This document shows, piece after piece, positions 1 to 64,000 of a DNA stretch of 64,000 nt (its first letter is position 1; each line of letters starts with the position of its first letter). Both the position numbers and the translations under genes were made by a program. The notes beneath the pieces were generated by a model. The model made no database searches. It saw nothing but the letters and a program-made list of their open reading frames with translations, and was not told the DNA's origin. Origin of the DNA: Cytobacillus oceanisediminis 2691 (lineage in GTDB: Bacteria > Bacillota > Bacilli > Bacillales > Cytobacillaceae); NCBI RefSeq assembly GCF_007678455.1, contig NZ_VEEP01000005.1:46380-110379 (forward strand), written 5' to 3'.

Positions 1-532
1 GGTACCCTTATGTGAACAATTTCGCCTGCATAAGGGTATCTATCGACATGAATGGTACCCTTATGTGAACAATTTCGCCTGCATAAGGGTATCTATCGAC
101 ATGAATGGTACCCTTTATGTGAACAATTTCGCCTGCATAAGGGTATCTATCGACATGAATGGTACCCTTATGTGAACAATTTCGCCTGCATAAGGGTATC
201 TATCGACATGAATGGTACCCTTTATGTGAACAATTTCGCCTGCATAAGGGTATCTATCGTCTTGAATGGTGCCCTTATGTGAACAATTTCGCGTGCATAA
301 GGGTATCTATCGACATGAATGGTACCCTTATGTGGACAATGTCAACTGCATAAGGGTATCTATCGGCTTGAATGGTACCCTTATGAGGATAGCTTTGCCT
401 GCATAAGGGTATCTTTCGACATGAATGGTACCCTTATGTGGACAATTTCGCGTGCATAAGGGTATCTTTCAGCTTGAATGGTACCCTTATGAGGATAGCT
501 TCGATTGCATAAGGGTACCTTTCAGCTTGAAC
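1..532. repeat. Hairpin array A: ten 53/54-bp tandem units
   Basis: Units begin at 1, 54, 107, 161, 214, 268, 321, 374, 427 and 480, so the period is 53 bp, or 54 where one extra T sits in the left arm. Each unit has inverted arms TACCCTTATG and CATAAGGGTA separated by 16 nt, then a 17-nt linker. The arms are nearly invariant while the inner 16 nt and the linker drift. The array is cut by the window edge, so the true unit number is unknown. The same arms recur in array C (40739-41674) with a different interior. Reading frames through the array come from the repeat and are not treated as genes. Confidence 0.95.
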
Positions 533-542
533 TGAGTGCGAC

Positions 543-635
543 TTCGGACAACATTTGTGGTTACAGGCGAAAAGCTGTCCGAAATAGAGCCAATTTAGGA
601 CAACTTCAGTGCTTACAGAAGAAAAGCTGTCCTAA
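543..635. repeat. Hairpin array E: two 52-bp units
   Basis: Two adjacent units lie 52 bp apart. Arms are TTCGGACA/TGTCCGAA in the first (from 543) and TTAGGACA/TGTCCTAA in the second (from 595). The C-G to A-T change is compensated on both arms. Geometry is GGACA, 25 nt, TGTCC, 17 nt, as in arrays B and F. The pair lies just past the 3' end of the minus-strand ytqB gene. A short G/C hairpin followed by a T run on the minus strand (around 640-665) may be the ytqB terminator. Confidence 0.85.
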
Positions 636-668
636 AGAAAAAAAGCCCCCCATTTCAGGGAACCTCTC

Positions 669-1241
669 TTATCTCTTCTCAATCGCAATAATAAACGGCG
701 GATTGTTCTTTTGGTTCAGGAATTTATACTCTAAAACGTGTGCGATGTTTTGATCCAGTGATTTTACATAACGCAATAAATATTCCCTCTCTACTTTGCC
801 TTCCGGGTGTCCGTGGTAAATCACAATCACGATGATTCCTTCTGGCGCCATGATTTCGAGCAGCTGGTCGATGGCATGGATGGTGGTTTCGGGCACGGTG
901 ACAATGTTTTTATCCCCGCCTGGCAGATAGCCAAGGTTGAAAACGGCACCGGTTATTTTACCGAAATGTAGTGGGGGAATGCATTCTGTGATGTTTTCAT
1001 GTCCGGTATGGAACAGGGTGACCTGATCCTGCAATTCGTGCTCGCGAAGCTTTGTTTTGCATGACATAAGCGCTTCATCCTGAATGTCAAAGCCATAAAT
1101 ACGGCCGGCCGGGCCTACGAGATTAGCCAAAAATAACGTATCATGGCCATTTCCAACAGTAGCATCCACCGCAATATCCCCTGGTTTAACCGCAAGTTCA
1201 AGGAGATTCCGTGCAAATGGAAGAATCCTCTCAAGCTTCAT
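669..1241 (-). CDS. mnmM: tRNA (mnm5s2U34) methyltransferase MnmM/YtqB
   Basis: A 190-residue class I SAM-dependent methyltransferase. The glycine-rich SAM motif (VDATVGNGHDT) is at about residues 25-35. The family (B. subtilis YtqB, renamed MnmM) methylates the aminomethyl group of nm5s2U at the wobble position of certain tRNAs. I chose the ATG at 1241 because it gives the usual MKLxRILPFA start and overlaps the end of ytqA by 11 nt, which implies translational coupling; a TTG two codons upstream is possible. It is transcribed leftward with ytqA, which is thought to supply an earlier step on the same nucleoside. Family and neighbour agree; activity is inferred. Confidence 0.9.
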   Translation of the reverse strand: MKLERILPFARNLLELAVKPGDIAVDATVGNGHDTLFLANLVGPAGRIYGFDIQDEALMSCKTKLREHELQDQVTLFHTGHENITECIPPLHFGKITGAVFNLGYLPGGDKNIVTVPETTIHAIDQLLEIMAPEGIIVIVIYHGHPEGKVEREYLLRYVKSLDQNIAHVLEYKFLNQKNNPPFIIAIEKR

Positions 1242-2205
1242 TTTCAATCACCACTTTGTTTCCAGTATAGAATTTACCTTGCCAGCTGTCGCGGCGTTTC
1301 ATTTCTTTGTCGATCGCATTCAGCACTTCCCATTTGTTGACGCTCCACATCGGGCCGACCATCAGCTCAATCGGGCCATCTCCTGTAATCCTGTGGATGA
1401 TCATTTCAGGAGGCAGGATTTCGAGCTGGTCACAGACCAATTTTACATAATCCTCAAGGCTAAGGAATTCAAGCATCCCCTTTTCATACTGCTTGACCAT
1501 CGGTGTACCTTTCAGCAAATGGAGAAGATGGATCTTGATGCCCTGGACATCAAGTTTGGCAACTTCTTGAGCCGTTTCCATCATCATTTCCGGTGTTTCC
1601 AGAGGCAATCCGTTAATGATGTGCGAACAAACCCTGATGCCGTGCTTGCGGAGCTTGTCCACTCCTTCTTTGTATGTCTGGTAATCATGGGCCCGATTGA
1701 TTAGATTGGCTGTTTTTTCATGGACAGTCTGAAGACCAAGCTCAACCCATAAATACGTGCGTTCATTCAGTTCAGCAAGGTATTCAACCACATCGTCCGG
1801 CAGGCAGTCAGGCCTGGTTGCAATCGAAAGGCCAACGACACCTTCCTCATTCAGAACGGTTTCGTATTTTTCCCTCAGGACCTCGACCGGTGCGTGGGTA
1901 TTGGTGAAAGCCTGGAAATAGGCCATGTATTTGCCGTCTTTCCATTTTGTATGCATTTTTTCTTTTATCTTCTTGAATTGTGTGCCGAGATCTTCTACCC
2001 GGTCACCGGCGAAATCGCCTGAACCAGCTGCGCTGCAGAATGTGCAGCCGCCGTGGGCTACCGTGCCGTCCCGGTTCGGACAATCGAAGCCGCCATCAAG
2101 CGCCACCTTGAAAACCTTGTGGCCAAAATGGTTCCGCAAATGGTAATTCCATGTGTGGTATCGTTTATCATCTGTTGCGTATGGAAAAGGGTTGGCCTGT
2201 TTCAT
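1231..2205 (-). CDS. mnmL: Radical SAM protein YtqA/MnmL, tRNA wobble modification
   Basis: A 324-residue radical SAM protein of the YtqA/Elp3-like type. The cluster-binding cysteines lie near the N-terminus (residues about 41-56): one Cys, then a GGCTFC segment giving the spaced CX(n)CXXC that holds the 4Fe-4S cluster. It starts at an ATG preceded by AGGAGG at good spacing. In B. subtilis the protein acts with MnmM in making mnm5s2U34 from cmnm5s2U-type intermediates in tRNA. The two genes overlap and form one minus-strand operon here. The family call is firm; the exact reaction rests on work with the B. subtilis pair. Confidence 0.88.
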   Translation of the reverse strand: MKQANPFPYATDDKRYHTWNYHLRNHFGHKVFKVALDGGFDCPNRDGTVAHGGCTFCSAAGSGDFAGDRVEDLGTQFKKIKEKMHTKWKDGKYMAYFQAFTNTHAPVEVLREKYETVLNEEGVVGLSIATRPDCLPDDVVEYLAELNERTYLWVELGLQTVHEKTANLINRAHDYQTYKEGVDKLRKHGIRVCSHIINGLPLETPEMMMETAQEVAKLDVQGIKIHLLHLLKGTPMVKQYEKGMLEFLSLEDYVKLVCDQLEILPPEMIIHRITGDGPIELMVGPMWSVNKWEVLNAIDKEMKRRDSWQGKFYTGNKVVIENEA

Positions 2206-2459
2206 GCCAGAAACCTCCTTATAACCTGTCAGTCAGTAATAATAAAAATTGTACCACTTAGGATGGGTGAATCCAATTGCAAAAAGATTACAAAAGGCTG
2301 TTTCGAATTAATAGCTGCTTTTCGAATTCTGCAGTTTAATTCTCTGTCAAAGCTATTGCCAGCATTAAATATTGACAAAAACGTGATAGGAAAATCAATT
2401 GTGAACAAAATAAAGAAGAAGCAGACTTGCTTCAGCATCAAGAAAAGGAGGGGCTAAAA

Positions 2460-2723
2460 TTGGCAACACGTCAATCGGTTGACCAGCTACTTCAGCAATG
2501 TGAGGATGCCATCAATCTTGCCCAGGAACAATACAAAAGCGCTGCTTCCCAACAGCATTATAATGACGGCGATTTCACAAACGCTCTTCAGGCCATTGAA
2601 GCTGCCTATAATGATCTTGCCAAGCTCGCCTTCAGTGCGAATGCACAGCAGCGTGACCAGCTTCACAGAATGAGACTGCAGCTGCAGCAGGTTCAAAACA
2701 ATATGATATTGCTTGATCATTAA
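2460..2723 (+). CDS. ytzC: YtzC-like small protein (DUF2524)
   Basis: An 87-residue, Gln-rich, mostly helical protein. The TTG start at 2460 follows AGGAGGGG closely, and the product begins MATRQSVDQLLQQC, the usual start of the YtzC family. Function is unknown. It is acidic with two predicted helices, and the C-terminal half (QRDQLHRMRLQLQQVQNNM) looks coiled-coil forming. It sits 17 nt upstream of another small gene on the same strand and is divergent from ytqA/ytqB. An upstream in-frame ATG at 2427 lacks a ribosome-binding site and was not used. Confidence 0.8.
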   Translation: MATRQSVDQLLQQCEDAINLAQEQYKSAASQQHYNDGDFTNALQAIEAAYNDLAKLAFSANAQQRDQLHRMRLQLQQVQNNMILLDH

Positions 2724-2740
2724 AACGGGAGGGATAAACT

Positions 2741-2920
2741 TTGAAAAAGCGCTCAAAGCAGAATAATCCTGAACAAAAGACACGGAATGGAATGAACAAC
2801 CAGGATATTGAACTTGGAATGGAGCATGATCCAATCAAAGAATCCAAGAAGATGTATGAACAAAGTGGCGGGCAGCCTGTAAAGTCAAAATTCCATCCCG
2901 AACCAGGGCAATCTTCATAA
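2741..2920 (+). CDS. Small hydrophilic protein of 59 residues, unknown function
   Basis: A short gene with a TTG start at 2741, preceded by GGGAGGG at 8-nt spacing and ending at TAA 2918-2920. The product begins MKKRSKQNNPEQKTRNG and is highly charged, lacks cysteine and aromatic residues apart from one Tyr and one Phe, and is probably disordered. Codon use looks ordinary and a strong terminator follows immediately. It probably forms a two-gene unit with ytzC. Small disordered proteins of this kind in Bacillaceae are often sporulation-related, but nothing in the sequence proves that. Confidence 0.65.
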   Translation: MKKRSKQNNPEQKTRNGMNNQDIELGMEHDPIKESKKMYEQSGGQPVKSKFHPEPGQSS

Positions 2921-2931
2921 ATTTGTAACAC

Positions 2932-2963
2932 CCTCACTTCCAGAAAGGAAGTGGGGTTTTTTT
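2932..2963 (+). terminator. Intrinsic terminator after the 59-residue gene
   Basis: A ten-base-pair stem (CCTCACTTCC with GGAAGTGGGG) has a five-base loop and is followed by seven T residues. Confidence 0.9.
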
Positions 2964-3048
2964 ATTGTGTCAATAGTAGAAGGGCGGCAGTATTGTTCAT
3001 TTAACAAATACCCCCCGTTCACAATTCGGATAAAACTGACGGAAATTT

Positions 3049-3064
3049 CGTGATTTAAATCACA
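3049..3064 (+). promoter_or_regulatory. FNR/CRP-type box upstream of the ccm operon (distal)
   Basis: CGTGATTTAAATCACA matches the TGTGA-N6-TCACA consensus at 9 of 10 fixed positions. Its centre (3056.5) is about 42 bp upstream of where transcription would begin if the TTTAAAT at 3087-3093 is the -10 element, the usual position for FNR activation. The intergenic space to the first operon gene is free of genes. Confidence 0.5.
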
Positions 3065-3166
3065 GATTGAGGGCTCTGAGAAATGGTTTAAATAAGGTAG
3101 CAAAGCACGAGCAAGAAATTAAAAACGCCAGTAGATGAAATAATTGTTTTTAAATGAAAGTTGTCT

Positions 3167-3182
3167 TGTGAAACTATTCACG
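3167..3182 (+). promoter_or_regulatory. FNR/CRP-type box upstream of the ccm operon (proximal)
   Basis: TGTGAAACTATTCACG again fits TGTGA-N6-TCACA at 9 of 10 positions. It lies 32 bp before the first start codon of the operon and could repress or tune the promoter rather than activate it. Confidence 0.45.
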
Positions 3183-3213
3183 AATTCGTCACATATAGAA
3201 AGGAGTCAAGAAA

Positions 3214-4173
3214 ATGAAAGTTCCGAAGCTAATAATGTCCTTCATCTTATTATTCATTTTTCAGCTTCCTGGTTTGGCTGAAGCAGAGGCTAATCCAGAT
3301 GTTTTAAATATGGAGGAGCTCACAATCCAGGTGATGCCTGAGTATTCCTACCATCCGAAAGATAAAAAGAAGAATCCGCCACTGCTGGTGGGATACCATG
3401 GCGCTCTTAAAAACAATGCTGAACAGCCGCAAAAAGGCCAGGTGGTCGTTCCGCTCCCAATGGATGAGAAGAATTTCAGGATTGGTTTTGCCGGTGATTA
3501 TTCGCGGGACCTCACCGAAATGAATGAAATCGAATACGAGCTGGATCAGGAAAAAGGAACAATTTCCTGGGAAACGAGTGAGGAAATCCAGCCGGGTGAG
3601 ATTTACAAATTTGTGATTGAGTACTACACCGACAGCATCAGTGAGAAAGACGGCACAAAGAAGCTTGCTTACGATTTTACAAGCTTTACGGAAATCGGTT
3701 TGCTGAACCTGATTTTCGTTGAACCGCTCAATTCGGAAAGCTTCAAGCTTGAACCGGCTTCAGAGCAGCAGCAGAAAAATTCCTACAACATGAATATGTT
3801 CCTTTATCAGAGCCAGGGAATTAAAGCCGGTGAAGCAAAGAATATCAAGCTCGAATACAAACGAACTGACGACAGGACGACCGCTGAGATCATGGAGGAC
3901 ATGGCCGGGGATGCAAAAAAGGCTGGGACTGTTAAACAGAACGACGAAAAAATGCCTTTATGGCTGGTTATCACGGTAGTCGGGAGTATCACAATCATCG
4001 CAGCTTTGTTCTTAGTTTTCTTCATGAAGAGGCAGAAAACAAAGCCAGTGCAGGACAAAGCTTCATCTGAATTGGAAGCTAAAAAGGCAAAACTCCGGGC
4101 GATGCTCGTTGAAGGAAGCATAACGGAAACTGAATACAATGAACTGCTTAAAAAGCTGGGAGGTAAAAAGTGA
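3214..4173 (+). CDS. Unknown exported membrane protein opening the ccm operon, SHOCT-like tail
   Basis: A 319-residue protein of unknown function. It has an N-terminal signal peptide (hydrophobic residues about 6-22, cleavage near AEA), an extracytoplasmic region of about 220 residues rich in beta-type sequence, one transmembrane helix (about residues 246-268) and a cytoplasmic tail. The tail ends in a segment resembling the short SHOCT motif (KLRAMLVEGSITETEYNELL). It begins at ATG 3214 after AAAGGAG and overlaps ccmE by one base plus, so it is clearly cotranscribed with the cytochrome maturation genes. A heme-delivery or assembly-factor role is suggested only by position. It resembles no classical Ccm subunit. 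Confidence 0.8.
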   Translation: MKVPKLIMSFILLFIFQLPGLAEAEANPDVLNMEELTIQVMPEYSYHPKDKKKNPPLLVGYHGALKNNAEQPQKGQVVVPLPMDEKNFRIGFAGDYSRDLTEMNEIEYELDQEKGTISWETSEEIQPGEIYKFVIEYYTDSISEKDGTKKLAYDFTSFTEIGLLNLIFVEPLNSESFKLEPASEQQQKNSYNMNMFLYQSQGIKAGEAKNIKLEYKRTDDRTTAEIMEDMAGDAKKAGTVKQNDEKMPLWLVITVVGSITIIAALFLVFFMKRQKTKPVQDKASSELEAKKAKLRAMLVEGSITETEYNELLKKLGGKK

Positions 4174-4622
4174 TGTCCAAAAACAAAAAAATCGTGATCG
4201 GGCTGGGACTTGCAGCAATTGCGTTCGTCATCATGATGTTTTCAACGATGCCAAGTGCGGGAAGCAAGGAAATTACGATTGAAGACCTGAGCAAAAACGG
4301 ATCGAACTATGAAGGCGACTATATTATGACTCAGGGCTTGCTCAATAAGGAATCGGTGAAATGGGATGCGGATAAGCTGGAGCTTCGTTTCGAACTTTAC
4401 GAAGAAGGCGTAGGGACACTGCAGGTTTTCCATAAAGGAATCAAGCCAGATAACTTCTCCGAAGATGTCATTGTTTTAGTCGAAGGTTTTATTCAGAAAG
4501 ACGGAGTGTTCGAAGCGGAAAAAGTCCAGACGAAATGCCCGACAAAATATGAAGGCGAAGACATGGAGAACTATGACAGCGAAATGCATAAGGAAATGTA
4601 CAAAAATGACAAGAAGGAATAA
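4173..4622 (+). CDS. ccmE: Heme chaperone CcmE, CxxxY variant
   Basis: A 149-residue CcmE. One N-terminal membrane anchor (residues about 7-24) is followed by an OB-fold domain outside the membrane. CcmE holds heme covalently before passing it to CcmF. Classical CcmE uses a histidine in an HxxxY motif; here the same place reads CPTKY (Cys122, Tyr126), the CxxxY form described from Desulfovibrio and archaeal relatives. The start at 4173 is chosen over a GTG one codon earlier because GGAGG lies 9 nt upstream. The start overlaps the stop of the previous gene (GTGATG) and ccmF follows within 10-20 nt. The acidic tail (about 18 residues) is short. Confidence 0.88.
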   Translation: MSKNKKIVIGLGLAAIAFVIMMFSTMPSAGSKEITIEDLSKNGSNYEGDYIMTQGLLNKESVKWDADKLELRFELYEEGVGTLQVFHKGIKPDNFSEDVIVLVEGFIQKDGVFEAEKVQTKCPTKYEGEDMENYDSEMHKEMYKNDKKE

Positions 4623-4631
4623 AACAGATGG

Positions 4632-6616
<1,985 letters not shown>

Positions 6617-6617
<1 letters not shown>

Positions 6618-7093
6618 TGAAGATGAAAAAGAAAATTTTCGTTGCGACATTCCTTTGCTTCATCTTGATTCCTGGTCTGACATCTGCTTTCACTTATAAC
6701 TCAAAAGAATTCAAGCACGTCATCACCCAGCTTGATATGCAGGGTCATGCAGATCATGATCTATCCACCTGTTCAATCAAGAAAATTTATTATGACGAAG
6801 TGGTAGAAATGCTGAATGGCGGCAAATCAGAGCCGGAAATCATCCAATCTTATGTTGATGAATACGGGCAGGCAGCCTTGAGAACACCTGGCGGCGGCAC
6901 TAGCGGCTGGATTGCCTGGGGAATGCCGGCTGCAGGATTTGGCATCGGAACTGTGATCGTCGGGGTCTGGATCAGGAAATTGACACTCAAAAAGGCGGAA
7001 GTAAACGTTGAAGCCAAAGCAGGATGGGATTCCGAAATCGAGAAGGAAATTGCATCCAAAACTTTTGACGATGAGCGCCGAAAGCTTTTCTAG
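6617..7093 (+). CDS. ccmH: CcmH/CycL-like subunit with a single cysteine
   Basis: A 158-residue protein with a signal peptide (to about residue 22), a short helical domain, a membrane helix (about residues 97-118) and a cytoplasmic tail. The stretch YYDEVVEMLNGGKSEPEIIQ followed by a YG..AL.TP segment matches the CcmH three-helix domain. In CcmH the helix is preceded by an LRCxxCQ redox pair; here only one cysteine is visible (STCSIKK, Cys52). It would therefore form mixed disulfides but not an internal one. It starts by overlap with ccmF (TGATG). The family call rests on the helical domain and operon position. Confidence 0.75.
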
Positions 7094-7105
7094 GAGTTGA
7101 TGAAA

Positions 7106-7483
7106 ATGGATTATGTATTTTTAATAATTGGATCACTCGTGATCATTACTTGTTTTTACTTTATCATTTCTCCCTTCTTTTCCTCAGGTGAATTCCAGCC
7201 CGTAGGAAGGGAAGCAGAAGGTGAAAAGCTGACTCTGGAGCAGGTGTACAGCGCAGTGAATGAGCTGGAAATGGACTTTCTGATGAAAAAAATCAATAGT
7301 GATGATTTTGAAAAAATGAAAGAAAATTATCAATTGCTGGCAGCTGACCTATTAAAGGAAGAAACAGAAACGCTTAAGCAAGGCAAAACCAAACTGCCAA
7401 AAGGCAAAGCGAAAATGCAGGCTGACGATGCGGAAGAAGAAATTCTCAGGGAACTGAAAAAACTCCGCCAGCAGAAGGGGTGA
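7106..7483 (+). CDS. Small membrane-anchored Ccm accessory protein (CcmI-like N-terminal domain)
   Basis: A 125-residue protein with one N-terminal membrane helix (about residues 3-22), then a helical charged region. The segment ELEMDFLMKKINSDDFEKMK resembles the ELEFDyxxGKLsxxDY pattern seen just after the first membrane segment of CcmI proteins. The TPR part of CcmI is missing. The ATG at 7106 is chosen because AGGAG lies 9 nt upstream. It ends six bases before the next gene. It may help bring apocytochrome to the CcmF/CcmH lyase; this is inferred. Confidence 0.6.
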   Translation: MDYVFLIIGSLVIITCFYFIISPFFSSGEFQPVGREAEGEKLTLEQVYSAVNELEMDFLMKKINSDDFEKMKENYQLLAADLLKEETETLKQGKTKLPKGKAKMQADDAEEEILRELKKLRQQKG

Positions 7484-7488
7484 GTTGA

Positions 7489-7830
7489 ATGGCTCCTGCC
7501 TATCACCCTGAATGGCTCGTGAACTTTTGGCTGACGTCGCCTGGATTGAACTTGTTGAATCCTCATTATGTGCTGATGTTTCTGGTAGTTGTAATTGCTC
7601 TATTGTGGTTTTTTCAACGAAAACGGACTGCTGTACATGAGGTGATTGACGATAATGAGAAACTGTTCAGGCACCTTTTACTAAGGAAAAAAGTGATTGA
7701 GGAGGAGCTTGCCGGATTGGAAGGCAGGCTCGGCTCAGCAGGAATGACCGAAGAAATAAATAAAAAAATGCTTGATTACCAGGGCCGACTGGACCAGGTG
7801 AACAAGGAATTGGAACAATACACTGGATGA
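7489..7830 (+). CDS. Membrane-anchored coiled-coil protein of the ccm operon
   Basis: A 113-residue protein with a short N-terminal extension, one membrane helix (about residues 26-43) and a charged alpha-helical remainder likely to be a coiled coil. It has no cysteines and no recognised motif. It begins six bases after the previous gene (GGGGTGAG ribosome site) and its stop codon overlaps the ccmA start (ATGA). With its neighbour it may stand in for a single longer CcmI. Function is otherwise unknown. Confidence 0.65.
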   Translation: MAPAYHPEWLVNFWLTSPGLNLLNPHYVLMFLVVVIALLWFFQRKRTAVHEVIDDNEKLFRHLLLRKKVIEEELAGLEGRLGSAGMTEEINKKMLDYQGRLDQVNKELEQYTG

Positions 7831-8549
7831 AAGAGTTGGGGACCATGCTTGAACTGCGAAAAATGACCAAAATGCTGGGAGATAAACTGATACTGCGAAA
7901 CATCACCCTTACACTCCAAAAAGGGGAGATCCTCGCGGTAATAGGGCCAAACGGTGCCGGGAAAAGTACGTTTTTCAAATGTACGGTCGGATTGCTGCAG
8001 CCTACAAGCGGAGAGATTCTCCTTGATGGAAAGCTCGTCAGGAAAAACTCTGCACAGATCAAGCAGCGGATTGGGTTCTTAGGTCATGAATCCTTCCTGT
8101 ACAATAACCTGTCCCCGCTCGAGAATCTTAGATTTTACGGAAAGCTTTACAAGGTGAAGGACCTTGACAGGAAAGCGAATGAGCTTTTAAAGGAGGTTGG
8201 GTTGTACCTGTTCCGCGATATGCCAATCCGCTCATTCTCAAGAGGGATGCTGCAGAGGCTGGCGATTGCCAGGGTGCTGCTGCCTGATCCCGAAATCCTG
8301 ATGCTCGATGAGCCGCACACCGGACTTGACCAGGAAGCCGTTGCGCTCCTGAATCAAATCATTAAAAACAAACAGAACAGCGGAACGTCCATCCTCATCA
8401 TCTCACATGATTTTGAACAGGTGCATGCCCTTGCTGACAGGGCTGCCCTGCTGAAAAAGGGGAGAATCATCGCGACCAGGCCACTTGGTGATGGGATCAG
8501 CCTGGCAGAGATGAAGCAATGGTATGAATCAGAGGTGAAGAGCTCATGA
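7827..8549 (+). CDS. ccmA: Heme exporter ATP-binding protein CcmA
   Basis: A 240-residue ABC ATPase. Walker A (GPNGAGKST), the signature (FSRGMLQRLAIAR) and Walker B (EILMLDEP) are all intact, so it should hydrolyse ATP. In System I, CcmA works with CcmB, and the complex releases holo-CcmE from CcmC. The start at 7827 overlaps the preceding stop; an ATG at 7845 with AGTTGGGG upstream is an alternative. It overlaps ccmB by four bases (ATGA). Confidence 0.92.
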   Translation: MKELGTMLELRKMTKMLGDKLILRNITLTLQKGEILAVIGPNGAGKSTFFKCTVGLLQPTSGEILLDGKLVRKNSAQIKQRIGFLGHESFLYNNLSPLENLRFYGKLYKVKDLDRKANELLKEVGLYLFRDMPIRSFSRGMLQRLAIARVLLPDPEILMLDEPHTGLDQEAVALLNQIIKNKQNSGTSILIISHDFEQVHALADRAALLKKGRIIATRPLGDGISLAEMKQWYESEVKSS

Positions 8550-9229
8550 TGTCGATTCTTCTAGATGCCTGGACGATTGCCAGCAAAGACCTTCGCAATG
8601 AAATTAAGACAAAGCAGACGATTGGGATGATGGTCATTTTCTCCAGTCTGGTTGTCCTCATTTTCAGCTTTGCCTTCGATCCAACCAACAATATGGTGAA
8701 GGCTGTCATTCCAGGTCTGGTCTGGCTGATCACTGTCTTTTCCGGGATTCTTGGCCTGAACCGCTCGTTTCTTTCGGAGCATGAAAATGATGCCCTGACT
8801 GGACTGCGCTCGGCACCCATCGATCCTTCGAGTATTTATCTGGGGAAGGCGCTGGCGAATTTCATCCTCGTCACAGCTGTTCAGCTTGTGAGCATTCCGG
8901 TGCTGTTCCTGCTGTTCGACTACCGCTTCTTTGGGAAAATAGGCTGGTTCATTCTCGTTGTCGTCATCGGGACACTGGGCTTTATCATTGTCGGCACATT
9001 CCTGGCTGCCCTGTCAGCGAATGCCAAAAACAGTGAAATGTTATTGCCGGTGTTGCTGCTTCCGCTTTTAAGCCCATTGCTGATTGCCGGAGTCCAGGCG
9101 ACAAGAATCGTTCTGGAAAATGAAGTGATTGCTGATGCAGCGTCATGGATCAGATTAATGGGAGCTTATGACTTGTTATTTTTAGCCGCATGCTTTTTCT
9201 TATTTGAATTTATTATGGAGGGATCTTGA
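8546..9229 (+). CDS. ccmB: Heme exporter membrane subunit CcmB
   Basis: A 227-residue integral membrane protein with six hydrophobic segments, matching the CcmB family in length and in the NEIKTKQTIGMM and SEHENDALTGLR segments. It partners CcmA. The start overlaps the ccmA stop and its own stop overlaps ccmC, so the three are probably made in fixed ratio. Confidence 0.92.
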   Translation: MMSILLDAWTIASKDLRNEIKTKQTIGMMVIFSSLVVLIFSFAFDPTNNMVKAVIPGLVWLITVFSGILGLNRSFLSEHENDALTGLRSAPIDPSSIYLGKALANFILVTAVQLVSIPVLFLLFDYRFFGKIGWFILVVVIGTLGFIIVGTFLAALSANAKNSEMLLPVLLLPLLSPLLIAGVQATRIVLENEVIADAASWIRLMGAYDLLFLAACFFLFEFIMEGS

Positions 9230-9939
9230 TGAAAAAAAATGCTGGTTTGATTGACCGAATCTTGCTGTTTACGCTGATACCATCATTTTTTATCGCGCTT
9301 TACCTGATTTTCATCTGGTCGCCTGTTGAAAAAATGATGGGTGCCACGCAAAAAATATTCTACTTCCATGTTGGCAGTGCCTGGGTCGCTTTCCTCGCTT
9401 TCGGTGTAGTTGGTTATTACAGTGTGAGAGTGCTGATAAAACCAAGGCTTCAGTACCATATCAATGCCGGAATCTCAGCTGAAATTGGCGTCCTTTTCAC
9501 GACAATCACATTAATCACCGGGATGATCTGGGGAAAATCAAGCTGGAATACATGGTGGACATGGGAACCCCGCCTCGCGACAACACTGATCCTCTGGTTC
9601 ATATACGTCGCTTATCTTTTCGTCCGCAAGATGGACGGTTCAATGGAAAAAATCGCAAGGCTGTCAGCTGTTTTTGGCATCGTTGGTGTCATCAATGTGC
9701 CAATTGTCTTCATGGCGATTCGCTGGTGGAACACGAAGCTTCATCCAATTGTGTTCGGTGAAGGCAAAAACCAATCAGGAGGCGGGATCGAGCCTGAAAT
9801 GCTTGTCACCTTGCTGTTCTCGATTTTTACAATCACCTTGCTGTACACGTTCCTGATGCGAAAAGGCATCGAAATTGAAAAAATGAGACATATCGTCAAA
9901 AAGGCTAAGTCAAAAGCTATTGAAAAGCTTGCGGGCTAA
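9229..9939 (+). CDS. ccmC: Heme handling protein CcmC
   Basis: A 236-residue protein with six membrane helices. The tryptophan-rich heme motif TWWTWEPRLATT lies at about residues 108-119. CcmC loads heme onto CcmE. The ATG at 9229 is preceded by GGAGGG; a TTG one codon earlier is possible. The WWxWEP form separates it from CcmF, which ends the motif in WD. It lies between ccmB and ccmD. Confidence 0.95.
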   Translation: MKKNAGLIDRILLFTLIPSFFIALYLIFIWSPVEKMMGATQKIFYFHVGSAWVAFLAFGVVGYYSVRVLIKPRLQYHINAGISAEIGVLFTTITLITGMIWGKSSWNTWWTWEPRLATTLILWFIYVAYLFVRKMDGSMEKIARLSAVFGIVGVINVPIVFMAIRWWNTKLHPIVFGEGKNQSGGGIEPEMLVTLLFSIFTITLLYTFLMRKGIEIEKMRHIVKKAKSKAIEKLAG

Positions 9940-9959
9940 CTATTAAGGAGGAATGGAAA

Positions 9960-10091
9960 ATGACTTACTTATTCATGGGTTATACAGTGATCTGGACGTT
10001 GATAGCGGGATATGTCGTTGTCCTTGGCCGCCGCCAGAAGCAGCTGAAAAAAGAGATCGAACTACTGGAAGAATGGAACTCAGATTTTTAA
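9960..10091 (+). CDS. ccmD: CcmD-type small membrane protein
   Basis: A 43-residue gene with an excellent ribosome site (AAGGAGG) and start ATG at 9960. The product has one membrane helix (about residues 5-22) followed by a charged tail (GRRQKQLKKEIELLEEW), the standard CcmD shape. CcmD stabilises the CcmC-CcmE complex. It sits between ccmC and the thioredoxin gene, as expected for ccmD. Confidence 0.85.
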   Translation: MTYLFMGYTVIWTLIAGYVVVLGRRQKQLKKEIELLEEWNSDF

Positions 10092-10107
10092 AAAGCGGGT
10101 GATGAAA

Positions 10108-10614
10108 ATGGGCAAAAAAATCGTTCCGGTCATCGTGATTGCTGCTGTCATCGGAGTCCTTGGCTTTTTGGTCAGCGGACTGGGCGGGAAAGCATCCGCC
10201 CAGCCTGGTGACCAGTCGATCGATTTTGAACTGCAGGATATCGACGGCAATACTTATAAACTTTCTGATTTTAAGGGCCAGCCGGTCGTCCTGAATTTTT
10301 TCGCGACATGGTGTGCGCCATGCATTGATGAAGCGCCTGAATTGGAAGCTTTCGGCAAAGAATACAAGGATGCAAAACTTTTGATCCTCGCAAAAGGCGA
10401 ATCGAAAAAACGGATGGAAAAATATATCGGAGAAAGTGGCTCTAAGCTTACGTATCTTTTAGACACAAAAGAAGACATCTCTAAAGATTACAATGTGATC
10501 GGACAGCCTGAGACCATCATCATTGACGGGGACGGCAAGATAGTCGAACGCTTTTCCGGGCCGACAACGAAGGATGATTTAATCAGTCTGATCCAGGAAA
10601 AAGTTTCACCATGA
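10108..10614 (+). CDS. Membrane-anchored thioredoxin, TlpA/ResA/CcmG type
   Basis: A 168-residue protein with an N-terminal membrane anchor (about residues 4-24) and a thioredoxin fold facing outward. The redox site is WCAPC (Cys69 and Cys72), and the cis-proline region reads GQPETIIID. The family (ResA in B. subtilis, CcmG in System I) reduces apocytochrome CXXCH cysteines before heme attachment. It is the last gene of the ccm operon, 16 nt after ccmD. A GTG at 10099 and an ATG at 10102 are alternative starts. Confidence 0.88.
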   Translation: MGKKIVPVIVIAAVIGVLGFLVSGLGGKASAQPGDQSIDFELQDIDGNTYKLSDFKGQPVVLNFFATWCAPCIDEAPELEAFGKEYKDAKLLILAKGESKKRMEKYIGESGSKLTYLLDTKEDISKDYNVIGQPETIIIDGDGKIVERFSGPTTKDDLISLIQEKVSP

Positions 10615-10647
10615 CCTTGGTTAAAGCACAATCGTGTTTTAATAAGG

Positions 10648-10678
10648 CTGTTTTCGTATGAATGCGGAAACAGTTTTT
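10648..10678 (+). terminator. Hairpin between the ccm operon and nrfHA
   Basis: A nine-base-pair stem (CTGTTTTCG with CGGAAACAG, one G-T pair) is followed by five T residues. It lies 31 nt before nrfH, so it either ends ccm transcription or lets a fraction read into nrfHA. Confidence 0.75.
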
Positions 10679-10708
10679 AGTAGTTGGCTATAAGGGAGGT
10701 GAAAGAGA

Positions 10709-11233
10709 ATGCTGAAAAAGCTGCTGGGAATAGACAAAAAGATGCTGTTATTCATTGGTGTGTTCGCTGGAATCATTGTTTCGGTCGTCACTGTCAAGAC
10801 ACTCGCTTATACGGATTCACCTGAATTCTGTTCAAGCTGCCATATCATGACAGAGGTCCATGACTCGTTTTCCGATTCCAACCACGCCGGTCTGGCCTGC
10901 GGGGACTGCCATTTGCCACACGAGAATATGGTCAAAAAATATACCTATAAGGCAAAGGCGGGCATGACACATGTGTATTTCAATACACTAGGGGAAGCAA
11001 AAATACCGAAGGTGCTCCACGCAACAGAAAGCTCTGACGAAGTCATAAATGAAAACTGTATCAGCTGCCATGAAAATACACTGGAAAATATATCGCATGA
11101 TGCCAAAGACAGCTGTTCAAGCTGCCACCAGGCAGTGCCGCATGGAAAAGGCTTCAAGACAGAGGATTATTTTAAACCGCCTAAACCAGGCGAGCTTTTA
11201 GAGAAAAAAGGAGGTACGATGAACAATGGCTAG
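10709..11233 (+). CDS. nrfH: Cytochrome c nitrite reductase small subunit NrfH
   Basis: A 174-residue NapC/NirT-family tetraheme cytochrome. After one membrane helix (about residues 11-32) it has four CXXCH sites: CSSCH at 41, CGDCH at 64, CISCH at 117 and CSSCH at 136. The first reads CSSCHIM, and the following methionine fits the unusual CXXCHXM heme of NrfH. It oxidises menaquinol and passes electrons to NrfA outside the membrane. The start follows GGGAGG; nrfA begins before this gene ends (8-nt overlap). It needs the Ccm machinery encoded just upstream. Confidence 0.95.
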   Translation: MLKKLLGIDKKMLLFIGVFAGIIVSVVTVKTLAYTDSPEFCSSCHIMTEVHDSFSDSNHAGLACGDCHLPHENMVKKYTYKAKAGMTHVYFNTLGEAKIPKVLHATESSDEVINENCISCHENTLENISHDAKDSCSSCHQAVPHGKGFKTEDYFKPPKPGELLEKKGGTMNNG

Positions 11234-12659
11234 AAATTTCCGCTGGGCATATTTGCTCCTTGCGGCTGTCATGCTCATCATTACAGGCTGCTCCAGCTCG
11301 GATGAAGAAGCCACTTCAGCCAGTGAGCTAAAAACGGGGCTTAGCAAAGATGAAATCAGCAATGAAGCCTTCAAGGATCTTTTCCCGCTTCAATATGACA
11401 GCTACAAACAAAACGAAAAGATGGAAGACACAAAATACAGCGGTTCCGTGAAACGAAGCAAATTCGACCATGACAAGGAACCGTATTTGCCAGTCCTTTT
11501 TAACGGCTATGGCTTTGCGACTGAATACAATGAAGATCGCGGCCATATTTACGCGAATGAGGACGTCCGGGCGATCGCGAGGATCACTGACAAGTCGGTC
11601 GGTTCCTGCTTGACATGTAAATCGACTGCCGTACCGCACATGATCGAGGAAATGGGTGACGATTACTGGAGCGGCAATTTTAACAAAGACATCTGGCCGA
11701 AAGCAGAAGCAATGGGCCATTCGCCAATCGGCTGTTCAGACTGCCATGATCCGCAGACGATGGATTTGCGCGTCACACGCCCAAGCTTCATCAAGGCAAT
11801 GGAATCACAGGGCATCGACATGTCCAACCCAACAAAGAATGACATGAGGAACTATGTTTGCGGACAGTGCCACGTAGAGTACTACTTTGCAGCTGACAAT
11901 AGTGAAGTTACCTATCCTTGGGCGAATGGATTCAAGCCTGAAGATATGTATGAATACTATGAGACAACTGCCAAGGAACAAGGTTTTGAGAAAGACTGGG
12001 TTCACAATATTTCCGGAACGCCAATGCTGAAATCCCAGCACCCTGACTTTGAGACACATATCGAAGGTCCGCATGGCGAGGCTGGAGTCACATGTGCAGA
12101 CTGTCACATGCCATATGACAGAGTAGACGGCAAAAAGAAAATCAGTTCACACTGGTGGACATCGCCTCTGAAGACAATGGATCAATCCTGCGCAACCTGC
12201 CATACCAACAGGGATATGGATGAGCTGAAAGAACGCGTAATCGGTATTCAGGATACTCATATGGAAGCCCTTCATAAGGCAGAGGATATTTCGATTACCT
12301 CACACTATTACGTGAATAAGATGATCACATCAGGAGTAAGCGAAGAAAAAATAAAGCAGGCTCAGGAGCATATCAGAAAAGGACAATGGTTCTGGGATAT
12401 CGTAGCGGCTGAAAGTTCGGCTGGTTTCCATAATCCGCAGGGATCAATGGATTCATTGAGGATTTCGACTGAAGAATCAAACGCAGCCATCAATATTGCC
12501 ATCGAAGAATTGACCAAAAAAGGCGTCAATTTAGAAGAGGTCAAGACAGAGATTGAAAAGGTGAAGAAGGCTGTTTACGACGAAAAAGATAACTTCAAGA
12601 AGAAAGACAAAGCAATCAACAGTTACTTCCCGGCCCAACAGCCAGCTCCAAAAAAATAG
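11226..12659 (+). CDS. nrfA: Ammonia-forming cytochrome c nitrite reductase NrfA
   Basis: A 477-residue pentaheme enzyme that reduces nitrite to ammonium with six electrons. Heme sites are CLTCK at about residue 128 (the active-site heme with lysine ligand), CSDCH at 170, CGQCH at 212, CADCH at 290 and CATCH at 322. It carries a lipoprotein signal (LIITGC, Cys22), so it is probably lipid-anchored rather than free, as suits a Gram-positive cell. GGAGGT precedes the start within the end of nrfH. All catalytic motifs look intact. With NrfH it gives dissimilatory nitrite ammonification. Confidence 0.97.
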   Translation: MARNFRWAYLLLAAVMLIITGCSSSDEEATSASELKTGLSKDEISNEAFKDLFPLQYDSYKQNEKMEDTKYSGSVKRSKFDHDKEPYLPVLFNGYGFATEYNEDRGHIYANEDVRAIARITDKSVGSCLTCKSTAVPHMIEEMGDDYWSGNFNKDIWPKAEAMGHSPIGCSDCHDPQTMDLRVTRPSFIKAMESQGIDMSNPTKNDMRNYVCGQCHVEYYFAADNSEVTYPWANGFKPEDMYEYYETTAKEQGFEKDWVHNISGTPMLKSQHPDFETHIEGPHGEAGVTCADCHMPYDRVDGKKKISSHWWTSPLKTMDQSCATCHTNRDMDELKERVIGIQDTHMEALHKAEDISITSHYYVNKMITSGVSEEKIKQAQEHIRKGQWFWDIVAAESSAGFHNPQGSMDSLRISTEESNAAINIAIEELTKKGVNLEEVKTEIEKVKKAVYDEKDNFKKKDKAINSYFPAQQPAPKK

Positions 12660-12690
12660 AGAATAGTAAATTTAGAGAATAGATAAATAG

Positions 12691-12733
12691 GAAAACACTG
12701 TGCAAATGCTAGTTTGTACGGTGTTTTCTTTAG
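12691..12733 (+). terminator. Intrinsic terminator after nrfA
   Basis: A long stem of up to 16 base pairs (GAAAACAC outer arm, GTGTTTTC return arm) has a six-base loop and is followed by a T-rich stretch. Confidence 0.8.
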
Positions 12734-12793
12734 TTTTGCAGAAAACATGAGAAGTGTCAATCATCCTTGATTAGTTTTTTTATTGATTAAATG

Positions 12794-13000
12794 GAATCGG
12801 GCGAAAACACCGTTTGATTTGATAAAAACACGTCTGGATTCTGCATTGATTTGGGGTAAGTTTTGCTTGGTTCCACGAATAAAGTCTACAATTTATGAAA
12901 AATCCTATGTTATTAAGCTTCAATTCCGCGAAAACACTACTAGATTCCGCGAAAGAACAATCCAATTCCGCGAAAATCCCCCTAATTCCGCGAAGTGGAA
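12794..13000. repeat. Array H: short repeats at 20-21-bp spacing
   Basis: Four clear copies of ATTCCGCGAA start at 12923, 12944, 12965 and 12985. Two or three decayed copies of the wider unit (ATT...CGAAAACAC) start near 12794, 12816 and 12837. Only CGCG at the core is self-complementary. The array lies between nrfA and the MFS gene. The rest of 12734-13171 is A/T-rich with no gene that I can support. Confidence 0.75.
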
Positions 13001-13133
13001 ATAATCAAATATTTTTTCCAATTTCACTACCAAAAAAATAGAAAATTTCAACTTCAAATCCCTGTATAAATTCCTATTGCAACCCACGATAAAAACCACT
13101 AAAATTACTTTGGTATTGCATTGGAAATTTAAT

Positions 13134-13358
13134 TTATATACTGTTTGGATAACTATATATGTTTTTCTTAATCCAGCTCCAGCGCCTAGCCCCTCGAGTC
13201 ACTTGTCTAGTGTCGCCTCCTAGAAACTCCGAAACTTCAACTCCGCCTGCAGAAGCAAAAAGCGCTTCTTTGTCGGAGTCTCCAGTTTCTGCGTTTCTGG
13301 GCAGTCGGCTATTCTTTTCGATTTCGGTCCGCCCAATGAAGTCAAAGAACGACTTCAC
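13134..13358 (-). CDS. Small reading frame inside repeat element copy 1
   Basis: A frame of 74 residues starting at GTG 13358 with GGAGG eight bases upstream on the minus strand. The product begins MKSFFDFIGRTEIEK and is rich in charged residues and glycine. The same frame, start and ribosome site are kept in the second copy of the element (61729-61938). Differences between the two copies within the frame include five synonymous codons. The antisense frame is also open, so coding is not proven. The last eleven residues run past the element edge. Confidence 0.3.
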   Translation of the reverse strand: MKSFFDFIGRTEIEKNSRLPRNAETGDSDKEALFASAGGVEVSEFLGGDTRQVTRGARRWSWIKKNIYSYPNSI

Positions 13359-13409
13359 CGGTCGGCCCTCCAGTGCTTGTCGGGGCTGAACGAGGCGCTT
13401 TCGCTTTTT
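13172..13409 (-). mobile_element. 238-bp non-autonomous repeat element, copy 1 (minus orientation)
   Basis: This segment is the reverse complement of 61678-61916, with about 19 differences by eye over 238 bp. The two ends are imperfect inverted repeats (AGCGCCTAGCCCCTCGAG against AGCGCCTCGTTCAGCCCC). The interior is full of short inverted repeats, so an RNA copy would be strongly folded. No transposase is present, so it resembles a MITE or another passively moved element. I believe similar segments recur in many Bacillaceae genomes, but I could not check. Confidence 0.75.
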
Positions 13410-13446
13410 GTTTTTTCGAAATTAATTTAGTGAAAGAAGGCGTTAT

Positions 13447-14640
13447 ATGATGCCTAGAGCCTTGTGGCTTTTGATTATCGGGATGGCAGTCAATGTTACT
13501 GGTTCCTCTTTTTTATGGCCTTTGAACACAATCTATATACATGAGCACCTCGGCAAATCATTGTCTGTTGCTGGAATCGTATTGATGCTGAATTCAGCTG
13601 CCAGCGTCATCGGCAATCTTTTTGGCGGGAGTCTTTTTGATAAAATCGGCGGCTACAAATCTATCATTCTTGGAATCAGCATCACCATTTTGGCACTGCT
13701 TGGCTTGACTTTTTGGCCTGGCTGGCCGCAGTATATTTTCTTTTTGACATTGGTTGGCTTTGGTTCTGGAATCGTCTTTCCGGCTATGTATGCAATGGCT
13801 GGGTCGGTCTGGAAAGAGGGTGGCCGCAAAGCATTCAACGCTATTTATGTGGCTCAGAATCTTGGGGTCGCGGTTGGGGCAGCGCTTGGCGGGCTTGTCG
13901 CATCCTATTCATTCCAGCTGATTTTCATAGCGAACGTAGCTATGTACCTGATTTTCATGGTGATTGCTATTTTGGGCTATCGCAGCATCGACACCAGGGC
14001 TGCGATGCAAACGAACGTCCTCCAGGAAAACGGCGCGGTAAAAAGCCATACTAAGCTGTATGCTCTTTTGATTCTGTCTGTTGGCTATTTGCTTTGCTGG
14101 GTGGGGTACGTACAATGGCAAACAACGATTGCAGCTTATACTCAGGAATTGAATATTTCCTTGAACCAATACAGCATTCTCTGGACAATTAACGGCGCAT
14201 TGATCGTCCTTGGCCAGCCAATTGTGAACAGGCTGATCAAGCCGTTCCAGAATAAGCTGAAGCTGCAGATCATCATCGGAATGGTCATCTTCATGGTTTC
14301 CTATGCAGTGGCGGCGGGAGCTCAAGCATTTTCAGGCTTCGTTGCTGGCATGGTGATCCTGACGATTGGGGAAATGCTGATTTGGCCGGCCGTTCCGACC
14401 ATTGCAAATGACCTGGCGCCAAAAGGACGGGAAGGCTTTTACCAGGGAATCGTCAACAGTACCGCTACGGGCGGAAGGATGATTGGCCCGCTTATGGGCG
14501 GAATCCTTGTCGACCTGTACGGTATGCCCATGTTATTCGCAATCCTGATTGCGATCATGTTTATCGGGATTTTCACTACACTTGTTTACGACCGGAAAAT
14601 GAAGGTATCTCATAATGTTGCTGCACAAACGCAAAGTTAA
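13447..14640 (+). CDS. MFS transporter, drug/metabolite efflux type
   Basis: A 397-residue major facilitator protein with twelve predicted membrane helices. It has a typical loop 2-3 motif (GGSLFDKIGGYKS, about residues 59-71) and the matching glycine-rich segment in the second half (ATGGRMIGPLMGG). It resembles the DHA1-type transporters of Bacillus such as YttB. No substrate can be inferred. The start follows GAAAGAAGG. It is a single-gene unit: repeat element copy 1 lies just upstream and a strong terminator follows. Confidence 0.85.
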   Translation: MMPRALWLLIIGMAVNVTGSSFLWPLNTIYIHEHLGKSLSVAGIVLMLNSAASVIGNLFGGSLFDKIGGYKSIILGISITILALLGLTFWPGWPQYIFFLTLVGFGSGIVFPAMYAMAGSVWKEGGRKAFNAIYVAQNLGVAVGAALGGLVASYSFQLIFIANVAMYLIFMVIAILGYRSIDTRAAMQTNVLQENGAVKSHTKLYALLILSVGYLLCWVGYVQWQTTIAAYTQELNISLNQYSILWTINGALIVLGQPIVNRLIKPFQNKLKLQIIIGMVIFMVSYAVAAGAQAFSGFVAGMVILTIGEMLIWPAVPTIANDLAPKGREGFYQGIVNSTATGGRMIGPLMGGILVDLYGMPMLFAILIAIMFIGIFTTLVYDRKMKVSHNVAAQTQS

Positions 14641-14680
14641 AAGAATCTCAAAACGTGCAGCACAAGCCTAAAAAACAACA

Positions 14681-14715
14681 GGGAGCTGGGCCGAAGGGGG
14701 TCCAGCTCCCTTTCT
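14681..14715 (+). terminator. Intrinsic terminator after the MFS gene
   Basis: A nine-base-pair GC-rich stem (GGGAGCTGG with CCAGCTCCC) is followed by TTTCT. Confidence 0.85.
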
Positions 14716-14725
14716 AATCAGTCAC

Positions 14726-14763
14726 AAAATATGCATTTTTTCTCGATAAAAAATGCATATTTT
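14726..14763. promoter_or_regulatory. Perfect 16-bp inverted repeat upstream of the CueP-like gene
   Basis: AAAATATGCATTTTTT is followed by a six-base spacer and its exact reverse complement. It ends 29 bp before a TATAAT at 14793. It could be a regulator site for the CueP-like gene or an A/T-rich terminator hairpin. Confidence 0.5.
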
Positions 14764-14828
14764 GCATCTAATATAGGAATGTGGGATTATGATATAATCA
14801 TACTTTGAAAGATAAGGGGGTGAATGGG

Positions 14829-15356
14829 TTGAAATTTAAAATTCTAGGAATGGCGTTTTTGGCTGCAGGACTGTTAACTGCCTGCAATGGCGGAGAAAAA
14901 TCTGCTGAACCTGAAAAACAACAACAAAACATCAAGGAATTGGTGAGTGATTACAGCGCGGGCAAAAACAAGGACCACAAGGCATCCATCACCTCACATG
15001 AGCTGACGATTGCTGACAGTGAAGGGGACAAGCAAGTCTATGACATCTCAGAAGAAGACTTCTTCGTCTCAATCGCACCTTATGAAAATCAAACCCATCC
15101 TTGAACGAATCATAGCTTGACAGGTTGTCAAGGTGAATTGGTTGAAAAAGAGTTTGATGTATATATTGAGGATGAGGAAGGAAACGTAGTTGTTGACGAG
15201 AAGATGATGTCCCAGCCGAATGGCTTCATCGATTTATGGCTTCCGCGTGATAAAAAGTACAAAACAAAGATTGGATATGACGGTAAAAGTGTTGAATCAG
15301 AAATATCCACTTTTGAAAACGATGCGACCTGCATCACGACCATGCAGTTAATGTAG
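14829..15356 (+). CDS. CueP-like lipoprotein with in-frame TGA at a conserved cysteine (candidate selenoprotein or nonsense mutant)
   Basis: Reading from TTG 14829 (AAGGGGG site upstream) gives a lipoprotein signal ending LLTAC, then a CueP-family domain. The frame meets TGA at 15102-15104 and continues in the same frame for 83 more codons to TAG. The join reads THP-TGA-TNHSLTGCQGEL, where CueP proteins have a cysteine after HP; eight residues on is the next conserved Cys, and a third (ATCITT) is near the end. CueP binds copper outside the membrane. Directly after the TGA is a hairpin (15116-15132). This is either selenocysteine, a recent nonsense mutation, or a sequencing error. No length change is needed, which argues against a frameshift. 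Confidence 0.7.
15116..15132 (+). other. Hairpin after the in-frame TGA, possible bacterial SECIS
   Basis: CTTGACA pairs perfectly with TGTCAAG over seven base pairs around a GGT loop. The loop starts 18 nt after the TGA. Bacterial selenocysteine insertion elements are stem-loops shortly after UGA, with a small loop having a G in its first two positions. The stem also encodes a conserved protein segment, so the match could be chance. Confidence 0.4.
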
Positions 15357-15360
15357 ACGA

Positions 15361-15387
15361 AAGCGCCTTTTCAGGTGCTTTTTTTGT
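15361..15387 (+). terminator. Intrinsic terminator after the CueP-like gene
   Basis: An eight-base-pair stem (AAGCGCCT with AGGTGCTT) is followed by seven T residues. Confidence 0.9.
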
Positions 15388-15446
15388 ATCAGTTATTATT
15401 TTCAGAAAATTGTGATAAAATCAAAAGAAAAACCAGGTGGCGGATT

Positions 15447-16811
15447 ATGAATACAAAGCTTTTACATATCCCTGCAGACATTATTGAAACTATCGTCGAG
15501 AATGCATTTGAATGGCTTGTGGTCGTGGATCAAGAAGGAAGGATCATTTATATCAACCATAATTATTGTGAATTTCTTGAAGTCAATCGGGAAGAAACGA
15601 TTGGCCGGCATGTGACACAAGTGATCGAGAATACCAGGATGCATATTGTGGCCAAGACCGGCCAGGAAGAACTGGCCGACCTGCAATATATCAAAGGCAA
15701 TTACATGATTGCCAACAGGGTGCCCATCATCAAAAATGGCGAGGTAGTTGCAGCGTTCGGCACTGTCTTCTTCAGGGACACACAGGAATGGATGAAAATG
15801 GACAGCCATGTAAAAAGTCTGCTCACGAGAATGCAGCCCTACATTCAAAAAATTGATTCTGGCGTGAAATATACGCTCGATGACATCCTTGGCGAGTCGC
15901 AGCAGATTGTCAGTTTAAAAGAGAAAGTGAAAATGGTGTCAAACAGCGATATTTCAATTTTGATCAGGGGAGAGAGCGGCACAGGGAAGGAATTGTTTGC
16001 CCACAGCATCCACCAGTTAAGCAGCCGGAGCCAGAAGCCTTTCATCAAGGTAAACTGCGGAGCAATCCCCGAAAACCTGCTAGAATCAGAGTTGTTTGGC
16101 TATGAGGAAGGAGCTTTTACAGGCGCGAAAAAAGGCGGGAAAAAGGGGAAATTCCAGCTGGCAAATGGCGGCACCCTCTTCCTTGACGAGATTGGCGACA
16201 TGCCGCTGAGCATGCAGGTAAAACTGTTGCGTGCCTTGCAGGATGGAGAGATTGAACCGATTGGCTCTACTAAACCAGTTTCAGTTGATGTAAGGATCAT
16301 TGCTGCCACAAACAGGCCGCTTGAGAACATGATCGAGGAGAAACGATTCAGAGAGGATTTATTTTACCGGATCAATGTCGTCCCTTTCAGCGTCCCTCCA
16401 TTAAGAGAACGTGCGGAGGACTTGAACCTTCTGATCGCCTATTTTATCGAAAAGGTCACAAACCGGTTAGGCAAGCGGATTGCAGGAATGGAAAGAAATG
16501 TGATGGAAATCCTGAAATCATACAGTTGGCCGGGGAATATCCGCGAACTGCAAAATGTCATCGAAGCTGCCGTTCATTTGACTAAAGGAGAACAAATTAC
16601 GCTGGATTCTTTGCCGGATTACCTGCAATCACAGACAGCGATTTATCGATTCAAGAACAAGAAGCTAAAAGATATTGTTGAAGAAACAGAAAAATGGGTA
16701 TTGAAGCAAAGTCTTGAAAGGAATAATGACGACAAAATGCTGGTGGGCAGGGAGCTGGGGATCAGCAAATCAACACTTTATGAAAAATTGAATAAATACG
16801 GTCTCTTGTAG
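15447..16811 (+). CDS. Sigma-54-dependent transcriptional activator (PAS, AAA+, Fis-type HTH)
   Basis: A 454-residue enhancer-binding protein. A PAS domain (about residues 10-125) probably senses a ligand. The AAA+ domain has Walker A GESGTGKE (about 174-181), the sigma-54 contact loop GAFTGA (about 222) and Walker B GGTLFLDEIGD. A Fis-type helix-turn-helix closes the protein (about 415-454). ATG 15447 is chosen over an upstream frame start at 15375 because AGGTGG lies 9 nt before it. It sits directly upstream of a sigma-54 promoter driving the permease and 3-hydroxybutyrate dehydrogenase, which is its likely target. No response-regulator receiver domain is present. Confidence 0.92.
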   Translation: MNTKLLHIPADIIETIVENAFEWLVVVDQEGRIIYINHNYCEFLEVNREETIGRHVTQVIENTRMHIVAKTGQEELADLQYIKGNYMIANRVPIIKNGEVVAAFGTVFFRDTQEWMKMDSHVKSLLTRMQPYIQKIDSGVKYTLDDILGESQQIVSLKEKVKMVSNSDISILIRGESGTGKELFAHSIHQLSSRSQKPFIKVNCGAIPENLLESELFGYEEGAFTGAKKGGKKGKFQLANGGTLFLDEIGDMPLSMQVKLLRALQDGEIEPIGSTKPVSVDVRIIAATNRPLENMIEEKRFREDLFYRINVVPFSVPPLRERAEDLNLLIAYFIEKVTNRLGKRIAGMERNVMEILKSYSWPGNIRELQNVIEAAVHLTKGEQITLDSLPDYLQSQTAIYRFKNKKLKDIVEETEKWVLKQSLERNNDDKMLVGRELGISKSTLYEKLNKYGLL

Positions 16812-16845
16812 TCCGGAAACTCGGAATGCTGTCCGAGTTTCCGGA
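16812..16845. promoter_or_regulatory. Paired activator sites / hairpin after the sigma-54 regulator gene
   Basis: TCCGGAAACTCGGA and its reverse complement lie six bases apart, giving a 16-bp perfect inverted repeat just after the stop codon. Each arm fits TCCGG-N4-YCGGA. It could serve as an upstream activating sequence about 200 bp from the promoter, as a terminator hairpin (the T tract after it is poor), or both. Confidence 0.55.
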
Positions 16846-16968
16846 CTTCTCTGTTTTCTAGCAATATTTAAAAGGGTTCTCACTGTATGAATGGTGTTTA
16901 TCAGCGGGAAAAGGACAGATCAAAAAAACAGATTCCTATTAAGTAAAAGGAATAGAAGAATGCTAGAG

Positions 16969-16982
16969 TCCGGAAATCCGGA
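16969..16982. promoter_or_regulatory. Activator site TCCGGAAATCCGGA
   Basis: This is a perfect palindrome (TCCGG, AAAT, CCGGA) of the same form as the two arms at 16812-16845. It is centred about 60 bp upstream of the -24 element, a normal distance for an enhancer-binding protein site. Confidence 0.6.
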
Positions 16983-17034
16983 AAAAGGTAACTGAAAATT
17001 ATGAATACATACCGATCCGCCTGATTCGAAAAGT

Positions 17035-17049
17035 TGGCACGATAGTTGC
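17035..17049 (+). promoter_or_regulatory. Sigma-54 (-24/-12) promoter
   Basis: TGGCAC-N5-TTGC matches the sigma-54 consensus exactly, with GG and GC at the invariant positions. It drives the permease gene starting at 17163 and probably the dehydrogenase after it. Confidence 0.9.
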
Positions 17050-17083
17050 AATAAGATAATACAGCAATTTTATTCTAGATTTT

Positions 17084-17097
17084 TGTAAGCGTTACCA
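17084..17097 (+). promoter_or_regulatory. CcpA cre site downstream of the sigma-54 promoter
   Basis: TGTAAGCGTTACCA differs from the cre consensus at one position. It lies about 25-40 bp after the expected start of transcription, where CcpA would block elongation when glucose is present. Confidence 0.65.
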
Positions 17098-17162
17098 TCA
17101 CTTTCGGCAAGGAGGGCAGTTTTTTTAGTTGTTCACTTTAACATAACAAGGGGGAAAAAAGA

Positions 17163-18482
17163 ATGCTGAGTATGATTGGATTGATTGGCGGTCTGGCTTT
17201 ATTGATTTACCTGACGATGAGAGGGATGAACCTGCTTATTGTCGGGCCGATTTCCGCGTTGTTTGTAGCTGTTTTCAGCGGGATGCCGCTGTTTCCGCAG
17301 CTGGCTGAAGAAGGGGCTGCTAACTTTGTCGGGAACTATATGTCTGGTTTTTCGGGTTTCGTTACCGCATGGTACATGATGTTCCTGCTTGGGGCGATTT
17401 TTGGAAAGGTGATGGAAGATAGCGGAGCAGCAGACAGCGTATCTGAGTTTATCGTCGAGAAGCTGGGGATGAAATATGCCGTGCTAGCGATTGTCGTTGC
17501 CTGCGCTGTGTTGACATATGGCGGAGTGAGCTTGTTTGTCGTAGCATTTTCTGTTTATCCAATGGCATTGAGCTTGTTCAGGCAGGCCAATTTGCCAAGG
17601 CGTTTCATTCCGGCTGCATTGGCCTTCGGTTCGGTTACGTTCACAATGACTTCTGCAGGTTCTCCGGAAATCCAGAACTGGATTCCGATTGAGTTCCTCA
17701 ATACTTCTCCGCTTGCAGGCTGGGAGGTCAGCGCCATCGTTGCAGTCTTTATGATGATCTTTGGATACTGGTGGCTGAAACGAATGATCACAAAAGCCAT
17801 CGCAAAAGGGGAGAAGTTTGAAGCGAGGAAGACCGATCCAATGCTGGAAAAACGAGAACTTCCTCATCCTTTAATGGGTCTCATTCCTTTGGTAGTGGTA
17901 TTGGTTATTTCCTTCGTTTTCCATGACTCATTAAAACAATCAGCACTCATCATCGCTTTGCTAGGAGGTGTTATATCCGCCTATTTGCTAAATCGCAAGT
18001 ACTTCAAAAATTTCTGGGAAGCACTATCAGAAGGAACGATGGGTGCTTTGATTGCGATCGGCAACACGGCTGCAGTCGTTGGGTTTGGCGGCGTGGCGAA
18101 GGCAGTTCCGGCTTTCCAGACAGCGGTAGATGCGATGACGAATATACCTGGAAGCCCGTTGATTGGGGCGGCGATTGCCGTCAGTGTCATTGCAGGGATG
18201 ACTGGTTCAGCTTCCGGAGGTCAGGCAATTGCACTTCCACTACTCGCACCACACTACATGGATATGGGCGTCAATCCGGAAGCATTGCACAGGGTAGCGG
18301 CCATTTCCTCGGGAGCGCTAGATTCTCTGCCGCATAATGGTTATGTGGTCACGACTGTCAGGGCGATTTGCGGCGAGTCCCATCAGGATGCCTACAATCC
18401 AGTGGCAGCAGTGACCGTCATTGTACCGCTGATTGGTGTGGCAATCGCGATTGTACTATTCACACTAGGATTAGGTATTTAG
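17163..18482 (+). CDS. GntP-family permease, probable 3-hydroxybutyrate transporter
   Basis: A 439-residue membrane protein with about twelve helices, related to GntP/YxjC-type permeases. Characteristic segments include TYGGVSLFVVAFSVYPMA, MTSAGSPEIQNW and SGALDSLPHNGYVVT. In B. subtilis the relative yxjC lies with scoAB and a 3-hydroxybutyrate dehydrogenase. Here the next gene is that dehydrogenase, 16 nt downstream, which makes 3-hydroxybutyrate the likely substrate. Transcription is from the sigma-54 promoter. The CoA-transferase genes seen in B. subtilis are not in this cluster. Confidence 0.82.
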   Translation: MLSMIGLIGGLALLIYLTMRGMNLLIVGPISALFVAVFSGMPLFPQLAEEGAANFVGNYMSGFSGFVTAWYMMFLLGAIFGKVMEDSGAADSVSEFIVEKLGMKYAVLAIVVACAVLTYGGVSLFVVAFSVYPMALSLFRQANLPRRFIPAALAFGSVTFTMTSAGSPEIQNWIPIEFLNTSPLAGWEVSAIVAVFMMIFGYWWLKRMITKAIAKGEKFEARKTDPMLEKRELPHPLMGLIPLVVVLVISFVFHDSLKQSALIIALLGGVISAYLLNRKYFKNFWEALSEGTMGALIAIGNTAAVVGFGGVAKAVPAFQTAVDAMTNIPGSPLIGAAIAVSVIAGMTGSASGGQAIALPLLAPHYMDMGVNPEALHRVAAISSGALDSLPHNGYVVTTVRAICGESHQDAYNPVAAVTVIVPLIGVAIAIVLFTLGLGI

Positions 18483-18498
18483 AGAAAGGAGCTTCCCG

Positions 18499-19275
18499 AT
18501 GGTAAAAGATAAAGTAGTCCTGATAACCGGTGCCGCCCAGGGAATCGGGTATGAGATCGCCAAAAGTTTTGCTGAACAGGGCGGGAAGGTATTTTTAACG
18601 GATTTACAGGAAGGAACGGTGGAAGAAGCAGCAGCTAGTTTGCGTGAATCAGGATTCGAAGCTGCTGGCTGGAAATGTGATGTTACCAGCGAAAAAGACA
18701 TTGAGCAGGCAGTTGTGAAATGCGTCGACCACTTTGGCCGTGTCGATGTTCTTATCAACAATGCAGGTCTGCAATATGTATCCATGATTGAAGACTTCCC
18801 AACGGAAAAATTTGAATTGCTGATAAAAGTAATGCTCACAGCCCCGTTTGTAGCCTTGAAACATGTATTGCCGGTCATGAAAAAGCAAGGTTTTGGCCGG
18901 GTAATCAACATGGCATCAATCAATGGGCTAGTGGGGTTTGCTGGTAAGGCAGCTTATAACAGTGCCAAGCATGGGGTCATTGGTTTGACGAAGGTAGCTG
19001 CACTTGAAACCGCAGAGCACGGGATCACCGTCAACGCCGTCTGCCCGGGATATGTCGATACTCCATTGGTCCGCAATCAGCTATCAAGCCTGGCGGAGAC
19101 AAGGAATGTCCCACTTGAAAAAGTGCTCGAAGAAGTCATTTTTCCGCTCGTGCCGCAGAAACGCCTGCTGACTGTCGAGGAAATCGCCAGTTATGTTCAA
19201 TACCTGGCCAGTGATGCTGCAAAAGGAATCACCGGCCAGGCCGCCGTCATAGATGGAGGGTATACGGTTCAATAA
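18499..19275 (+). CDS. 3-hydroxybutyrate dehydrogenase (SDR family)
   Basis: A 258-residue short-chain dehydrogenase. The NAD site GAAQGIGYEIA is near the N-terminus, NNAG is at about residues 89-92, and the catalytic Ser-Tyr-Lys lies in MASINGLVGF and AAYNSAKHG. The GLVGFAGKAAYNSAKHG segment is typical of 3-hydroxybutyrate dehydrogenases, which make acetoacetate in the cytoplasm. It forms an operon with the GntP-type permease under sigma-54 and probable CcpA control. Other SDR substrates cannot be ruled out by sequence alone. Confidence 0.85.
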   Translation: MVKDKVVLITGAAQGIGYEIAKSFAEQGGKVFLTDLQEGTVEEAAASLRESGFEAAGWKCDVTSEKDIEQAVVKCVDHFGRVDVLINNAGLQYVSMIEDFPTEKFELLIKVMLTAPFVALKHVLPVMKKQGFGRVINMASINGLVGFAGKAAYNSAKHGVIGLTKVAALETAEHGITVNAVCPGYVDTPLVRNQLSSLAETRNVPLEKVLEEVIFPLVPQKRLLTVEEIASYVQYLASDAAKGITGQAAVIDGGYTVQ

Positions 19276-19328
19276 TACTCAGGGTTCTAATTGAGGATCG
19301 GTTTTCATTTCCAATATAAGGATGCCGG

Positions 19329-19395
19329 TGCAATTCGGGGATAACCATGCAATTAGCAGTTGGAGCTTGTAATATAACTGGGTTAATGTGCAATT
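19329..19395. repeat. Array I: TGCAATT repeats at 19-21-bp spacing
   Basis: TGCAATT occurs at 19329, 19348 and 19389, with a variant TGTAATA at 19368. The array lies between the convergent dehydrogenase and lutC genes, just before their shared terminator. Confidence 0.55.
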
Positions 19396-19407
19396 AACGA
19401 AAAAATG

Positions 19408-19440
19408 AGCCGGCTTCCTTTTTGGGAGACCGGCTTTAAA
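19408..19440. terminator. Bidirectional terminator between bdh and lutC
   Basis: AGCCGG pairs with CCGGCT around a loop containing further partial pairing, with A-rich and T-rich flanks on the two sides. It serves convergent genes. Confidence 0.7.
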
Positions 19441-19449
19441 ACTTAAAAA

Positions 19450-20169
19450 CTATAAATCCTCGATCACAATATATGTCGCTTTAACAGGTCCATGAACTCC
19501 GACGACAAGGTTCAATTCGATATCGGCTGAGTTGCTCGGTCCGGTGATGAAATTGACGCAAGATGCAACTTGCTTGCCGGAAAGGTGCATCTCCCGAAGT
19601 TTGCGGGCAGCCTGGGTGATCCTTGGCACAATTGTGCTCTTTGGAATGAGTGCAATATAAGTGGCAGGCAGGAAACTGACGGTCCGGCCTTTATCTTTAT
19701 CGCTTAATAATACGACTGTCCCTGACTCAGCGAGGGTCATTTCACTGATGGTGAGTCCGACATTCGCTCTTTCAGCCTGGCGGATGTTTTCCTTGCCTTT
19801 TGTATGGTCCCAATCATAGACTTCGATGTTTTTCGAAGGCCATTCTTGCTTCATCAGGGAGTCAAGACCCCATTTTGCGAATCGGTCATCCTTCCAGGAA
19901 ACGACCGGTCCGCCTCCATAGTTGGTTACAACTTCATTCAAGGTTTCAGGCAGATTCTTGGCATCTGTCATGACCAGGCTTGTGTGGATTTTAAGACATT
20001 GAGTTTTCAGGACATCAATCAATTCATCTGGTGTCGCATCCTTTAAAACTTCATCCTGCGGACCGTGCTTCCAGACTGGCGGCTTGATGTTGCCGGTTAT
20101 ACGGTTTCTTCCGAGCGAACTTGCGATATTATTTAAAAACGCTTCACGGTTTTGGATTGTTCCTGTCAT
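19450..20169 (-). CDS. lutC: L-lactate oxidation protein LutC
   Basis: A 239-residue LUD-domain protein, last gene of lutABC. LutA, LutB and LutC together oxidise L-lactate to pyruvate at the membrane and are needed for growth on lactate in B. subtilis. The conserved [10 protein letters not shown] segment and the C-terminal [19 protein letters not shown] segment of the family are present. It overlaps lutB by four bases (ATGA). The TATA-free intergenic spaces show that it is transcribed only as part of the operon. Confidence 0.93.
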
Positions 20170-21596
20170 GATTCATTGCCTCCTTTTTCCCTGTTTTTGA
20201 ACCAGTCTCTGAATCTTTCTTTATTCGGGGCAGGGAATTCCCTGATCTCAGTCCAGGCTTTCAATGGGCCGGGGCCGTTTGAAATTTTATCGCCGGTTGT
20301 GAATGGATTCATCGCTGCAGGAGCAACCTTTGACCCCAGTTTGTACAGCATCGGGGAAGCGGCTCCAAGACCGAAAGCCTTCATGGCGAGTTTCTCGGAA
20401 ATAGGCGCTTTTCCTTCCTCCTCGACAATTACCTGCCGATGTTTATGCAATAGCTGGTGAAGGGGTATTTTTACAGGACAAACATCGGTACAGGCTCCGC
20501 AAAGGGTGGAAGCATAGGGAAGCTCCTTATACTGATCGTATCCTCCGAGCAACGGCGATAGAACAGCTCCGATCGGCCCTGAATAAATCGAACCGTAAGA
20601 GTGTCCGCCGACATGTCGGTAAACCGGGCAAGTATTGATACAAGCAGCGCAACGGATACATTGGAGGACAGACTGGAATTCGCCTCCAAGGATTTTTGAG
20701 CGTCCATTATCGACGATGACGAGGTGGAATTCCTCAGGACCATCGACATTATGATCTTCCCGTGGACCAGTCAGTACAGTGATATAGCTTGTCAGCTTCT
20801 GGCCGACAGCGCTTCTTGTCAACAGGCTTACGAGCACTTCCATTTCCTCGAATGTGGGAACAAGCCGCTCCATCCCCATAACCGTGATTTGGGTTTTTGG
20901 GAGGGAGGTAACGAGGTCGGCATTTCCTTCATTGGTCACAAGGCTGAAGGAGCCTGTCTCGGCAACGGCAAAATTGCAGCCGGTAATCCCGATATCTGCT
21001 GTCAAATATTCCTGCCGGAGCATTTCGCGTGCATGCCAGGCCAGTTCTTCCGGTTTTTCCGTTTTTTGATAGCCAAGCTTCTTTGTAAAAACGTCCCTGA
21101 TTTGCTCCTTGTTTTTATGCAGGGCAGGAACGACAATATGTGATGGCGGATCATGGTCATCAACCTGGAGGATGTATTCGCCAAGGTCCGTTTCTACAAC
21201 GGTGCAACCAGCCTGTTCAAGCGTTGTGTTCAAACTGATTTCTTCCGTGACCATTGATTTGGATTTTACGATTTTTGTTGCATTCTTTTTTTCGACAACG
21301 CCTTTTATATATTCATTAGCGTCTTCGGCAGTCTGTGCAAAGAAAACATGGCCGCCGCGCTTTGCAACGTTCTCACTGAGCTGTTCAAGGTAAAAGTCAA
21401 GATTTTCGAGGACATGCTGGCGGATTTCTTCGCCATGGCTGCGCCAATCTTCCCAGTTTCCCATTTCTTCAGTAACATCCTGTCTCCGGGTGCCCATCCG
21501 CTCCTGGGCTCCGGCAACTGCGCCCCTCATGAATGAATCATTTATACCCTGGTCCACACGCTCTTTAAAATTATCTGATCCAATTTTCATTGGCAT
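20166..21596 (-). CDS. lutB: L-lactate oxidation iron-sulfur protein LutB
   Basis: A 476-residue protein with an N-terminal LUD domain and a C-terminal pair of 4Fe-4S ferredoxin-type sites, [14 protein letters not shown] and [12 protein letters not shown]. It is the probable electron-transfer core of the LutABC complex. ATG 21596 is chosen because GGGGG lies 8 nt upstream and it gives the usual MxMKIGxDxFKERV start; an ATG at 21617 would add seven residues. It follows lutA closely and overlaps lutC. Confidence 0.93.
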
Positions 21597-21620
21597 AGGA
21601 AATTCCCCCTTTTCCAAGAT

Positions 21621-22337
21621 TTATCGGCTGTTCAATATTTCTGCTATATGAAGCACCTTGATTGGTTTTCCTTGCCTTTCGATGCGGCCTCCAATGTTCA
21701 TCAGGCAGCCAGCATCAGCTCCGATCAAATATTCGGCACCCGTTTCTTCTACATGCCGAACCTTTTCATCAACCATTTGCTCGGAAATCTGGGCCATTTT
21801 GACGGAGAAGGTCCCGCCGAAGCCGCAGCATTGCTCCTTGCCCGGAAGTTCTGTGAACTCGAGGCCCTTGACATTGCTTAATAGAATCATAGGGGCTTTT
21901 TTGACACCTAACAATCTCGTCATGTGGCAGGATGTATGATAGGTAACCTTGCCTTGAAAGCTGGCCCCGACATCTTCAATCTTTAAGACATTTACAATGA
22001 ATTGCGTCAATTCATAGGATTTGGCCGCAAGTTTCTTCGCTTTTGGTTCCCAAACGGGATCTCCCTTGAAGACATGAGGATATTCACGGAACATGGTAAT
22101 GCATGAACCGGAAGGGGATACGACGTATTCAGCATCAATAAATGTATCGATCATAGATTTCATTGCTTCTTTTGCTTCTTTCACATATCCACTGTTATAA
22201 GCTGGCTGACCGCAGCAAACCTGTGATTCCGGAAAATCGATTTCACAGCCAAGCCGCTCCAGCAGTTCGACTGTTGCTTTGCCCGCACTGCTTTGGAACA
22301 TATCGACCAAACAAGTAGCAAAAAGGGTTACCTTCAT
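21621..22337 (-). CDS. lutA: L-lactate oxidation protein LutA
   Basis: A 238-residue protein with two cysteine-rich CCG domains ([10 protein letters not shown] at about residues 41-50 and CCGFGGTFS in the second half), which ligate an iron-sulfur centre as in heterodisulfide reductase HdrB. First gene of lutABC. A 19-bp LutR-type operator lies at 22368-22386, directly upstream. Confidence 0.93.
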
Positions 22338-22367
22338 TGTCCAACCTCTTTCCTGAATGATAATTAA

Positions 22368-22386
22368 CAGGTCATCTGATGACCTG
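22368..22386. promoter_or_regulatory. LutR operator upstream of lutABC
   Basis: CAGGTCATCTGATGACCTG is a perfect 19-bp palindrome 31 bp before lutA. A near-identical site stands before lctP (23445-23461), and the GntR-family gene between them is the natural regulator. Confidence 0.75.
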
Positions 22387-22485
22387 AATACTGTATTTGA
22401 AATTAATAGTACTACAAAAATATCCCTCTATGAAAGGGGTTTCAGAAAATTTTGCGTGAAGGATTGAATTTTAATCATAAAATAA

Positions 22486-22515
22486 AAACCACACTTCCAG
22501 GTGAGAAATGTGGTT
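22486..22515 (-). terminator. Intrinsic terminator after lutR
   Basis: On the minus strand a hairpin (AACCACATTT with AAGTGTGGTT, one mismatch) is followed by TTTTTATTTT. Its first base pairs overlap the lutR stop codon. Confidence 0.75.
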
Positions 22516-23248
22516 AGAGTGTTGGTTTTGTTTTTGCCTGGTTAATGTATTTATGGAGAATGTCTTCCACACTCTCGATATGGTTTAGCATCAAATTCCT
22601 TGCCTCTTCGGAATCCTGCGCATGTATTGCCTCGTAGATGGCATAATGCTCATCATGAAGCCGGGCGGTCGTTGTTTGTTTCGAGTAAAGCCAGAGCCGG
22701 CGTGTTTCTTTCATCGTCTCGCCCATCAAGCCGGAAACATGGTTCATCAAGCTGATCAGCAGCGGATTATGCGAACTTTCGGCAATCGCCAAATGGAATT
22801 GCAGATCCGCTTTTTCTCCAAGCTCCTCATCGCCGTTAGCATGTTTCATTTCCTCCAGCGCCTCTCTCATTGTCTGCAGCTGCTTTTCAGTCCGTTTTTT
22901 TGCTGCTGAAAAAACAGTGCCGGCTTCCAGGATCTTCCTCACTTCCAGAAGATGCGCCGTATCATGGACATTCATCAGTATAGCAGTGGAAAGGGGGAAG
23001 CTGATTTGTTCAGTTTCAAATTCCCTGACATATGTCCCTTCTCCTTGCTTTATTTCAATGAGTCCCATAGCTCTTAAGGCACTCAATGCTTCCCTGATGG
23101 CAGAGCGCCCTACATGGAAATTCTCAGCCAGCTGCTGGACCGAATCCAGTTTATCGCCTGGTTTCAGTTGTCCAGACCTGATCATGCCATGGATTGTTTC
23201 GGCAACTTCTTCATATATCTTTTTAGGTTTGATTCTTTTATATTGCAA
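22514..23248 (-). CDS. lutR: GntR/FadR-type regulator of lactate genes, LutR
   Basis: A 244-residue FadR-subfamily GntR regulator. The N-terminal winged helix (residues about 10-75, with GDKLDSVQQLAENFHVGRSAIREALSAL-like turns) is followed by an all-helical FCD ligand domain. TTG 23248 is chosen because GGAGG stands eight bases upstream and it gives the B. subtilis LutR length; upstream in-frame codons lack a ribosome site. It lies between lutABC and lctP, and both have a matching palindrome. In B. subtilis LutR represses lutABC until lactate is present. Confidence 0.88.
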   Translation of the reverse strand: MQYKRIKPKKIYEEVAETIHGMIRSGQLKPGDKLDSVQQLAENFHVGRSAIREALSALRAMGLIEIKQGEGTYVREFETEQISFPLSTAILMNVHDTAHLLEVRKILEAGTVFSAAKKRTEKQLQTMREALEEMKHANGDEELGEKADLQFHLAIAESSHNPLLISLMNHVSGLMGETMKETRRLWLYSKQTTTARLHDEHYAIYEAIHAQDSEEARNLMLNHIESVEDILHKYINQAKTKPTL

Positions 23249-23444
23249 AGTAAAGCCTCCAAAGTTCGTTCTCTTGACTCCCATTATACAATTTTTCCTC
23301 AGCTCTGTAATATTGTTTATCACTATAAGCGGGAAATTTCAATTTAAAGAACCGTACTCGCTTCTGATTATATTTTACTAAATTTCAAAAAATATATTGA
23401 TAATTTTGTAAAGTCCATTCTATAATTCAAATTAGTTAATGACC

Positions 23445-23461
23445 TAGTCATCAGATGACCT
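23445..23461. promoter_or_regulatory. LutR operator upstream of lctP
   Basis: TAGTCATCAGATGACCT is the lutA operator sequence with one changed base in the left arm. It lies about 85 bp before lctP. Confidence 0.7.
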
Positions 23462-23471
23462 TATCATTTTA

Positions 23472-23485
23472 TGTAAGCGATTACT
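23472..23485 (+). promoter_or_regulatory. Possible CcpA cre site before lctP
   Basis: TGTAAGCGATTACT resembles the cre consensus (TGWAANCGNTNWCA) with one mismatch at the last base. It is close to the LutR site and would give carbon-catabolite repression. Confidence 0.5.
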
Positions 23486-23545
23486 TGATGACTTTAAGCT
23501 GGAAAATGTTTTTAAAAGAAAAATCATCAAAGCAGGGGGTAAAGT

Positions 23546-25240
23546 ATGTCGTTCACACAAAATTTCACAGCGGTAGGGGATAACCTGGCCTTGTCCGCAA
23601 TCGTCGCACTGATTCCGATTTTATATTTCTTCTGGGCACTTGCTATCAAACAGATGAAGGGGTACATAGCGGGCCTGACAACACTTGCTGTTGCCTTGCT
23701 TATTGCAATTGTTGCTTTTAAAATGCCTGCGGGAATGGCTTTGATGTCAGCTTCACAGGGGGCAGTGTATGGTATCCTCCCGATTGGCTGGATCATCATT
23801 ACATCCGTATTTTTGTACAAGCTGACAGTTAAAACTGGCCAGTTTGACATTATCCGCAATTCAGTACTGTCTATAACAGAAGACCGCCGCTTGCAGGCAC
23901 TTTTGGTAGCGTTCTCATTCGGGGCATTTCTTGAAGGTGCCGCTGGCTTTGGAGCACCGGTAGCGATTTCGGCTGCTCTTTTGGTGGGATTGGGTTTTAG
24001 GCCGCTTTACGCTGCAGGACTTTGCCTGATCGCCAACACAGCACCAGTTGCATTTGGTGCGATTGGTATTCCGATTATTGCTGTTGAAGGCCCTACCGGC
24101 ATTCCGGCGATGGAAATCTCAAAAATGGTCGGCAGACAGCTGCCATTCTTATCTGTCTTTATCCCATTCTACCTGGTCGTGATCATGGCAGGGTTCAAAA
24201 GGGCAATGGAAGTAATGCCAGCTGTCCTCGTTTCCGGAGTTTCATTTGCACTTACTCAATACGTGGCATCAAACTTCCTTGGACCGGAGCTGCCTGACAT
24301 TTTATCAGCGCTTGTTTCATTGTTCGCGCTGGCAATCTTCCTCAAGTTCTGGAAGCCAAAGACTATTTTCAGATTTGATGCAGAAGAGGAAATGGCAGCC
24401 ACATCAGCTGTTAATCTGCCAGTAAAAACAAAACAGCAGAATACGGGGGCACAAGTTTTCAAAGCCTGGTCCCCATTCCTTATTTTGACTGCAATCATTT
24501 CTGTATGGGGCATCCCTTCCATCAAGCTTGCCCTGATAGGCCATTATGAAGGAACAAATTCGATTTTAAAGGCAATCAACTCTTTAGGACATTCACTGAC
24601 ATATGCACCGGAAGTACCTTTCTTGAATAACAGAATCATCAATTCTGAAGGCGCCCCGATTGCTGCCGTATTTAAACTGGAGGTACTCGGAGCCGCAGGG
24701 ACAGCGATTTTGATCGCCGCTATACTTACTAAATTCGTTGTCGGCATCTCCTGGAAAAACTGGGCTGCTACCTTTGGAGAGACGCTGAATGAATTAAAGT
24801 ATCCTGTCATCACCATCGGTTCGGTCGTGGGATTCGCTTATGTGACAAATGCTTCCGGGATGAGCACGACACTTGGCATGACGCTTGCAAAAACTGGTGC
24901 TGTCCTGTTCCCATTCTTCTCTCCATTCCTTGGATGGCTTGGCGTTTTCATCACTGGTTCTGATACATCTGCTAACCTTTTATTCGGAAACCTGCAGAAA
25001 ATCACCGCGACTTCCGTTGGCATGGATCCGATCCTTGCTGTGGCAGCGAACTCTTCGGGAGGTGTAACCGGAAAAATGATTTCGCCGCAGTCGATTGCCG
25101 TCGCCTGTGCAGCAGTAGGTCTTGCTGGAAAAGAATCCGAACTGTTCCGCTTCACGATCAAACACAGTTTGTTCCTTGTGACGCTGGTCGGAATTCTTAC
25201 ATTCCTGCAAAATAGCGTCCTGTCCTGGATGATTCCATAA
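23546..25240 (+). CDS. lctP: L-lactate permease LctP family
   Basis: A 564-residue transporter of the lactate permease family with about fourteen membrane segments. The family signature GAFLEGAAGFGAPVAIS is intact, and the C-terminal part has the SGGVTGKMISPQSIAVAC segment. It imports lactate (and often glycolate) with protons. Start follows AGGGGG. It is divergent from lutR and carries a matching operator, so uptake and oxidation are switched together. Confidence 0.93.
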   Translation: MSFTQNFTAVGDNLALSAIVALIPILYFFWALAIKQMKGYIAGLTTLAVALLIAIVAFKMPAGMALMSASQGAVYGILPIGWIIITSVFLYKLTVKTGQFDIIRNSVLSITEDRRLQALLVAFSFGAFLEGAAGFGAPVAISAALLVGLGFRPLYAAGLCLIANTAPVAFGAIGIPIIAVEGPTGIPAMEISKMVGRQLPFLSVFIPFYLVVIMAGFKRAMEVMPAVLVSGVSFALTQYVASNFLGPELPDILSALVSLFALAIFLKFWKPKTIFRFDAEEEMAATSAVNLPVKTKQQNTGAQVFKAWSPFLILTAIISVWGIPSIKLALIGHYEGTNSILKAINSLGHSLTYAPEVPFLNNRIINSEGAPIAAVFKLEVLGAAGTAILIAAILTKFVVGISWKNWAATFGETLNELKYPVITIGSVVGFAYVTNASGMSTTLGMTLAKTGAVLFPFFSPFLGWLGVFITGSDTSANLLFGNLQKITATSVGMDPILAVAANSSGGVTGKMISPQSIAVACAAVGLAGKESELFRFTIKHSLFLVTLVGILTFLQNSVLSWMIP

Positions 25241-25269
25241 AGATAAGTGAAAAATTTACAGGAAAAATT

Positions 25270-25307
25270 CCAGGCTTCTTTCAGTTTGAAAAGAAGCCTG
25301 GCTTTAT
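25270..25307 (+). terminator. Intrinsic terminator after lctP
   Basis: A perfect 12-bp stem (CCAGGCTTCTTT with AAAGAAGCCTGG) is followed by CTTTATTTAT. It separates lctP from glcD, perhaps with partial read-through. Confidence 0.8.
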
Positions 25308-25331
25308 TTATCTATTTTAGGGGGAACTTTC

Positions 25332-26744
25332 ATGCTTCCAAACACAGTGAAAGAAAAAATAATCACAATCGTAACTGCTGCTAATTTTGATGATTCCAAA
25401 ACGGGTCGGCTGGTCTATTCATATGATGCAACACCTAACTTTCAATCAATGCCGGATGCCGTTGTAAGTCCGCGGAACAAACAGGAGATATCTGAGGTTG
25501 TTAAACTTTGCAATGAATATAAAATTCCGATTGTGCCTCGCGGATCCGGGACGAATCTTTGCGCAGGCACTTGCCCGACAGAAGGCGGAATCGTGCTTCT
25601 TTTTAAACACATGAACAAAATCCTTGAGGTGGATGAAGAGAATCTGACTGCCACCGTCCAGCCCGGGGTGGTAACGCTTGATTTAATCAATGCGGTGGAA
25701 CCAAAAGGGCTGTTTTTCCCTCCAGATCCTGGCTCTATGAAAATATCAACCATCGGCGGCAATATCAACGAAAATTCCGGCGGCCTGCGCGGATTGAAGT
25801 ATGGGGTGACGAGAGATTACGTAATCGGTCTTGAAGCAGTGCTGCCAAATGGGGATATCATCCGTACAGGAGGGAAACTGGCAAAGGATGTCGCGGGATA
25901 TGATTTTACCAGGTTGCTCGTCGGTTCCGAGGGTACGCTTGGCATCATTACTGAAGCTATCCTTAAATTGATTCCGATGCCTGAGACAAAACAAACGATG
26001 CTTGCTCTATATCAAGATCTTGAAGCGGCAGCTAAATCGGTATCAAAGATCATTGCGAGCAAAATCATCCCTGCTACGCTGGAATTCCTTGATCAGCCGA
26101 CTTTAAGGGTTGTCGAGGATTTTGCCAAAATCGGGCTGCCAACAGATGTTGAAGCGGTTCTATTGATCGAGCAGGATGGCCCGATTGAAGTTGTCGAGCG
26201 TGACATGGCCAGGATTGCCGAGGTGTGCAAAGAAGAAAAGGCTGTGTCTGTGCAGCTGGCGCAATCTGAAGCTGAGGCGGAAGCACTAAGGACTGCGCGC
26301 AGGAGTGCCCTATCTGCATTGGCCAGGTTAAAGCCGACGACCATTTTGGAGGATGCCACTGTGCCAAGATCAGAGATCGCCAGAATGGTCAATGCAATCA
26401 ATGAAATCGCGAAAAAGTATGATTTGGATATCTGCACGTTTGGTCACGCAGGAGATGGAAATCTTCATCCTACTTGTCCGACTGATTCACGCAATCATAA
26501 GGAAATGGAAAGGGTCGAGAAGGCATTTGCGGAAATTTTTGAGAAGGCAATCGAGTTTGGCGGTACAATTACGGGCGAGCACGGAGTCGGGGTCATGAAA
26601 GCACCGTATCTCGAGCTTAAGCTGGGAAAAGAAGGGATCACAGCCATGAAGGCTGTAAAAATGGCACTCGATCCAAACAATATCATGAATCCCGGAAAGA
26701 TTTTTGCGAAAGACAGCAGGAAACGAGTGGTGGTAACAAAATGA
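25332..26744 (+). CDS. glcD: FAD-linked 2-hydroxyacid oxidase subunit GlcD
   Basis: A 470-residue flavoprotein of the GlcD / D-lactate dehydrogenase family. The FAD-binding PCMH domain has PRGSGTNLCAG at about residues 68-78 and NSGG followed by YGVTRDYV; the C-terminal cap ends in TGEHGVGVMK, a cofactor/substrate-binding segment. It oxidises glycolate or D-lactate to the 2-oxoacid. It overlaps glcF by four bases. Lying just after lctP, it complements LutABC (L-lactate) so that both lactate isomers or glycolate can be used. No glcE is present. Confidence 0.88.
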   Translation: MLPNTVKEKIITIVTAANFDDSKTGRLVYSYDATPNFQSMPDAVVSPRNKQEISEVVKLCNEYKIPIVPRGSGTNLCAGTCPTEGGIVLLFKHMNKILEVDEENLTATVQPGVVTLDLINAVEPKGLFFPPDPGSMKISTIGGNINENSGGLRGLKYGVTRDYVIGLEAVLPNGDIIRTGGKLAKDVAGYDFTRLLVGSEGTLGIITEAILKLIPMPETKQTMLALYQDLEAAAKSVSKIIASKIIPATLEFLDQPTLRVVEDFAKIGLPTDVEAVLLIEQDGPIEVVERDMARIAEVCKEEKAVSVQLAQSEAEAEALRTARRSALSALARLKPTTILEDATVPRSEIARMVNAINEIAKKYDLDICTFGHAGDGNLHPTCPTDSRNHKEMERVEKAFAEIFEKAIEFGGTITGEHGVGVMKAPYLELKLGKEGITAMKAVKMALDPNNIMNPGKIFAKDSRKRVVVTK

Positions 26745-28072
26745 CAACGGTACAGGAACAGCAAAGAATCCAGACACAATTCCAGGAAAAGATGAACCAG
26801 GATGAGCTATTGAACTGCATGCGCTGCGGGTTCTGCCTGCCGACTTGTCCCACCTATATCGAATCTGGCTATCAAGAATCCCATTCGCCCAGGGGCCGCA
26901 TCGCTTTAATGAAGGCAGTAGTCGATGGCCTTATCGAACCTGATGAAGATTTTGAGCGGTCACTTGATCTTTGCCTTGGCTGCCGGGCATGTGAACCGGT
27001 CTGCCCGTCCGGGGTGAATTATGGACATCTTCTTGAAGATGCCCGGGATATTGTCAATCAAAACAAGAAATTCTCAATGCCAGTTAAAATGGTAAGGAAA
27101 GCTGTTTTTAAAGGACTTTTTCCTCACCAGGAGCGGATGAGGGGGCTGACTGGCCTTATAGGCTTCTATCAGCGCTCCGGCCTGCAGAAGGTTGCACGCG
27201 GCATAGGAGTGATGAAGCTTTTCCCTGAATCGCTCGCCACGATGGAGAAAGTACTCCCTCAGGTGCCTACAATGAAGGAAATGAAAAATCGGCCTGAACT
27301 TCTTGAGCCAATCGGCCCGAAGACTCATAAGGTCGCATTCTTCAGCGGCTGCCTGATGGATACAATGTTCCTCGAAACTAACAATGCGACGATGAAGCTT
27401 TTGCAGCTCGCAGGATGTGAAATTGTCATCCCTAAGGATCAGGCATGCTGCGGAGCGCTTCATGGACACAGCGGAGAAAAGGAAGATGCGAAAGCACTTG
27501 CGAGGCGGAACATTAAAGCCTTCGAGGATACCGGAGTTGATTTTATCATCACGAATGCAGGAGGCTGTGGCGCCTTCCTGATCGACTATGACCACTTGCT
27601 TAAAGATGATCCGGAATGGAAGGAAAGGGCACAGGCCTTTACTGATAAAATCAAGGATATATCGCAGATTTTGATGGAGGTCGGTTTTCATGAAAAAGTG
27701 AAGCTGGAACTGTCGCCGCAAACTATTACGTACCAGGATTCATGCCACTTGCGCAATGTGATGAAAACAGCTTCAGCGCCCAGGACGCTGCTGCAATCAA
27801 TCCAAGGGGCAGAATTCAGCGAGATGCAGAATGCCGACCGTTGCTGTGGCTCGGCAGGAATCTATAATATTGTCGAAAGTGAAATGTCCATGCAGTTACT
27901 AGACTCCAAAATGGTTCAGGCAAAGGCCACCCATGCAACGACGATTGTAACCGCAAACCCGGGATGTCTGCTGCAGATGAAGCTTGGAATTGAGCGCGAA
28001 GGACTCTCTGAAAGAATGAGAGGCGTGCATATTGTGGACCTGCTATTGGAAGCTACACAAACCGAGAAGTGA
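26741..28072 (+). CDS. glcF: Iron-sulfur subunit GlcF of glycolate/D-lactate oxidase
   Basis: A 443-residue protein with two 4Fe-4S sites (CMRCGFCLPTCPTY at about residue 27, CLGCRACEPVCPSG at about 78) and two CCG domains (CCGALHGHSG and CCGSAGIYN). It receives electrons from GlcD and passes them to the quinone pool. The start overlaps the glcD stop (ATGA), so the two are coupled. LutA has the same CCG fold but lacks the ferredoxin part. Confidence 0.9.
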   Translation: MTTVQEQQRIQTQFQEKMNQDELLNCMRCGFCLPTCPTYIESGYQESHSPRGRIALMKAVVDGLIEPDEDFERSLDLCLGCRACEPVCPSGVNYGHLLEDARDIVNQNKKFSMPVKMVRKAVFKGLFPHQERMRGLTGLIGFYQRSGLQKVARGIGVMKLFPESLATMEKVLPQVPTMKEMKNRPELLEPIGPKTHKVAFFSGCLMDTMFLETNNATMKLLQLAGCEIVIPKDQACCGALHGHSGEKEDAKALARRNIKAFEDTGVDFIITNAGGCGAFLIDYDHLLKDDPEWKERAQAFTDKIKDISQILMEVGFHEKVKLELSPQTITYQDSCHLRNVMKTASAPRTLLQSIQGAEFSEMQNADRCCGSAGIYNIVESEMSMQLLDSKMVQAKATHATTIVTANPGCLLQMKLGIEREGLSERMRGVHIVDLLLEATQTEK

Positions 28073-28081
28073 TCTTTGAAG

Positions 28082-28107
28082 GCCCATCTCTATTTGCAGA
28101 GATGGGC
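28082..28107 (+). terminator. Hairpin after glcF
   Basis: GCCCATCTC pairs with GAGATGGGC over nine base pairs. The following sequence lacks a T run, so termination would be weak or factor-aided. Confidence 0.55.
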
Positions 28108-28261
28108 ACTTATCCATAAGGGGATTTAATTTTGCATGATGAACAGGTATAAAGACCCGCACCGCCAAGCCGGCTTATTCGTATAATACTCTCTATAATC
28201 ATTTATTTTCCTCCCTGCTTGCATCTGCAGGGGAATTTTATTACAATATCCCTATATCATA

Positions 28262-28505
28262 ATGAAAGACTTCGACAAGGAGTAGTAGTGGTGATAAACC
28301 TGAGGAAGAGAGCTGGCGGTTGGTGCAAGCCAGACGGGACCATCATGAACTCGCCTTTGAGTCGCAGACGTGAACACACAAGTAGCGTTTGCCGTTTTCC
28401 GCGTTAAGGATGAATGAAGCGAGTGTTACACACTAATTTGGGTGGTACCGCGGGAGATCATACATAACCTCTCGTCCCTTTTACAGGGGCGGGAGTTTTT
28501 TATTT
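28262..28505 (+). promoter_or_regulatory. T-box leader of leuS
   Basis: A long gene-free leader contains the T-box sequence GGTGGTACCGCG at 28441-28452, which pairs with the uncharged tRNA acceptor end. A terminator stem (CTCTCGTCCC with GGGGCGGGAG, then six T) follows at 28469-28503. In stem I the likely specifier codon is CTC (leucine) at 28350-28352, within CATGAACTCGCC. Uncharged tRNA-Leu should stabilise the antiterminator and switch leuS on. Reading frames inside this leader are not genes. Confidence 0.92.
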
Positions 28506-28556
28506 GCAAAAATTCATCCGCTAAAATAAATCGAAACCAAACAGGAGGACATGACG

Positions 28557-30971
28557 ATGAGTTTCAACCATCAGGAAATCGAGAAAAAATGGCAAGCTTA
28601 TTGGGAACAGAACAAAACGTTCAAAACAACTGAAGATAAAGGGAAAGAGAAGTTTTACGCGCTTGATATGTTCCCGTATCCATCAGGTGCCGGCCTTCAC
28701 GTTGGACACCCGGAAGGATATACGGCAACAGACATCCTTTCCCGCATGAAAAGGATGCAGGGATTCAACGTCCTTCATCCAATGGGCTGGGACGCATTCG
28801 GACTGCCGGCAGAGCAGTATGCACTTGATACAGGGAATGACCCGGCAGAATTTACGGAGAAGAACATTAACACGTTCCGCCGCCAGATCAAGGCATTAGG
28901 CTTTTCATACGACTGGGACCGCGAAGTCAACACGACTGACCCTGAATACTACAAGTGGACTCAGTGGATTTTCCTTAAGCTTTATGAAAAAGGGCTAGCG
29001 TACATTGACGAAGTCGCTGTTAACTGGTGCCCGGCACTTGGAACAGTTTTAGCGAACGAAGAAGTAATCGATGGTAAAAGCGAGCGCGGCGGACATCCGG
29101 TGGAACGCCGTCCGATGAGACAATGGATGTTAAAGATTACTGCGTATGCAGACCGTCTTCTTGAGGATCTTGATTTACTTGATTGGCCGGAGAGCCTGAA
29201 GGATATGCAGCGCAACTGGATTGGCCGTTCAGAAGGTGCGGAAATCACTTTCAACATCGAAGGACATGAGGGAACATTCACGGTTTTCACAACCCGTCCG
29301 GATACACTGTTCGGCGCAACTTACGCGGTGCTTGCACCAGAGCATCAATTGGTTGATAAAATCACTACTTCTGAACAAAAAGCTGCAGTAGAAAAATATA
29401 TTGATGAAATCAAGAGCAAGAGCGATCTTGAGCGTACCGATTTAGCAAAAGACAAAACTGGAGTCTTCACCGGGGCTTATGCGATCAATCCAGCAAACGG
29501 CGAAAAAATGCCAATCTGGATCGCAGACTATGTTCTTGCGTCATACGGAACTGGCGCAATCATGGCAGTTCCTGCGCATGACGAGCGCGACTACGAGTTT
29601 GCTAAAAAATTCGAGTTGGAAATCAAGGAAGTTGTAGCCGGCGGAAACGTCCAGGAAGAAGCCTATACTGGCGACGGTGATCATGTAAACTCTGAATTCC
29701 TTGACGGCATGAATAAGGAAGATGCCATCAGCAAGATGATTGCCTGGCTTGAAGAAAAAGGCATTGGTACAAAGAAGGTCACATATCGCCTTCGCGACTG
29801 GCTGTTCAGCCGCCAGCGTTACTGGGGTGAGCCGATTCCAATCATCCACTGGGAAGATGGCACAATGACAGCAGTTCCAGATGATCAGCTGCCACTTGTC
29901 CTTCCTAAAACAACTGAAATCAAGCCATCAGGCACAGGCGAGTCCCCGCTTGCCAATATCGCTGACTGGGTGAATGTGGTTGACCCTGAAACAGGCAAAA
30001 AGGGCCGCAGGGAAACGAACACCATGCCGCAATGGGCTGGCAGCTGCTGGTATTACCTTCGCTACATCGATCCGAAGAATGATCAGGCGCTTGCCGATGA
30101 AGAAAAATTAAAGCAATGGCTGCCTGTCGATATTTACATTGGAGGCGCGGAGCACGCAGTACTTCACTTGCTTTACGCTCGTTTCTGGCACAAGGTTCTT
30201 TACGATGTGGGTGTTGTCCATACGAAAGAGCCATTCCAGAAGCTTTTCAACCAGGGGATGATCCTTGGTGAAAATAATGAAAAAATGAGTAAATCAAAAG
30301 GCAATGTCGTCAACCCGGATGAAATCGTCGGAAGCCACGGTGCGGATACACTTCGCCTTTACGAAATGTTCATGGGACCGCTGGAGGCATCGATTGCATG
30401 GTCAACAAATGGACTTGATGGATCACGCCGATTCCTTGACCGTATCTGGCGCCTGTTCGTCGATGAAAACGGAAGCCTGAGCTCGAAGATCAAGGATGTG
30501 GAAAACCAAAACCTTGAAAAAGTCTACCACCAGACGGTTAAAAAAGTAACAGAAGACTATGAAGGACTTCGTTTCAACACAGCGATCTCACAGATGATGG
30601 TCTTCATCAACGAAGCATACAAAGCTGAGGAACTTCCTAAGGGATATGTAGAAGGATTTGTGAAAATGCTTGCTCCGATTGCACCGCATATCACAGAAGA
30701 GCTTTGGGAAAAGCTTGGGCACAGCGAGTCTATCACCTATGCAGCATGGCCAGCATATGATGAAGCCAAGCTTGTTGATGACGAAGTCGAAATCGTTGTC
30801 CAGGTGAACGGCAAAATCAAAGCAAAAATGATGGTACCTGCCGATGCCAACAGAGAGACTCTTGAGCAGATTGCTATGGGCGATAATACCGTTAAAGAAC
30901 AAATCGACGGTAAGACAGTCCGCAAAGTGATCGCAGTACCAGGAAAGCTTGTCAACATTGTCGCTAACTAA
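28557..30971 (+). CDS. leuS: Leucyl-tRNA synthetase
   Basis: An 804-residue class I aminoacyl-tRNA synthetase, normal bacterial length. The HIGH-type motif (HVGH) is near residue 48 in [16 protein letters not shown], and KMSKS is at about 576-580. The CP1 editing domain with [11 protein letters not shown] is present, so mischarged tRNA can be corrected. ATG 28557 is chosen over 28551 because AGGAGG lies eight bases before it and it gives the usual [12 protein letters not shown] start. Expression is set by the T-box leader. Confidence 0.97.
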
Positions 30972-30980
30972 TACGTTTTG

Positions 30981-31010
30981 CAAAGGATCGCTTTTGCGGT
31001 CCTTTGTTTT
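30981..31010 (+). terminator. Intrinsic terminator after leuS
   Basis: An 11-bp stem (CAAAGGATCGC with GCGGTCCTTTG, one G-T pair) closes on a TTTT loop and is followed by TTTT. Confidence 0.85.
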
Positions 31011-31150
31011 ATAAAATTGAAATACCCCATGAGGTTTTTCCTTTGTATTATAAAAAGAGTTTTTATATAATAAATAGGGGAAAATACAATATGGTATTGG
31101 ATCCTTGAATAATAAGGATAAATTTTATTGAAAATTGGAGGAAATGACTT

Positions 31151-31462
31151 ATGAATAAAATTGAAACAATCTCAACTGAAGAGCTTCAAAAGAAACTGGA
31201 AGCAGGCGAAAAGCTTGAAATGGTTGACGTACGTGAACATGACGAAGTTGAATCCGGCATGATCCCTGGAGCCAAGCACATCCCAATGGGCGAAATCCCT
31301 GAAAGAATGAACGAATTCGACAAGGACAAGGAATACATCTTCATCTGCCGTTCAAGCGCACGCAGCGGCAATGTCTGCCACTACATGAACGAGCAAGGCT
31401 ACAAAGTCCGTAACATGGTTGGCGGCATGATGAGCTGGGGCGGAGAAACAAAGCGCCCATAA
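31151..31462 (+). CDS. Single-domain rhodanese-like protein
   Basis: A 103-residue rhodanese domain. The active-site loop reads ICRSSARSG, with the catalytic cysteine at about residue 75 and a six-residue loop typical of sulfurtransferases. The opening VDVREHDEVESGMIPGAKHIP is the usual CH2A motif. It is cytoplasmic, with a GGAGG ribosome site eight bases upstream, and stands alone between leuS and cse60. Its sulfur acceptor is unknown; B. subtilis YtwF is of the same type. Confidence 0.88.
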   Translation: MNKIETISTEELQKKLEAGEKLEMVDVREHDEVESGMIPGAKHIPMGEIPERMNEFDKDKEYIFICRSSARSGNVCHYMNEQGYKVRNMVGGMMSWGGETKRP

Positions 31463-31518
31463 TTATAAAATTCTGAAAATCTGGCCAGAATGGATGGTAA
31501 AAAGGAAGGAAGATTACC

Positions 31519-31704
31519 TTGATCCAGGTCAGAGTGTTTGATCATGAGCATGAAAAAGATCTCGAACAGGATATGAACGTGTTTCTTGAAAAACTAGATG
31601 AAAAAAAACTGCTCGACATTAAATACAATGTCGCGGTCATACCTGAAGAAGAGGATGAAGAGCAGATTTACTGTTTTTCAGCCATGATTGTATACAGAGC
31701 CTGA
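31519..31704 (+). CDS. cse60: Sporulation protein Cse60 family
   Basis: A 61-residue protein starting at TTG 31519 after AAGGAAGG. The product (MIQVRVFDHEHEKDLEQDM at the start, EEQIYCFSAMIVY near the end) matches the Cse60/YteV family, small proteins made in the mother cell under sigma-E in B. subtilis. Biochemical function is unknown. I did not find a convincing sigma-E promoter by eye in the 56-nt gap after the rhodanese gene. A terminator overlaps the stop codon. Confidence 0.78.
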   Translation: MIQVRVFDHEHEKDLEQDMNVFLEKLDEKKLLDIKYNVAVIPEEEDEEQIYCFSAMIVYRA

Positions 31705-31728
31705 GCCTTGAATCAGGCTCTGTTTTTA
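31695..31728 (+). terminator. Intrinsic terminator after cse60
   Basis: A 10-bp perfect stem (CAGAGCCTGA with TCAGGCTCTG) is followed by TTTTTA. Its left arm includes the stop codon. Confidence 0.9.
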
Positions 31729-31766
31729 TGTGAAAAAGATTCGTGACAAGGTACTAACGGGGAATA

Positions 31767-32213
31767 GTGTACGTCATCCAAGCCATGATGGACAAAAGCT
31801 GATGGAGACCGAACAAAAGTGTCCGTCATCAGCTCCATGACGGACAAAAATAGATGGAGAGCTAGCAAAAATGTCCGTCATCCAGTCTATGACGGCCAAA
31901 AGCTGGTGGAAACCGAGAAAAAGTGTCCGTCATCAGGTCCATGACGGACAAAAATAGATGGAGAGCTAGCAAAAATGTCCGTCATCCAGTCTATGATGGC
32001 CAAAAGCTGGTGGAAACCGAGAAAAAGTGTCCGTCATCAGGTCCATGACGGACAAAAACGGATGGAGACCTAGCAAAAGTGTCCGTCATCAGGTCCATGA
32101 CGGACAAAAACGGATGGAAACCGAGAAAAAGTGTCCTTCATCAATCCCATGACGGACAGAAAAACAGAAAAAAACAAAAAAAGTGTCCACCACGCAAAGT
32201 GCGTGTGGACACT
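31767..32213. repeat. Hairpin array B: eight 52-bp units ending in the ytfP terminator
   Basis: Copies of GTGTCCGTCAT or near variants start at 31767, 31819, 31871, 31923, 31975, 32027, 32079 and 32131, exactly 52 bp apart. The next step, 32183, is the first arm of the ytfP terminator. Each period can be read as GGACA, 25 nt, TGTCC, 17 nt, the plan of arrays E and F. The 17-nt part is itself self-complementary (GTCAT...ATGAC), giving an alternative 10-bp hairpin. The array fills the space between convergent cse60 and ytfP. Confidence 0.93.
32182..32213 (-). terminator. Intrinsic terminator of ytfP
   Basis: On the minus strand a stem of about 13 bp (AGTGTCCA outer arm) is followed by a long T-rich run. 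It is the ninth step of the 52-bp register of array B. Confidence 0.88.
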
Positions 32214-32225
32214 AAATACAAATCT

Positions 32226-33494
32226 CTATTTCCTCAGCGCAAATCCAGCTGCATTGGTTCCGGCGAGCCTTCCGGTAACTAGCGCGGATGTGATATTGTA
32301 TCCTCCTGTATATCCGTGGATATCGAGGATTTCCCCGCAGAAATATAGTCCTTCTGCTTTCTTGGATGCCATTGTTTGCGGCTCGACTTCTTTGACGGAT
32401 ACGCCGCCGCCGGTGACGAATGCTTTATCAAGCGGCAGAGTGCCGTTGACTTTGAACTCGAATTGTTTCACCGAACTCGCAAAGTTCCTGATCTTTTCAT
32501 GTCCCAGCTGTCCGCCCTGCATTGCTGGGTCAATTTCATTCCGCTCAAACAGGAACAATAAATAGCGTTCAGGCAAAAGTCCCTTAAGCAGATTTTTCAG
32601 CGCTTTTTTTGGCTCAGCTTTTATCAACTTATTGATTTCCTGGAACAATTCTTCTTCCTTCATGTCAGGAAGAGCGTCCAGGGACATGACGATCTCTTTC
32701 AGATTCCACTTTTGCATCGCTTTGACGACGAACTGGCTGCAGCGAAGCACGGCAGGGCCGCTGATTCCGAAATGGGTGAAAATCATGTCCATCTTGTGTG
32801 TGATAAGCGCCTTTCCTTTAGGGTTCAGGACACTGAGCGCAATCCCTCTCAAGGAAAGCCCCTGCAAAATCTTCTCCTTAATAAAGGGTTCAGAAGAGGT
32901 TACGGGCACTTCTGTAGGGAACAGGGTGGTGATGGTGTGGCCTGCTTTTTCCGCCCAGGCGTATCCATCACCAGTCGAACCGGTATGGGGAACGGATTTC
33001 CCGCCTACTGCGATGATCACGCTGTCTGCTAAAATCCTGTCTCCATTTTTTAATTCCACTGAATCAACTTTTCCGTCCCTGTAATGCACATCGGCCACAG
33101 GAGTATTTGTCTTAATTTCTACTTTTAACTCTCTTAGCTTTGATAAAAGAGCATCGACAACCGATTGGGCTTTATCTGTGACTGGGAACATCCGGCCATG
33201 GTCCTCTTCTTTCAGCTTGATTCCGAGCCCTTCAAAAAATGAAATGATATCCTCATTGCTGAAAATCGAAAGGGCACTGTATAGGAATCGCCCGTTTCCG
33301 GGTATATGTTTAATGATTTCATCGACAGGGAGGCGATTTGTCACATTGCAGCGTCCGCCGCCGGAGATGGCCAGCTTTCGGCCGAGCTTGTCCCCTTTAT
33401 CGATCAGCAGCACCTTTGCACCTTTCTCGCCAGCAGCAATCGCAGCCATCAAGCCAGAAGGCCCGCCGCCAAGGACGATTACATCGTATTTCAT
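32226..33494 (-). CDS. ytfP: FAD/NAD(P)-dependent oxidoreductase YtfP (HI0933 family)
   Basis: A 422-residue flavoprotein. The N-terminal dinucleotide fold has [10 protein letters not shown], followed by [16 protein letters not shown], the family hallmark. The C-terminal FAD contact reads [18 protein letters not shown]. The reaction is unknown for the HI0933/YhiN group. The start at 33494 gives the usual [11 protein letters not shown]; an in-frame ATG eight codons earlier is weaker. It is convergent with cse60 and divergent from murJ. Confidence 0.88.
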
Positions 33495-33602
33495 TGCTTC
33501 ACCAACTTTTCGTTTCACTATTTATAAATGCAATTGCGCACTTTTCTTATTATAATGCATCTCTTCTTTAAAAACATTTCCCTGACTGAGAAATTCAAAT
33601 CT

Positions 33603-33634
33603 CTTCAGCCTGAAAACTGGCAGTCAGGCTGAAG
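33603..33634. promoter_or_regulatory. 11-bp inverted repeat between ytfP and murJ
   Basis: CTTCAGCCTGA and TCAGGCTGAAG are exact reverse complements with a ten-base spacer. It lies between divergent genes, about 130 bp before murJ. It could be an operator or an upstream leader hairpin; the sequence does not decide. Confidence 0.4.
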
Positions 33635-33763
33635 AAGGAGTAAACTAGGGAATGCAGGAAATTTCTGCATCCGTTGATAAATATCATAGTGCCGGATAGT
33701 GTTTATGGTAAAATACAAGTTTGTAAACTGATTTTATTTTATAGATTGAAAAGTAGGGATTAT

Positions 33764-35392
33764 ATGTCATCTAAGCTATTACGAGGGACGTTCATACTGA
33801 CAATTGGCACGATTTTATCCAAAGTACTGGGATTGTTTTATGTTATTCCCTTTTTTGCGATCGTAGGAGATTATGGGACCGCCCTATATTCGTTCTCTTA
33901 CATTCCATATACAATTTTCATAAGCATCGCCACAGCCGGTGTGCCGCTGGCTGTTTCAAAGTTCATAGCAAAATATAATGCTCTTGAGGAGTATGCCGTC
34001 GGCAGGAAGTTATTCAAATCAGGAGTCGCTGTCATGCTTGCGACAGGCATTTTGTCGTTCCTGATCATGTATGTAACGGCTCCGGGTCTGGCTGATATAG
34101 TCATGAACACTAGTGGGGAAGAAAATGCGAAAATAACGGCTGAAGATGTGACAACGGTGATACGGGCAGTCAGTTTCGCGCTGATCGTTGTTCCATTCAT
34201 GAGCTTGATCCGCGGTTTCTTCCAGGGACATCAATCGATGGGACCATCAGCCGTATCGCAAGTGGTAGAGCAAATTGTAAGGATTGTTTTCGTCCTTGCA
34301 GGTGCATTTTTTGTTCTGAACGTAATTGAAGGTGATATGGTTACCGCGGTCAGCGTAGCTACGTTTGCTGCGTTCATAGGTGCACTCGGCAGTCTTGGGG
34401 TGCTTGGCTGGTATTGGGTCAAAAGAAAACCGCATTTGGATAAATTGCTGGAAGAAGATAAAAAGACGATGGATATTTCCTTGAAGGACATTTATAAGGA
34501 AATCCTTCTTTATGCAGCGCCATTTGTATTTGTCGGGATTGCCAATCCTTTGTTCCAGTTTATTGATATGATGACCTTCAACAGAGCGATGATGGCAATT
34601 GGGAATAGCCAGAATGAAGCGAATACGGCGTTTTCAGTGCTGAATTTCCAATCCCATAAGCTAGTGATCATTCCAGTTTCTCTGGCTACGGCTTTTTCAT
34701 TGACGCTGGTGCCAAGCATCACGAAAGCTTTTACGGAGAACGACCGTAAGGGAATGAGGAGGCAGCTTGACCAAACGTTCCAGGTCCTGATGTATCTGAC
34801 TGTGCCTGCTGCAGTTGGAATTGCCCTTCTGGCGGAACCAATGTATACCGTCTTCTATGCACATAATGATCTTGGAACAGAAGTACTGGCCACATACGCC
34901 CCAGTTGCCATCCTGTTTGCGCTATTTTCCGTAACAGCGGCAATCCTGCAGGGAATCAATGAACAGCGTTTTACGATTTTAAGCCTGTTGACGGGTTTGC
35001 TGGTAAAATTGAGCCTTAACATGCCGTTGATCAAGCTGTATGAAACACAGGGGGCAGTGATCTCTACTGCGATAGGTTACATTGTTGCAATCATCATCAA
35101 TATGGTGGTGATCAAAAAGTTCGCAAGGTATCCAATGGGATTTGTAACGAGAAGGATTATCCTGATCCTTGTGTTCTCAGGGTTAATGGCAGGCGTAACG
35201 GCTGCCTTCTATGGAGTGCTTGTCCAGTTCCTGTCACCGGCAGGAAAGTTCGAATCCATTATGATCATTGTTATTTCTGCTGTTGTAGGTGCGGGTGTGT
35301 ATTTTTATCTTGGTTTCCGGACCAAACTGGTGGACAGGCTCTTTGGGGATCGGGTCACAAAAATCAAGCGCAAATTAAGGCTGCCGGTTTAA
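33764..35392 (+). CDS. murJ: Lipid II flippase MurJ (YtgP)
   Basis: A 542-residue MOP-superfamily protein with about fourteen membrane helices, matching B. subtilis YtgP/MurJ in length and start (MSSKLLRGTFILTIGT). It flips lipid-linked peptidoglycan precursor to the outer face of the membrane. The helix-1 KLLRGTFILTIGTILSKVLG and ARxRGxFQG-like IRGFFQGHQSMGP segments are conserved. ATG 33764 follows GTAGGGAT; an upstream in-frame ATG at 33674 gives an extra 30 residues without a ribosome site and was not used. It stands alone with its own terminator. Confidence 0.92.
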   Translation: MSSKLLRGTFILTIGTILSKVLGLFYVIPFFAIVGDYGTALYSFSYIPYTIFISIATAGVPLAVSKFIAKYNALEEYAVGRKLFKSGVAVMLATGILSFLIMYVTAPGLADIVMNTSGEENAKITAEDVTTVIRAVSFALIVVPFMSLIRGFFQGHQSMGPSAVSQVVEQIVRIVFVLAGAFFVLNVIEGDMVTAVSVATFAAFIGALGSLGVLGWYWVKRKPHLDKLLEEDKKTMDISLKDIYKEILLYAAPFVFVGIANPLFQFIDMMTFNRAMMAIGNSQNEANTAFSVLNFQSHKLVIIPVSLATAFSLTLVPSITKAFTENDRKGMRRQLDQTFQVLMYLTVPAAVGIALLAEPMYTVFYAHNDLGTEVLATYAPVAILFALFSVTAAILQGINEQRFTILSLLTGLLVKLSLNMPLIKLYETQGAVISTAIGYIVAIIINMVVIKKFARYPMGFVTRRIILILVFSGLMAGVTAAFYGVLVQFLSPAGKFESIMIIVISAVVGAGVYFYLGFRTKLVDRLFGDRVTKIKRKLRLPV

Positions 35393-35398
35393 TAAAGA

Positions 35399-35426
35399 AT
35401 GGCCTTCGTTTATGAAGGCCATTTTT
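35399..35426. terminator. Terminator between murJ and the small coat-like gene
   Basis: ATGGCCTTC and GAAGGCCAT form a nine-base-pair stem followed by TTTTT on the plus strand. It probably also serves the convergent gene on the minus strand. Confidence 0.9.
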
Positions 35427-35434
35427 AATGCATC

Positions 35435-35683
35435 CTAATAGTAAAACTGCTGGTCATTGTCGCGGATGTTAAGACGGCGCTCAATCCTGTCGACCCTGCG
35501 GTCCAGCCGGTCGATCTGATTGTTCAATCTTTGGATTTGCCTTTCGAGCTGGTTGAGCCTCTGATTAAATTGGCCTCCGCCGCCAGGATATCCGCCACCA
35601 GGATATCCACCTCCTGGATAGCCTCCGCCTGGCACTCCGGGAAGGGGAATGTACAAGCCTTGCCCTTGCTGTCGGTAATTCAT
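35435..35683 (-). CDS. Small GGYP-repeat, coiled-coil protein, possibly spore coat
   Basis: An 82-residue protein. After a short start comes four repeats of a GGGYP unit (about residues 18-38), then a coiled coil with regular heptads (LNQLERQIQRLNNQIDRLD, about residues 44-70) and a YY C-terminus. ATG 35683 is preceded by GAGGAG at nine bases; an ATG three codons earlier would sit on the ribosome site itself. Glycine-tyrosine-proline repeats with coiled coils are common in Bacillus coat and exosporium proteins, but this role is only a guess. Confidence 0.75.
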   Translation of the reverse strand: MNYRQQGQGLYIPLPGVPGGGYPGGGYPGGGYPGGGGQFNQRLNQLERQIQRLNNQIDRLDRRVDRIERRLNIRDNDQQFYY

Positions 35684-35787
35684 TAAGGTCATCTCCTCGT
35701 AATCTGATGTAAATTATGATATTAGTCTATGTATGGCAAAAGGAAATGGAATGGGCTTATGCCCATGTGAATTAGAGGGGGTATACC

Positions 35788-36504
35788 ATGAGAATAGATA
35801 AAGTGCTTTCCAACCTTGGATATGGGAGCAGGAAAGATGTGAAAAAACTTTTAAAAGATGGTGCTGTTAAAGTGAATGGCGAAGCCATCAAGGATGCTAA
35901 ACAGCATGTTGACCCTGAAAAAGACTTCATCACTTTGAATGGAGAGGAAATTCATTATCGAGAGTTTATTTATTTGATGATGAACAAGCCGCCTGGTGTC
36001 ATCTCTGCAACTGAAGACAACCATGATGAGACGGTCATCGACCTGCTTGAGATGGAGGATTTGGTCTTTGAGCCTTTTCCGGTCGGAAGGCTTGATAAGG
36101 ATACGGAAGGCCTGCTATTGATCACGAATGACGGACAGTTGTCCCACAGGCTGCTATCGCCTAAAAAGCATGTTCCGAAAACGTATTTTGCAGTGATCGA
36201 GGGGGAAGTAACAGAAGCGGACATTGAAGCATTTAAACAGGGTGTCACCCTTGATGACGGCTATGAGACAAAACCTGGGGAGCTTGTCATCTTAAAATCC
36301 GGTTTGACTTCCGATATCGAACTGACTATTACAGAAGGGAAGTTCCATCAGGTGAAGAGGATGTTCCAGGCAGTGGGGAAAAGGGTTGTATACCTGAAGA
36401 GATTGTCGATGGGCCCGCTTGAGCTTGATGAAACACTCGAACTTGGAGAGTACAGGGAGCTTACCGACGAAGAAGTCGAAATGCTGCAAAACTATGAAGT
36501 ATAA
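35788..36504 (+). CDS. ytzG: 16S rRNA pseudouridine synthase, RsuA family (YtzG)
   Basis: A 238-residue RsuA/RluB-family enzyme. An N-terminal S4 RNA-binding domain (residues about 1-60) is followed by the synthase domain, with the catalytic aspartate in GRLDKDTEGLL (about residue 103). B. subtilis YtzG, of the same size and located near murJ, is annotated as acting on 16S rRNA. AGGGGG precedes the start. It is a single gene with a strong terminator. Confidence 0.9.
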   Translation: MRIDKVLSNLGYGSRKDVKKLLKDGAVKVNGEAIKDAKQHVDPEKDFITLNGEEIHYREFIYLMMNKPPGVISATEDNHDETVIDLLEMEDLVFEPFPVGRLDKDTEGLLLITNDGQLSHRLLSPKKHVPKTYFAVIEGEVTEADIEAFKQGVTLDDGYETKPGELVILKSGLTSDIELTITEGKFHQVKRMFQAVGKRVVYLKRLSMGPLELDETLELGEYRELTDEEVEMLQNYEV

Positions 36505-36539
36505 AAAATCGCCGAGGGTGCTCCCCCGGCGATTTTTTT
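36503..36539. terminator. Terminator after ytzG
   Basis: TCGCCG/CGGCGA and an inner GGG/CCC pair form the stem, flanked by AAAAAA and TTTTTTT, so it works in both directions for ytzG and ytzE. Confidence 0.92.
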
Positions 36540-36581
36540 CTTATTTTTAATTGTTTAGTGCCATACGTTTCTATTTTTCTG

Positions 36582-36803
36582 CTATGACGACATCTTTACT
36601 TTTTTCCGGGTCGTTGTCCATTTACCTCGGCTCGGACTTTTCACTAAGTCGTTATAAGCCAGGACATTCAAATCCCTCTGGATGGTTCGAGGAGTAATTC
36701 CGAATTCCTCTACAAGATCTTGAGTTGTGACAGTTCCATTCTGACATATATACATGTAGATGGATTTGATGCGGTTTATCATCCGGTTAGTCGAAGGTTT
36801 CAA
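36582..36803 (-). CDS. ytzE: DeoR-type HTH protein YtzE
   Basis: A 73-residue protein that is almost entirely a DeoR-type winged helix: VTTQDLVEEFGITPRTIQRDL forms the helix-turn-helix (about residues 25-45). It has no ligand-binding domain, so it is a stand-alone DNA-binding module. The TTG start at 36803 follows AGGGAG by eight bases. The sequence closely matches my recollection of B. subtilis YtzE, which also lies near murJ. Target genes are unknown. The space 36804-37282 upstream contains no other gene I can support. Confidence 0.85.
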   Translation of the reverse strand: MKPSTNRMINRIKSIYMYICQNGTVTTQDLVEEFGITPRTIQRDLNVLAYNDLVKSPSRGKWTTTRKKVKMSS

Positions 36804-37282
36804 ACAACCACTCCCTATCCTTTTTTAAACCCCTTTGTCATTTTCCTGCAACCGACTTTGATTGAAGACGAATCCTCAAGTATGTAGTTTTCTTCTTTCC
36901 AGACAGCTCCTTTTGCGTCCATTTTAAAAAGGAAGTCATAAGATGTCCTACCTTTTGGACTATTTTACACTTAAATAATACAAAATTCCAGATTATTCAC
37001 TGTTTTTTATGAAAATTTAACAATTAGTTATTTATCTGCCTCCCTCTATATGGTTTATATACTTAACGATATGGTTTTAAACAGGCTAAATATGACAGTT
37101 GTTAGAAAATTTGAAAAGTTTATTGAGGTTGAAAGTTTACGAATAGCGAATGGAAGGAGTAAAATAAAATTCAAGTTTTCAAGTGGGGATTTGCGGTACA
37201 ATAAGAACATCTTCCCGCTTAGGTGAATCCTTTCAGGGGAAAGAAAGATATACATATAACTCTCATTTGGAGGTTTTTGACC

Positions 37283-38698
37283 ATGACTTCGATCAACTGG
37301 ACGAAGGAAGTAGAGAAAAGAGAAGCGGATTTGATCAAAGATGCTCAGGACCTGTTGAAAATCAAGAGTGTTCTTGATGAAGAGAACAGCACTCCAGACG
37401 CGCCGCTTGGTGAAGGTGTAAAAGAAGCATTGGATTTCATGCTTCAATTGGGTGAAAAGGATGGCTTTACCGCCAAAAATGTTGGCAATCTTGCCGGCCA
37501 TCTCGAATTCGGGCAGGGAGATGATATTGTGGGTGTTCTCTGTCATGTCGATGTCGTGCCAGAAGGGGATGGATGGTCCAGCGACCCTTATGGCGCTGAA
37601 ATTCGTGATGGGAAAATCTATGCCCGCGGCGCAATCGATGACAAAGGTCCAACCATGGCAGCATATTATGCTATGAAAATCGTCAAAGAATTGGGCTTGC
37701 CCCTTAATAAGCGTGTAAGAATGATCATTGGCACAGATGAGGAAAGCGACTGGCGTTGTGTCGACCACTATTTTGAGCATGAAGAAATGCCTTCGATGGG
37801 ATTCGCTCCGGATGCTGATTTTCCGATCATCTATGCTGAAAAAGGAATCGCTGATTATGATTTAGTGTGCAAGGCCGCTGGTATAGAAAAAGAAGGCTTT
37901 GATGCCGAAGTAATCGAATTTTCATCCGGACGCCGATATAATATGGTGCCTGATTTTGCAAAAGCTGTGCTGGCTGTTCAGCAGGGCCAGACAGATATTG
38001 TCCAGCGCTTTGACGAATTTAAGCGAAAAAATGAACTGGATGGCAAGGTGACCGTCGAGAGCGGCAGGCTAGTCCTTGAGCTGGAAGGAGTTTCAGCCCA
38101 TGGCATGGAGCCTGACAACGGAAAAAATGCAGGACTTTTCATGTCTGCCTTCCTTTCGGAATTGAGTCTTGATGGAGACAGTGAAAAATTCTTTCAGTTT
38201 GCCGCTAAATACCTGGGCAAGGATTCACGAGGCAGGGAATTGGGTGTGGCATTTTCCGATGATATCACCGGAGACTTGACGATCAATGTCGGCAAACTTT
38301 CATATACCCGCGAGACCGGGGGCCGTGCCGGATTGAATATGCGTTATCCGGTTACGACGAATCTAGAAAAAACGAAAGAAATCCTGCATCAGCTTTTGGA
38401 GGCTGAAGGATTGGCCATCGAGAATTTCTCGAATTCCAATCCGCATCATGTCGATGAAAATGATTTCCTGATCCAGACGTTAAAAAAGGTTTACGAAGAG
38501 CAGGTTGGTGAAAAGGCTAAGCTGATCTCGATTGGCGGGGGAACTTATGCAAGGTCACTGAAATCCGGCGTTGCATTTGGCCCGCTGTTCCCTGGCAGAC
38601 CTGATATCGCACACCAGAAGGATGAGTATATGATCATTGAGGACCTTTTGCGAGCAACGGCGATCTACGCGCAGGCTATTTATGAATTGGCAAAATAA
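37283..38698 (+). CDS. pepV: Dipeptidase PepV (M20 family)
   Basis: A 471-residue metallopeptidase with two zinc ions. Ligand motifs are HVDVVPEGDGW (about residues 87-97), GAIDDKGP with the bridging Asp, and DEESDWRC with the general-base Glu. The inserted lid domain (about residues 185-385) fits PepV. It cleaves dipeptides, probably in the cytoplasm. ATG 37283 follows GGAGG; the longer frame from 37223 has no ribosome site. It lies 32 nt before dat and likely shares its transcript. Confidence 0.92.
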   Translation: MTSINWTKEVEKREADLIKDAQDLLKIKSVLDEENSTPDAPLGEGVKEALDFMLQLGEKDGFTAKNVGNLAGHLEFGQGDDIVGVLCHVDVVPEGDGWSSDPYGAEIRDGKIYARGAIDDKGPTMAAYYAMKIVKELGLPLNKRVRMIIGTDEESDWRCVDHYFEHEEMPSMGFAPDADFPIIYAEKGIADYDLVCKAAGIEKEGFDAEVIEFSSGRRYNMVPDFAKAVLAVQQGQTDIVQRFDEFKRKNELDGKVTVESGRLVLELEGVSAHGMEPDNGKNAGLFMSAFLSELSLDGDSEKFFQFAAKYLGKDSRGRELGVAFSDDITGDLTINVGKLSYTRETGGRAGLNMRYPVTTNLEKTKEILHQLLEAEGLAIENFSNSNPHHVDENDFLIQTLKKVYEEQVGEKAKLISIGGGTYARSLKSGVAFGPLFPGRPDIAHQKDEYMIIEDLLRATAIYAQAIYELAK

Positions 38699-38730
38699 TA
38701 GTTTTTTTAAAAATCAAGGAGGGAAATCGA

Positions 38731-39585
38731 ATGGAATATGTAATTGTAGACGATAAGGTGCTGGACAGGACCGAAGCCAAGGTGGATATTGAGGATAGAG
38801 GCTATCAGTTTGGTGATGGCGTATACGAGGTCATTCGTGTATACAACGGGAAGATGTTCACCGGGATTGAGCATTTGAACCGGCTTGCAGAGAGTGCCGA
38901 AAAAATCAGGATGAAGCTCCCGTACAGCCCTGAAGAACTTTTAGCAAGAATGGAAGAGCTAATTTCGAAAAACGAAGTGGAAACCGGAACCGTGTACATG
39001 CAATTCACAAGGGGAACTTCACCCCGAAATCATGTTTTTCCAGGCGAAGAAGTGGCGACAACCTTTGTTGCATATACGCGCAAGGTACCGCGCCCTGTGG
39101 ATCCGATGGAGAAAGGTGTACGTGCTATCCTTGACGAAGATATCCGCTGGCTTCGCTGTGACATCAAAAGCCTGAACTTGCTAGGTAATTTGCTTTCGAA
39201 ACAAAAAGCGGCAGAAGCAGGCTGTTTCGAGGCTATTCTCCATCGCGGAGAAACTGTTACGGAGGGCAGCCATTCCAATATCTCGATTGTTAAAGATGGT
39301 GTGGTCATCACCCACCAGGCTGACAACCATATTCTGAATGGCATTTCACGGCAAAAGGTGTTGGAAATCTGCAGGAATGAAGGCATTCCTTTTGAGGAGC
39401 GAGCATATACGCTTGAGGAATTATCTTCAGCCGATGAAGTCTTCTCATCTGGTACAACCGTCGAAGTTATGCCAGTTGTCGAGGTGGCCGGTAAACCTGT
39501 CGGAAACGGGCAGCCTGGTTCAGTCACGAGGAAGCTTCAAACCCTTTTTAAAGCAGAAATCGAACGCCAATGCGGAAATATCTGA
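38731..39585 (+). CDS. dat: D-alanine aminotransferase Dat
   Basis: A 284-residue fold-type IV PLP enzyme. The PLP lysine lies in CDIKSLNLLGN (about residue 146), and the arginine/glutamate motifs of D-amino acid transaminases (RGTSPRNH) are present. It interconverts D-alanine and D-glutamate for cell-wall peptides. GGAGGG precedes the start by eight bases. In Bacillus, pepV and dat are commonly adjacent, as here. The branched-chain aminotransferase alternative is less likely given the length and motifs. Confidence 0.9.
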   Translation: MEYVIVDDKVLDRTEAKVDIEDRGYQFGDGVYEVIRVYNGKMFTGIEHLNRLAESAEKIRMKLPYSPEELLARMEELISKNEVETGTVYMQFTRGTSPRNHVFPGEEVATTFVAYTRKVPRPVDPMEKGVRAILDEDIRWLRCDIKSLNLLGNLLSKQKAAEAGCFEAILHRGETVTEGSHSNISIVKDGVVITHQADNHILNGISRQKVLEICRNEGIPFEERAYTLEELSSADEVFSSGTTVEVMPVVEVAGKPVGNGQPGSVTRKLQTLFKAEIERQCGNI

Positions 39586-39590
39586 TCATG

Positions 39591-39621
39591 AACCTGCGGC
39601 TTAAAAGCTGCAGGTTTTTTT
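39591..39621 (+). terminator. Intrinsic terminator after dat
   Basis: A 10-bp stem (AACCTGCGGC with GCTGCAGGTT, one G-T pair) is followed by TTTTTT. Confidence 0.9.
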
Positions 39622-39782
39622 AATGCGGTAAGATTCATTTCAGTTCAGAACCCCTTTTGCCATTATCGCTTGCTTTGTTTTTTCTTGGCAGGAATGGGTA
39701 TCATAAAAATATTTAAAACACCAGGACTGCTTTTGTTCATTCAGACAATGTACAGCAGGAAAACCGAACAGGGGGAACAGAT

Positions 39783-40631
39783 ATGAAATTCACACCTGAA
39801 CAGCATATCGAACTGCATGGATTTAATAATCTCACAAAATCATTAAGTTTTAATATGTATGACATCTGTTATACGAGGACGAAGGAAGAACGTGAAGCTT
39901 ATATTGAATATATTGATGAACAGTATAGTGCAGAACGGCTTACCAAAATCCTTACTCATGTTGCGGATATCATTGGAGCACATGTCCTTAATGTGGCCAA
40001 GCAGGACTACGTGCCCCAGGGAGCCAGCGTGACCATCCTCGTATCCGAAGGGCCGGTCGTCGAGGTGCCGGATGAAGCGTATGATGAATCGCCCGGGCCG
40101 CTTCCGGACAATGTAGTTTTACAGCTTGATAAAAGCCATATCACGGTCCATACGTACCCGGAGTTCCACCCGGATGAAGGAATCAGTACATTCCGCGCCG
40201 ATATCGATGTCTCCACCTGCGGAGAAATCACACCGCTGAAAGCCCTGAATTATCTTATCCATTCCTTCGAAACCGATGTGATGACGATTGATTATAGGGT
40301 AAGAGGCTTTACGAGGGATAAAGAAGGGAACAAGCTGTTCATCGACCACGACATAAGCTCGATTCAAAACTACATTCCGGAAAATGTGAAAGACCAATTT
40401 GATATGGTTGATATCAATGTCTACCAGGAAAACATTTTCCATACCAAATGCAAGCTAAGAGAATTTGATTTAGATAATTATCTTTTCGGCTATACGAAAG
40501 AATCTTTGTCCCCCGAGGAACGGGAAGAAATCACCGAAAGGATCCAGGCTGAAATGGAAGAAATCGTGTCCGGAGTGACACTCCATTCTGGGACGATTTT
40601 TGAAGAAGAAGACGAAGAGATGGACAAATAG
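39783..40631 (+). CDS. speD: S-adenosylmethionine decarboxylase, long E. coli-type SpeD
   Basis: A 282-residue proenzyme that resembles E. coli SpeD across its whole length ([13 protein letters not shown] start, FHTKC near the end). The self-cleavage site is LDKSH, where Ser118 becomes the pyruvoyl group. The product makes decarboxylated SAM for spermidine. Bacillus subtilis uses a much shorter SpeD of about 126 residues, so this long form is notable. It has a C-terminal acidic tail (EEEDEEMDK) beyond the E. coli end. GGGGG precedes ATG 39783. No spermidine synthase gene is nearby. Confidence 0.92.
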
Positions 40632-40664
40632 CACTAAGAAGGCATGTGCTGATAAATCATTAAG

Positions 40665-40699
40665 ACTGCAGACGAACTATTGTTTGTCTGCAGTTTTTC
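40665..40699 (+). terminator. Intrinsic terminator after speD
   Basis: A 12-bp stem (ACTGCAGACGAA with TTTGTCTGCAGT, one G-T pair) is followed by TTTTT. Confidence 0.9.
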
Positions 40700-40738
40700 A
40701 TTTTGTCGGTACAAGAGAGACCCCAAAGCCGGAAAGGA

Positions 40739-41674
40739 ACCCTTATGGTAGAGAAACCGGATGCATAAGGGTAAGATAAAGCCGGAAAGGAACCCTTATG
40801 CCAGAGAAACCGGATGCATAAGGGCAAGATAAAGCCCGGGAGATACCCTTATGCCAGAGAAACCGGATGCATAAGGGTAAGATAAAGTTCGGGAGATACC
40901 ATTATGCCAGAGGAACCGGAAGCATAAGGGTAAGATAAAGCCCGGGAGATACCCTTATGCCAGAGGAACCGGATGCATAAGGGCAAGATAAAGCCCGGGA
41001 GATACCCTTATGCCAGAGAAACCGGATGCATAAGGGTAAGATAAAGCCCGGGAGATACCCTTATGCTAGAGGAACCGGAAGCATAAGGGCAAGATAAAGC
41101 CCGAGAGATACCCTTATGCCAGAGAAACGGGATGCATAAGGGTAAGATAAAGCCCGGGAGATACCCTTATGCCAGAGGAACCCGATGCATAAGGGTAAGA
41201 AAAAGCCCGGGAGATACCCTTATGCCAGAGAAACGGGATGCATAAGGGTAAGAAAAAGCCCGAGAGATACCCTTATGCCAGAGAAACCGGATGCATAAGG
41301 GTAAGATAAAGCCCGGGAGATACCCTTATGCCAGAGGAACCCGATGCATAAGGGTAAGAAAAAGCCCGGGAGATACCCTTATGCCAGAGAAACCGGATGC
41401 ATAAGGGCAAGATAAAGCCCGAGAGATACCCTTATGCCAGAGGAACCGGATGCATAAGGGCAAGATAAAGCCCGGGAGATACCCTTATGCCAGAGGAACC
41501 GGATGCATAAGGGTAAGAAAAAGCCCGGGAGATACCCTTATGCCAGAGGAACCGGATGCATAAGGGCAAGATAAAGCCGGAAAGGTACCCTTATGGCAGA
41601 AAAAACCGATGGATAAGGGTACAATTAAGCCCGAAAGATACCCTTATGCAGGAGAAACCGAACACATAAGGGTA
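40739..41674. repeat. Hairpin array C: eighteen exact 53-bp units
   Basis: Units start at 40739 and recur every 53 bp (40792, 40845, 40898 ... 41587, 41640) with no slippage. Arms are TACCCTTATG and CATAAGGGTA as in array A, but the 16-nt interior (CCAGAGAAACCGGATG type) and 17-nt linker (AGATAAAGCCCGGGAGA type) differ. First and last units are most diverged, as expected when the centre is homogenised by unequal exchange. It fills the gap between convergent speD and cysteine synthase. Confidence 0.96.
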
Positions 41675-41703
41675 CTAAAACACCAAGAAGGTATGAATCT
41701 CCT

Positions 41704-41733
41704 ATAAAAAAACTCGCCATCTCATGGCGAGTC
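41704..41733 (-). terminator. Intrinsic terminator of the cysteine synthase gene
   Basis: On the minus strand ACTCGCCAT and ATGGCGAGT pair over nine bases around a three-base loop, followed by TTTTTTTATAG. Confidence 0.9.
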
Positions 41734-41742
41734 CTCTATAGA

Positions 41743-42678
41743 TTACTCATCGAACCGGAATAAATCGCTTGAAAGATATCTTTCCCCGGTATCGCATGCA
41801 ATGCAGATGACGACTTCATCTGGCTTAAGCTGTTTTGCGACATTGATGGCTGCGAAGCATGCGGCGCCTGATGATGGGCCGACTAGGATTCCTTCCTCCC
41901 TGGCGAGCCTTCTTGCGGTTTCGTAGGCGTCCTCATCTTCGATTTTATGGATCTTTTCGTAAACATCCTGATTAAGGATCTCGGGAATGAATCCGGGGCT
42001 TGTGCCAACCAGTTTATGCTTCCCTGGCTTGCCGCCTGACAGGACAGGGGACCCTGCTGGTTCGACAACGTGCACTGCCACGTCTGGGTATTCTTCTTTT
42101 AATGCCTCACCCGTTCCGGTGATTGTGCCTCCTGTTCCAGCTGTAGCCACGAACGCGCTGAGCGGTTTTTTTAGTTCCTTCATCGCTTCGATGATTTCCT
42201 TTGCCGTTGACATCCGGTGGGCATCAGGATTAGCTTCATTTTCGAACTGCATTGGCATATAGCTGTCTGGTATTTCCTTCAATAACTCTTCTGCTTTTTT
42301 GATTGCACCTGGCATTTTTTCATCTCCAGGTGTGAGTACGACTTCTGCGCCGTAAGCTTTTAACAGGTTGATTCTCTCCATTGTCATTGTATCGGGCATG
42401 ACGAGGATTGCTTTGTAGCCTCTTGCCGCAGCATTCATCGCCAGTCCGATTCCGGTGTTGCCGCTTGTTGGCTCGATGATGGTTGAGCCCGGCTTAAGCT
42501 TCCCTTCGTTTTCTGCTGTAACGATCATGTTAAAGGCAGCTCTGTCTTTTACACTTTTGCTCGGATTGAAGTATTCAAGCTTCAGATAAACTGATGCTCC
42601 GCTCTCAGGTGCCAGGCGGTTTAATTTTAACAGCGGTGTTTCACCGATTAATGCTGCAATATTATTAACGACTCTCAT
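41743..42678 (-). CDS. Cysteine synthase family protein (YtkP-like)
   Basis: A 311-residue fold-type II PLP enzyme. The PLP lysine is in NPSKSVKDRAA (about residue 45), the phosphate loop reads GTGGTITGTG, and the substrate loop is EPTSGNTG. It makes cysteine from O-acetylserine and sulfide. ATG 42678 follows AAGGAGG and gives the normal MRVVNNIAALIGETPLL start; the frame extends upstream without a ribosome site. The B. subtilis paralogue YtkP lies in the same chromosomal region, so this may be a second, specialised copy rather than the main CysK. Confidence 0.87.
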   Translation of the reverse strand: MRVVNNIAALIGETPLLKLNRLAPESGASVYLKLEYFNPSKSVKDRAAFNMIVTAENEGKLKPGSTIIEPTSGNTGIGLAMNAAARGYKAILVMPDTMTMERINLLKAYGAEVVLTPGDEKMPGAIKKAEELLKEIPDSYMPMQFENEANPDAHRMSTAKEIIEAMKELKKPLSAFVATAGTGGTITGTGEALKEEYPDVAVHVVEPAGSPVLSGGKPGKHKLVGTSPGFIPEILNQDVYEKIHKIEDEDAYETARRLAREEGILVGPSSGAACFAAINVAKQLKPDEVVICIACDTGERYLSSDLFRFDE

Positions 42679-42900
42679 AAGATAGCCTCCTTGAATGTAC
42701 TCGATTGCTTTAGTATTCCATCTAAGTGAATAATTGATTATCAGCAACTGAAAAATAATGTTAACTTCTCTTTATCATATAAAAAAAGACTATTCCTATC
42801 AACTTGTAGGGATTATAAATGTTCATAAGGAATTTCTGCCAATATTACATGCCATTTGCTACAATAAATTCAAGTGGACGAGAAAGGGTGTATTTCGTTG

Positions 42901-43476
42901 ATGGGACAGCATGCTCATTTTTTCTATGCTCTTGAACTTCCTGGGGAAGTCAAAGAATTATTCAAGAGCAAAATCGAACACCTGCAGGAAGAATTACCAT
43001 TCAAAACCTGGGTCCATCCTCAGGATCTACATATCACACTGGCGTTTCTTGGGAATGCTCCCGATGACAAAATGAAAGCAGCCAGTGAACGAATTGAAGC
43101 AGCTATAAAGTTGAAGACCCCACTTGAGATGAAAATCGATCATCTTGGCTTTTTTGGCCGCAGGGACGCACCACGGATTTTCTGGGCGGGGCTCGAAGAA
43201 TCACAGGAGTTGAGGGGAGTAAGGCAGGATGTGTTCTCAGCTTGCCTCGATTCAGGATTCACCCTTGAAAAGCGTCCCTTCAGTCCTCATATTACCATCG
43301 CCAGGAAGTGGATGGGGGAAACCCCTTTTTCTACTGAAACACTTGAGGCAGTGAACCCATTTAAAAACGAACAAATTTCTTTTCAGGCCGGAAGGGTCGT
43401 TTTGTACAAGACCCATCTGGGGAAAAGTCCTAAATATGAACCAATCAAACAATTCCCGCTTGCTCCCGGTAAATAA
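42901..43476 (+). CDS. thpR: RNA 2',3'-cyclic phosphodiesterase ThpR (YtlP)
   Basis: A 191-residue 2H phosphoesterase. The two catalytic HxTx motifs are clear: HITLAFLG at about residue 44 and HITIARKW at about 132. It hydrolyses 2',3'-cyclic phosphate ends of RNA and can ligate tRNA halves in vitro. The start at ATG 42901 is chosen over upstream in-frame codons because AAGGG precedes it by about 12 nt and the protein then begins like its family. It is first of a set with ytlQ and ytlR, as in B. subtilis. Confidence 0.87.
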   Translation: MGQHAHFFYALELPGEVKELFKSKIEHLQEELPFKTWVHPQDLHITLAFLGNAPDDKMKAASERIEAAIKLKTPLEMKIDHLGFFGRRDAPRIFWAGLEESQELRGVRQDVFSACLDSGFTLEKRPFSPHITIARKWMGETPFSTETLEAVNPFKNEQISFQAGRVVLYKTHLGKSPKYEPIKQFPLAPGK

Positions 43477-43512
43477 AGCCACTGGGATACAGGTATAAAG
43501 GCAGGTCAATCT

Positions 43513-44484
43513 ATGGCACAATTAATCAAACTACAAGACTATGTATCACGCTATGCTCAGGATATTTATCTTTATCCTTCGAGATATGTCCGGCTGAAGA
43601 AAAAGCAATGGGAGGGATTGAAGGAGAAATGGGAGAACGGACATGGGCAGCCATATAAAGATTTAAAGAACGAATCATCACCAGAACTGCCTGATTCTAT
43701 CCTTGATAAAATCAAGAGCAGGATCCGCCAGCCCGGAACAGTAAAGGATGAGGAAATTGTTCCTGAAAGCCCGGGACAGAGTGATGATCAGGACATTCTG
43801 ATGGATGCCGATGCATTAACTTCTATCAGCAGCATTAAAACGGAAGATGAATTGAAGCAGCATTTCCTCGATAATTTGCTGCCATTCCAGCTGAAGTGGG
43901 CAAGTTCCACATTGATGGAAAGATCCTTTATCGCAAAAGAATTCACCCATGACCGTACCCTGAAGTTTTTGCTTCAGCGTTTTCCGGATACCTTCCTCAT
44001 TTTATATAAACCTATCTTTTTACTGAAAAAAGCGCCGGTTGAAGCAGAATTGGTATTGGTCACTCCTTCTGCAGCTATTTGTATTTCATTTGTTGAAGCA
44101 GAAGAGGATGCTGCTTTTGTCGGCTCGAAGGACCGATTCTGGATCAAAAAGACAAAAAATAAGGAAACGAAAATCCTCAATCCGCTCATTGCCTTGAACA
44201 GAACAGAGAAAATCGTCAAATCTCTTTTTGATATGTACGGGGTGGATCTGCCTGTGCAAAAATTGCTGTTGAGCCGAAATGGTTACTTTGACTATCCTTT
44301 GCCGCCATATGGGGTGCAGTTCATCGATAAACGAAATTTCGAGGAATGGTTCTTGGCCCAGAGAGGAATGAAATCTCCATTAAAGCATATGCAATTAAAA
44401 GCGGCACAGGTACTGCTCCAATTTTGCCAGACAACATCGGTCAGGAGACTTGAATGGGAAAACCGCCCTGGGGAAGAAAAGTAA
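43513..44484 (+). CDS. ytlQ: Conserved hypothetical protein YtlQ
   Basis: A 323-residue protein with no membrane segment or signal. It begins MAQLIKLQDYVSRYAQDIYLYPSRYVRLKKKQW and has a charged middle (about residues 50-115), then a region of alternating hydrophobic and polar strands (about 160-250). That part is loosely similar to nuclease-related NERD domains, but I see no clear catalytic set. Synteny (thpR-ytlQ-ytlR) supports the name. AGGCAGG precedes the start. Function is unknown. Confidence 0.8.
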   Translation: MAQLIKLQDYVSRYAQDIYLYPSRYVRLKKKQWEGLKEKWENGHGQPYKDLKNESSPELPDSILDKIKSRIRQPGTVKDEEIVPESPGQSDDQDILMDADALTSISSIKTEDELKQHFLDNLLPFQLKWASSTLMERSFIAKEFTHDRTLKFLLQRFPDTFLILYKPIFLLKKAPVEAELVLVTPSAAICISFVEAEEDAAFVGSKDRFWIKKTKNKETKILNPLIALNRTEKIVKSLFDMYGVDLPVQKLLLSRNGYFDYPLPPYGVQFIDKRNFEEWFLAQRGMKSPLKHMQLKAAQVLLQFCQTTSVRRLEWENRPGEEK

Positions 44485-44532
44485 GAGATTTGACAAGTTA
44501 AGAACCTAATAAATAGATAAAGGTTTGGTCAT

Positions 44533-45513
44533 ATGGAGAAAATCTATTTCATCGTCAATCCGAATGCGAAAAATGGGAGCTGCAGGGAGATTTGGAGAAG
44601 GCTAGAGGCAGAGCTCGAAACCATGGATATCCCGTACCTTGCCTTTTTTACCGAACGAGCGGGACATGCGGAAGAGCTCGCCGGGTCAATTGCGCGCAAG
44701 TTAAGCGGCAGGCAGGCAACAATCACGGCAGTTGGGGGAGACGGTACGCTGCATGAAGTGGTGAATGGCACGGCAACGTATCCTAATATTAATATTGGTT
44801 TCATTCCCGGCGGGTCCGGTAATGATTTTTCAAGGGGATTTTCCATTCCGCGAAAAGCATCCGAAGCATTGCGTTTGGTGATTGACCAGAGCAATTCCCG
44901 GACTTTTGAAATCGACCTCGGAAAAATCCAGCACAAGGAATTACATGAAACCTATTTCATGAATAATATGGGGGTAGGCTTTGATGCCGCGGTCGCAAAA
45001 GAATCCAATGAATCAAGGATGAAACTGCTGCTGAACCGTGTTTCGCTGGGCAGGCTTGTCTATGTTTATATTCTTGCAAAAAAACTGCTCACTTTCCGAA
45101 CCCTCCCTCTTTATATAACGATTGACGGGAGAGGGTTTCATTTTGATAATGCGTGGTTTGTGACCGTTTCGAACCAGCCATACTACGGAGGGGGCATGAA
45201 GATCGCTCCGGAGGCTCTGCCGGATGATGCGATTCTCGATGTTACCGTTGTTCACAGGATCTCCAGATGGAAGCTGCTGCTGGTTTTCGCCAGTGTCTTC
45301 TGGGGAAAGCACACAAAGTTCAAGGAAGTTGAGCAATATACCGGCAAGTCCATTACCATCGAATCACCAGAGGCAGTGTTGGCCCATGCCGATGGTGAAG
45401 CAATTGGGCATACACCTTTGAAAATCCATGTATGTCCAAAAGCAGCAAGGATTTTGACAGAAAAAAACCATCCAGGGCATACCGAGGAGTTGAAAATAAA
45501 TGATTGCCATTGA
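44533..45513 (+). CDS. ytlR: Diacylglycerol/lipid kinase family protein YtlR
   Basis: A 326-residue member of the diacylglycerol kinase catalytic family. The nucleotide motif GGDGTLHEVVNG is at about residues 71-82, and GGSGNDFSRG follows at about 96-105. It probably phosphorylates a lipid or lipid-like alcohol at the inner face of the membrane; the substrate is not known. Start ATG 44533 follows AAAGG. Its end overlaps amyX by 14 nt, so the two are likely cotranscribed. Confidence 0.87.
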   Translation: MEKIYFIVNPNAKNGSCREIWRRLEAELETMDIPYLAFFTERAGHAEELAGSIARKLSGRQATITAVGGDGTLHEVVNGTATYPNINIGFIPGGSGNDFSRGFSIPRKASEALRLVIDQSNSRTFEIDLGKIQHKELHETYFMNNMGVGFDAAVAKESNESRMKLLLNRVSLGRLVYVYILAKKLLTFRTLPLYITIDGRGFHFDNAWFVTVSNQPYYGGGMKIAPEALPDDAILDVTVVHRISRWKLLLVFASVFWGKHTKFKEVEQYTGKSITIESPEAVLAHADGEAIGHTPLKIHVCPKAARILTEKNHPGHTEELKINDCH

Positions 45514-47641
45514 AAGGGAGTTTTACGCCTATCTTGATCAAGTAGATCTCATTACAGTTTTGCTGCCTTATTCTTATTTTGATGGTGACTCCAAAGAGTT
45601 CCGGCTCAAAGGAGAGGGCGTTGATTTGCCTTTGGCAATCCAGGAAAAGGTATACCTTGAGGAGACAGTGAAATATATTTGTTTGGCCAGTGTCAGGCCG
45701 GAAATCGGTAAACCATATAAAGTATCAGATGATCATGGCGGCGAAACCGATCTGCAAATCGGTGCAGTCATCCGTACGGAGGAATTTGACAGGTTATTTT
45801 TTTACGAGGGAAATGATCTTGGGGTCAGCTATACACCTGAAAAAAGCACTTTCAAGCTATGGGCTCCGACCGCCGGGAAAATCAGGCTAAAGCTGTTCCG
45901 GGATGATTGGCAAAACTCTGAATTCATTAATATGAAAAGATCCGGGAAAGGTGTATGGAGCATTACGGTTGAAAGGAATCTGCAGCTTTATCGCTATTCG
46001 TTCCTGGTGTGTATCAATCTTGAATGGAGAGAGGCGGTTGATCCGTATGCAATCGCTTTAACAGTTAATGGTGAATATGGAGTTGTGGTCGACCCAACCA
46101 AAGCAAGCCAGGTACAGGACGGTTTTACTCCATTGAGAAATCCGGTGGATGCGATTATCTATGAAGCCCATATCAGGGATCTAACCATGCATCCGAACAG
46201 TGGGGCTTCCAGGAAGGGGACGTACCTGGGCGCTGCAGAAATGGACACCATGACTCCGTTGGGGGAGAGTACCGGCCTTGCATATATACGCCAGCTCGGT
46301 GTCACCCATATCGAGCTTCTTCCATTCCATGATTTCGAAGGGGTAGATGAACTGGACACTTTCGGTTCCTATAACTGGGGGTATAATCCAGTCCATTATA
46401 ATGTACCAGATGGCAGCTATGCGACGGATCCGGAAGATCCCTACAGCCGGATAACCGAACTTAAGCAGCTGATTTCTGCGATACACAAAATGGATCTGGG
46501 TGTCATCATGGACGTGGTTTATAATCATGTCTACATCCGGGAAGGTTCCCCTTTTGAAAAAATAGTCCCGGGTTATTTTTTCCGTCATGATGAACATGGT
46601 CTTCCCTCGAATGGAACGGGAGTGGGGAACGATATCGCCTCTGAAAGACTGATGGTGAGGAAATACATCGTTGATTCAGTCCTGTTCTGGCTGAATGAGT
46701 ACCAGGTTGACGGCTTCCGTTTCGACTTGATGGGAATCCTTGACGTTGAGACGATGACGGCCGTCAGGAAGGCCGTGGATGGTGTAAAACCCCATATGCT
46801 GATTATTGGGGAAGGCTGGGATCTCAATACCCCGCTGCCGGGTGACCGGAAAGCCAATATTGCCAACCAGGGGAAGCTTCCGGGGATTGGCCAGTTCAAT
46901 GACTGGTTCCGAGATTCTATTAAGGGCAGTACCTTTAATATTTATGACAAAGGATATGCACTGGGAAATGAGCGGTATCTGGAAGCAGCTAAACAGGTTA
47001 TGGCAGGAAGCGTTGGAATCGGCAAGCGGAAAAGCGGCCTGTTCCTCCAGCCTGGCCAGTCGGTGAATTACATTGAGTCACATGATAACCATACCTTGTG
47101 GGATAAGCTGAAAATATGCACTCCCGATGTGGAGGATGCTATTTTGAAAAAGCAGCACAGACTGGCAACATCGATGGTCTTGCTGGCACAGGGCATCCCG
47201 TTTTTACACAGCGGCCAGGAATTTTTCAGGACGAAGAAGGGAGTCGGCAACAGCTATCGATCTCCTGACGACATAAACTGGCTAGATTGGGACCTTCGTG
47301 ATGAAAACCTGGATAATATCAGCTACATCAAAGGGATCATTGCGATACGAAAAGCGAACGAAGCTTTCAGGCTTGGAGACAGCGAAGAAATCCGCAGGCG
47401 AATGGCGTTTTTGCCATTGCAGGCACCGTTGATCGGATATGAACTGCAAGCAGGCGCAGGATGGGAAAAAATCATCGTGCTGATCAATCCTTCAATGGAC
47501 CAGCAGCTGGCCGAACTTCCGGAAGAGGCGAAATGGAATGTCCTGGTTGACCATGAAAATGCGTCTGCAGAGCCATTTCGCCATATGGAAGGGAATAAGG
47601 TCTTGCTGGAGCCATGCTCACTGTTCGTGGCGGCAAAATAG
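45500..47641 (+). CDS. amyX: Type I pullulanase AmyX
   Basis: A 713-residue glycoside hydrolase family 13 enzyme, close to the B. subtilis AmyX length. After an N-terminal domain and a CBM48-type domain (about residues 105-195, FKLWAPTAGKIRLKLF), the barrel has YNWGYNPVHYNVPDGSY (type I pullulanase region), DVVYNH, DGFRFDLMG with the nucleophile Asp, GEGWD with the acid Glu, and ESHDNHTLWD. It lacks a signal peptide, so it acts in the cytoplasm on alpha-1,6 links of glycogen-like or imported dextrins. GAGGAG precedes the start inside ytlR. Confidence 0.95.
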   Translation: MIAIEREFYAYLDQVDLITVLLPYSYFDGDSKEFRLKGEGVDLPLAIQEKVYLEETVKYICLASVRPEIGKPYKVSDDHGGETDLQIGAVIRTEEFDRLFFYEGNDLGVSYTPEKSTFKLWAPTAGKIRLKLFRDDWQNSEFINMKRSGKGVWSITVERNLQLYRYSFLVCINLEWREAVDPYAIALTVNGEYGVVVDPTKASQVQDGFTPLRNPVDAIIYEAHIRDLTMHPNSGASRKGTYLGAAEMDTMTPLGESTGLAYIRQLGVTHIELLPFHDFEGVDELDTFGSYNWGYNPVHYNVPDGSYATDPEDPYSRITELKQLISAIHKMDLGVIMDVVYNHVYIREGSPFEKIVPGYFFRHDEHGLPSNGTGVGNDIASERLMVRKYIVDSVLFWLNEYQVDGFRFDLMGILDVETMTAVRKAVDGVKPHMLIIGEGWDLNTPLPGDRKANIANQGKLPGIGQFNDWFRDSIKGSTFNIYDKGYALGNERYLEAAKQVMAGSVGIGKRKSGLFLQPGQSVNYIESHDNHTLWDKLKICTPDVEDAILKKQHRLATSMVLLAQGIPFLHSGQEFFRTKKGVGNSYRSPDDINWLDWDLRDENLDNISYIKGIIAIRKANEAFRLGDSEEIRRRMAFLPLQAPLIGYELQAGAGWEKIIVLINPSMDQQLAELPEEAKWNVLVDHENASAEPFRHMEGNKVLLEPCSLFVAAK

Positions 47642-47727
47642 CAGGATCCTTGATTTGATAACTTTTTAACAATATTAATTTAGTGCTGTTGGGGTTGACG
47701 TACCGAGCCTCTGGGGATAAAATTTAT

Positions 47728-47773
47728 AAGATAGCTATTGTGTGCATTTTCCTATCAATAGCTGTCTTTTTAT
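47728..47773 (+). terminator. Intrinsic terminator downstream of amyX
   Basis: A 13-bp stem (AAGATAGCTATTG with CAATAGCTGTCTT, one G-T pair) is followed by TTTTTATTT. Confidence 0.88.
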
Positions 47774-47868
47774 TTCCGATAATAAGAACAACGGTGATTT
47801 TTGATTTTATAGAATCCATTTCCGGTTTTCAGCACAAGGGAAATAGTGATAAATGAAGGTGACTAACT

Positions 47869-48642
47869 TTGGAACATTTATTTGGACAGGATTGGGAGAT
47901 CGTTCCTGCTGGCGGCGCAACCGGTGCTGCCTATTTTGCACAGCATGAAGAACAAAGGCTGTTTTTAAAACGAAATTCATCCCCTTTTCTTGCTGTACTC
48001 TCCGCAGAAGGAATCGTACCCAAGCTTGTTTGGACTAAAAGGTTAGAAAACGGAGATGTTATAACGGCGCAGCAGTGGATGAATGGAAGAGAGCTGAAGC
48101 CAGGGGATATGAACAATGACCGTGTGGCCAGGCTGTTGAAGAAAATCCATGCGTCAGATCCGCTTCTTGGGATGCTCACAAGGCTGGGAAAGAGTCCGCT
48201 GAAGCCCGAGATGTTCCTTCAAGCCTTAAATGAAGATTTGGATGTGGAACTGCGTACGAAGCCTGCAGTAATCGATGCGATGAAGTTCCTGACTGAATAT
48301 GTCGGCGATGTCGACCACGCTGAAAAAGTGGTTTGCCATTGCGATGTGAATCATAACAACTGGCTGCTTACCGAAGACAACCAGTTGTATTTAATCGATT
48401 GGGACGGCGCGATGATCGCTGATCCCGCCATCGATCTGGGGCTTCTCCTCTATTCCTATATACCATTGGAGGAATGGGAAGCGTGGCTGGACAAGTACGG
48501 CATCAGCCTGACAGAGAACCTCAGGCTGCGAATGAAATGGTACGCGCTCGCCCAGTCGCTTTCATCGATTCAATGGCACAAGAACCAGAATCGCATTCCA
48601 GAGATGGAAAAATGGATTGATTTCTTAAAGGCACTTTTTTAA
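47869..48642 (+). CDS. ytmP: Phosphotransferase family protein YtmP
   Basis: A 257-residue protein of the aminoglycoside/choline kinase fold. Catalytic loop HCDVNHNNWLL (about residues 157-167) and the metal site LIDWDGA (about 175-181) are intact. It should phosphorylate a small molecule in the cytoplasm; the substrate is unknown. TTG 47869 follows GAAGGTGA. The gene order ytmP-ytzH-trmB matches B. subtilis. Confidence 0.85.
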   Translation: MEHLFGQDWEIVPAGGATGAAYFAQHEEQRLFLKRNSSPFLAVLSAEGIVPKLVWTKRLENGDVITAQQWMNGRELKPGDMNNDRVARLLKKIHASDPLLGMLTRLGKSPLKPEMFLQALNEDLDVELRTKPAVIDAMKFLTEYVGDVDHAEKVVCHCDVNHNNWLLTEDNQLYLIDWDGAMIADPAIDLGLLLYSYIPLEEWEAWLDKYGISLTENLRLRMKWYALAQSLSSIQWHKNQNRIPEMEKWIDFLKALF

Positions 48643-48648
48643 TTTTTC

Positions 48649-48927
48649 TTAGGAGAATTGACCGATATCATCGACCCATTGGGATAACTGATTCCGATTC
48701 GTCTCGATATGCTGTTCCAGGTCGGAAGCATTTACTCCGTTCTGGCTATACTGGTAAACATCCTGGAGGATCGTTTTGATGTTGCCATCCACATTCGTGT
48801 TGACCATCAGCGATTTAATCAGACGTTCCAGCTGTTGATACTCTGCAACCGATCCGCAGCAGTCAGTGTGCTGGTTGCTTAATATATCCTTTAATAAATT
48901 TACCTGGTCATGGTGGCTTAAAGGCAC
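48649..48927 (-). CDS. ytzH: YtzH-like small protein
   Basis: A 92-residue helical protein beginning MPLSHHDQVNLLKDIL and containing the family segment TDCCGSVAEYQQLERL. GTG 48927 is chosen because AAAGGGTG lies seven bases upstream and the B. subtilis YtzH has the same length; the longer frame from 49032 has no ribosome site. It is convergent with ytmP and divergent from trmB. Function is unknown. Confidence 0.85.
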   Translation of the reverse strand: MPLSHHDQVNLLKDILSNQHTDCCGSVAEYQQLERLIKSLMVNTNVDGNIKTILQDVYQYSQNGVNASDLEQHIETNRNQLSQWVDDIGQFS

Positions 48928-49074
48928 AATGATCACCCTTTCTTTTAAAAGGAATTCACATATAGATTGTGGATTCCTTTTTGCGTTTATACAGCCGGGA
49001 GAAATTTCACCTTGAAAACAGTTGGGTTGCATGATATTGTTTGAAACGAATGAAAATAGTACAGAGGTGTCAGG

Positions 49075-49719
49075 ATGAGACTAAGAAACAAGCCTTGGGC
49101 TAAAGATAAATTGAAGGAATACTCTAATTTTGTGATCCAGGAGCCGGAGCAGCACCGCGGAAAATGGGGAGAAGTTTTTGAAAAAGACCAGCCGCTTCAC
49201 ATCGAGATCGGTACCGGTAAAGGCCAATTCATCACAGGAATGGCCAAAGCCAATCCGGACGTTAACTATATCGGCATTGAACTGCAGGAGAGCGTCATTG
49301 TCAGTGCACTGGACAGGCTGATTGAAGAAGATTTGCCAAACTGCAAACTAATGAATGTGAACGGGGCTGAACTTGCAAAGTATTTTGAAAGCGGAGACGT
49401 CGACCGGGTCTATTTGAATTTCTCTGATCCATGGCCAAAAACACGCCATGAAAAACGCAGACTGACTTTCAAATCCTTCCTTGAAGTATACGAATCCATC
49501 CTTGTGAAGAATGGAGAAATCCACTTCAAGACAGATAATCAGGGCTTGTTCGAGTATTCGCTCGTAAGCTTTTCACATTATGGCATGAAGCTGAATTACG
49601 TCAGCCTCGACCTTCACAACAGCGACTTCGAAGGCAACATCATGACGGAATACGAAGAAAAATTCTCGTCACGAGGCAGCCGGATTTACCGCTGTGAAGT
49701 GCAATTTATTTCTAAATAA
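49075..49719 (+). CDS. trmB: tRNA (guanine-N7)-methyltransferase TrmB
   Basis: A 214-residue class I methyltransferase that makes m7G46 in tRNA. SAM motif [10 protein letters not shown] is at about residues 44-53, and the family hallmark [15 protein letters not shown] is at about 116-130. Length and start match B. subtilis TrmB. The ribosome site is weak (GAGGTG). Confidence 0.95.
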
Positions 49720-49731
49720 TGAAGACGACCG

Positions 49732-49762
49732 AACCGGCGATTTTACATCGACCGGTTTTTTA
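49732..49762 (+). terminator. Intrinsic terminator after trmB
   Basis: AACCGGCGAT and ATCGACCGGTT pair with one bulged A around a five-base loop, followed by TTTT. Confidence 0.85.
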
Positions 49763-49789
49763 AATTGAAAAAAAGGCGTATTAAATTTC

Positions 49790-49925
49790 AGTTCGCCAAA
49801 TTAATTTTATTTTCGCCAATAAAATTGGAAAGCCGCGCAATAAAAATTTATTTTCGCCAATAAAATCTGAAAATCACCGAATAAAAATAGATTATCGCCA
49901 ATAATATTGTGAACTCCGCCAATTA
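49790..49925. repeat. Array G: CGCCAATAAAA repeats at 20-21-bp spacing
   Basis: CGCCAA or near variants occur at about 49794, 49814, 49835, 49855, 49875, 49896 and 49917. Every second copy is closest in sequence, so a 41-bp double unit also fits. The consensus is TTCGCCAATAAAAxxxGAAA. It lies between trmB and ytnP. The remaining space up to 50052 is A/T-rich and holds the ytnP promoter region. Confidence 0.75.
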
Positions 49926-50052
49926 AAAGAATTCCGTGGAATGAAGCCCCAAAAATGAGCAGCGATTCTATATCAAAATCAAAATAGAAGTTGAATTATT
50001 TAAAGATTTAAAATTCCAGTGATACAATCATAAGAAAAAAGGGGGATTGGCA

Positions 50053-50892
50053 ATGGAAAATCTGGAGCTAGGAAATGTTAAGCTAAAGTGGCTGAAGGGC
50101 GGGGTGACCCACCTGGATGGCGGAGCGATGTTCGGCGTTGTACCGAAACCGCTTTGGACCAGAAAATATGAAGTGAATGACAAAAATCAAATCGAACTGA
50201 GGACAGACCCGATTCTTATTCAGGCAGAGGGAAAGAATTTCCTGGTTGAAAGCGGGATTGGAAATGGGAAACTGAATGAGAAGCAAAAACGGAATTTTGG
50301 TGTCCTTGAAGAATCAAGCCTTGATGCGGAACTGGAGCGATTGGGGCTGACTGCCGCTGACATTGACTTTGTTTTGATGACGCATATGCATTTTGATCAT
50401 GCCTGCGGATTGACGAAAGTGATCGATGGTGAACTGGCATCCGTTTTTCCGAATGCAAAAATCATCACTTCTCAGGTCGAGTGGGATGAAATGCGCAATC
50501 CGAATATCCGTTCCAAGAGTACATACTGGAGAGAAAACTGGCAGGGAATCGAGCAGCAGGTAGAGGCTTTTGAAAAAGAATGGTCGTTTGGGCCGCTCAA
50601 GATGATTCACACTGGAGGACACAGTGATGGCCATTCAATACTGATCATTGAGGATGGAGATTCAACCGTCGTCCACATGGCTGATATCATGCCGACCCAT
50701 GCTCATCAAAACCCTCTCTGGGTGATGGCGTACGATGATTATCCGATGGATTCGATTTTTGCCAAGCAGAAGTGGCTGGAATATGGAATAAGCAGGAACG
50801 CCTGGTTTACTTTTTACCATGATTCTGTGTACAGGGCCGTCAAATTCGACCAAGATGGGAAGATAACTGAAAGCATTGAAAGAAAAAAATAG
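50053..50892 (+). CDS. ytnP: MBL-fold lactonase YtnP
   Basis: A 279-residue metallo-beta-lactamase-fold hydrolase. The zinc motif HMHFDHACG (HxHxDH, about residues 113-121) is intact, with further ligands in GGHSDGH and MADIMPTH. B. subtilis YtnP is reported to degrade quorum-sensing lactones of other bacteria. ATG 50053 follows AAGGGGG by seven bases; a TTG two codons earlier is too close to the ribosome site. It is cytoplasmic or released; no signal peptide is seen. Confidence 0.88.
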
Positions 50893-50910
50893 ACCTGCCG
50901 CGGCAGGTCT
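50891..50910. terminator. Bidirectional terminator between ytnP and ytzB
   Basis: AGACCTGCCG is followed at once by its reverse complement, with TTTCTTTT on one side and a T run on the minus-strand side. Confidence 0.85.
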
Positions 50911-50924
50911 GGGTTTCTTTTCGT

Positions 50925-51239
50925 CTAATTTAATGGGTAGGCGTCCAATATGGCACCGGTTGCTGCATCTGCGATAAACTCATATTGCTCAACCCTGCCG
51001 TCAACATTGCGTGAGACACCGCCTTTGTATACCTGGTATTCAATTGGCGGTTTGGAGAAGGCTTCAACCGTCATATTGATCCATGAACCGCTGATGGGTC
51101 CGGATTTTTTAAAAGCGGCCTTTGCATCATTCAGTACTTTTTCAGCTGAGACTGTTTCTTTTTGTGAGGCAAGTTCCTTTACTGCATATGCACCAGCAAG
51201 GCCGGCGCCAACGCCGAGGACAAAGGCTTTCCAGTTCAT
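50925..51239 (-). CDS. ytzB: PepSY-domain protein YtzB
   Basis: A 104-residue protein with one N-terminal hydrophobic segment (about residues 4-20, membrane anchor or uncleaved signal) and a PepSY domain (about 33-104). PepSY domains are thought to bind or restrain peptidases, and the next gene is a peptidase, though it is divergent and probably cytoplasmic. ATG 51239 follows GGAGG by nine bases; a TTG two codons earlier is too close. Function is unknown. Confidence 0.85.
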   Translation of the reverse strand: MNWKAFVLGVGAGLAGAYAVKELASQKETVSAEKVLNDAKAAFKKSGPISGSWINMTVEAFSKPPIEYQVYKGGVSRNVDGRVEQYEFIADAATGAILDAYPLN

Positions 51240-51439
51240 AGTCAAGTACCTCCAAGGTTATATATGGAATTTCAAGTTAACTTCATCATAACAAATCCCT
51301 ATGCTGGAGCAAAGGATTAATGACCGTACTATTCATGTGATTGGCAGGAATATGACTGGCAAGCAGAGGAAATGTTCTGTAAAATGGATGGTATACATAA
51401 TGTTTAGCAAACCTAAACTTTTTTAAAAGGAGCAGTCAT

Positions 51440-52513
51440 ATGAACGAGCAAACATTAAGCCTGTTTAAAACTTTGACAGAATTGCCTGGAGCTCCGGGCA
51501 ATGAGCATCCTGTTCGTAAATTTATGCGCGAGCAGCTTGGACAATATTCTGATGAATTGATCCAGGATAAATTGGGAAGTGTATTTGGCGTGAAAAAGGG
51601 AAATCCGGATGGCCCGAAAATCATGGTCGCCGGACATATGGATGAAGTTGGTTTCATGGTAACTTCGATCACGAAAAACGGAATGATCCGATTCCAGACA
51701 CTTGGTGGCTGGTGGAGCCAGGTGCTTCTTGCACAGCGCGTCCAGATCATTACGAAAAATGGGCCAGTTACTGGTGTAATTGGATCGATCCCTCCTCATC
51801 TATTGGATGAGTCGAAGCGCAACAAACCAATGGAAATCAAGAATATGCTGATAGATATCGGTGCAGATGATAAGGAAGATGCGATCAGGATCGGGATTAA
51901 ACCAGGGCAGCAAATCGTGCCAATCTGTCCGTTCACGCCGATGGCAAACGAAAAGAAGATTCTCGCAAAAGCCTGGGATAACCGCTATGGCTGCGGTCTG
52001 GCAATCGAATTGCTAAAAGAAACAAAGGACATCCAATTGCCAAATATGCTTTACTCTGGTGCGACTGTCCAGGAAGAGGTCGGCTTAAGAGGCGCTCAGA
52101 CGGCTGCCAATATGATCGACCCGGACATCTTCTTTGCGTTAGATGCGAGCCCGGCCAATGATATGTCAGGTGATAAAAATGAATTTGGCCAACTTGGAAA
52201 GGGAACATTGCTGAGAATTCTCGACCGTTCGATGGTCACGCACCGAGGTATGAGGGAATTCATCCTCGACATGGCTGAAACCAATGATATTCCTTACCAG
52301 TACTTCGTTTCCCAGGGTGGAACTGATGCAGGAAGAGTCCATACTTCCAATCAGGGAATCCCGAGTGCGGTCATTGGCATCTGTTCACGCTATATCCATA
52401 CAGCAGCGTCCATGATCCATTTCGATGACTATGCGGCAGCGAAGGAATTGCTCGTCAAACTTGTCAAAGCAGCTGATAAAACAACGGTAGAAACCATCAA
52501 AAACAATAGTTAA
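51440..52513 (+). CDS. ytoP: M42-family aminopeptidase YtoP
   Basis: A 357-residue metallo-aminopeptidase of family M42 (glutamyl aminopeptidase/endoglucanase type). Metal and catalytic residues are seen in [10 protein letters not shown] (about residues 67-76), [17 protein letters not shown] with the general-base Glu, and [10 protein letters not shown]. It trims N-terminal residues from short peptides in the cytoplasm and normally forms a dodecamer. AAGGAG precedes ATG 51440. Confidence 0.92.
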
Positions 52514-52577
52514 TCTACTCAAAATGAGGGGCAGCTGATCACTGCTCCTTTTTCATGGATGAAAGGTGGAAATGGAT

Positions 52578-53096
52578 ATGAAAGTGGCAGTAGGTTCAAA
52601 GAATCCGGCAAAAATCAATGCAGTTAAGGCAGCGTTTCAAGAAACAGATTATGAGATTGTCTCAATAGATGCTGAATCTGGGGTAAGCGACCAGCCAATG
52701 TCAGATGAGGAAACCATCAGAGGTGCTGTCAACAGAGCCATCGAGGCTGCCGAAAAAGGAGAAGCAGGAATTGGCATTGGCCTCGAAGGAGGAGTCCAGC
52801 AAACTCCATACGGACTAATGCTATGCAATTGGGGAGCTTTGGCAGTGAAAGGGATGGAGCCGATCATTGCGGGAGGAGCCAGGATTCCGCTTCCGGATGA
52901 AGTAGCACAGCAATTGTTGGCAGGTTCCGAACTCGGGCCAGTGATGGACGATTACGCAAAAAAACAAAATGTCCGTAAAAATGAAGGAGCTATCGGGATC
53001 TTTACAAATGGACAAATCGACCGAAGCGAAATGTTCACTCATGTCATGAAACTGCTCGCTGGACAATATGAATATAATACGGATAAGACAGTCTAA
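52578..53096 (+). CDS. Inosine/xanthosine triphosphatase, DUF84/YjjX family
   Basis: A 172-residue protein of the ITPase-like DUF84 family. The N-terminal nucleotide segment VAVGSKNPAKINAVKAAF and the GIGLEGGVQ loop are typical. It should remove non-canonical purine nucleoside triphosphates (ITP, XTP). ATG 52578 follows AAAGGTGG by about eight bases; earlier in-frame codons at 52566 and 52572 overlap that site. Confidence 0.83.
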   Translation: MKVAVGSKNPAKINAVKAAFQETDYEIVSIDAESGVSDQPMSDEETIRGAVNRAIEAAEKGEAGIGIGLEGGVQQTPYGLMLCNWGALAVKGMEPIIAGGARIPLPDEVAQQLLAGSELGPVMDDYAKKQNVRKNEGAIGIFTNGQIDRSEMFTHVMKLLAGQYEYNTDKTV

Positions 53097-53110
53097 AGAG
53101 GCTGTCTTTT
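53085..53110 (+). terminator. Intrinsic terminator after the DUF84 gene
   Basis: AAGACAG and CTGTCTT form a seven-base-pair stem followed by TT; the left arm lies inside the coding end. Confidence 0.75.
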
Positions 53111-53273
53111 ATAGTTTTGATATAAAAAATGGCGAATATAAAGATTTATCGACAAATTTCTGAAAAATATCTTAATTTCCAACAAAAAATGCTTGAGAAG
53201 TCTTGTCACCCATCAAACAAGCAAGGTATGATAGAAAAGGAGTGGTTAAGTCCTTAGCAAGGGGGAAAAAAGT

Positions 53274-53777
53274 ATGATGAAGTTCAGTAGGGCATTTGGG
53301 CTCGTTATAGTAGGAGTAATTCTGCTGAGCGGTTGTTCTGCCCAGTTTTCAGAGCAAAAGGCTGAAATAAAAAAAGAAGTTTCAAATACATTTGAAACTC
53401 AGCCTGAGAAAACGAATAATAGTACTAAAGACATAGAGTATTACTTGCCATCCGAGTTTAAAGTGGAAGAGGAAACGCCAAATAATGTCCTGTTCAATAA
53501 TGGCTCAAAAACATATATTCTTTTCTATAATCAACACGAGAAAGAAGACAGTAAAGTGGTCTATGAATCTACTGTCAAGCAGCAGAAAGAATGGGACGCC
53601 AATGAGACATTCAGTAAAAATGGCAAATTTGGCTATATGCTGGTCAAGCAGCTGAAGGAAAATCAGTATCAGTTAATTGTCGGTATCGGCGGTGTCAAGC
53701 TGACCACAGAAACCGAAAACGTAAAAGAAGATGCAGAAGCCATGATGGAAATCGCGAATTCTGTGAAAGTAAAATAA
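53274..53777 (+). CDS. Lipoprotein of unknown function
   Basis: A 167-residue lipoprotein. The signal peptide ends LLSGC (Cys22), followed by a polar, disordered stretch and a small folded domain (about residues 60-167) with beta-type sequence (TYILFYNQHE, QYQLIVGIGG). I do not recognise a family. It sits on the outer face of the membrane. AAGGGGG precedes the ATG ATG start. A strong terminator follows and is the first step of array F. Confidence 0.8.
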   Translation: MMKFSRAFGLVIVGVILLSGCSAQFSEQKAEIKKEVSNTFETQPEKTNNSTKDIEYYLPSEFKVEEETPNNVLFNNGSKTYILFYNQHEKEDSKVVYESTVKQQKEWDANETFSKNGKFGYMLVKQLKENQYQLIVGIGGVKLTTETENVKEDAEAMMEIANSVKVK

Positions 53778-53790
53778 ACCTCGGCCCTAT

Positions 53791-53834
53791 GCTGTCTGAA
53801 GCTAATATAAGTTCAGACAGCTTTTTGTTTTTTC
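53791..53834 (+). terminator. Intrinsic terminator after the lipoprotein gene
   Basis: A 10-bp stem (GCTGTCTGAA with TTCAGACAGC) is followed by TTTTTGTTTTTT. Confidence 0.92.
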
Positions 53835-53920
53835 ATGTGAAAGCTATACAAAGTAGAGCAGGGTTCGGACAGGTTTTTGCAATTTCACGTGAAAGCTGTC
53901 CAAAGTAGAGTCGTGTTCAA
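53812..53920. repeat. Hairpin array F: two 52-bp units in register with a terminator
   Basis: The right arm of the terminator (TTCAGACA, 53812), then TTCGGACA at 53864 and a decayed TTCAAAC at 53916 lie exactly 52 bp apart. The middle unit reads GGACA, 25 nt ending GTGAAAGC, TGTCC, 17 nt, the plan of arrays B, D and E. The rest of the gap to ytpP (53921-54098) shows nothing else clear. Confidence 0.8.
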
Positions 53921-54098
53921 ACTCCTTATAGTATTTTTTTACCTAAGTTGTCTCCCCTCTATCTTCTTATACTTACACAATTGCCGCCAATTGCAGGTGT
54001 GGGTAAGAATCCCTTCTCGTAATCAGATTAGTTTCTTTTTTCACCCTGCATGGGTACAATAAGATAAGTAAAATGAGATTTAACCGGGAGGTACCAAT

Positions 54099-54413
54099 AT
54101 GAAAAACTTGGAGTCAATGGAACAATTCGAAACGTTGAAAAACGATGGAAAACATATATTTTTATTTACGGCGGGCTGGTGCCCGGACTGCCGTGTGATC
54201 GAGCCAGTCTTGCCTGAAATCGAAAGCAAGTACAGTGACTATGAATTCGTCTCTGTAGACCGGGATGACTTCATCGATTTGTGCATCCAGCTTGATGTAT
54301 TCGGAATCCCAAGCTTCATCGCATTTGAAAATGGCAAAGAGCTTGGCCGTTTTGTCAGCAAGAACAGAAAAACACAGACTGAGATTGAAAATTTCATTGA
54401 AGGTCTTGCTTAA
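54099..54413 (+). CDS. ytpP: Thioredoxin-like protein YtpP
   Basis: A 104-residue single thioredoxin domain with the active site WCPDC (about residues 27-31) in [14 protein letters not shown] and the cis-proline in FGIPSFIAF. The WCPDC form differs from thioredoxin WCGPC and suggests another redox partner. It is cytoplasmic. GGGAGG precedes the start by eight bases. ytpQ follows after 86 nt, as in B. subtilis. Confidence 0.9.
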
Positions 54414-54499
54414 TTCTTTCCCTCCATCTTTTGAGGTGGAGGGAAATTTCATGTAAAATGAGTTTGCAGAAACTCCTGGAGAAGTGGAGGGATACAACA

Positions 54500-55294
54500 A
54501 TGGACAGCAGAAAAATGCGTAAAGAGCTTGAAAACCGCCTGCAGCATCCTGACCGGACTTTTTCTTATGACCGGGAAAAGGATCAGTTAAGGATTGAACA
54601 TAAAAACACTGGACGCGGCATTACGATTGCCCTGCCCGGGATTATTGCTAAGTGGCAGGATCAGAAAGAAAAGGCAATTGATGAAGTTGTCTACTATGTT
54701 TCGGAAGGTTTAAATGCGATGGAAAGCCAGCTTGAACTGTCAGGCAAGGAAAAGAACATCTTCCCTGTCATCCGCTCGACGTCATTTCCATCGGAAGCTG
54801 AGGAAGGGACACCTTTCCTTTATGATGATCATACCGCTGAAACAAGGATCTATTATGCTTTGGATTTAGGCACTACATACAGGCTGATTGATTCAAAGCT
54901 TCTTAAAAAAGAGGGATGGTCAGCAGGCCAGGTCCGTGAGACAGCTTTGTTCAATGTACGTTCGCTTTCCGTCAAACTGAAAGAGGACCGTGTGGCTGAT
55001 AATACCTTTTATTTCCTCAATACCAATGACGGCTATGATGCGAGCCGTATCCTGAATACAAGCTTTTTGAATGAAATGAAGAAAAAAATGAAGGGGAACA
55101 TGGCGGTGGCCGTTCCCCACCAGGATGTCCTGATCATCGCTGATGTGGAGAACAACACTGGCTATGATATCCTGGCCCAGATGACCATGAGCTTTTTTGC
55201 GAGTGGAAGGGTACCGATCACAGCCTTAAGCTTTTTATATGAAGACGGTGAATTGGAACCAATCTTTATTTTGGGCAAAACAAAAAAGGAATAG
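54500..55294 (+). CDS. ytpQ: YtpQ, DUF1444 family
   Basis: A 264-residue soluble protein of the DUF1444 family with no known activity. It begins [15 protein letters not shown], has no membrane segment, and keeps the family segments [10 protein letters not shown] and [13 protein letters not shown] 54500 follows GGAGGG by nine bases; the longer frame from 54431 has no ribosome site. In B. subtilis it is followed by ytpR, which is absent here; the next gene is sftA. Confidence 0.88.
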
Positions 55295-55309
55295 GATAGA
55301 CAGGAGATG

Positions 55310-55335
55310 AAGCCCGATAATACGGGCTTTTTTTC
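55310..55335 (+). terminator. Intrinsic terminator after ytpQ
   Basis: AAGCCCG and CGGGCTT form a seven-base-pair stem followed by TTTTTTT. Confidence 0.88.
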
Positions 55336-55499
55336 CTTTATGTACTTCTGATGTAAGCTTTTGTAAATATCTGAGCCTAAAGTTGATTCTCTCAGGAGAA
55401 TTCTTCTCGTAAAAAATGCTCATTCTTTCAATTTATCTCGAAAAATATTGATTTACTGTTAAAATAAAGAATGAAATGCGAAAGAAAGAGTGATTTAAA

Positions 55500-58400
55500 T
55501 TGAGTTGGATTAAAAGAATTTTTACGATGTTCCAAAATGATGATGATGAATTTGATGATATTGAGAGAGAACAATCAGTTCAAAAACCAGTCAAACAAGA
55601 TCGCAGCCAAAAGAAGGATCTTGAGGCAAAGGTATTGTACCAGTATCCAAAGGGGCAGTTCCGGTTCCCTTTGATTCCCGATGGTAACCCAGGGAATGAG
55701 ACTCCGCGAAAAGAACGGAAAGAAAGGGTTGGCCCGGTTGAAGAAATAAAGCCTTTTATCAATGAAAAAGGCTCGTTCAGCTTTAAAAATGACAGTATCC
55801 CCCGGCAGGATTCCAACCAAAGACCGCGCCGAAAATCTGTAGAGGACACTAAGGACACACACAGAACAAAACGAGCGGAAAAAGTGAAGGAACCATTGAA
55901 GACTGGAAGAACAGAGGAAGCTGCTTCGAAATTTCGATATGAACCGCGAAAAGACAGCAAACCGAAATTCACGCAGCCATTCAAGCCAACAGAAATTCCA
56001 TCTCCGATTTATGCATTCAACAGGCCGCCAAGGAAAGAGCAGAATCAAAAGAGCCTGGAAGATGTAGAGTATGAATTGACGGGGTTTGAAAAGGCACAGG
56101 AAAACAAAGCATCACAACCCATACGAAGTGATATCGATTTTATCCAAAAAGAGACGATTCAGCCAGAACAGCCAATGATAACGGAAAAGCAGGAAGGTAT
56201 TCTGCTAGAGCAGCCAGCCCAGATTGAAAAGCAGGAGGAAGTTCTGCTAGAGCAGCCAGCCCAGATAGAAAAGCAGGAAGTAGTTCTGCTGGAGCAGGCA
56301 GACCAAATTGAAAAGCAGGAAGGCGTCCTGCTAGAACAGCCAGCCCAGATTGAAATGCAGGGAAAACTTCTGGAGCAAGATCACTACATAGAAGATGATC
56401 TTGCAGAAACCCAGGACATCAAGACACCTGAAATAGAGGATGAAATTGCTCAATTCAATCTCGAAACAGAAGCACTTGATGTAATCCTTCGTGGTGAAGT
56501 GAACGATCATCAAGTTTTCGCAAAAGGGAATGAACTTGAAGAAGACGTTAAACTCCCGGCTGAATCCGTAGCGGTCAATGAACTTACAGATGTACTGACT
56601 CCTCGTCAAAACGAACATGTGTCGGCAGTGGTTCGTGAAGAGTCAGAAGTATTCGTACATCATGAGGATGATGCTGAGAAAGTACAGGGAGCGATAGAGC
56701 TGACTGCTCCATCATCTGAAAATCCTAAAGAGAAGGATCATCAAACCTTCGCAGAGGCAAAACAAGAAAATGTCCCTCAGGTAAACACAGCAGAAGAGGC
56801 GATTTCTTACACTGAGACAGTTCAGCCTTATGAAGAAGAGGAAACTCTTCTATCTGAGAACTCATCCGAAGAGCCTGTAACGGATCAAGACCTCCAGCAG
56901 GAGGAGGAAAAAACGGCAGAACCGAAAAGGCAGCTTCCTTTCAATGTCCTCATGCTTAAGCAGGATAAAAGGAAATGGGAAGCACGCAATATGTCTAAAT
57001 ATCCTTCTTTCATGACAGATGGCCGAAAAGCTGATGCACAAAAGCAGCCAACTGAAGAAATGAACGAAGTCCATCCAGAGGCAGAAACTGAGGAATCTTC
57101 ATTAGTTGTGACCTCTTCTGCGAACAGTGTCACGCAGGGAAATCATCCAGTCGAGGGAAGCGCTGTTGCTCAGTCGTTCGAGCGTGAGACACATCCAGTC
57201 GAGGGAAGCGTTGTTGCTCAGTCATTCGAGCGTGAGGCACAGCCAGTCGAGGGAAGTGCTGATGCTCAGTCGTTCGAACGTGAGGCACATCCAGTCGAGA
57301 CAAGGACGGATGCACAGTCGTTCGAACGTAATGCAGAACCAGCAGCACAGGAGAAAGTGGTCACAGTACTAGTACAAGAAGCACAAGGGGTAAAAATGCA
57401 TACAAGCCAGCCGGCGGAAGAGTTGGCACAACCTTCGGTTATGGCTGAAGAAAAAGCAGGCCGAATTTCGGATGGTCCTTCTGAAGTCCGTCCGGCAGCG
57501 GTATATGACTTCCCTCCGCTTGATTTGTTGAATCCGCCTGTGTTCAAGGCTCCAGACCCGGAATGGCTTGCAGAACAGGAACATATGCTCAATGAAACTC
57601 TGAGGAATTTCAATGTTGGCGCAAGAGTGGTCAACGTGACGCAGGGACCATCTGTTACCAGATTTGAGGTACAGCCCGAACCTGGAGTAAAAGTCAATAA
57701 AATTACCAATCTATCAGATGATATCAAGCTAAGCCTTGCGGCAAAGGATATCCGGATTGAAGCGCCGATACCTGGGAAGCACACGATTGGGATCGAGGTG
57801 CCGAACCATACGAGCAGACCGGTATTATTGAGTGAGATTTTGCAGTCAGCAGGGTTTATGGATCTTGAATCTCCGTTGTCGGTTGCTCTGGGACTTGATA
57901 TAGCCGGAAATCCAATCGTCACTGACCTGAAAAAGATGCCGCACGGATTGATTGCCGGTGCGACCGGGTCAGGAAAGAGTGTCTGCATCAACACGATGCT
58001 GGTCAGCCTGCTTTATAAGGCCCATCCAGATGAGGTGAAGCTGCTGCTGATTGACCCGAAAATGGTTGAATTGGCACCTTACAACCGAATTCCTCATCTA
58101 GTAAGCCCGGTCATCACTGATGTAAAAGCAGCGACAGCCTCGCTCAAGTGGGCAGTTGAGGAAATGGAACGCCGTTACGAATTGTTCGCACATACAGGTG
58201 TCCGTGATATCAGCAGGTTCAATGAACTTGCCGAGAAGCATCGCAGGTTTTCTGATAAGCTTCCGTATATCGTCATTGTCATCGATGAGCTGGCAGATTT
58301 GATGATGATGGCTCCTGGTGATGTCGAAGAGGCGATTTGCCGGATTGCCCAAAAAGCGCGTGCCTGCGGTATTCACTTAATCATTGCGACACAGCGTCCA

Positions 58401-58925
58401 TCTGTTGACGTCATTACAGGATTGATTAAAGCGAATGTCCCAACAAGAATAGCGTTCTCTGTTTCCTCACAGGTGGACTCAAGAACGATCATTGATATCA
58501 GCGGAGCCGAAAAGCTTCTCGGCCGCGGGGATATGCTGTTCCTAGAAAATGGTTCATCCAAGCCATTCCGTCTGCAGGGTACATTCGTTACGGACAATGA
58601 GATTGATGACATTGTTGCTTTTGTCAGGGAGCAGCGGGACCCGCAATACTTGTTTGAACAGGATGAACTGCTGAAAAAAGCCCAGGTGACTGAAGACGAA
58701 GATGAACTCTTTTATGAAGCATGCGAATTTGTCATCGATCAGGGAGGCGCTTCTACTTCAAGTGTCCAGCGCCGTTTCAAAATCGGATATAACCGTGCGG
58801 CAAGACTGATTGAGATGATGGAGCAGCAAGGGTTCATTTCTGAAGGCAAGGGAAGCAAGCCAAGGGACGTCCTTATTACGGCTTCGGACCTTGAGTCCCT
58901 CCAGGAAACTAGTACATTCAATTAA
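55500..58925 (+). CDS. sftA: DNA translocase SftA (YtpS)
   Basis: A 1141-residue FtsK/SpoIIIE-family ATPase. It lacks membrane segments, which marks it as SftA, the soluble translocase that moves chromosome DNA away from the closing division septum. A long low-complexity N-terminal region (about residues 20-650) precedes the motor. Walker A GATGSGKS is at about 820, Walker B LLLIDPK at about 850, and the DNA-reading gamma winged helix at about 1075-1135. B. subtilis SftA has about 952 residues, so the extra length is in the linker, which carries two internal repeat blocks. TTG 55500 has only a weak ribosome site (AAAGAGTGAT). Confidence 0.94.
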   Translation: MSWIKRIFTMFQNDDDEFDDIEREQSVQKPVKQDRSQKKDLEAKVLYQYPKGQFRFPLIPDGNPGNETPRKERKERVGPVEEIKPFINEKGSFSFKNDSIPRQDSNQRPRRKSVEDTKDTHRTKRAEKVKEPLKTGRTEEAASKFRYEPRKDSKPKFTQPFKPTEIPSPIYAFNRPPRKEQNQKSLEDVEYELTGFEKAQENKASQPIRSDIDFIQKETIQPEQPMITEKQEGILLEQPAQIEKQEEVLLEQPAQIEKQEVVLLEQADQIEKQEGVLLEQPAQIEMQGKLLEQDHYIEDDLAETQDIKTPEIEDEIAQFNLETEALDVILRGEVNDHQVFAKGNELEEDVKLPAESVAVNELTDVLTPRQNEHVSAVVREESEVFVHHEDDAEKVQGAIELTAPSSENPKEKDHQTFAEAKQENVPQVNTAEEAISYTETVQPYEEEETLLSENSSEEPVTDQDLQQEEEKTAEPKRQLPFNVLMLKQDKRKWEARNMSKYPSFMTDGRKADAQKQPTEEMNEVHPEAETEESSLVVTSSANSVTQGNHPVEGSAVAQSFERETHPVEGSVVAQSFEREAQPVEGSADAQSFEREAHPVETRTDAQSFERNAEPAAQEKVVTVLVQEAQGVKMHTSQPAEELAQPSVMAEEKAGRISDGPSEVRPAAVYDFPPLDLLNPPVFKAPDPEWLAEQEHMLNETLRNFNVGARVVNVTQGPSVTRFEVQPEPGVKVNKITNLSDDIKLSLAAKDIRIEAPIPGKHTIGIEVPNHTSRPVLLSEILQSAGFMDLESPLSVALGLDIAGNPIVTDLKKMPHGLIAGATGSGKSVCINTMLVSLLYKAHPDEVKLLLIDPKMVELAPYNRIPHLVSPVITDVKAATASLKWAVEEMERRYELFAHTGVRDISRFNELAEKHRRFSDKLPYIVIVIDELADLMMMAPGDVEEAICRIAQKARACGIHLIIATQRPSVDVITGLIKANVPTRIAFSVSSQVDSRTIIDISGAEKLLGRGDMLFLENGSSKPFRLQGTFVTDNEIDDIVAFVREQRDPQYLFEQDELLKKAQVTEDEDELFYEACEFVIDQGGASTSSVQRRFKIGYNRAARLIEMMEQQGFISEGKGSKPRDVLITASDLESLQETSTFN
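56170..56380 (+). repeat. Internal 42-bp (14-residue) repeats in the sftA linker
   Basis: About four and a half copies of the unit EKQEGVLLEQPAQI, at about residues 224-292. Changes between copies are mostly conservative. Confidence 0.85.
57139..57339 (+). repeat. Internal 48-bp (16-residue) repeats in the sftA linker
   Basis: Four copies of a unit reading HPVEGSAVAQSFEREA or near variants, at about residues 547-612. The units are very alike in DNA, so the block is recent. Confidence 0.88.
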
Positions 58926-59008
58926 TAAATGGTATTCTTTATTAGCATGTACTTATAATAAGGAATAACTGATATAGAAGTTGGGTTGTTATTGAAGGAG
59001 CTTTTTGG

Positions 59009-60109
59009 ATGAAAGAAATTGAATTGAAAATGCAGGGGAAAATCAGCCGCCTGACCAATCATACATTCAAGTTTGATGAAAGGATCCGGGATGGCTGGTT
59101 TTCAGCCGTGTATTTTCTCAAGACTCAAGAGCTAGTGAAGAAATACCAGGAAGACAATATCATCACCATGCAATTTTTTCAAAAAGATGAGGCAGTCCTG
59201 TGCGGGACAGATGAAGTCATCGCCCTGGTAAAAACATTTGCCGACCATCCTGAGGAACTTGAGATTTACTCACTTAAGGATGGAGATAAAATTTCTCCAT
59301 TCGAAACGGTCCTGACCATTACAGGTCCTTACCAGAGTTTCGGTTATCTTGAAGGAATCATTGACGGCATCCTGGCCAGAAGGACATCTGTAGCAACGAA
59401 TGTTTATAATGTCGTCAAGGCTGCAAGCCATTCAGGCAAGCAAAAGCCGGTGATTTTCATGGGGGACCGTGATGATCATTATACGACACAAGCCGGAGAT
59501 GGGTATGCTGCCTACATTGGAGGAGCCACAGCACAGGCCACACACGCGATGAACGAATGGTGGGGCAAGCAGGGGATGGGAACCATGCCTCATGCTTTAA
59601 TCCAGATGTTCGACGGTGATATCCTGGCAGCAACCAAGGCTTATCATGAAACATTTCCTCAAGATGATCTGATTGCTCTGGTGGATTATAATAATGACGC
59701 GGTTACAGATTCATTGAAAGTCGCGAGGGAATTTGGGGAAAAGTTAAAAGGAGTAAGGGTTGACACTTCTCGTACAATGATCGACCAGTATTTCCTCAGG
59801 AACCAGCATCTGCTTGGAACGTTTGATCCTCGCGGTGTGAATGCTGAATTGATTTTCGCCTTAAGGAAAGCACTTGATGATGAAGGTTTTCAACATGTGA
59901 AAATTGTCGTCAGCGGCGGCTTCAGTGAAAAAAGGATCCTTGAGTTCGAAAAGCATAATGTTCCAGTCGACATGTATGGAGTAGGCGGCAGCCTTTTAAA
60001 ATTGAAGATTGGTTTTACCGGTGACAATGTGATGCTGAATGGAAAACATCAGGCGAAATCTGGGAGAAGGTTCAGGCCAAACCCTCGTCTTGAAAAAGTT
60101 GAATTCTAA
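59009..60109 (+). CDS. pncB: Nicotinate phosphoribosyltransferase (short form)
   Basis: A 366-residue type II phosphoribosyltransferase. Family segments include GILARRTSVATN, the PRPP/nicotinate region GDRDDHYTTQAGDGY, and VVSGGFSEKRI with GVGGSLLKLK near the end. It joins nicotinate and PRPP to give nicotinate mononucleotide for NAD salvage. It is shorter than B. subtilis PncB (about 490 residues) and belongs to a separate short branch, so nicotinamide or a related substrate cannot be excluded. GAAGGAG precedes ATG 59009. Confidence 0.85.
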   Translation: MKEIELKMQGKISRLTNHTFKFDERIRDGWFSAVYFLKTQELVKKYQEDNIITMQFFQKDEAVLCGTDEVIALVKTFADHPEELEIYSLKDGDKISPFETVLTITGPYQSFGYLEGIIDGILARRTSVATNVYNVVKAASHSGKQKPVIFMGDRDDHYTTQAGDGYAAYIGGATAQATHAMNEWWGKQGMGTMPHALIQMFDGDILAATKAYHETFPQDDLIALVDYNNDAVTDSLKVAREFGEKLKGVRVDTSRTMIDQYFLRNQHLLGTFDPRGVNAELIFALRKALDDEGFQHVKIVVSGGFSEKRILEFEKHNVPVDMYGVGGSLLKLKIGFTGDNVMLNGKHQAKSGRRFRPNPRLEKVEF

Positions 60110-60372
60110 TCGCGGCACAGAAGTTTAAAAGAAACTCACTTAGGGAAAAAGTGCATTTATCCATGTTGCCATTTTCTATAATAATTTTGAAATAAGAATG
60201 AAACTGTGTAATTTACAGTAATGATGTTATAATGATTCAATACATGAGAGATAAGATAGATAAGATTAAGTTGGCTCGTGCGGCAGTTTCTTAAGGGAGA
60301 CAGGCTAAATGAGCAAAACAGGATATCTGTCATATACTGTGTTACATACAGACGTTGTTGGAGGTTCTTTAT

Positions 60373-61674
60373 ATGACTATTTACCATTTTGTAGGTATAA
60401 AGGGGTCTGGAATGAGTGCTTTGGCTCAAGTTCTCCATGATATGGATTATCAGGTACAGGGCTCCGATTATGACAAGCACTTTTTTACCCAGGTTGCCCT
60501 TGAGAATTCTGGAATAAAGATCCTTCCGTTTAATAAGGAAAATATACAGCCTGGGATGACAATCATTGCCGGCAATGCCTATCCGGATACCCACGAAGAA
60601 ATTCAGGAAGGAATGAAACTCGGCCTTCCGATCATCAGATACCACCGTTTCCTTGGTGATTTTATGCAGAACTTCACGAGTGTGGCGGTTACAGGGGCAC
60701 ATGGCAAAACGTCGACTACAGGCTTGCTTGCGCATGTAATGAGGGGTGCCAAACCAACATCCTTCCTGATTGGTGATGGAACCGGGAAAGGTGATAAGGA
60801 TGCTCAATACTTTGTATTTGAGGCCTGTGAGTATCGCCGCCATTTCCTATCCTATTTCCCTGATTACGCGATCATGACGAATATCGATTTCGACCACCCG
60901 GATTACTTCGCCAATATCGAGGATGTCTTCTCGGCTTTCCAGGAGATGTCATGGCAGGTCAAAAAGGGTATTTTCGCATGTGGTGACGATGAACAGCTTC
61001 AAAAAATCCAGGCGAAGGTGCCAGTCGTATTTTATGGCTTTGGGGAGGAAAATGATTTCCAGGCCCGGAATATCATTAAATCAACAAGTGGGACTACCTT
61101 TGATGTCTTTGTCCGGAATACGTTCTATGACACGTTCTCGATTCCGGCATTTGGAGACCATAATGTGCTGAACTCACTTGGTGTCATTGCATTATGCCAT
61201 TATGAGAACATCGACTCAAAGGTCATCCAGGAACAGCTTGAAACCTTCGAAGGGGTTAAAAGAAGATTCTCTGAAAAGAAGGTTGCCGACCAGATCATCA
61301 TTGATGATTACGCACACCATCCGACAGAAATCAAAGCAACAATCGATGCGGCAAAGCAAAAGTATCCGGATCGTGAAATTGTTGCTGTATTCCAGCCGCA
61401 TACCTTTACAAGGACACAGGCATTCCTGAATGAGTTTGCCGAAAGCCTAAACAAGGCAGATAAGGTTTATCTTTGCGAAATCTTCGGCTCAGCCCGTGAG
61501 ATTCATGGAAAACTATCGATTACGGATCTTAAAGATAAAATCGATGACGCTGAAATCATCACAGAAGATGATACAACATTGCTGAAGGAGCATGACAATG
61601 GAGTCATCCTGTTTATGGGTGCAGGCGATATCCAGAAGTTCCAGGAAGCATATGAAAAACAATTGCAAGTGTAA
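60373..61674 (+). CDS. murC: UDP-N-acetylmuramate-L-alanine ligase MurC
   Basis: A 433-residue Mur ligase that adds L-alanine to UDP-MurNAc in peptidoglycan synthesis. The N-terminal Rossmann loop [11 protein letters not shown], the ATP loop GAHGKTSTT (about residues 109-117), [10 protein letters not shown] and the C-terminal QPHTFTR segment are intact. ATG 60373 follows GGAGG by nine bases; a frame extension to 60355 contains that site. Its stop codon is only four bases from the repeat element copy 2. Confidence 0.95.
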
Positions 61675-61677
61675 CGC

Positions 61678-61916
61678 GAAAAGCGTAAGCGCCTTGGTCA
61701 GCCCCGACAAACGCTGGAGGGCCTGACAGTGAAGTCGTTCTTTGACTTCATTGGCAGGACCGAAATCGAAAAGTATAGCCGACTGTACAGAAACGCAGAA
61801 ACTGGAGACTCCGACAAAGAAGCGCTTTTTGCTTCTGCGGGCGGAGTTGAAGTTTCGGAGTTTCTAGGAGGCGACACCAGACAAGCGTCTCGAGGGGCTA
61901 GACGCTGGAGCTGGAC
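61678..61916 (+). mobile_element. 239-bp non-autonomous repeat element, copy 2 (plus orientation)
   Basis: It is homologous to the reverse complement of 13172-13409. It starts four bases after the murC stop, with AAAAGCGTAAGCGCC at the left end and CTAGACGCTGGAGCTGGA at the right; the ends are imperfect inverted repeats of each other. Internal inverted repeats (such as GAAGC...GCTTC, CTCCG...CGGAG) would fold an RNA copy. No target-site duplication is obvious by eye. Confidence 0.75.
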
Positions 61917-61938
61917 AATTCTCAAAGAAAAAAATTAA
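61729..61938 (+). CDS. Small reading frame inside repeat element copy 2
   Basis: A frame of 69 residues from GTG 61729 with GGAGG eight bases upstream. The product (MKSFFDFIGRTEIEKYSRL at the start, GARRWSW near the element end) differs from copy 1 at only a few residues. The tail past the element end is unrelated to that of copy 1. The shared start, ribosome site and several synonymous differences hint at coding, but the antisense frame is also open. Confidence 0.3.
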   Translation: MKSFFDFIGRTEIEKYSRLYRNAETGDSDKEALFASAGGVEVSEFLGGDTRQASRGARRWSWTILKEKN

Positions 61939-61952
61939 TACTTACTGATACT

Positions 61953-61989
61953 AAAAAAGGATGCGGCCAAGTGAGCCGCATCCTTTTTT
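61953..61989. terminator. Bidirectional terminator between murC and the aminopeptidase gene
   Basis: A perfect 15-bp stem (AAAAAAGGATGCGGC with GCCGCATCCTTTTTT) has a seven-base loop and serves both convergent genes. Confidence 0.95.
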
Positions 61990-61993
61990 GTTG

Positions 61994-63109
61994 TTATTTT
62001 AGGTTTTCGGGATTCAAGCCTTCCAATTCCGGAATGACAAATCGGCCGTCTTTTCGGATCAGGACATCATCGAAATAGATCTCTCCGCCGCCGTAATCTG
62101 GACGCTGAATATTGACCATATCCCAATGGATGTTGGAATGATTGCCATTGAATGCATCATCATAGCATTGTCCTGGTGTGAAGTGGAAACTTCCATCGAT
62201 TTTTTCATCGAACAGGATGTCCTGCATCGGGTGGAGGATGTATGGATTCACGCCAATCGCAAATTCTCCAACATACCTTGCTCCTTCGTCGGTATCGAAA
62301 ATCTTGTTGATGCGATCTGTATCATTCGCAGTCGCTTCCACGATTTTTCCATCCTTGAAGGTCAGCTTCACATTTTCAAAGGTGAAACCCTGGTAAGGGG
62401 AAGGAGTATTGTATGTAATCACACCATTGACCGAATCGCGTACAGGTGCTGTATAAACTTCGCCATCTGGAATGTTCAGCTCGCCGGCACATTTAACTGC
62501 CGGGATATCCTTGATGGAGAAAGTCAGGTCTGTCCCTGGTCCAGTGATTCTTACCTTGTCTGTGCGATTCATCAGCTCTGCAAGGCTGTCCATTGCCTTG
62601 TCCATATTGCCATAATCGAGGTTGCAGACATCGAAATAGAAGTCCTCGAAAGCTTCCGTGCTCATTTTAGCAAGCTGTGCCATTGCTGAGTTCGGGTAGC
62701 GTAGGACAACCCATTTCGTTTTTGGAACGCGAATATCCCGATGGACTTTTTTGCCGACTGTACTGCCATGGATTTTCATTTTGTCTGCCGGGACATCAGC
62801 ATGCTCGTTGATGTTATCTCCAGAACGCAGCCCGATGTACGCATCCATTTTACTCATTACATTGGCTTCAAAGTCAGCAATCATATCAAACTGCTCCTGC
62901 TGAGCACCCATAAGCAGCGCCCGGTCCACCTGGTGGTCCTTCAAGGATACGAATGGATAACCGCCAGCCTCGTAGGCTTCTTTTACAAGGGCCGTAACAA
63001 GCTCGCGCTGAAGGCCGAAATTCTCAATCAGGACTTTTTCTCCTTTTTGAAGCTTGACAGAGTAATTGATCAGGTTTTTCGCCAGCTTCTGTATACGTGG
63101 GTCTTTCAA
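61994..63109 (-). CDS. ampS: Aminopeptidase of family M29 (AmpS type)
   Basis: A 371-residue metallo-aminopeptidase of the thermophilic aminopeptidase M29 family. Metal ligands are expected in VGEFAIGVNP and in the C-terminal HFTPGQCYDD and SNIHWDMV segments, which are all present. It removes N-terminal residues from peptides in the cytoplasm. TTG 63109 is chosen because AGGAGTG lies just upstream and the product then begins MKDPRIQKLAKNLINYSV like B. subtilis AmpS; an ATG at 63142 adds 11 residues and overlaps the promoter side. Confidence 0.9.
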   Translation of the reverse strand: MKDPRIQKLAKNLINYSVKLQKGEKVLIENFGLQRELVTALVKEAYEAGGYPFVSLKDHQVDRALLMGAQQEQFDMIADFEANVMSKMDAYIGLRSGDNINEHADVPADKMKIHGSTVGKKVHRDIRVPKTKWVVLRYPNSAMAQLAKMSTEAFEDFYFDVCNLDYGNMDKAMDSLAELMNRTDKVRITGPGTDLTFSIKDIPAVKCAGELNIPDGEVYTAPVRDSVNGVITYNTPSPYQGFTFENVKLTFKDGKIVEATANDTDRINKIFDTDEGARYVGEFAIGVNPYILHPMQDILFDEKIDGSFHFTPGQCYDDAFNGNHSNIHWDMVNIQRPDYGGGEIYFDDVLIRKDGRFVIPELEGLNPENLK

Positions 63110-63197
63110 ATGAATCACTCCTAAGTATGTAAAATTTAACACATAATCATATTGTAACCGAAACGCCGAAATTTGTGCTCAATTCCTTTCAAGAGTT

Positions 63198-63858
63198 CTG
63201 ACAGTTTGGATTGGTAAAGGGAAACATCTGTTAAAAGAAGCATGGGATTTTGACAGGTTGGACTCGAGAAGGAGGGAAGCTGTCAGAATCAGCAGTTTAT
63301 TTTGACAGGTTGAGTTGGATAGGCGGAAAAGCTGTCAAGAAAAGCATGGAATCTTGACAGGTTGGGCAGGAAAAGTGGAAAAGCTACCAAGAAAAGCGTG
63401 GAATCTTGACAGGTTGGGCAGGAAAAGTGGAAAAGCTGCCAAGAAAAGCGTGGAATCTTGACAGGTTGAGCGGGTGAAGAGGAAAAGCTGTCAAAAAAAG
63501 CATGGAATCTTGACAGGTTGAGCTGGTGAAGGAGAAAAGCTGTCAAAAAAACCATGGAATCTTGACAGGTTGAGCGGGTGAAGAGGAAAAGCTGTCAAAA
63601 AAAGCAGAGAATCTTGACAGGTTGAGCGGGTGAAGGGGAAAAGCTGTCAAAAAAAGCAGAGAATCTTGACAGGTTTGGCTGGTGAAGAGGAAAAGCTGTC
63701 AAAAAAAGCATGGAATCTTGACAAGTTGGGCGGTTGAGTGGGAAAAGCTGTCAAGAAAAGCATGGGATTTTGACAGGTTGAGCAGGGAAAGTGGAAAAGC
63801 TGTCAAAAAAGGCATGGAATCTTGACAGGTTGAGCAGATATATGAGAAAACCTGTTAA
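63198..63858. repeat. Hairpin array D: thirteen 52-bp units
   Basis: Steps begin at 63198 (decayed), 63250, 63302, 63354, 63406, 63458, 63510, 63562, 63614, 63666, 63718, 63770 and 63822 (right end decayed), exactly 52 bp each. The unit is TGACA, 25 nt ending GGAAAAGC, TGTCA, then 17 nt rich in A. It lies upstream of the aminopeptidase gene. The gene on its other side is outside the window, and 63859-64000 shows nothing I can assign. Confidence 0.95.
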
Positions 63859-64000
63859 ATTCAGCTTCGCACCTCAAACAGGGATGCCCAGAAAGCTATC
63901 AGCAATGCAAGAAATCTCACTTTTTAACCATATTATCTTCCTGCAAAACTTAAATATATATAATCACTTAACTGGAATTTTATGTTGTAGAAAGATATGC

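Follow-up and report, generated by a model that had tools for sequence, protein, structure and literature searches.

The cueP-like gene of this locus raises a direct question: what does the cell make of an in-frame TGA that stands where the CueP family has a cysteine? The window, meaning the whole 64,000-nucleotide stretch that was analysed, comes from a 4.9-Mb draft genome of Cytobacillus oceanisediminis 2691. Its frame at 14829-15356 runs from a TTG start to a TAG stop and contains a single internal stop, the TGA at 15102-15104, in the context THP-TGA-TNHSLTGCQGEL; the frame is thus open on both sides of the TGA, as an earlier note on this DNA had read it. Judged from sequence evidence, insertion of selenocysteine (Sec) at residue 92 appears nearly certain, and the product is very probably a selenocysteine-containing CueP lipoprotein anchored at the outer surface of the cell membrane. 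The features of the locus are as follows.

14732-14757, no strand: 26-bp palindrome upstream of cueP, a possible operator (copies in the genome and loci of the genus compared)
14814-14820, plus strand: ribosome-binding site AAGGGGG, assigned by eye
14829-15356, plus strand: cueP coding sequence through the TGA, 175 aa, with a lipoprotein signal and lipobox Cys19
15102-15104, plus strand: TGA, proposed selenocysteine codon, residue 92 (from the frame and the loci of relatives)
15116-15132, plus strand: SECIS-type hairpin CUUGACA-GGU-UGUCAAG, 7-bp stem, loop at 15123-15125 (from the fold and the loci of relatives)
15126-15128, plus strand: codon of conserved Cys100, which aligns with Cys104 of Salmonella CueP
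15330-15332, plus strand: codon of conserved Cys168
15359-15382, plus strand: intrinsic terminator-like hairpin (one found versus 0.5 expected in shuffles)

Several lines of evidence place the protein in the CueP family on both sides of the TGA. Read through with Cys, it matches Pfam PF21172 with an E value of 3.3e-44 (150.3 bits, cut-off 27), and each half matches separately (2e-8 before the TGA and 1.5e-27 after it), bearing out the claim that the residues around the TGA are the CueP core. The NCBIfam model NF038094 is passed (188.8 bits, cut-off 60), and the cut-off of 195 of the metallochaperone exception model NF038095 is not reached (146.7 bits). The other two family cysteines, which had also been claimed, are kept at residues 100 and 168, and the first of the three conserved cysteines is the TGA; the protein would have the family's three cysteines only if Sec stands for Cys. 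By eye, the N-terminal region has the lipobox LTAC with Cys19; the mature chain, calculated with Cys for Sec and no lipid, would weigh about 17.7 kDa.

Salmonella enterica CueP (PDB 4gqz, PF21172, NF038094, NF038095) is the closest characterized comparison. It is alike in sequence (phmmer E 1.4e-31) and shares the fold, the THP-x-xNHSL-GCQGE core, and three aligned Cys positions. The predicted structure of the window protein, with Cys modelled in place of Sec, matches 4gqz_A in Foldseek with an E value of 5.4e-15 and a TM-score of 0.75 by query length; block 91-100 has a mean pLDDT of 73, lower around the site. Residues 92, 100, and 168 align with the three cysteines of 4gqz, and their derived equivalents, with the 161-residue chain taken to end at residue 179, are Cys96, Cys104, and Cys172. 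The two proteins differ in that Salmonella CueP has Cys at the first of these sites, whereas the window has TGA/Sec, and in that Salmonella CueP is periplasmic, whereas the window protein is a Gram-positive lipoprotein that falls below the NF038095 cut-off.

The palindrome upstream, TGCATTTTTTCTCGATAAAAAATGCA, has no other copy in its own genome with up to 3 mismatches allowed, and was rejected as a regulon mark on account of this single copy. Among the 21 loci of the genus it is exact in 13, has 1 mismatch in 3 and 4-5 mismatches in 3, and is absent from 2 (L050 and L097).

Conservation of the TGA in relatives was followed at increasing distance. The identical TGA is present in G075, a one-contig genome of the same species, and all 21 cueP loci of the genus have TGA, so that close relatives do not all carry TGC or TGT. 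CueP matches were found in 107 of 193 genomes of the same family; of 110 loci taken, 108 cover the site (L131 and L132 miss it; neither the fragments in G140 and G141 nor separate second pieces were taken individually), with TGA in 91, TGT in 13, and TGC in 4. An even sample of the order has CueP matches in 88 of 397 genomes. Combining the family loci with the order-sample loci and removing two duplicates gives 190 mapped loci, of which 123 have TGA, 48 TGT, 18 TGC, and 1 TAC. The TAC belongs to L273 (G350:C1:355353-356441), a second cueP copy in a genome that lacks selA; this copy is decayed, and its Cys100 codon reads TGA. Beyond the order, a sample of the phylum has CueP in 9 of 398 genomes and TGA only in the two from the window's genus.

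A set of named organisms, made up of the best 80 of 431 confirmed matches and overlapping the family set, has TGA in 50 of 80 loci, all 50 with the full hairpin stem described below. The genera with TGA in this set include Mesobacillus, Cytobacillus, Neobacillus, Robertmurraya, Litchfieldia, Schinkia, Ammoniphilus, Salipaludibacillus, and others, and the nearest named relatives of the gene among the matches listed are Mesobacillus selenatarsenatis, M. boroniphilus, M. subterraneus, and Bacillus sp. ISL strains, by which the genome would lie close to Mesobacillus. One record, L133, is titled Chryseobacterium sp. ISL-80 and holds a Mesobacillus-like cueP with 91% identity; the title looks wrong for the sequence. 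Some genomes have several TGA copies, with three in G182 (L048, L053, and L070) and two each in G007, G097, G220, and G346. Matches to CueP occur in 22 plasmid records, all with <60% identity, and the one examined is a Cys form; among viral contigs, 14 stretches fit a pattern and none was confirmed as CueP.

Selection on the downstream part was estimated from 14 loci of the genus. The dN/dS ratio is ∼0.09 past the TGA and 0.15 ahead of it, which indicates that the part past the TGA is under selection as protein. In L046 (G070) and L164 (Mesobacillus boroniphilus JCM 21738), the cueP frame ends 28 codons past the TGA and the remainder lies in another frame, through decay or assembly error. That the window's gene is simply broken, by a recent nonsense mutation or a base-call error as the earlier note had allowed, has a negligible probability: by the standard code the TGA is indeed a stop within the frame, and other loci hold copies that are decayed or have a broken frame (L273, L046, and L164), but a base-call error is contradicted by the TGA of G075, a recent mutation by the 123 TGA loci and the low downstream dN/dS, and both by the tie of the TGA to a hairpin and to the Sec machinery.

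The hairpin lies just downstream of the TGA and has a strict form. Bacterial SECIS elements are recognized as a hairpin just behind the UGA, with a G in the apical loop, a GGU loop, and a set spacing. The Escherichia coli fdhF gene has an in-frame UGA and a GGU-tip hairpin whose loop also begins 18 nucleotides after the UGA. In its loop and its spacing the cueP hairpin fits a bacterial SECIS, and all 123 TGA loci have GGT 18 nucleotides after the TGA together with the full 7-pair stem; the full stem occurs in 4 of 66 Cys loci (L056, L081, L234, and L263). The selD gene of the same genome likewise has an in-frame UGA and, behind it, a GGU-tipped hairpin, although the tip is further away: its 7-bp hairpin has GGTT at the tip ∼32 nucleotides after the TGA, with a predicted loop of GTT.

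The codons of Leu97 and Gln101 are TTG/CAA in 110 TGA loci and CTG/CAG in 13, with no mixed pairs, and both changes are synonymous; either combination is found in 17 of 66 Cys loci. Those of Thr98 and Cys100 in the TGA loci are ACA/TGT in 118, GCA/TGT in 3, and GCA/TGC in 2. At codons +6, +7, and +8, the synonymous entropy is 0, 0, and 0.12 bits in 121 TGA loci and 1.58, 1.96, and 0.97 bits in 65 Cys loci. RNAalifold recovers exactly this 7-bp stem from 107 distinct TGA sequences, at -7.85 kcal/mol, and no structure from 65 distinct Cys sequences. The covariation term for the TGA sequences is +0.28, which is no bonus, because most stem pairs never vary.

To control for the protein motif, synonymous codons were drawn with the usage of the Cys set; the full stem arises in 1472 of 24600 draws and the stem with the GGT loop in 330 of 24600, and the motif SLTGCQ itself favours stem formation. 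The window sequence alone folds moderately, with a z score of -1.89 and 9 of 200 shuffles as good. Rfam gave four chance-level matches at the cueP hairpin (up to E 5) and no SECIS; this blank is uninformative because the selD site of the same genome is likewise without a match. The 64-kb window was also scanned for TGA codons that are flanked on each side by 50 or more open codons and accompanied by a hairpin with a GGT loop and 6 or more pairs; the cueP TGA is the sole candidate.

The genome also has the means to insert Sec. All the components that the earlier note had named as a check are there: selB (361.7 bits), selA (568.4 bits), and selD (397.3 bits) all score above curated cut-offs, and ARAGORN detects two tRNA-SeC genes with anticodon TCA, both above the Rfam cut-off. 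The selD gene adjoins selA and has its own in-frame TGA, in the context LSTKAGUGCKI. The two tRNA-Sec genes (G000:C332:406070-406162 and G000:C332:395489-395581) are identical over the tRNA and lie 10.6 kb apart, and the same-species genome G075 has one above the cut-off; the duplicated pair may mark an island inserted at tRNA-Sec.

Across relatives, the TGA form follows this machinery. The tRNA-Sec and selB models match other tRNAs and elongation factors below their cut-offs, as they also do in the controls, and the counts are of matches above the cut-off only. Among 179 genomes with mapped CueP, 117 have the TGA form, and selA is above the cut-off in 115 of these; the two exceptions are incomplete assemblies (G179, 81%; G183, 80%) in which selB and tRNA-Sec both exceed the cut-off. 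The 61 Cys-only genomes comprise 24 with selA above the cut-off, 13 with selA only below it, and 24 with none, and the first group indicates that Sec is not required wherever it is possible. Eight Cys genomes of the family without selA have neither selB nor tRNA-Sec above the cut-off. Fisher's test of the TGA form against selA in the 179 genomes gives p 5e-20, a nominal value because the genomes are related. A reassigned genetic code was set aside, as the TGA form goes with the Sec machinery and the hairpin.

It is conceivable, though very improbable, that the UGA is passed by another route, either leaky termination or insertion of another amino acid, and that the hairpin is regulatory or serves some other purpose. 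The modest stability of the single-sequence hairpin would fit such a route, and residue 92 is assigned from the sequence. On the other hand, every intact locus without TGA has Cys instead (66 of 66), the genomes without Sec machinery among those examined have only Cys forms, and the GGU loop and its spacing are as in a bacterial SECIS. Selenocysteine at the conserved cysteine, as first proposed for this TGA, is supported by the SECIS-type hairpin, the synonymous compensatory changes, and the tracking of the Sec machinery. The UGA at 15102-15104 would be read as Sec by SelB and tRNA-Sec, directed by the hairpin 12 to 28 nucleotides downstream.

The site appears to have switched repeatedly between the Sec and Cys forms. 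A quick protein tree of 183 loci, built with the site masked, requires at least 18 changes of the site label, 7 of which are forced by starred branches; the mean for shuffled labels is 54. The hairpin is whole or nearly whole in the Cys loci L049, L056, L057, and L081, all from selA genomes, and is kept in the Cys locus L263, whose genome has selA only below the cut-off. Such loci look like recent Sec-to-Cys conversions, and the consulted part of an earlier survey reports remnant SECIS-like structures after conversions of this kind (PMC1794560). Three Cys homologues of the same class (L299-L301) are one pair short of the stem, so the SLTGCQ motif may also ease the Cys-to-Sec change. Because it combines a covarying hairpin with repeated Sec/Cys switches, the family is a good case for the study of Sec gain and loss.

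What Sec might do here is suggested by the copper chemistry of the family. CueP reduces Cu(II) while forming a disulfide. Salmonella CueP is described, in the portions of the reviews consulted, as a periplasmic copper-binding protein that makes the cell tolerant of copper and provides SodC with the metal, its Cys and His residues being gathered on one face (PMC7558416, PMC9470648), and Cys104 is needed for the CueP copper phenotype in the consulted portion of another (PMC13201067). By analogy, Sec92 would be one of the clustered surface Cys and His residues with which CueP binds copper. Its selenolate could act as electron donor to Cu(II) and form a Se-S bond with either Cys100 or Cys168; a pairing of Sec92 with one of these cysteines, in Cu(II) reduction or Cu(I) binding, is proposed because Salmonella CueP binds copper, needs Cys104, and reduces Cu(II). 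Alternatively, the selenolate could bind Cu(I) directly. Compared with Cys, Sec would be expected to make Cu(II) reduction faster or Cu(I) binding tighter. The chances of the redox role are about even, those of a role mainly as copper ligand are somewhat lower, and the two overlap.

A different view accepts Sec insertion but holds that the main substrate is silver, mercury, peroxide, or selenium compounds rather than copper. This is unlikely, yet it draws on the lack of a conserved copper-gene neighbour among the proteins scanned and on the many selenoproteins of one group that are tied to resistance against heavy metals or metalloids, mercury and arsenic among them, in the consulted part of a recent inventory (PMC13188914). 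Against it stand the descriptions of CueP as a copper protein in the same portions of the reviews cited above (PMC7558416, PMC9470648, PMC13201067) and the one Cys-CueP relative that adjoins a copper ATPase gene.

The Sec form of CueP seems to have been overlooked so far. An inventory of May 2026, which covers 119 families and subfamilies of prokaryotic selenoproteins (PMC13188914), does not name CueP, PF21172, or NF038094 in the portion consulted. Table 1 of that source, as far as it was consulted, does list Sec in copper-named proteins, namely a CopZ-type (2Fe-2S) protein and the SO_0444 Cu/Zn efflux transporter; these differ from cueP, which encodes an extracytoplasmic CueP fold, by domain (cd10141 and NF033936) and by motif. 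Term searches of PMC12013277 and PMC9312934 returned no CueP selenoprotein. In the open-access papers searched, CueP in connection with selenocysteine or selenoproteins led only to one unrelated paper, and wider searches gave no pertinent title among those listed; an earlier annotation in subscription papers, supplements, or RefSeq records is conceivable. The window protein has no match to any separate selenoprotein model in NCBIfam (June 2026). The order was credited with 3 selenoproteins of 3 families in the part of the 2006 survey consulted (PMC1794560). If the selenocysteine reading is true, Sec-CueP adds a selenoprotein family to Bacillales, with the TGA form in 117 genomes of the searched samples, and links copper handling outside the cell with selenium; a further implication is that the cueP genes of TGA genomes may be annotated as truncated or broken.

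A broader proposal, tentative and with slightly less than an even chance of holding in full, is that Sec-CueP is a widespread overlooked Bacillales selenoprotein whose surface selenolate carries out copper chemistry, either reducing Cu(II) or binding Cu(I) tightly, and that tolerance of copper would therefore depend on the supply of selenium. Sec-CueP would then partly explain the retention of Sec machinery in many of these bacteria, and the SLTGCQ codons, being near to a SECIS, would have eased the repeated Cys/Sec switch.

The genes around TGA-cueP were compared by a Pfam scan of 15 proteins from 9 named TGA loci and 5 in the window. They include one SelO, one two-component pair, and one protein with a copper amine oxidase N-terminal domain, the rest being mixed; no shared or copper-handling neighbour partner was found among the proteins scanned, which neither support nor refute a copper role. 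On a Staphylococcus equorum plasmid (NZ_CP068578.1), an unannotated Cys-form CueP-like stretch (L305:601-942) lies right before a gene for a copper-translocating P-type ATPase. In the window, genes for a NapC/NirT-type cytochrome and cytochrome c552, resembling the NrfH/NrfA nitrite reductase, occupy 10709-12659, upstream of the MFS gene that precedes cueP.
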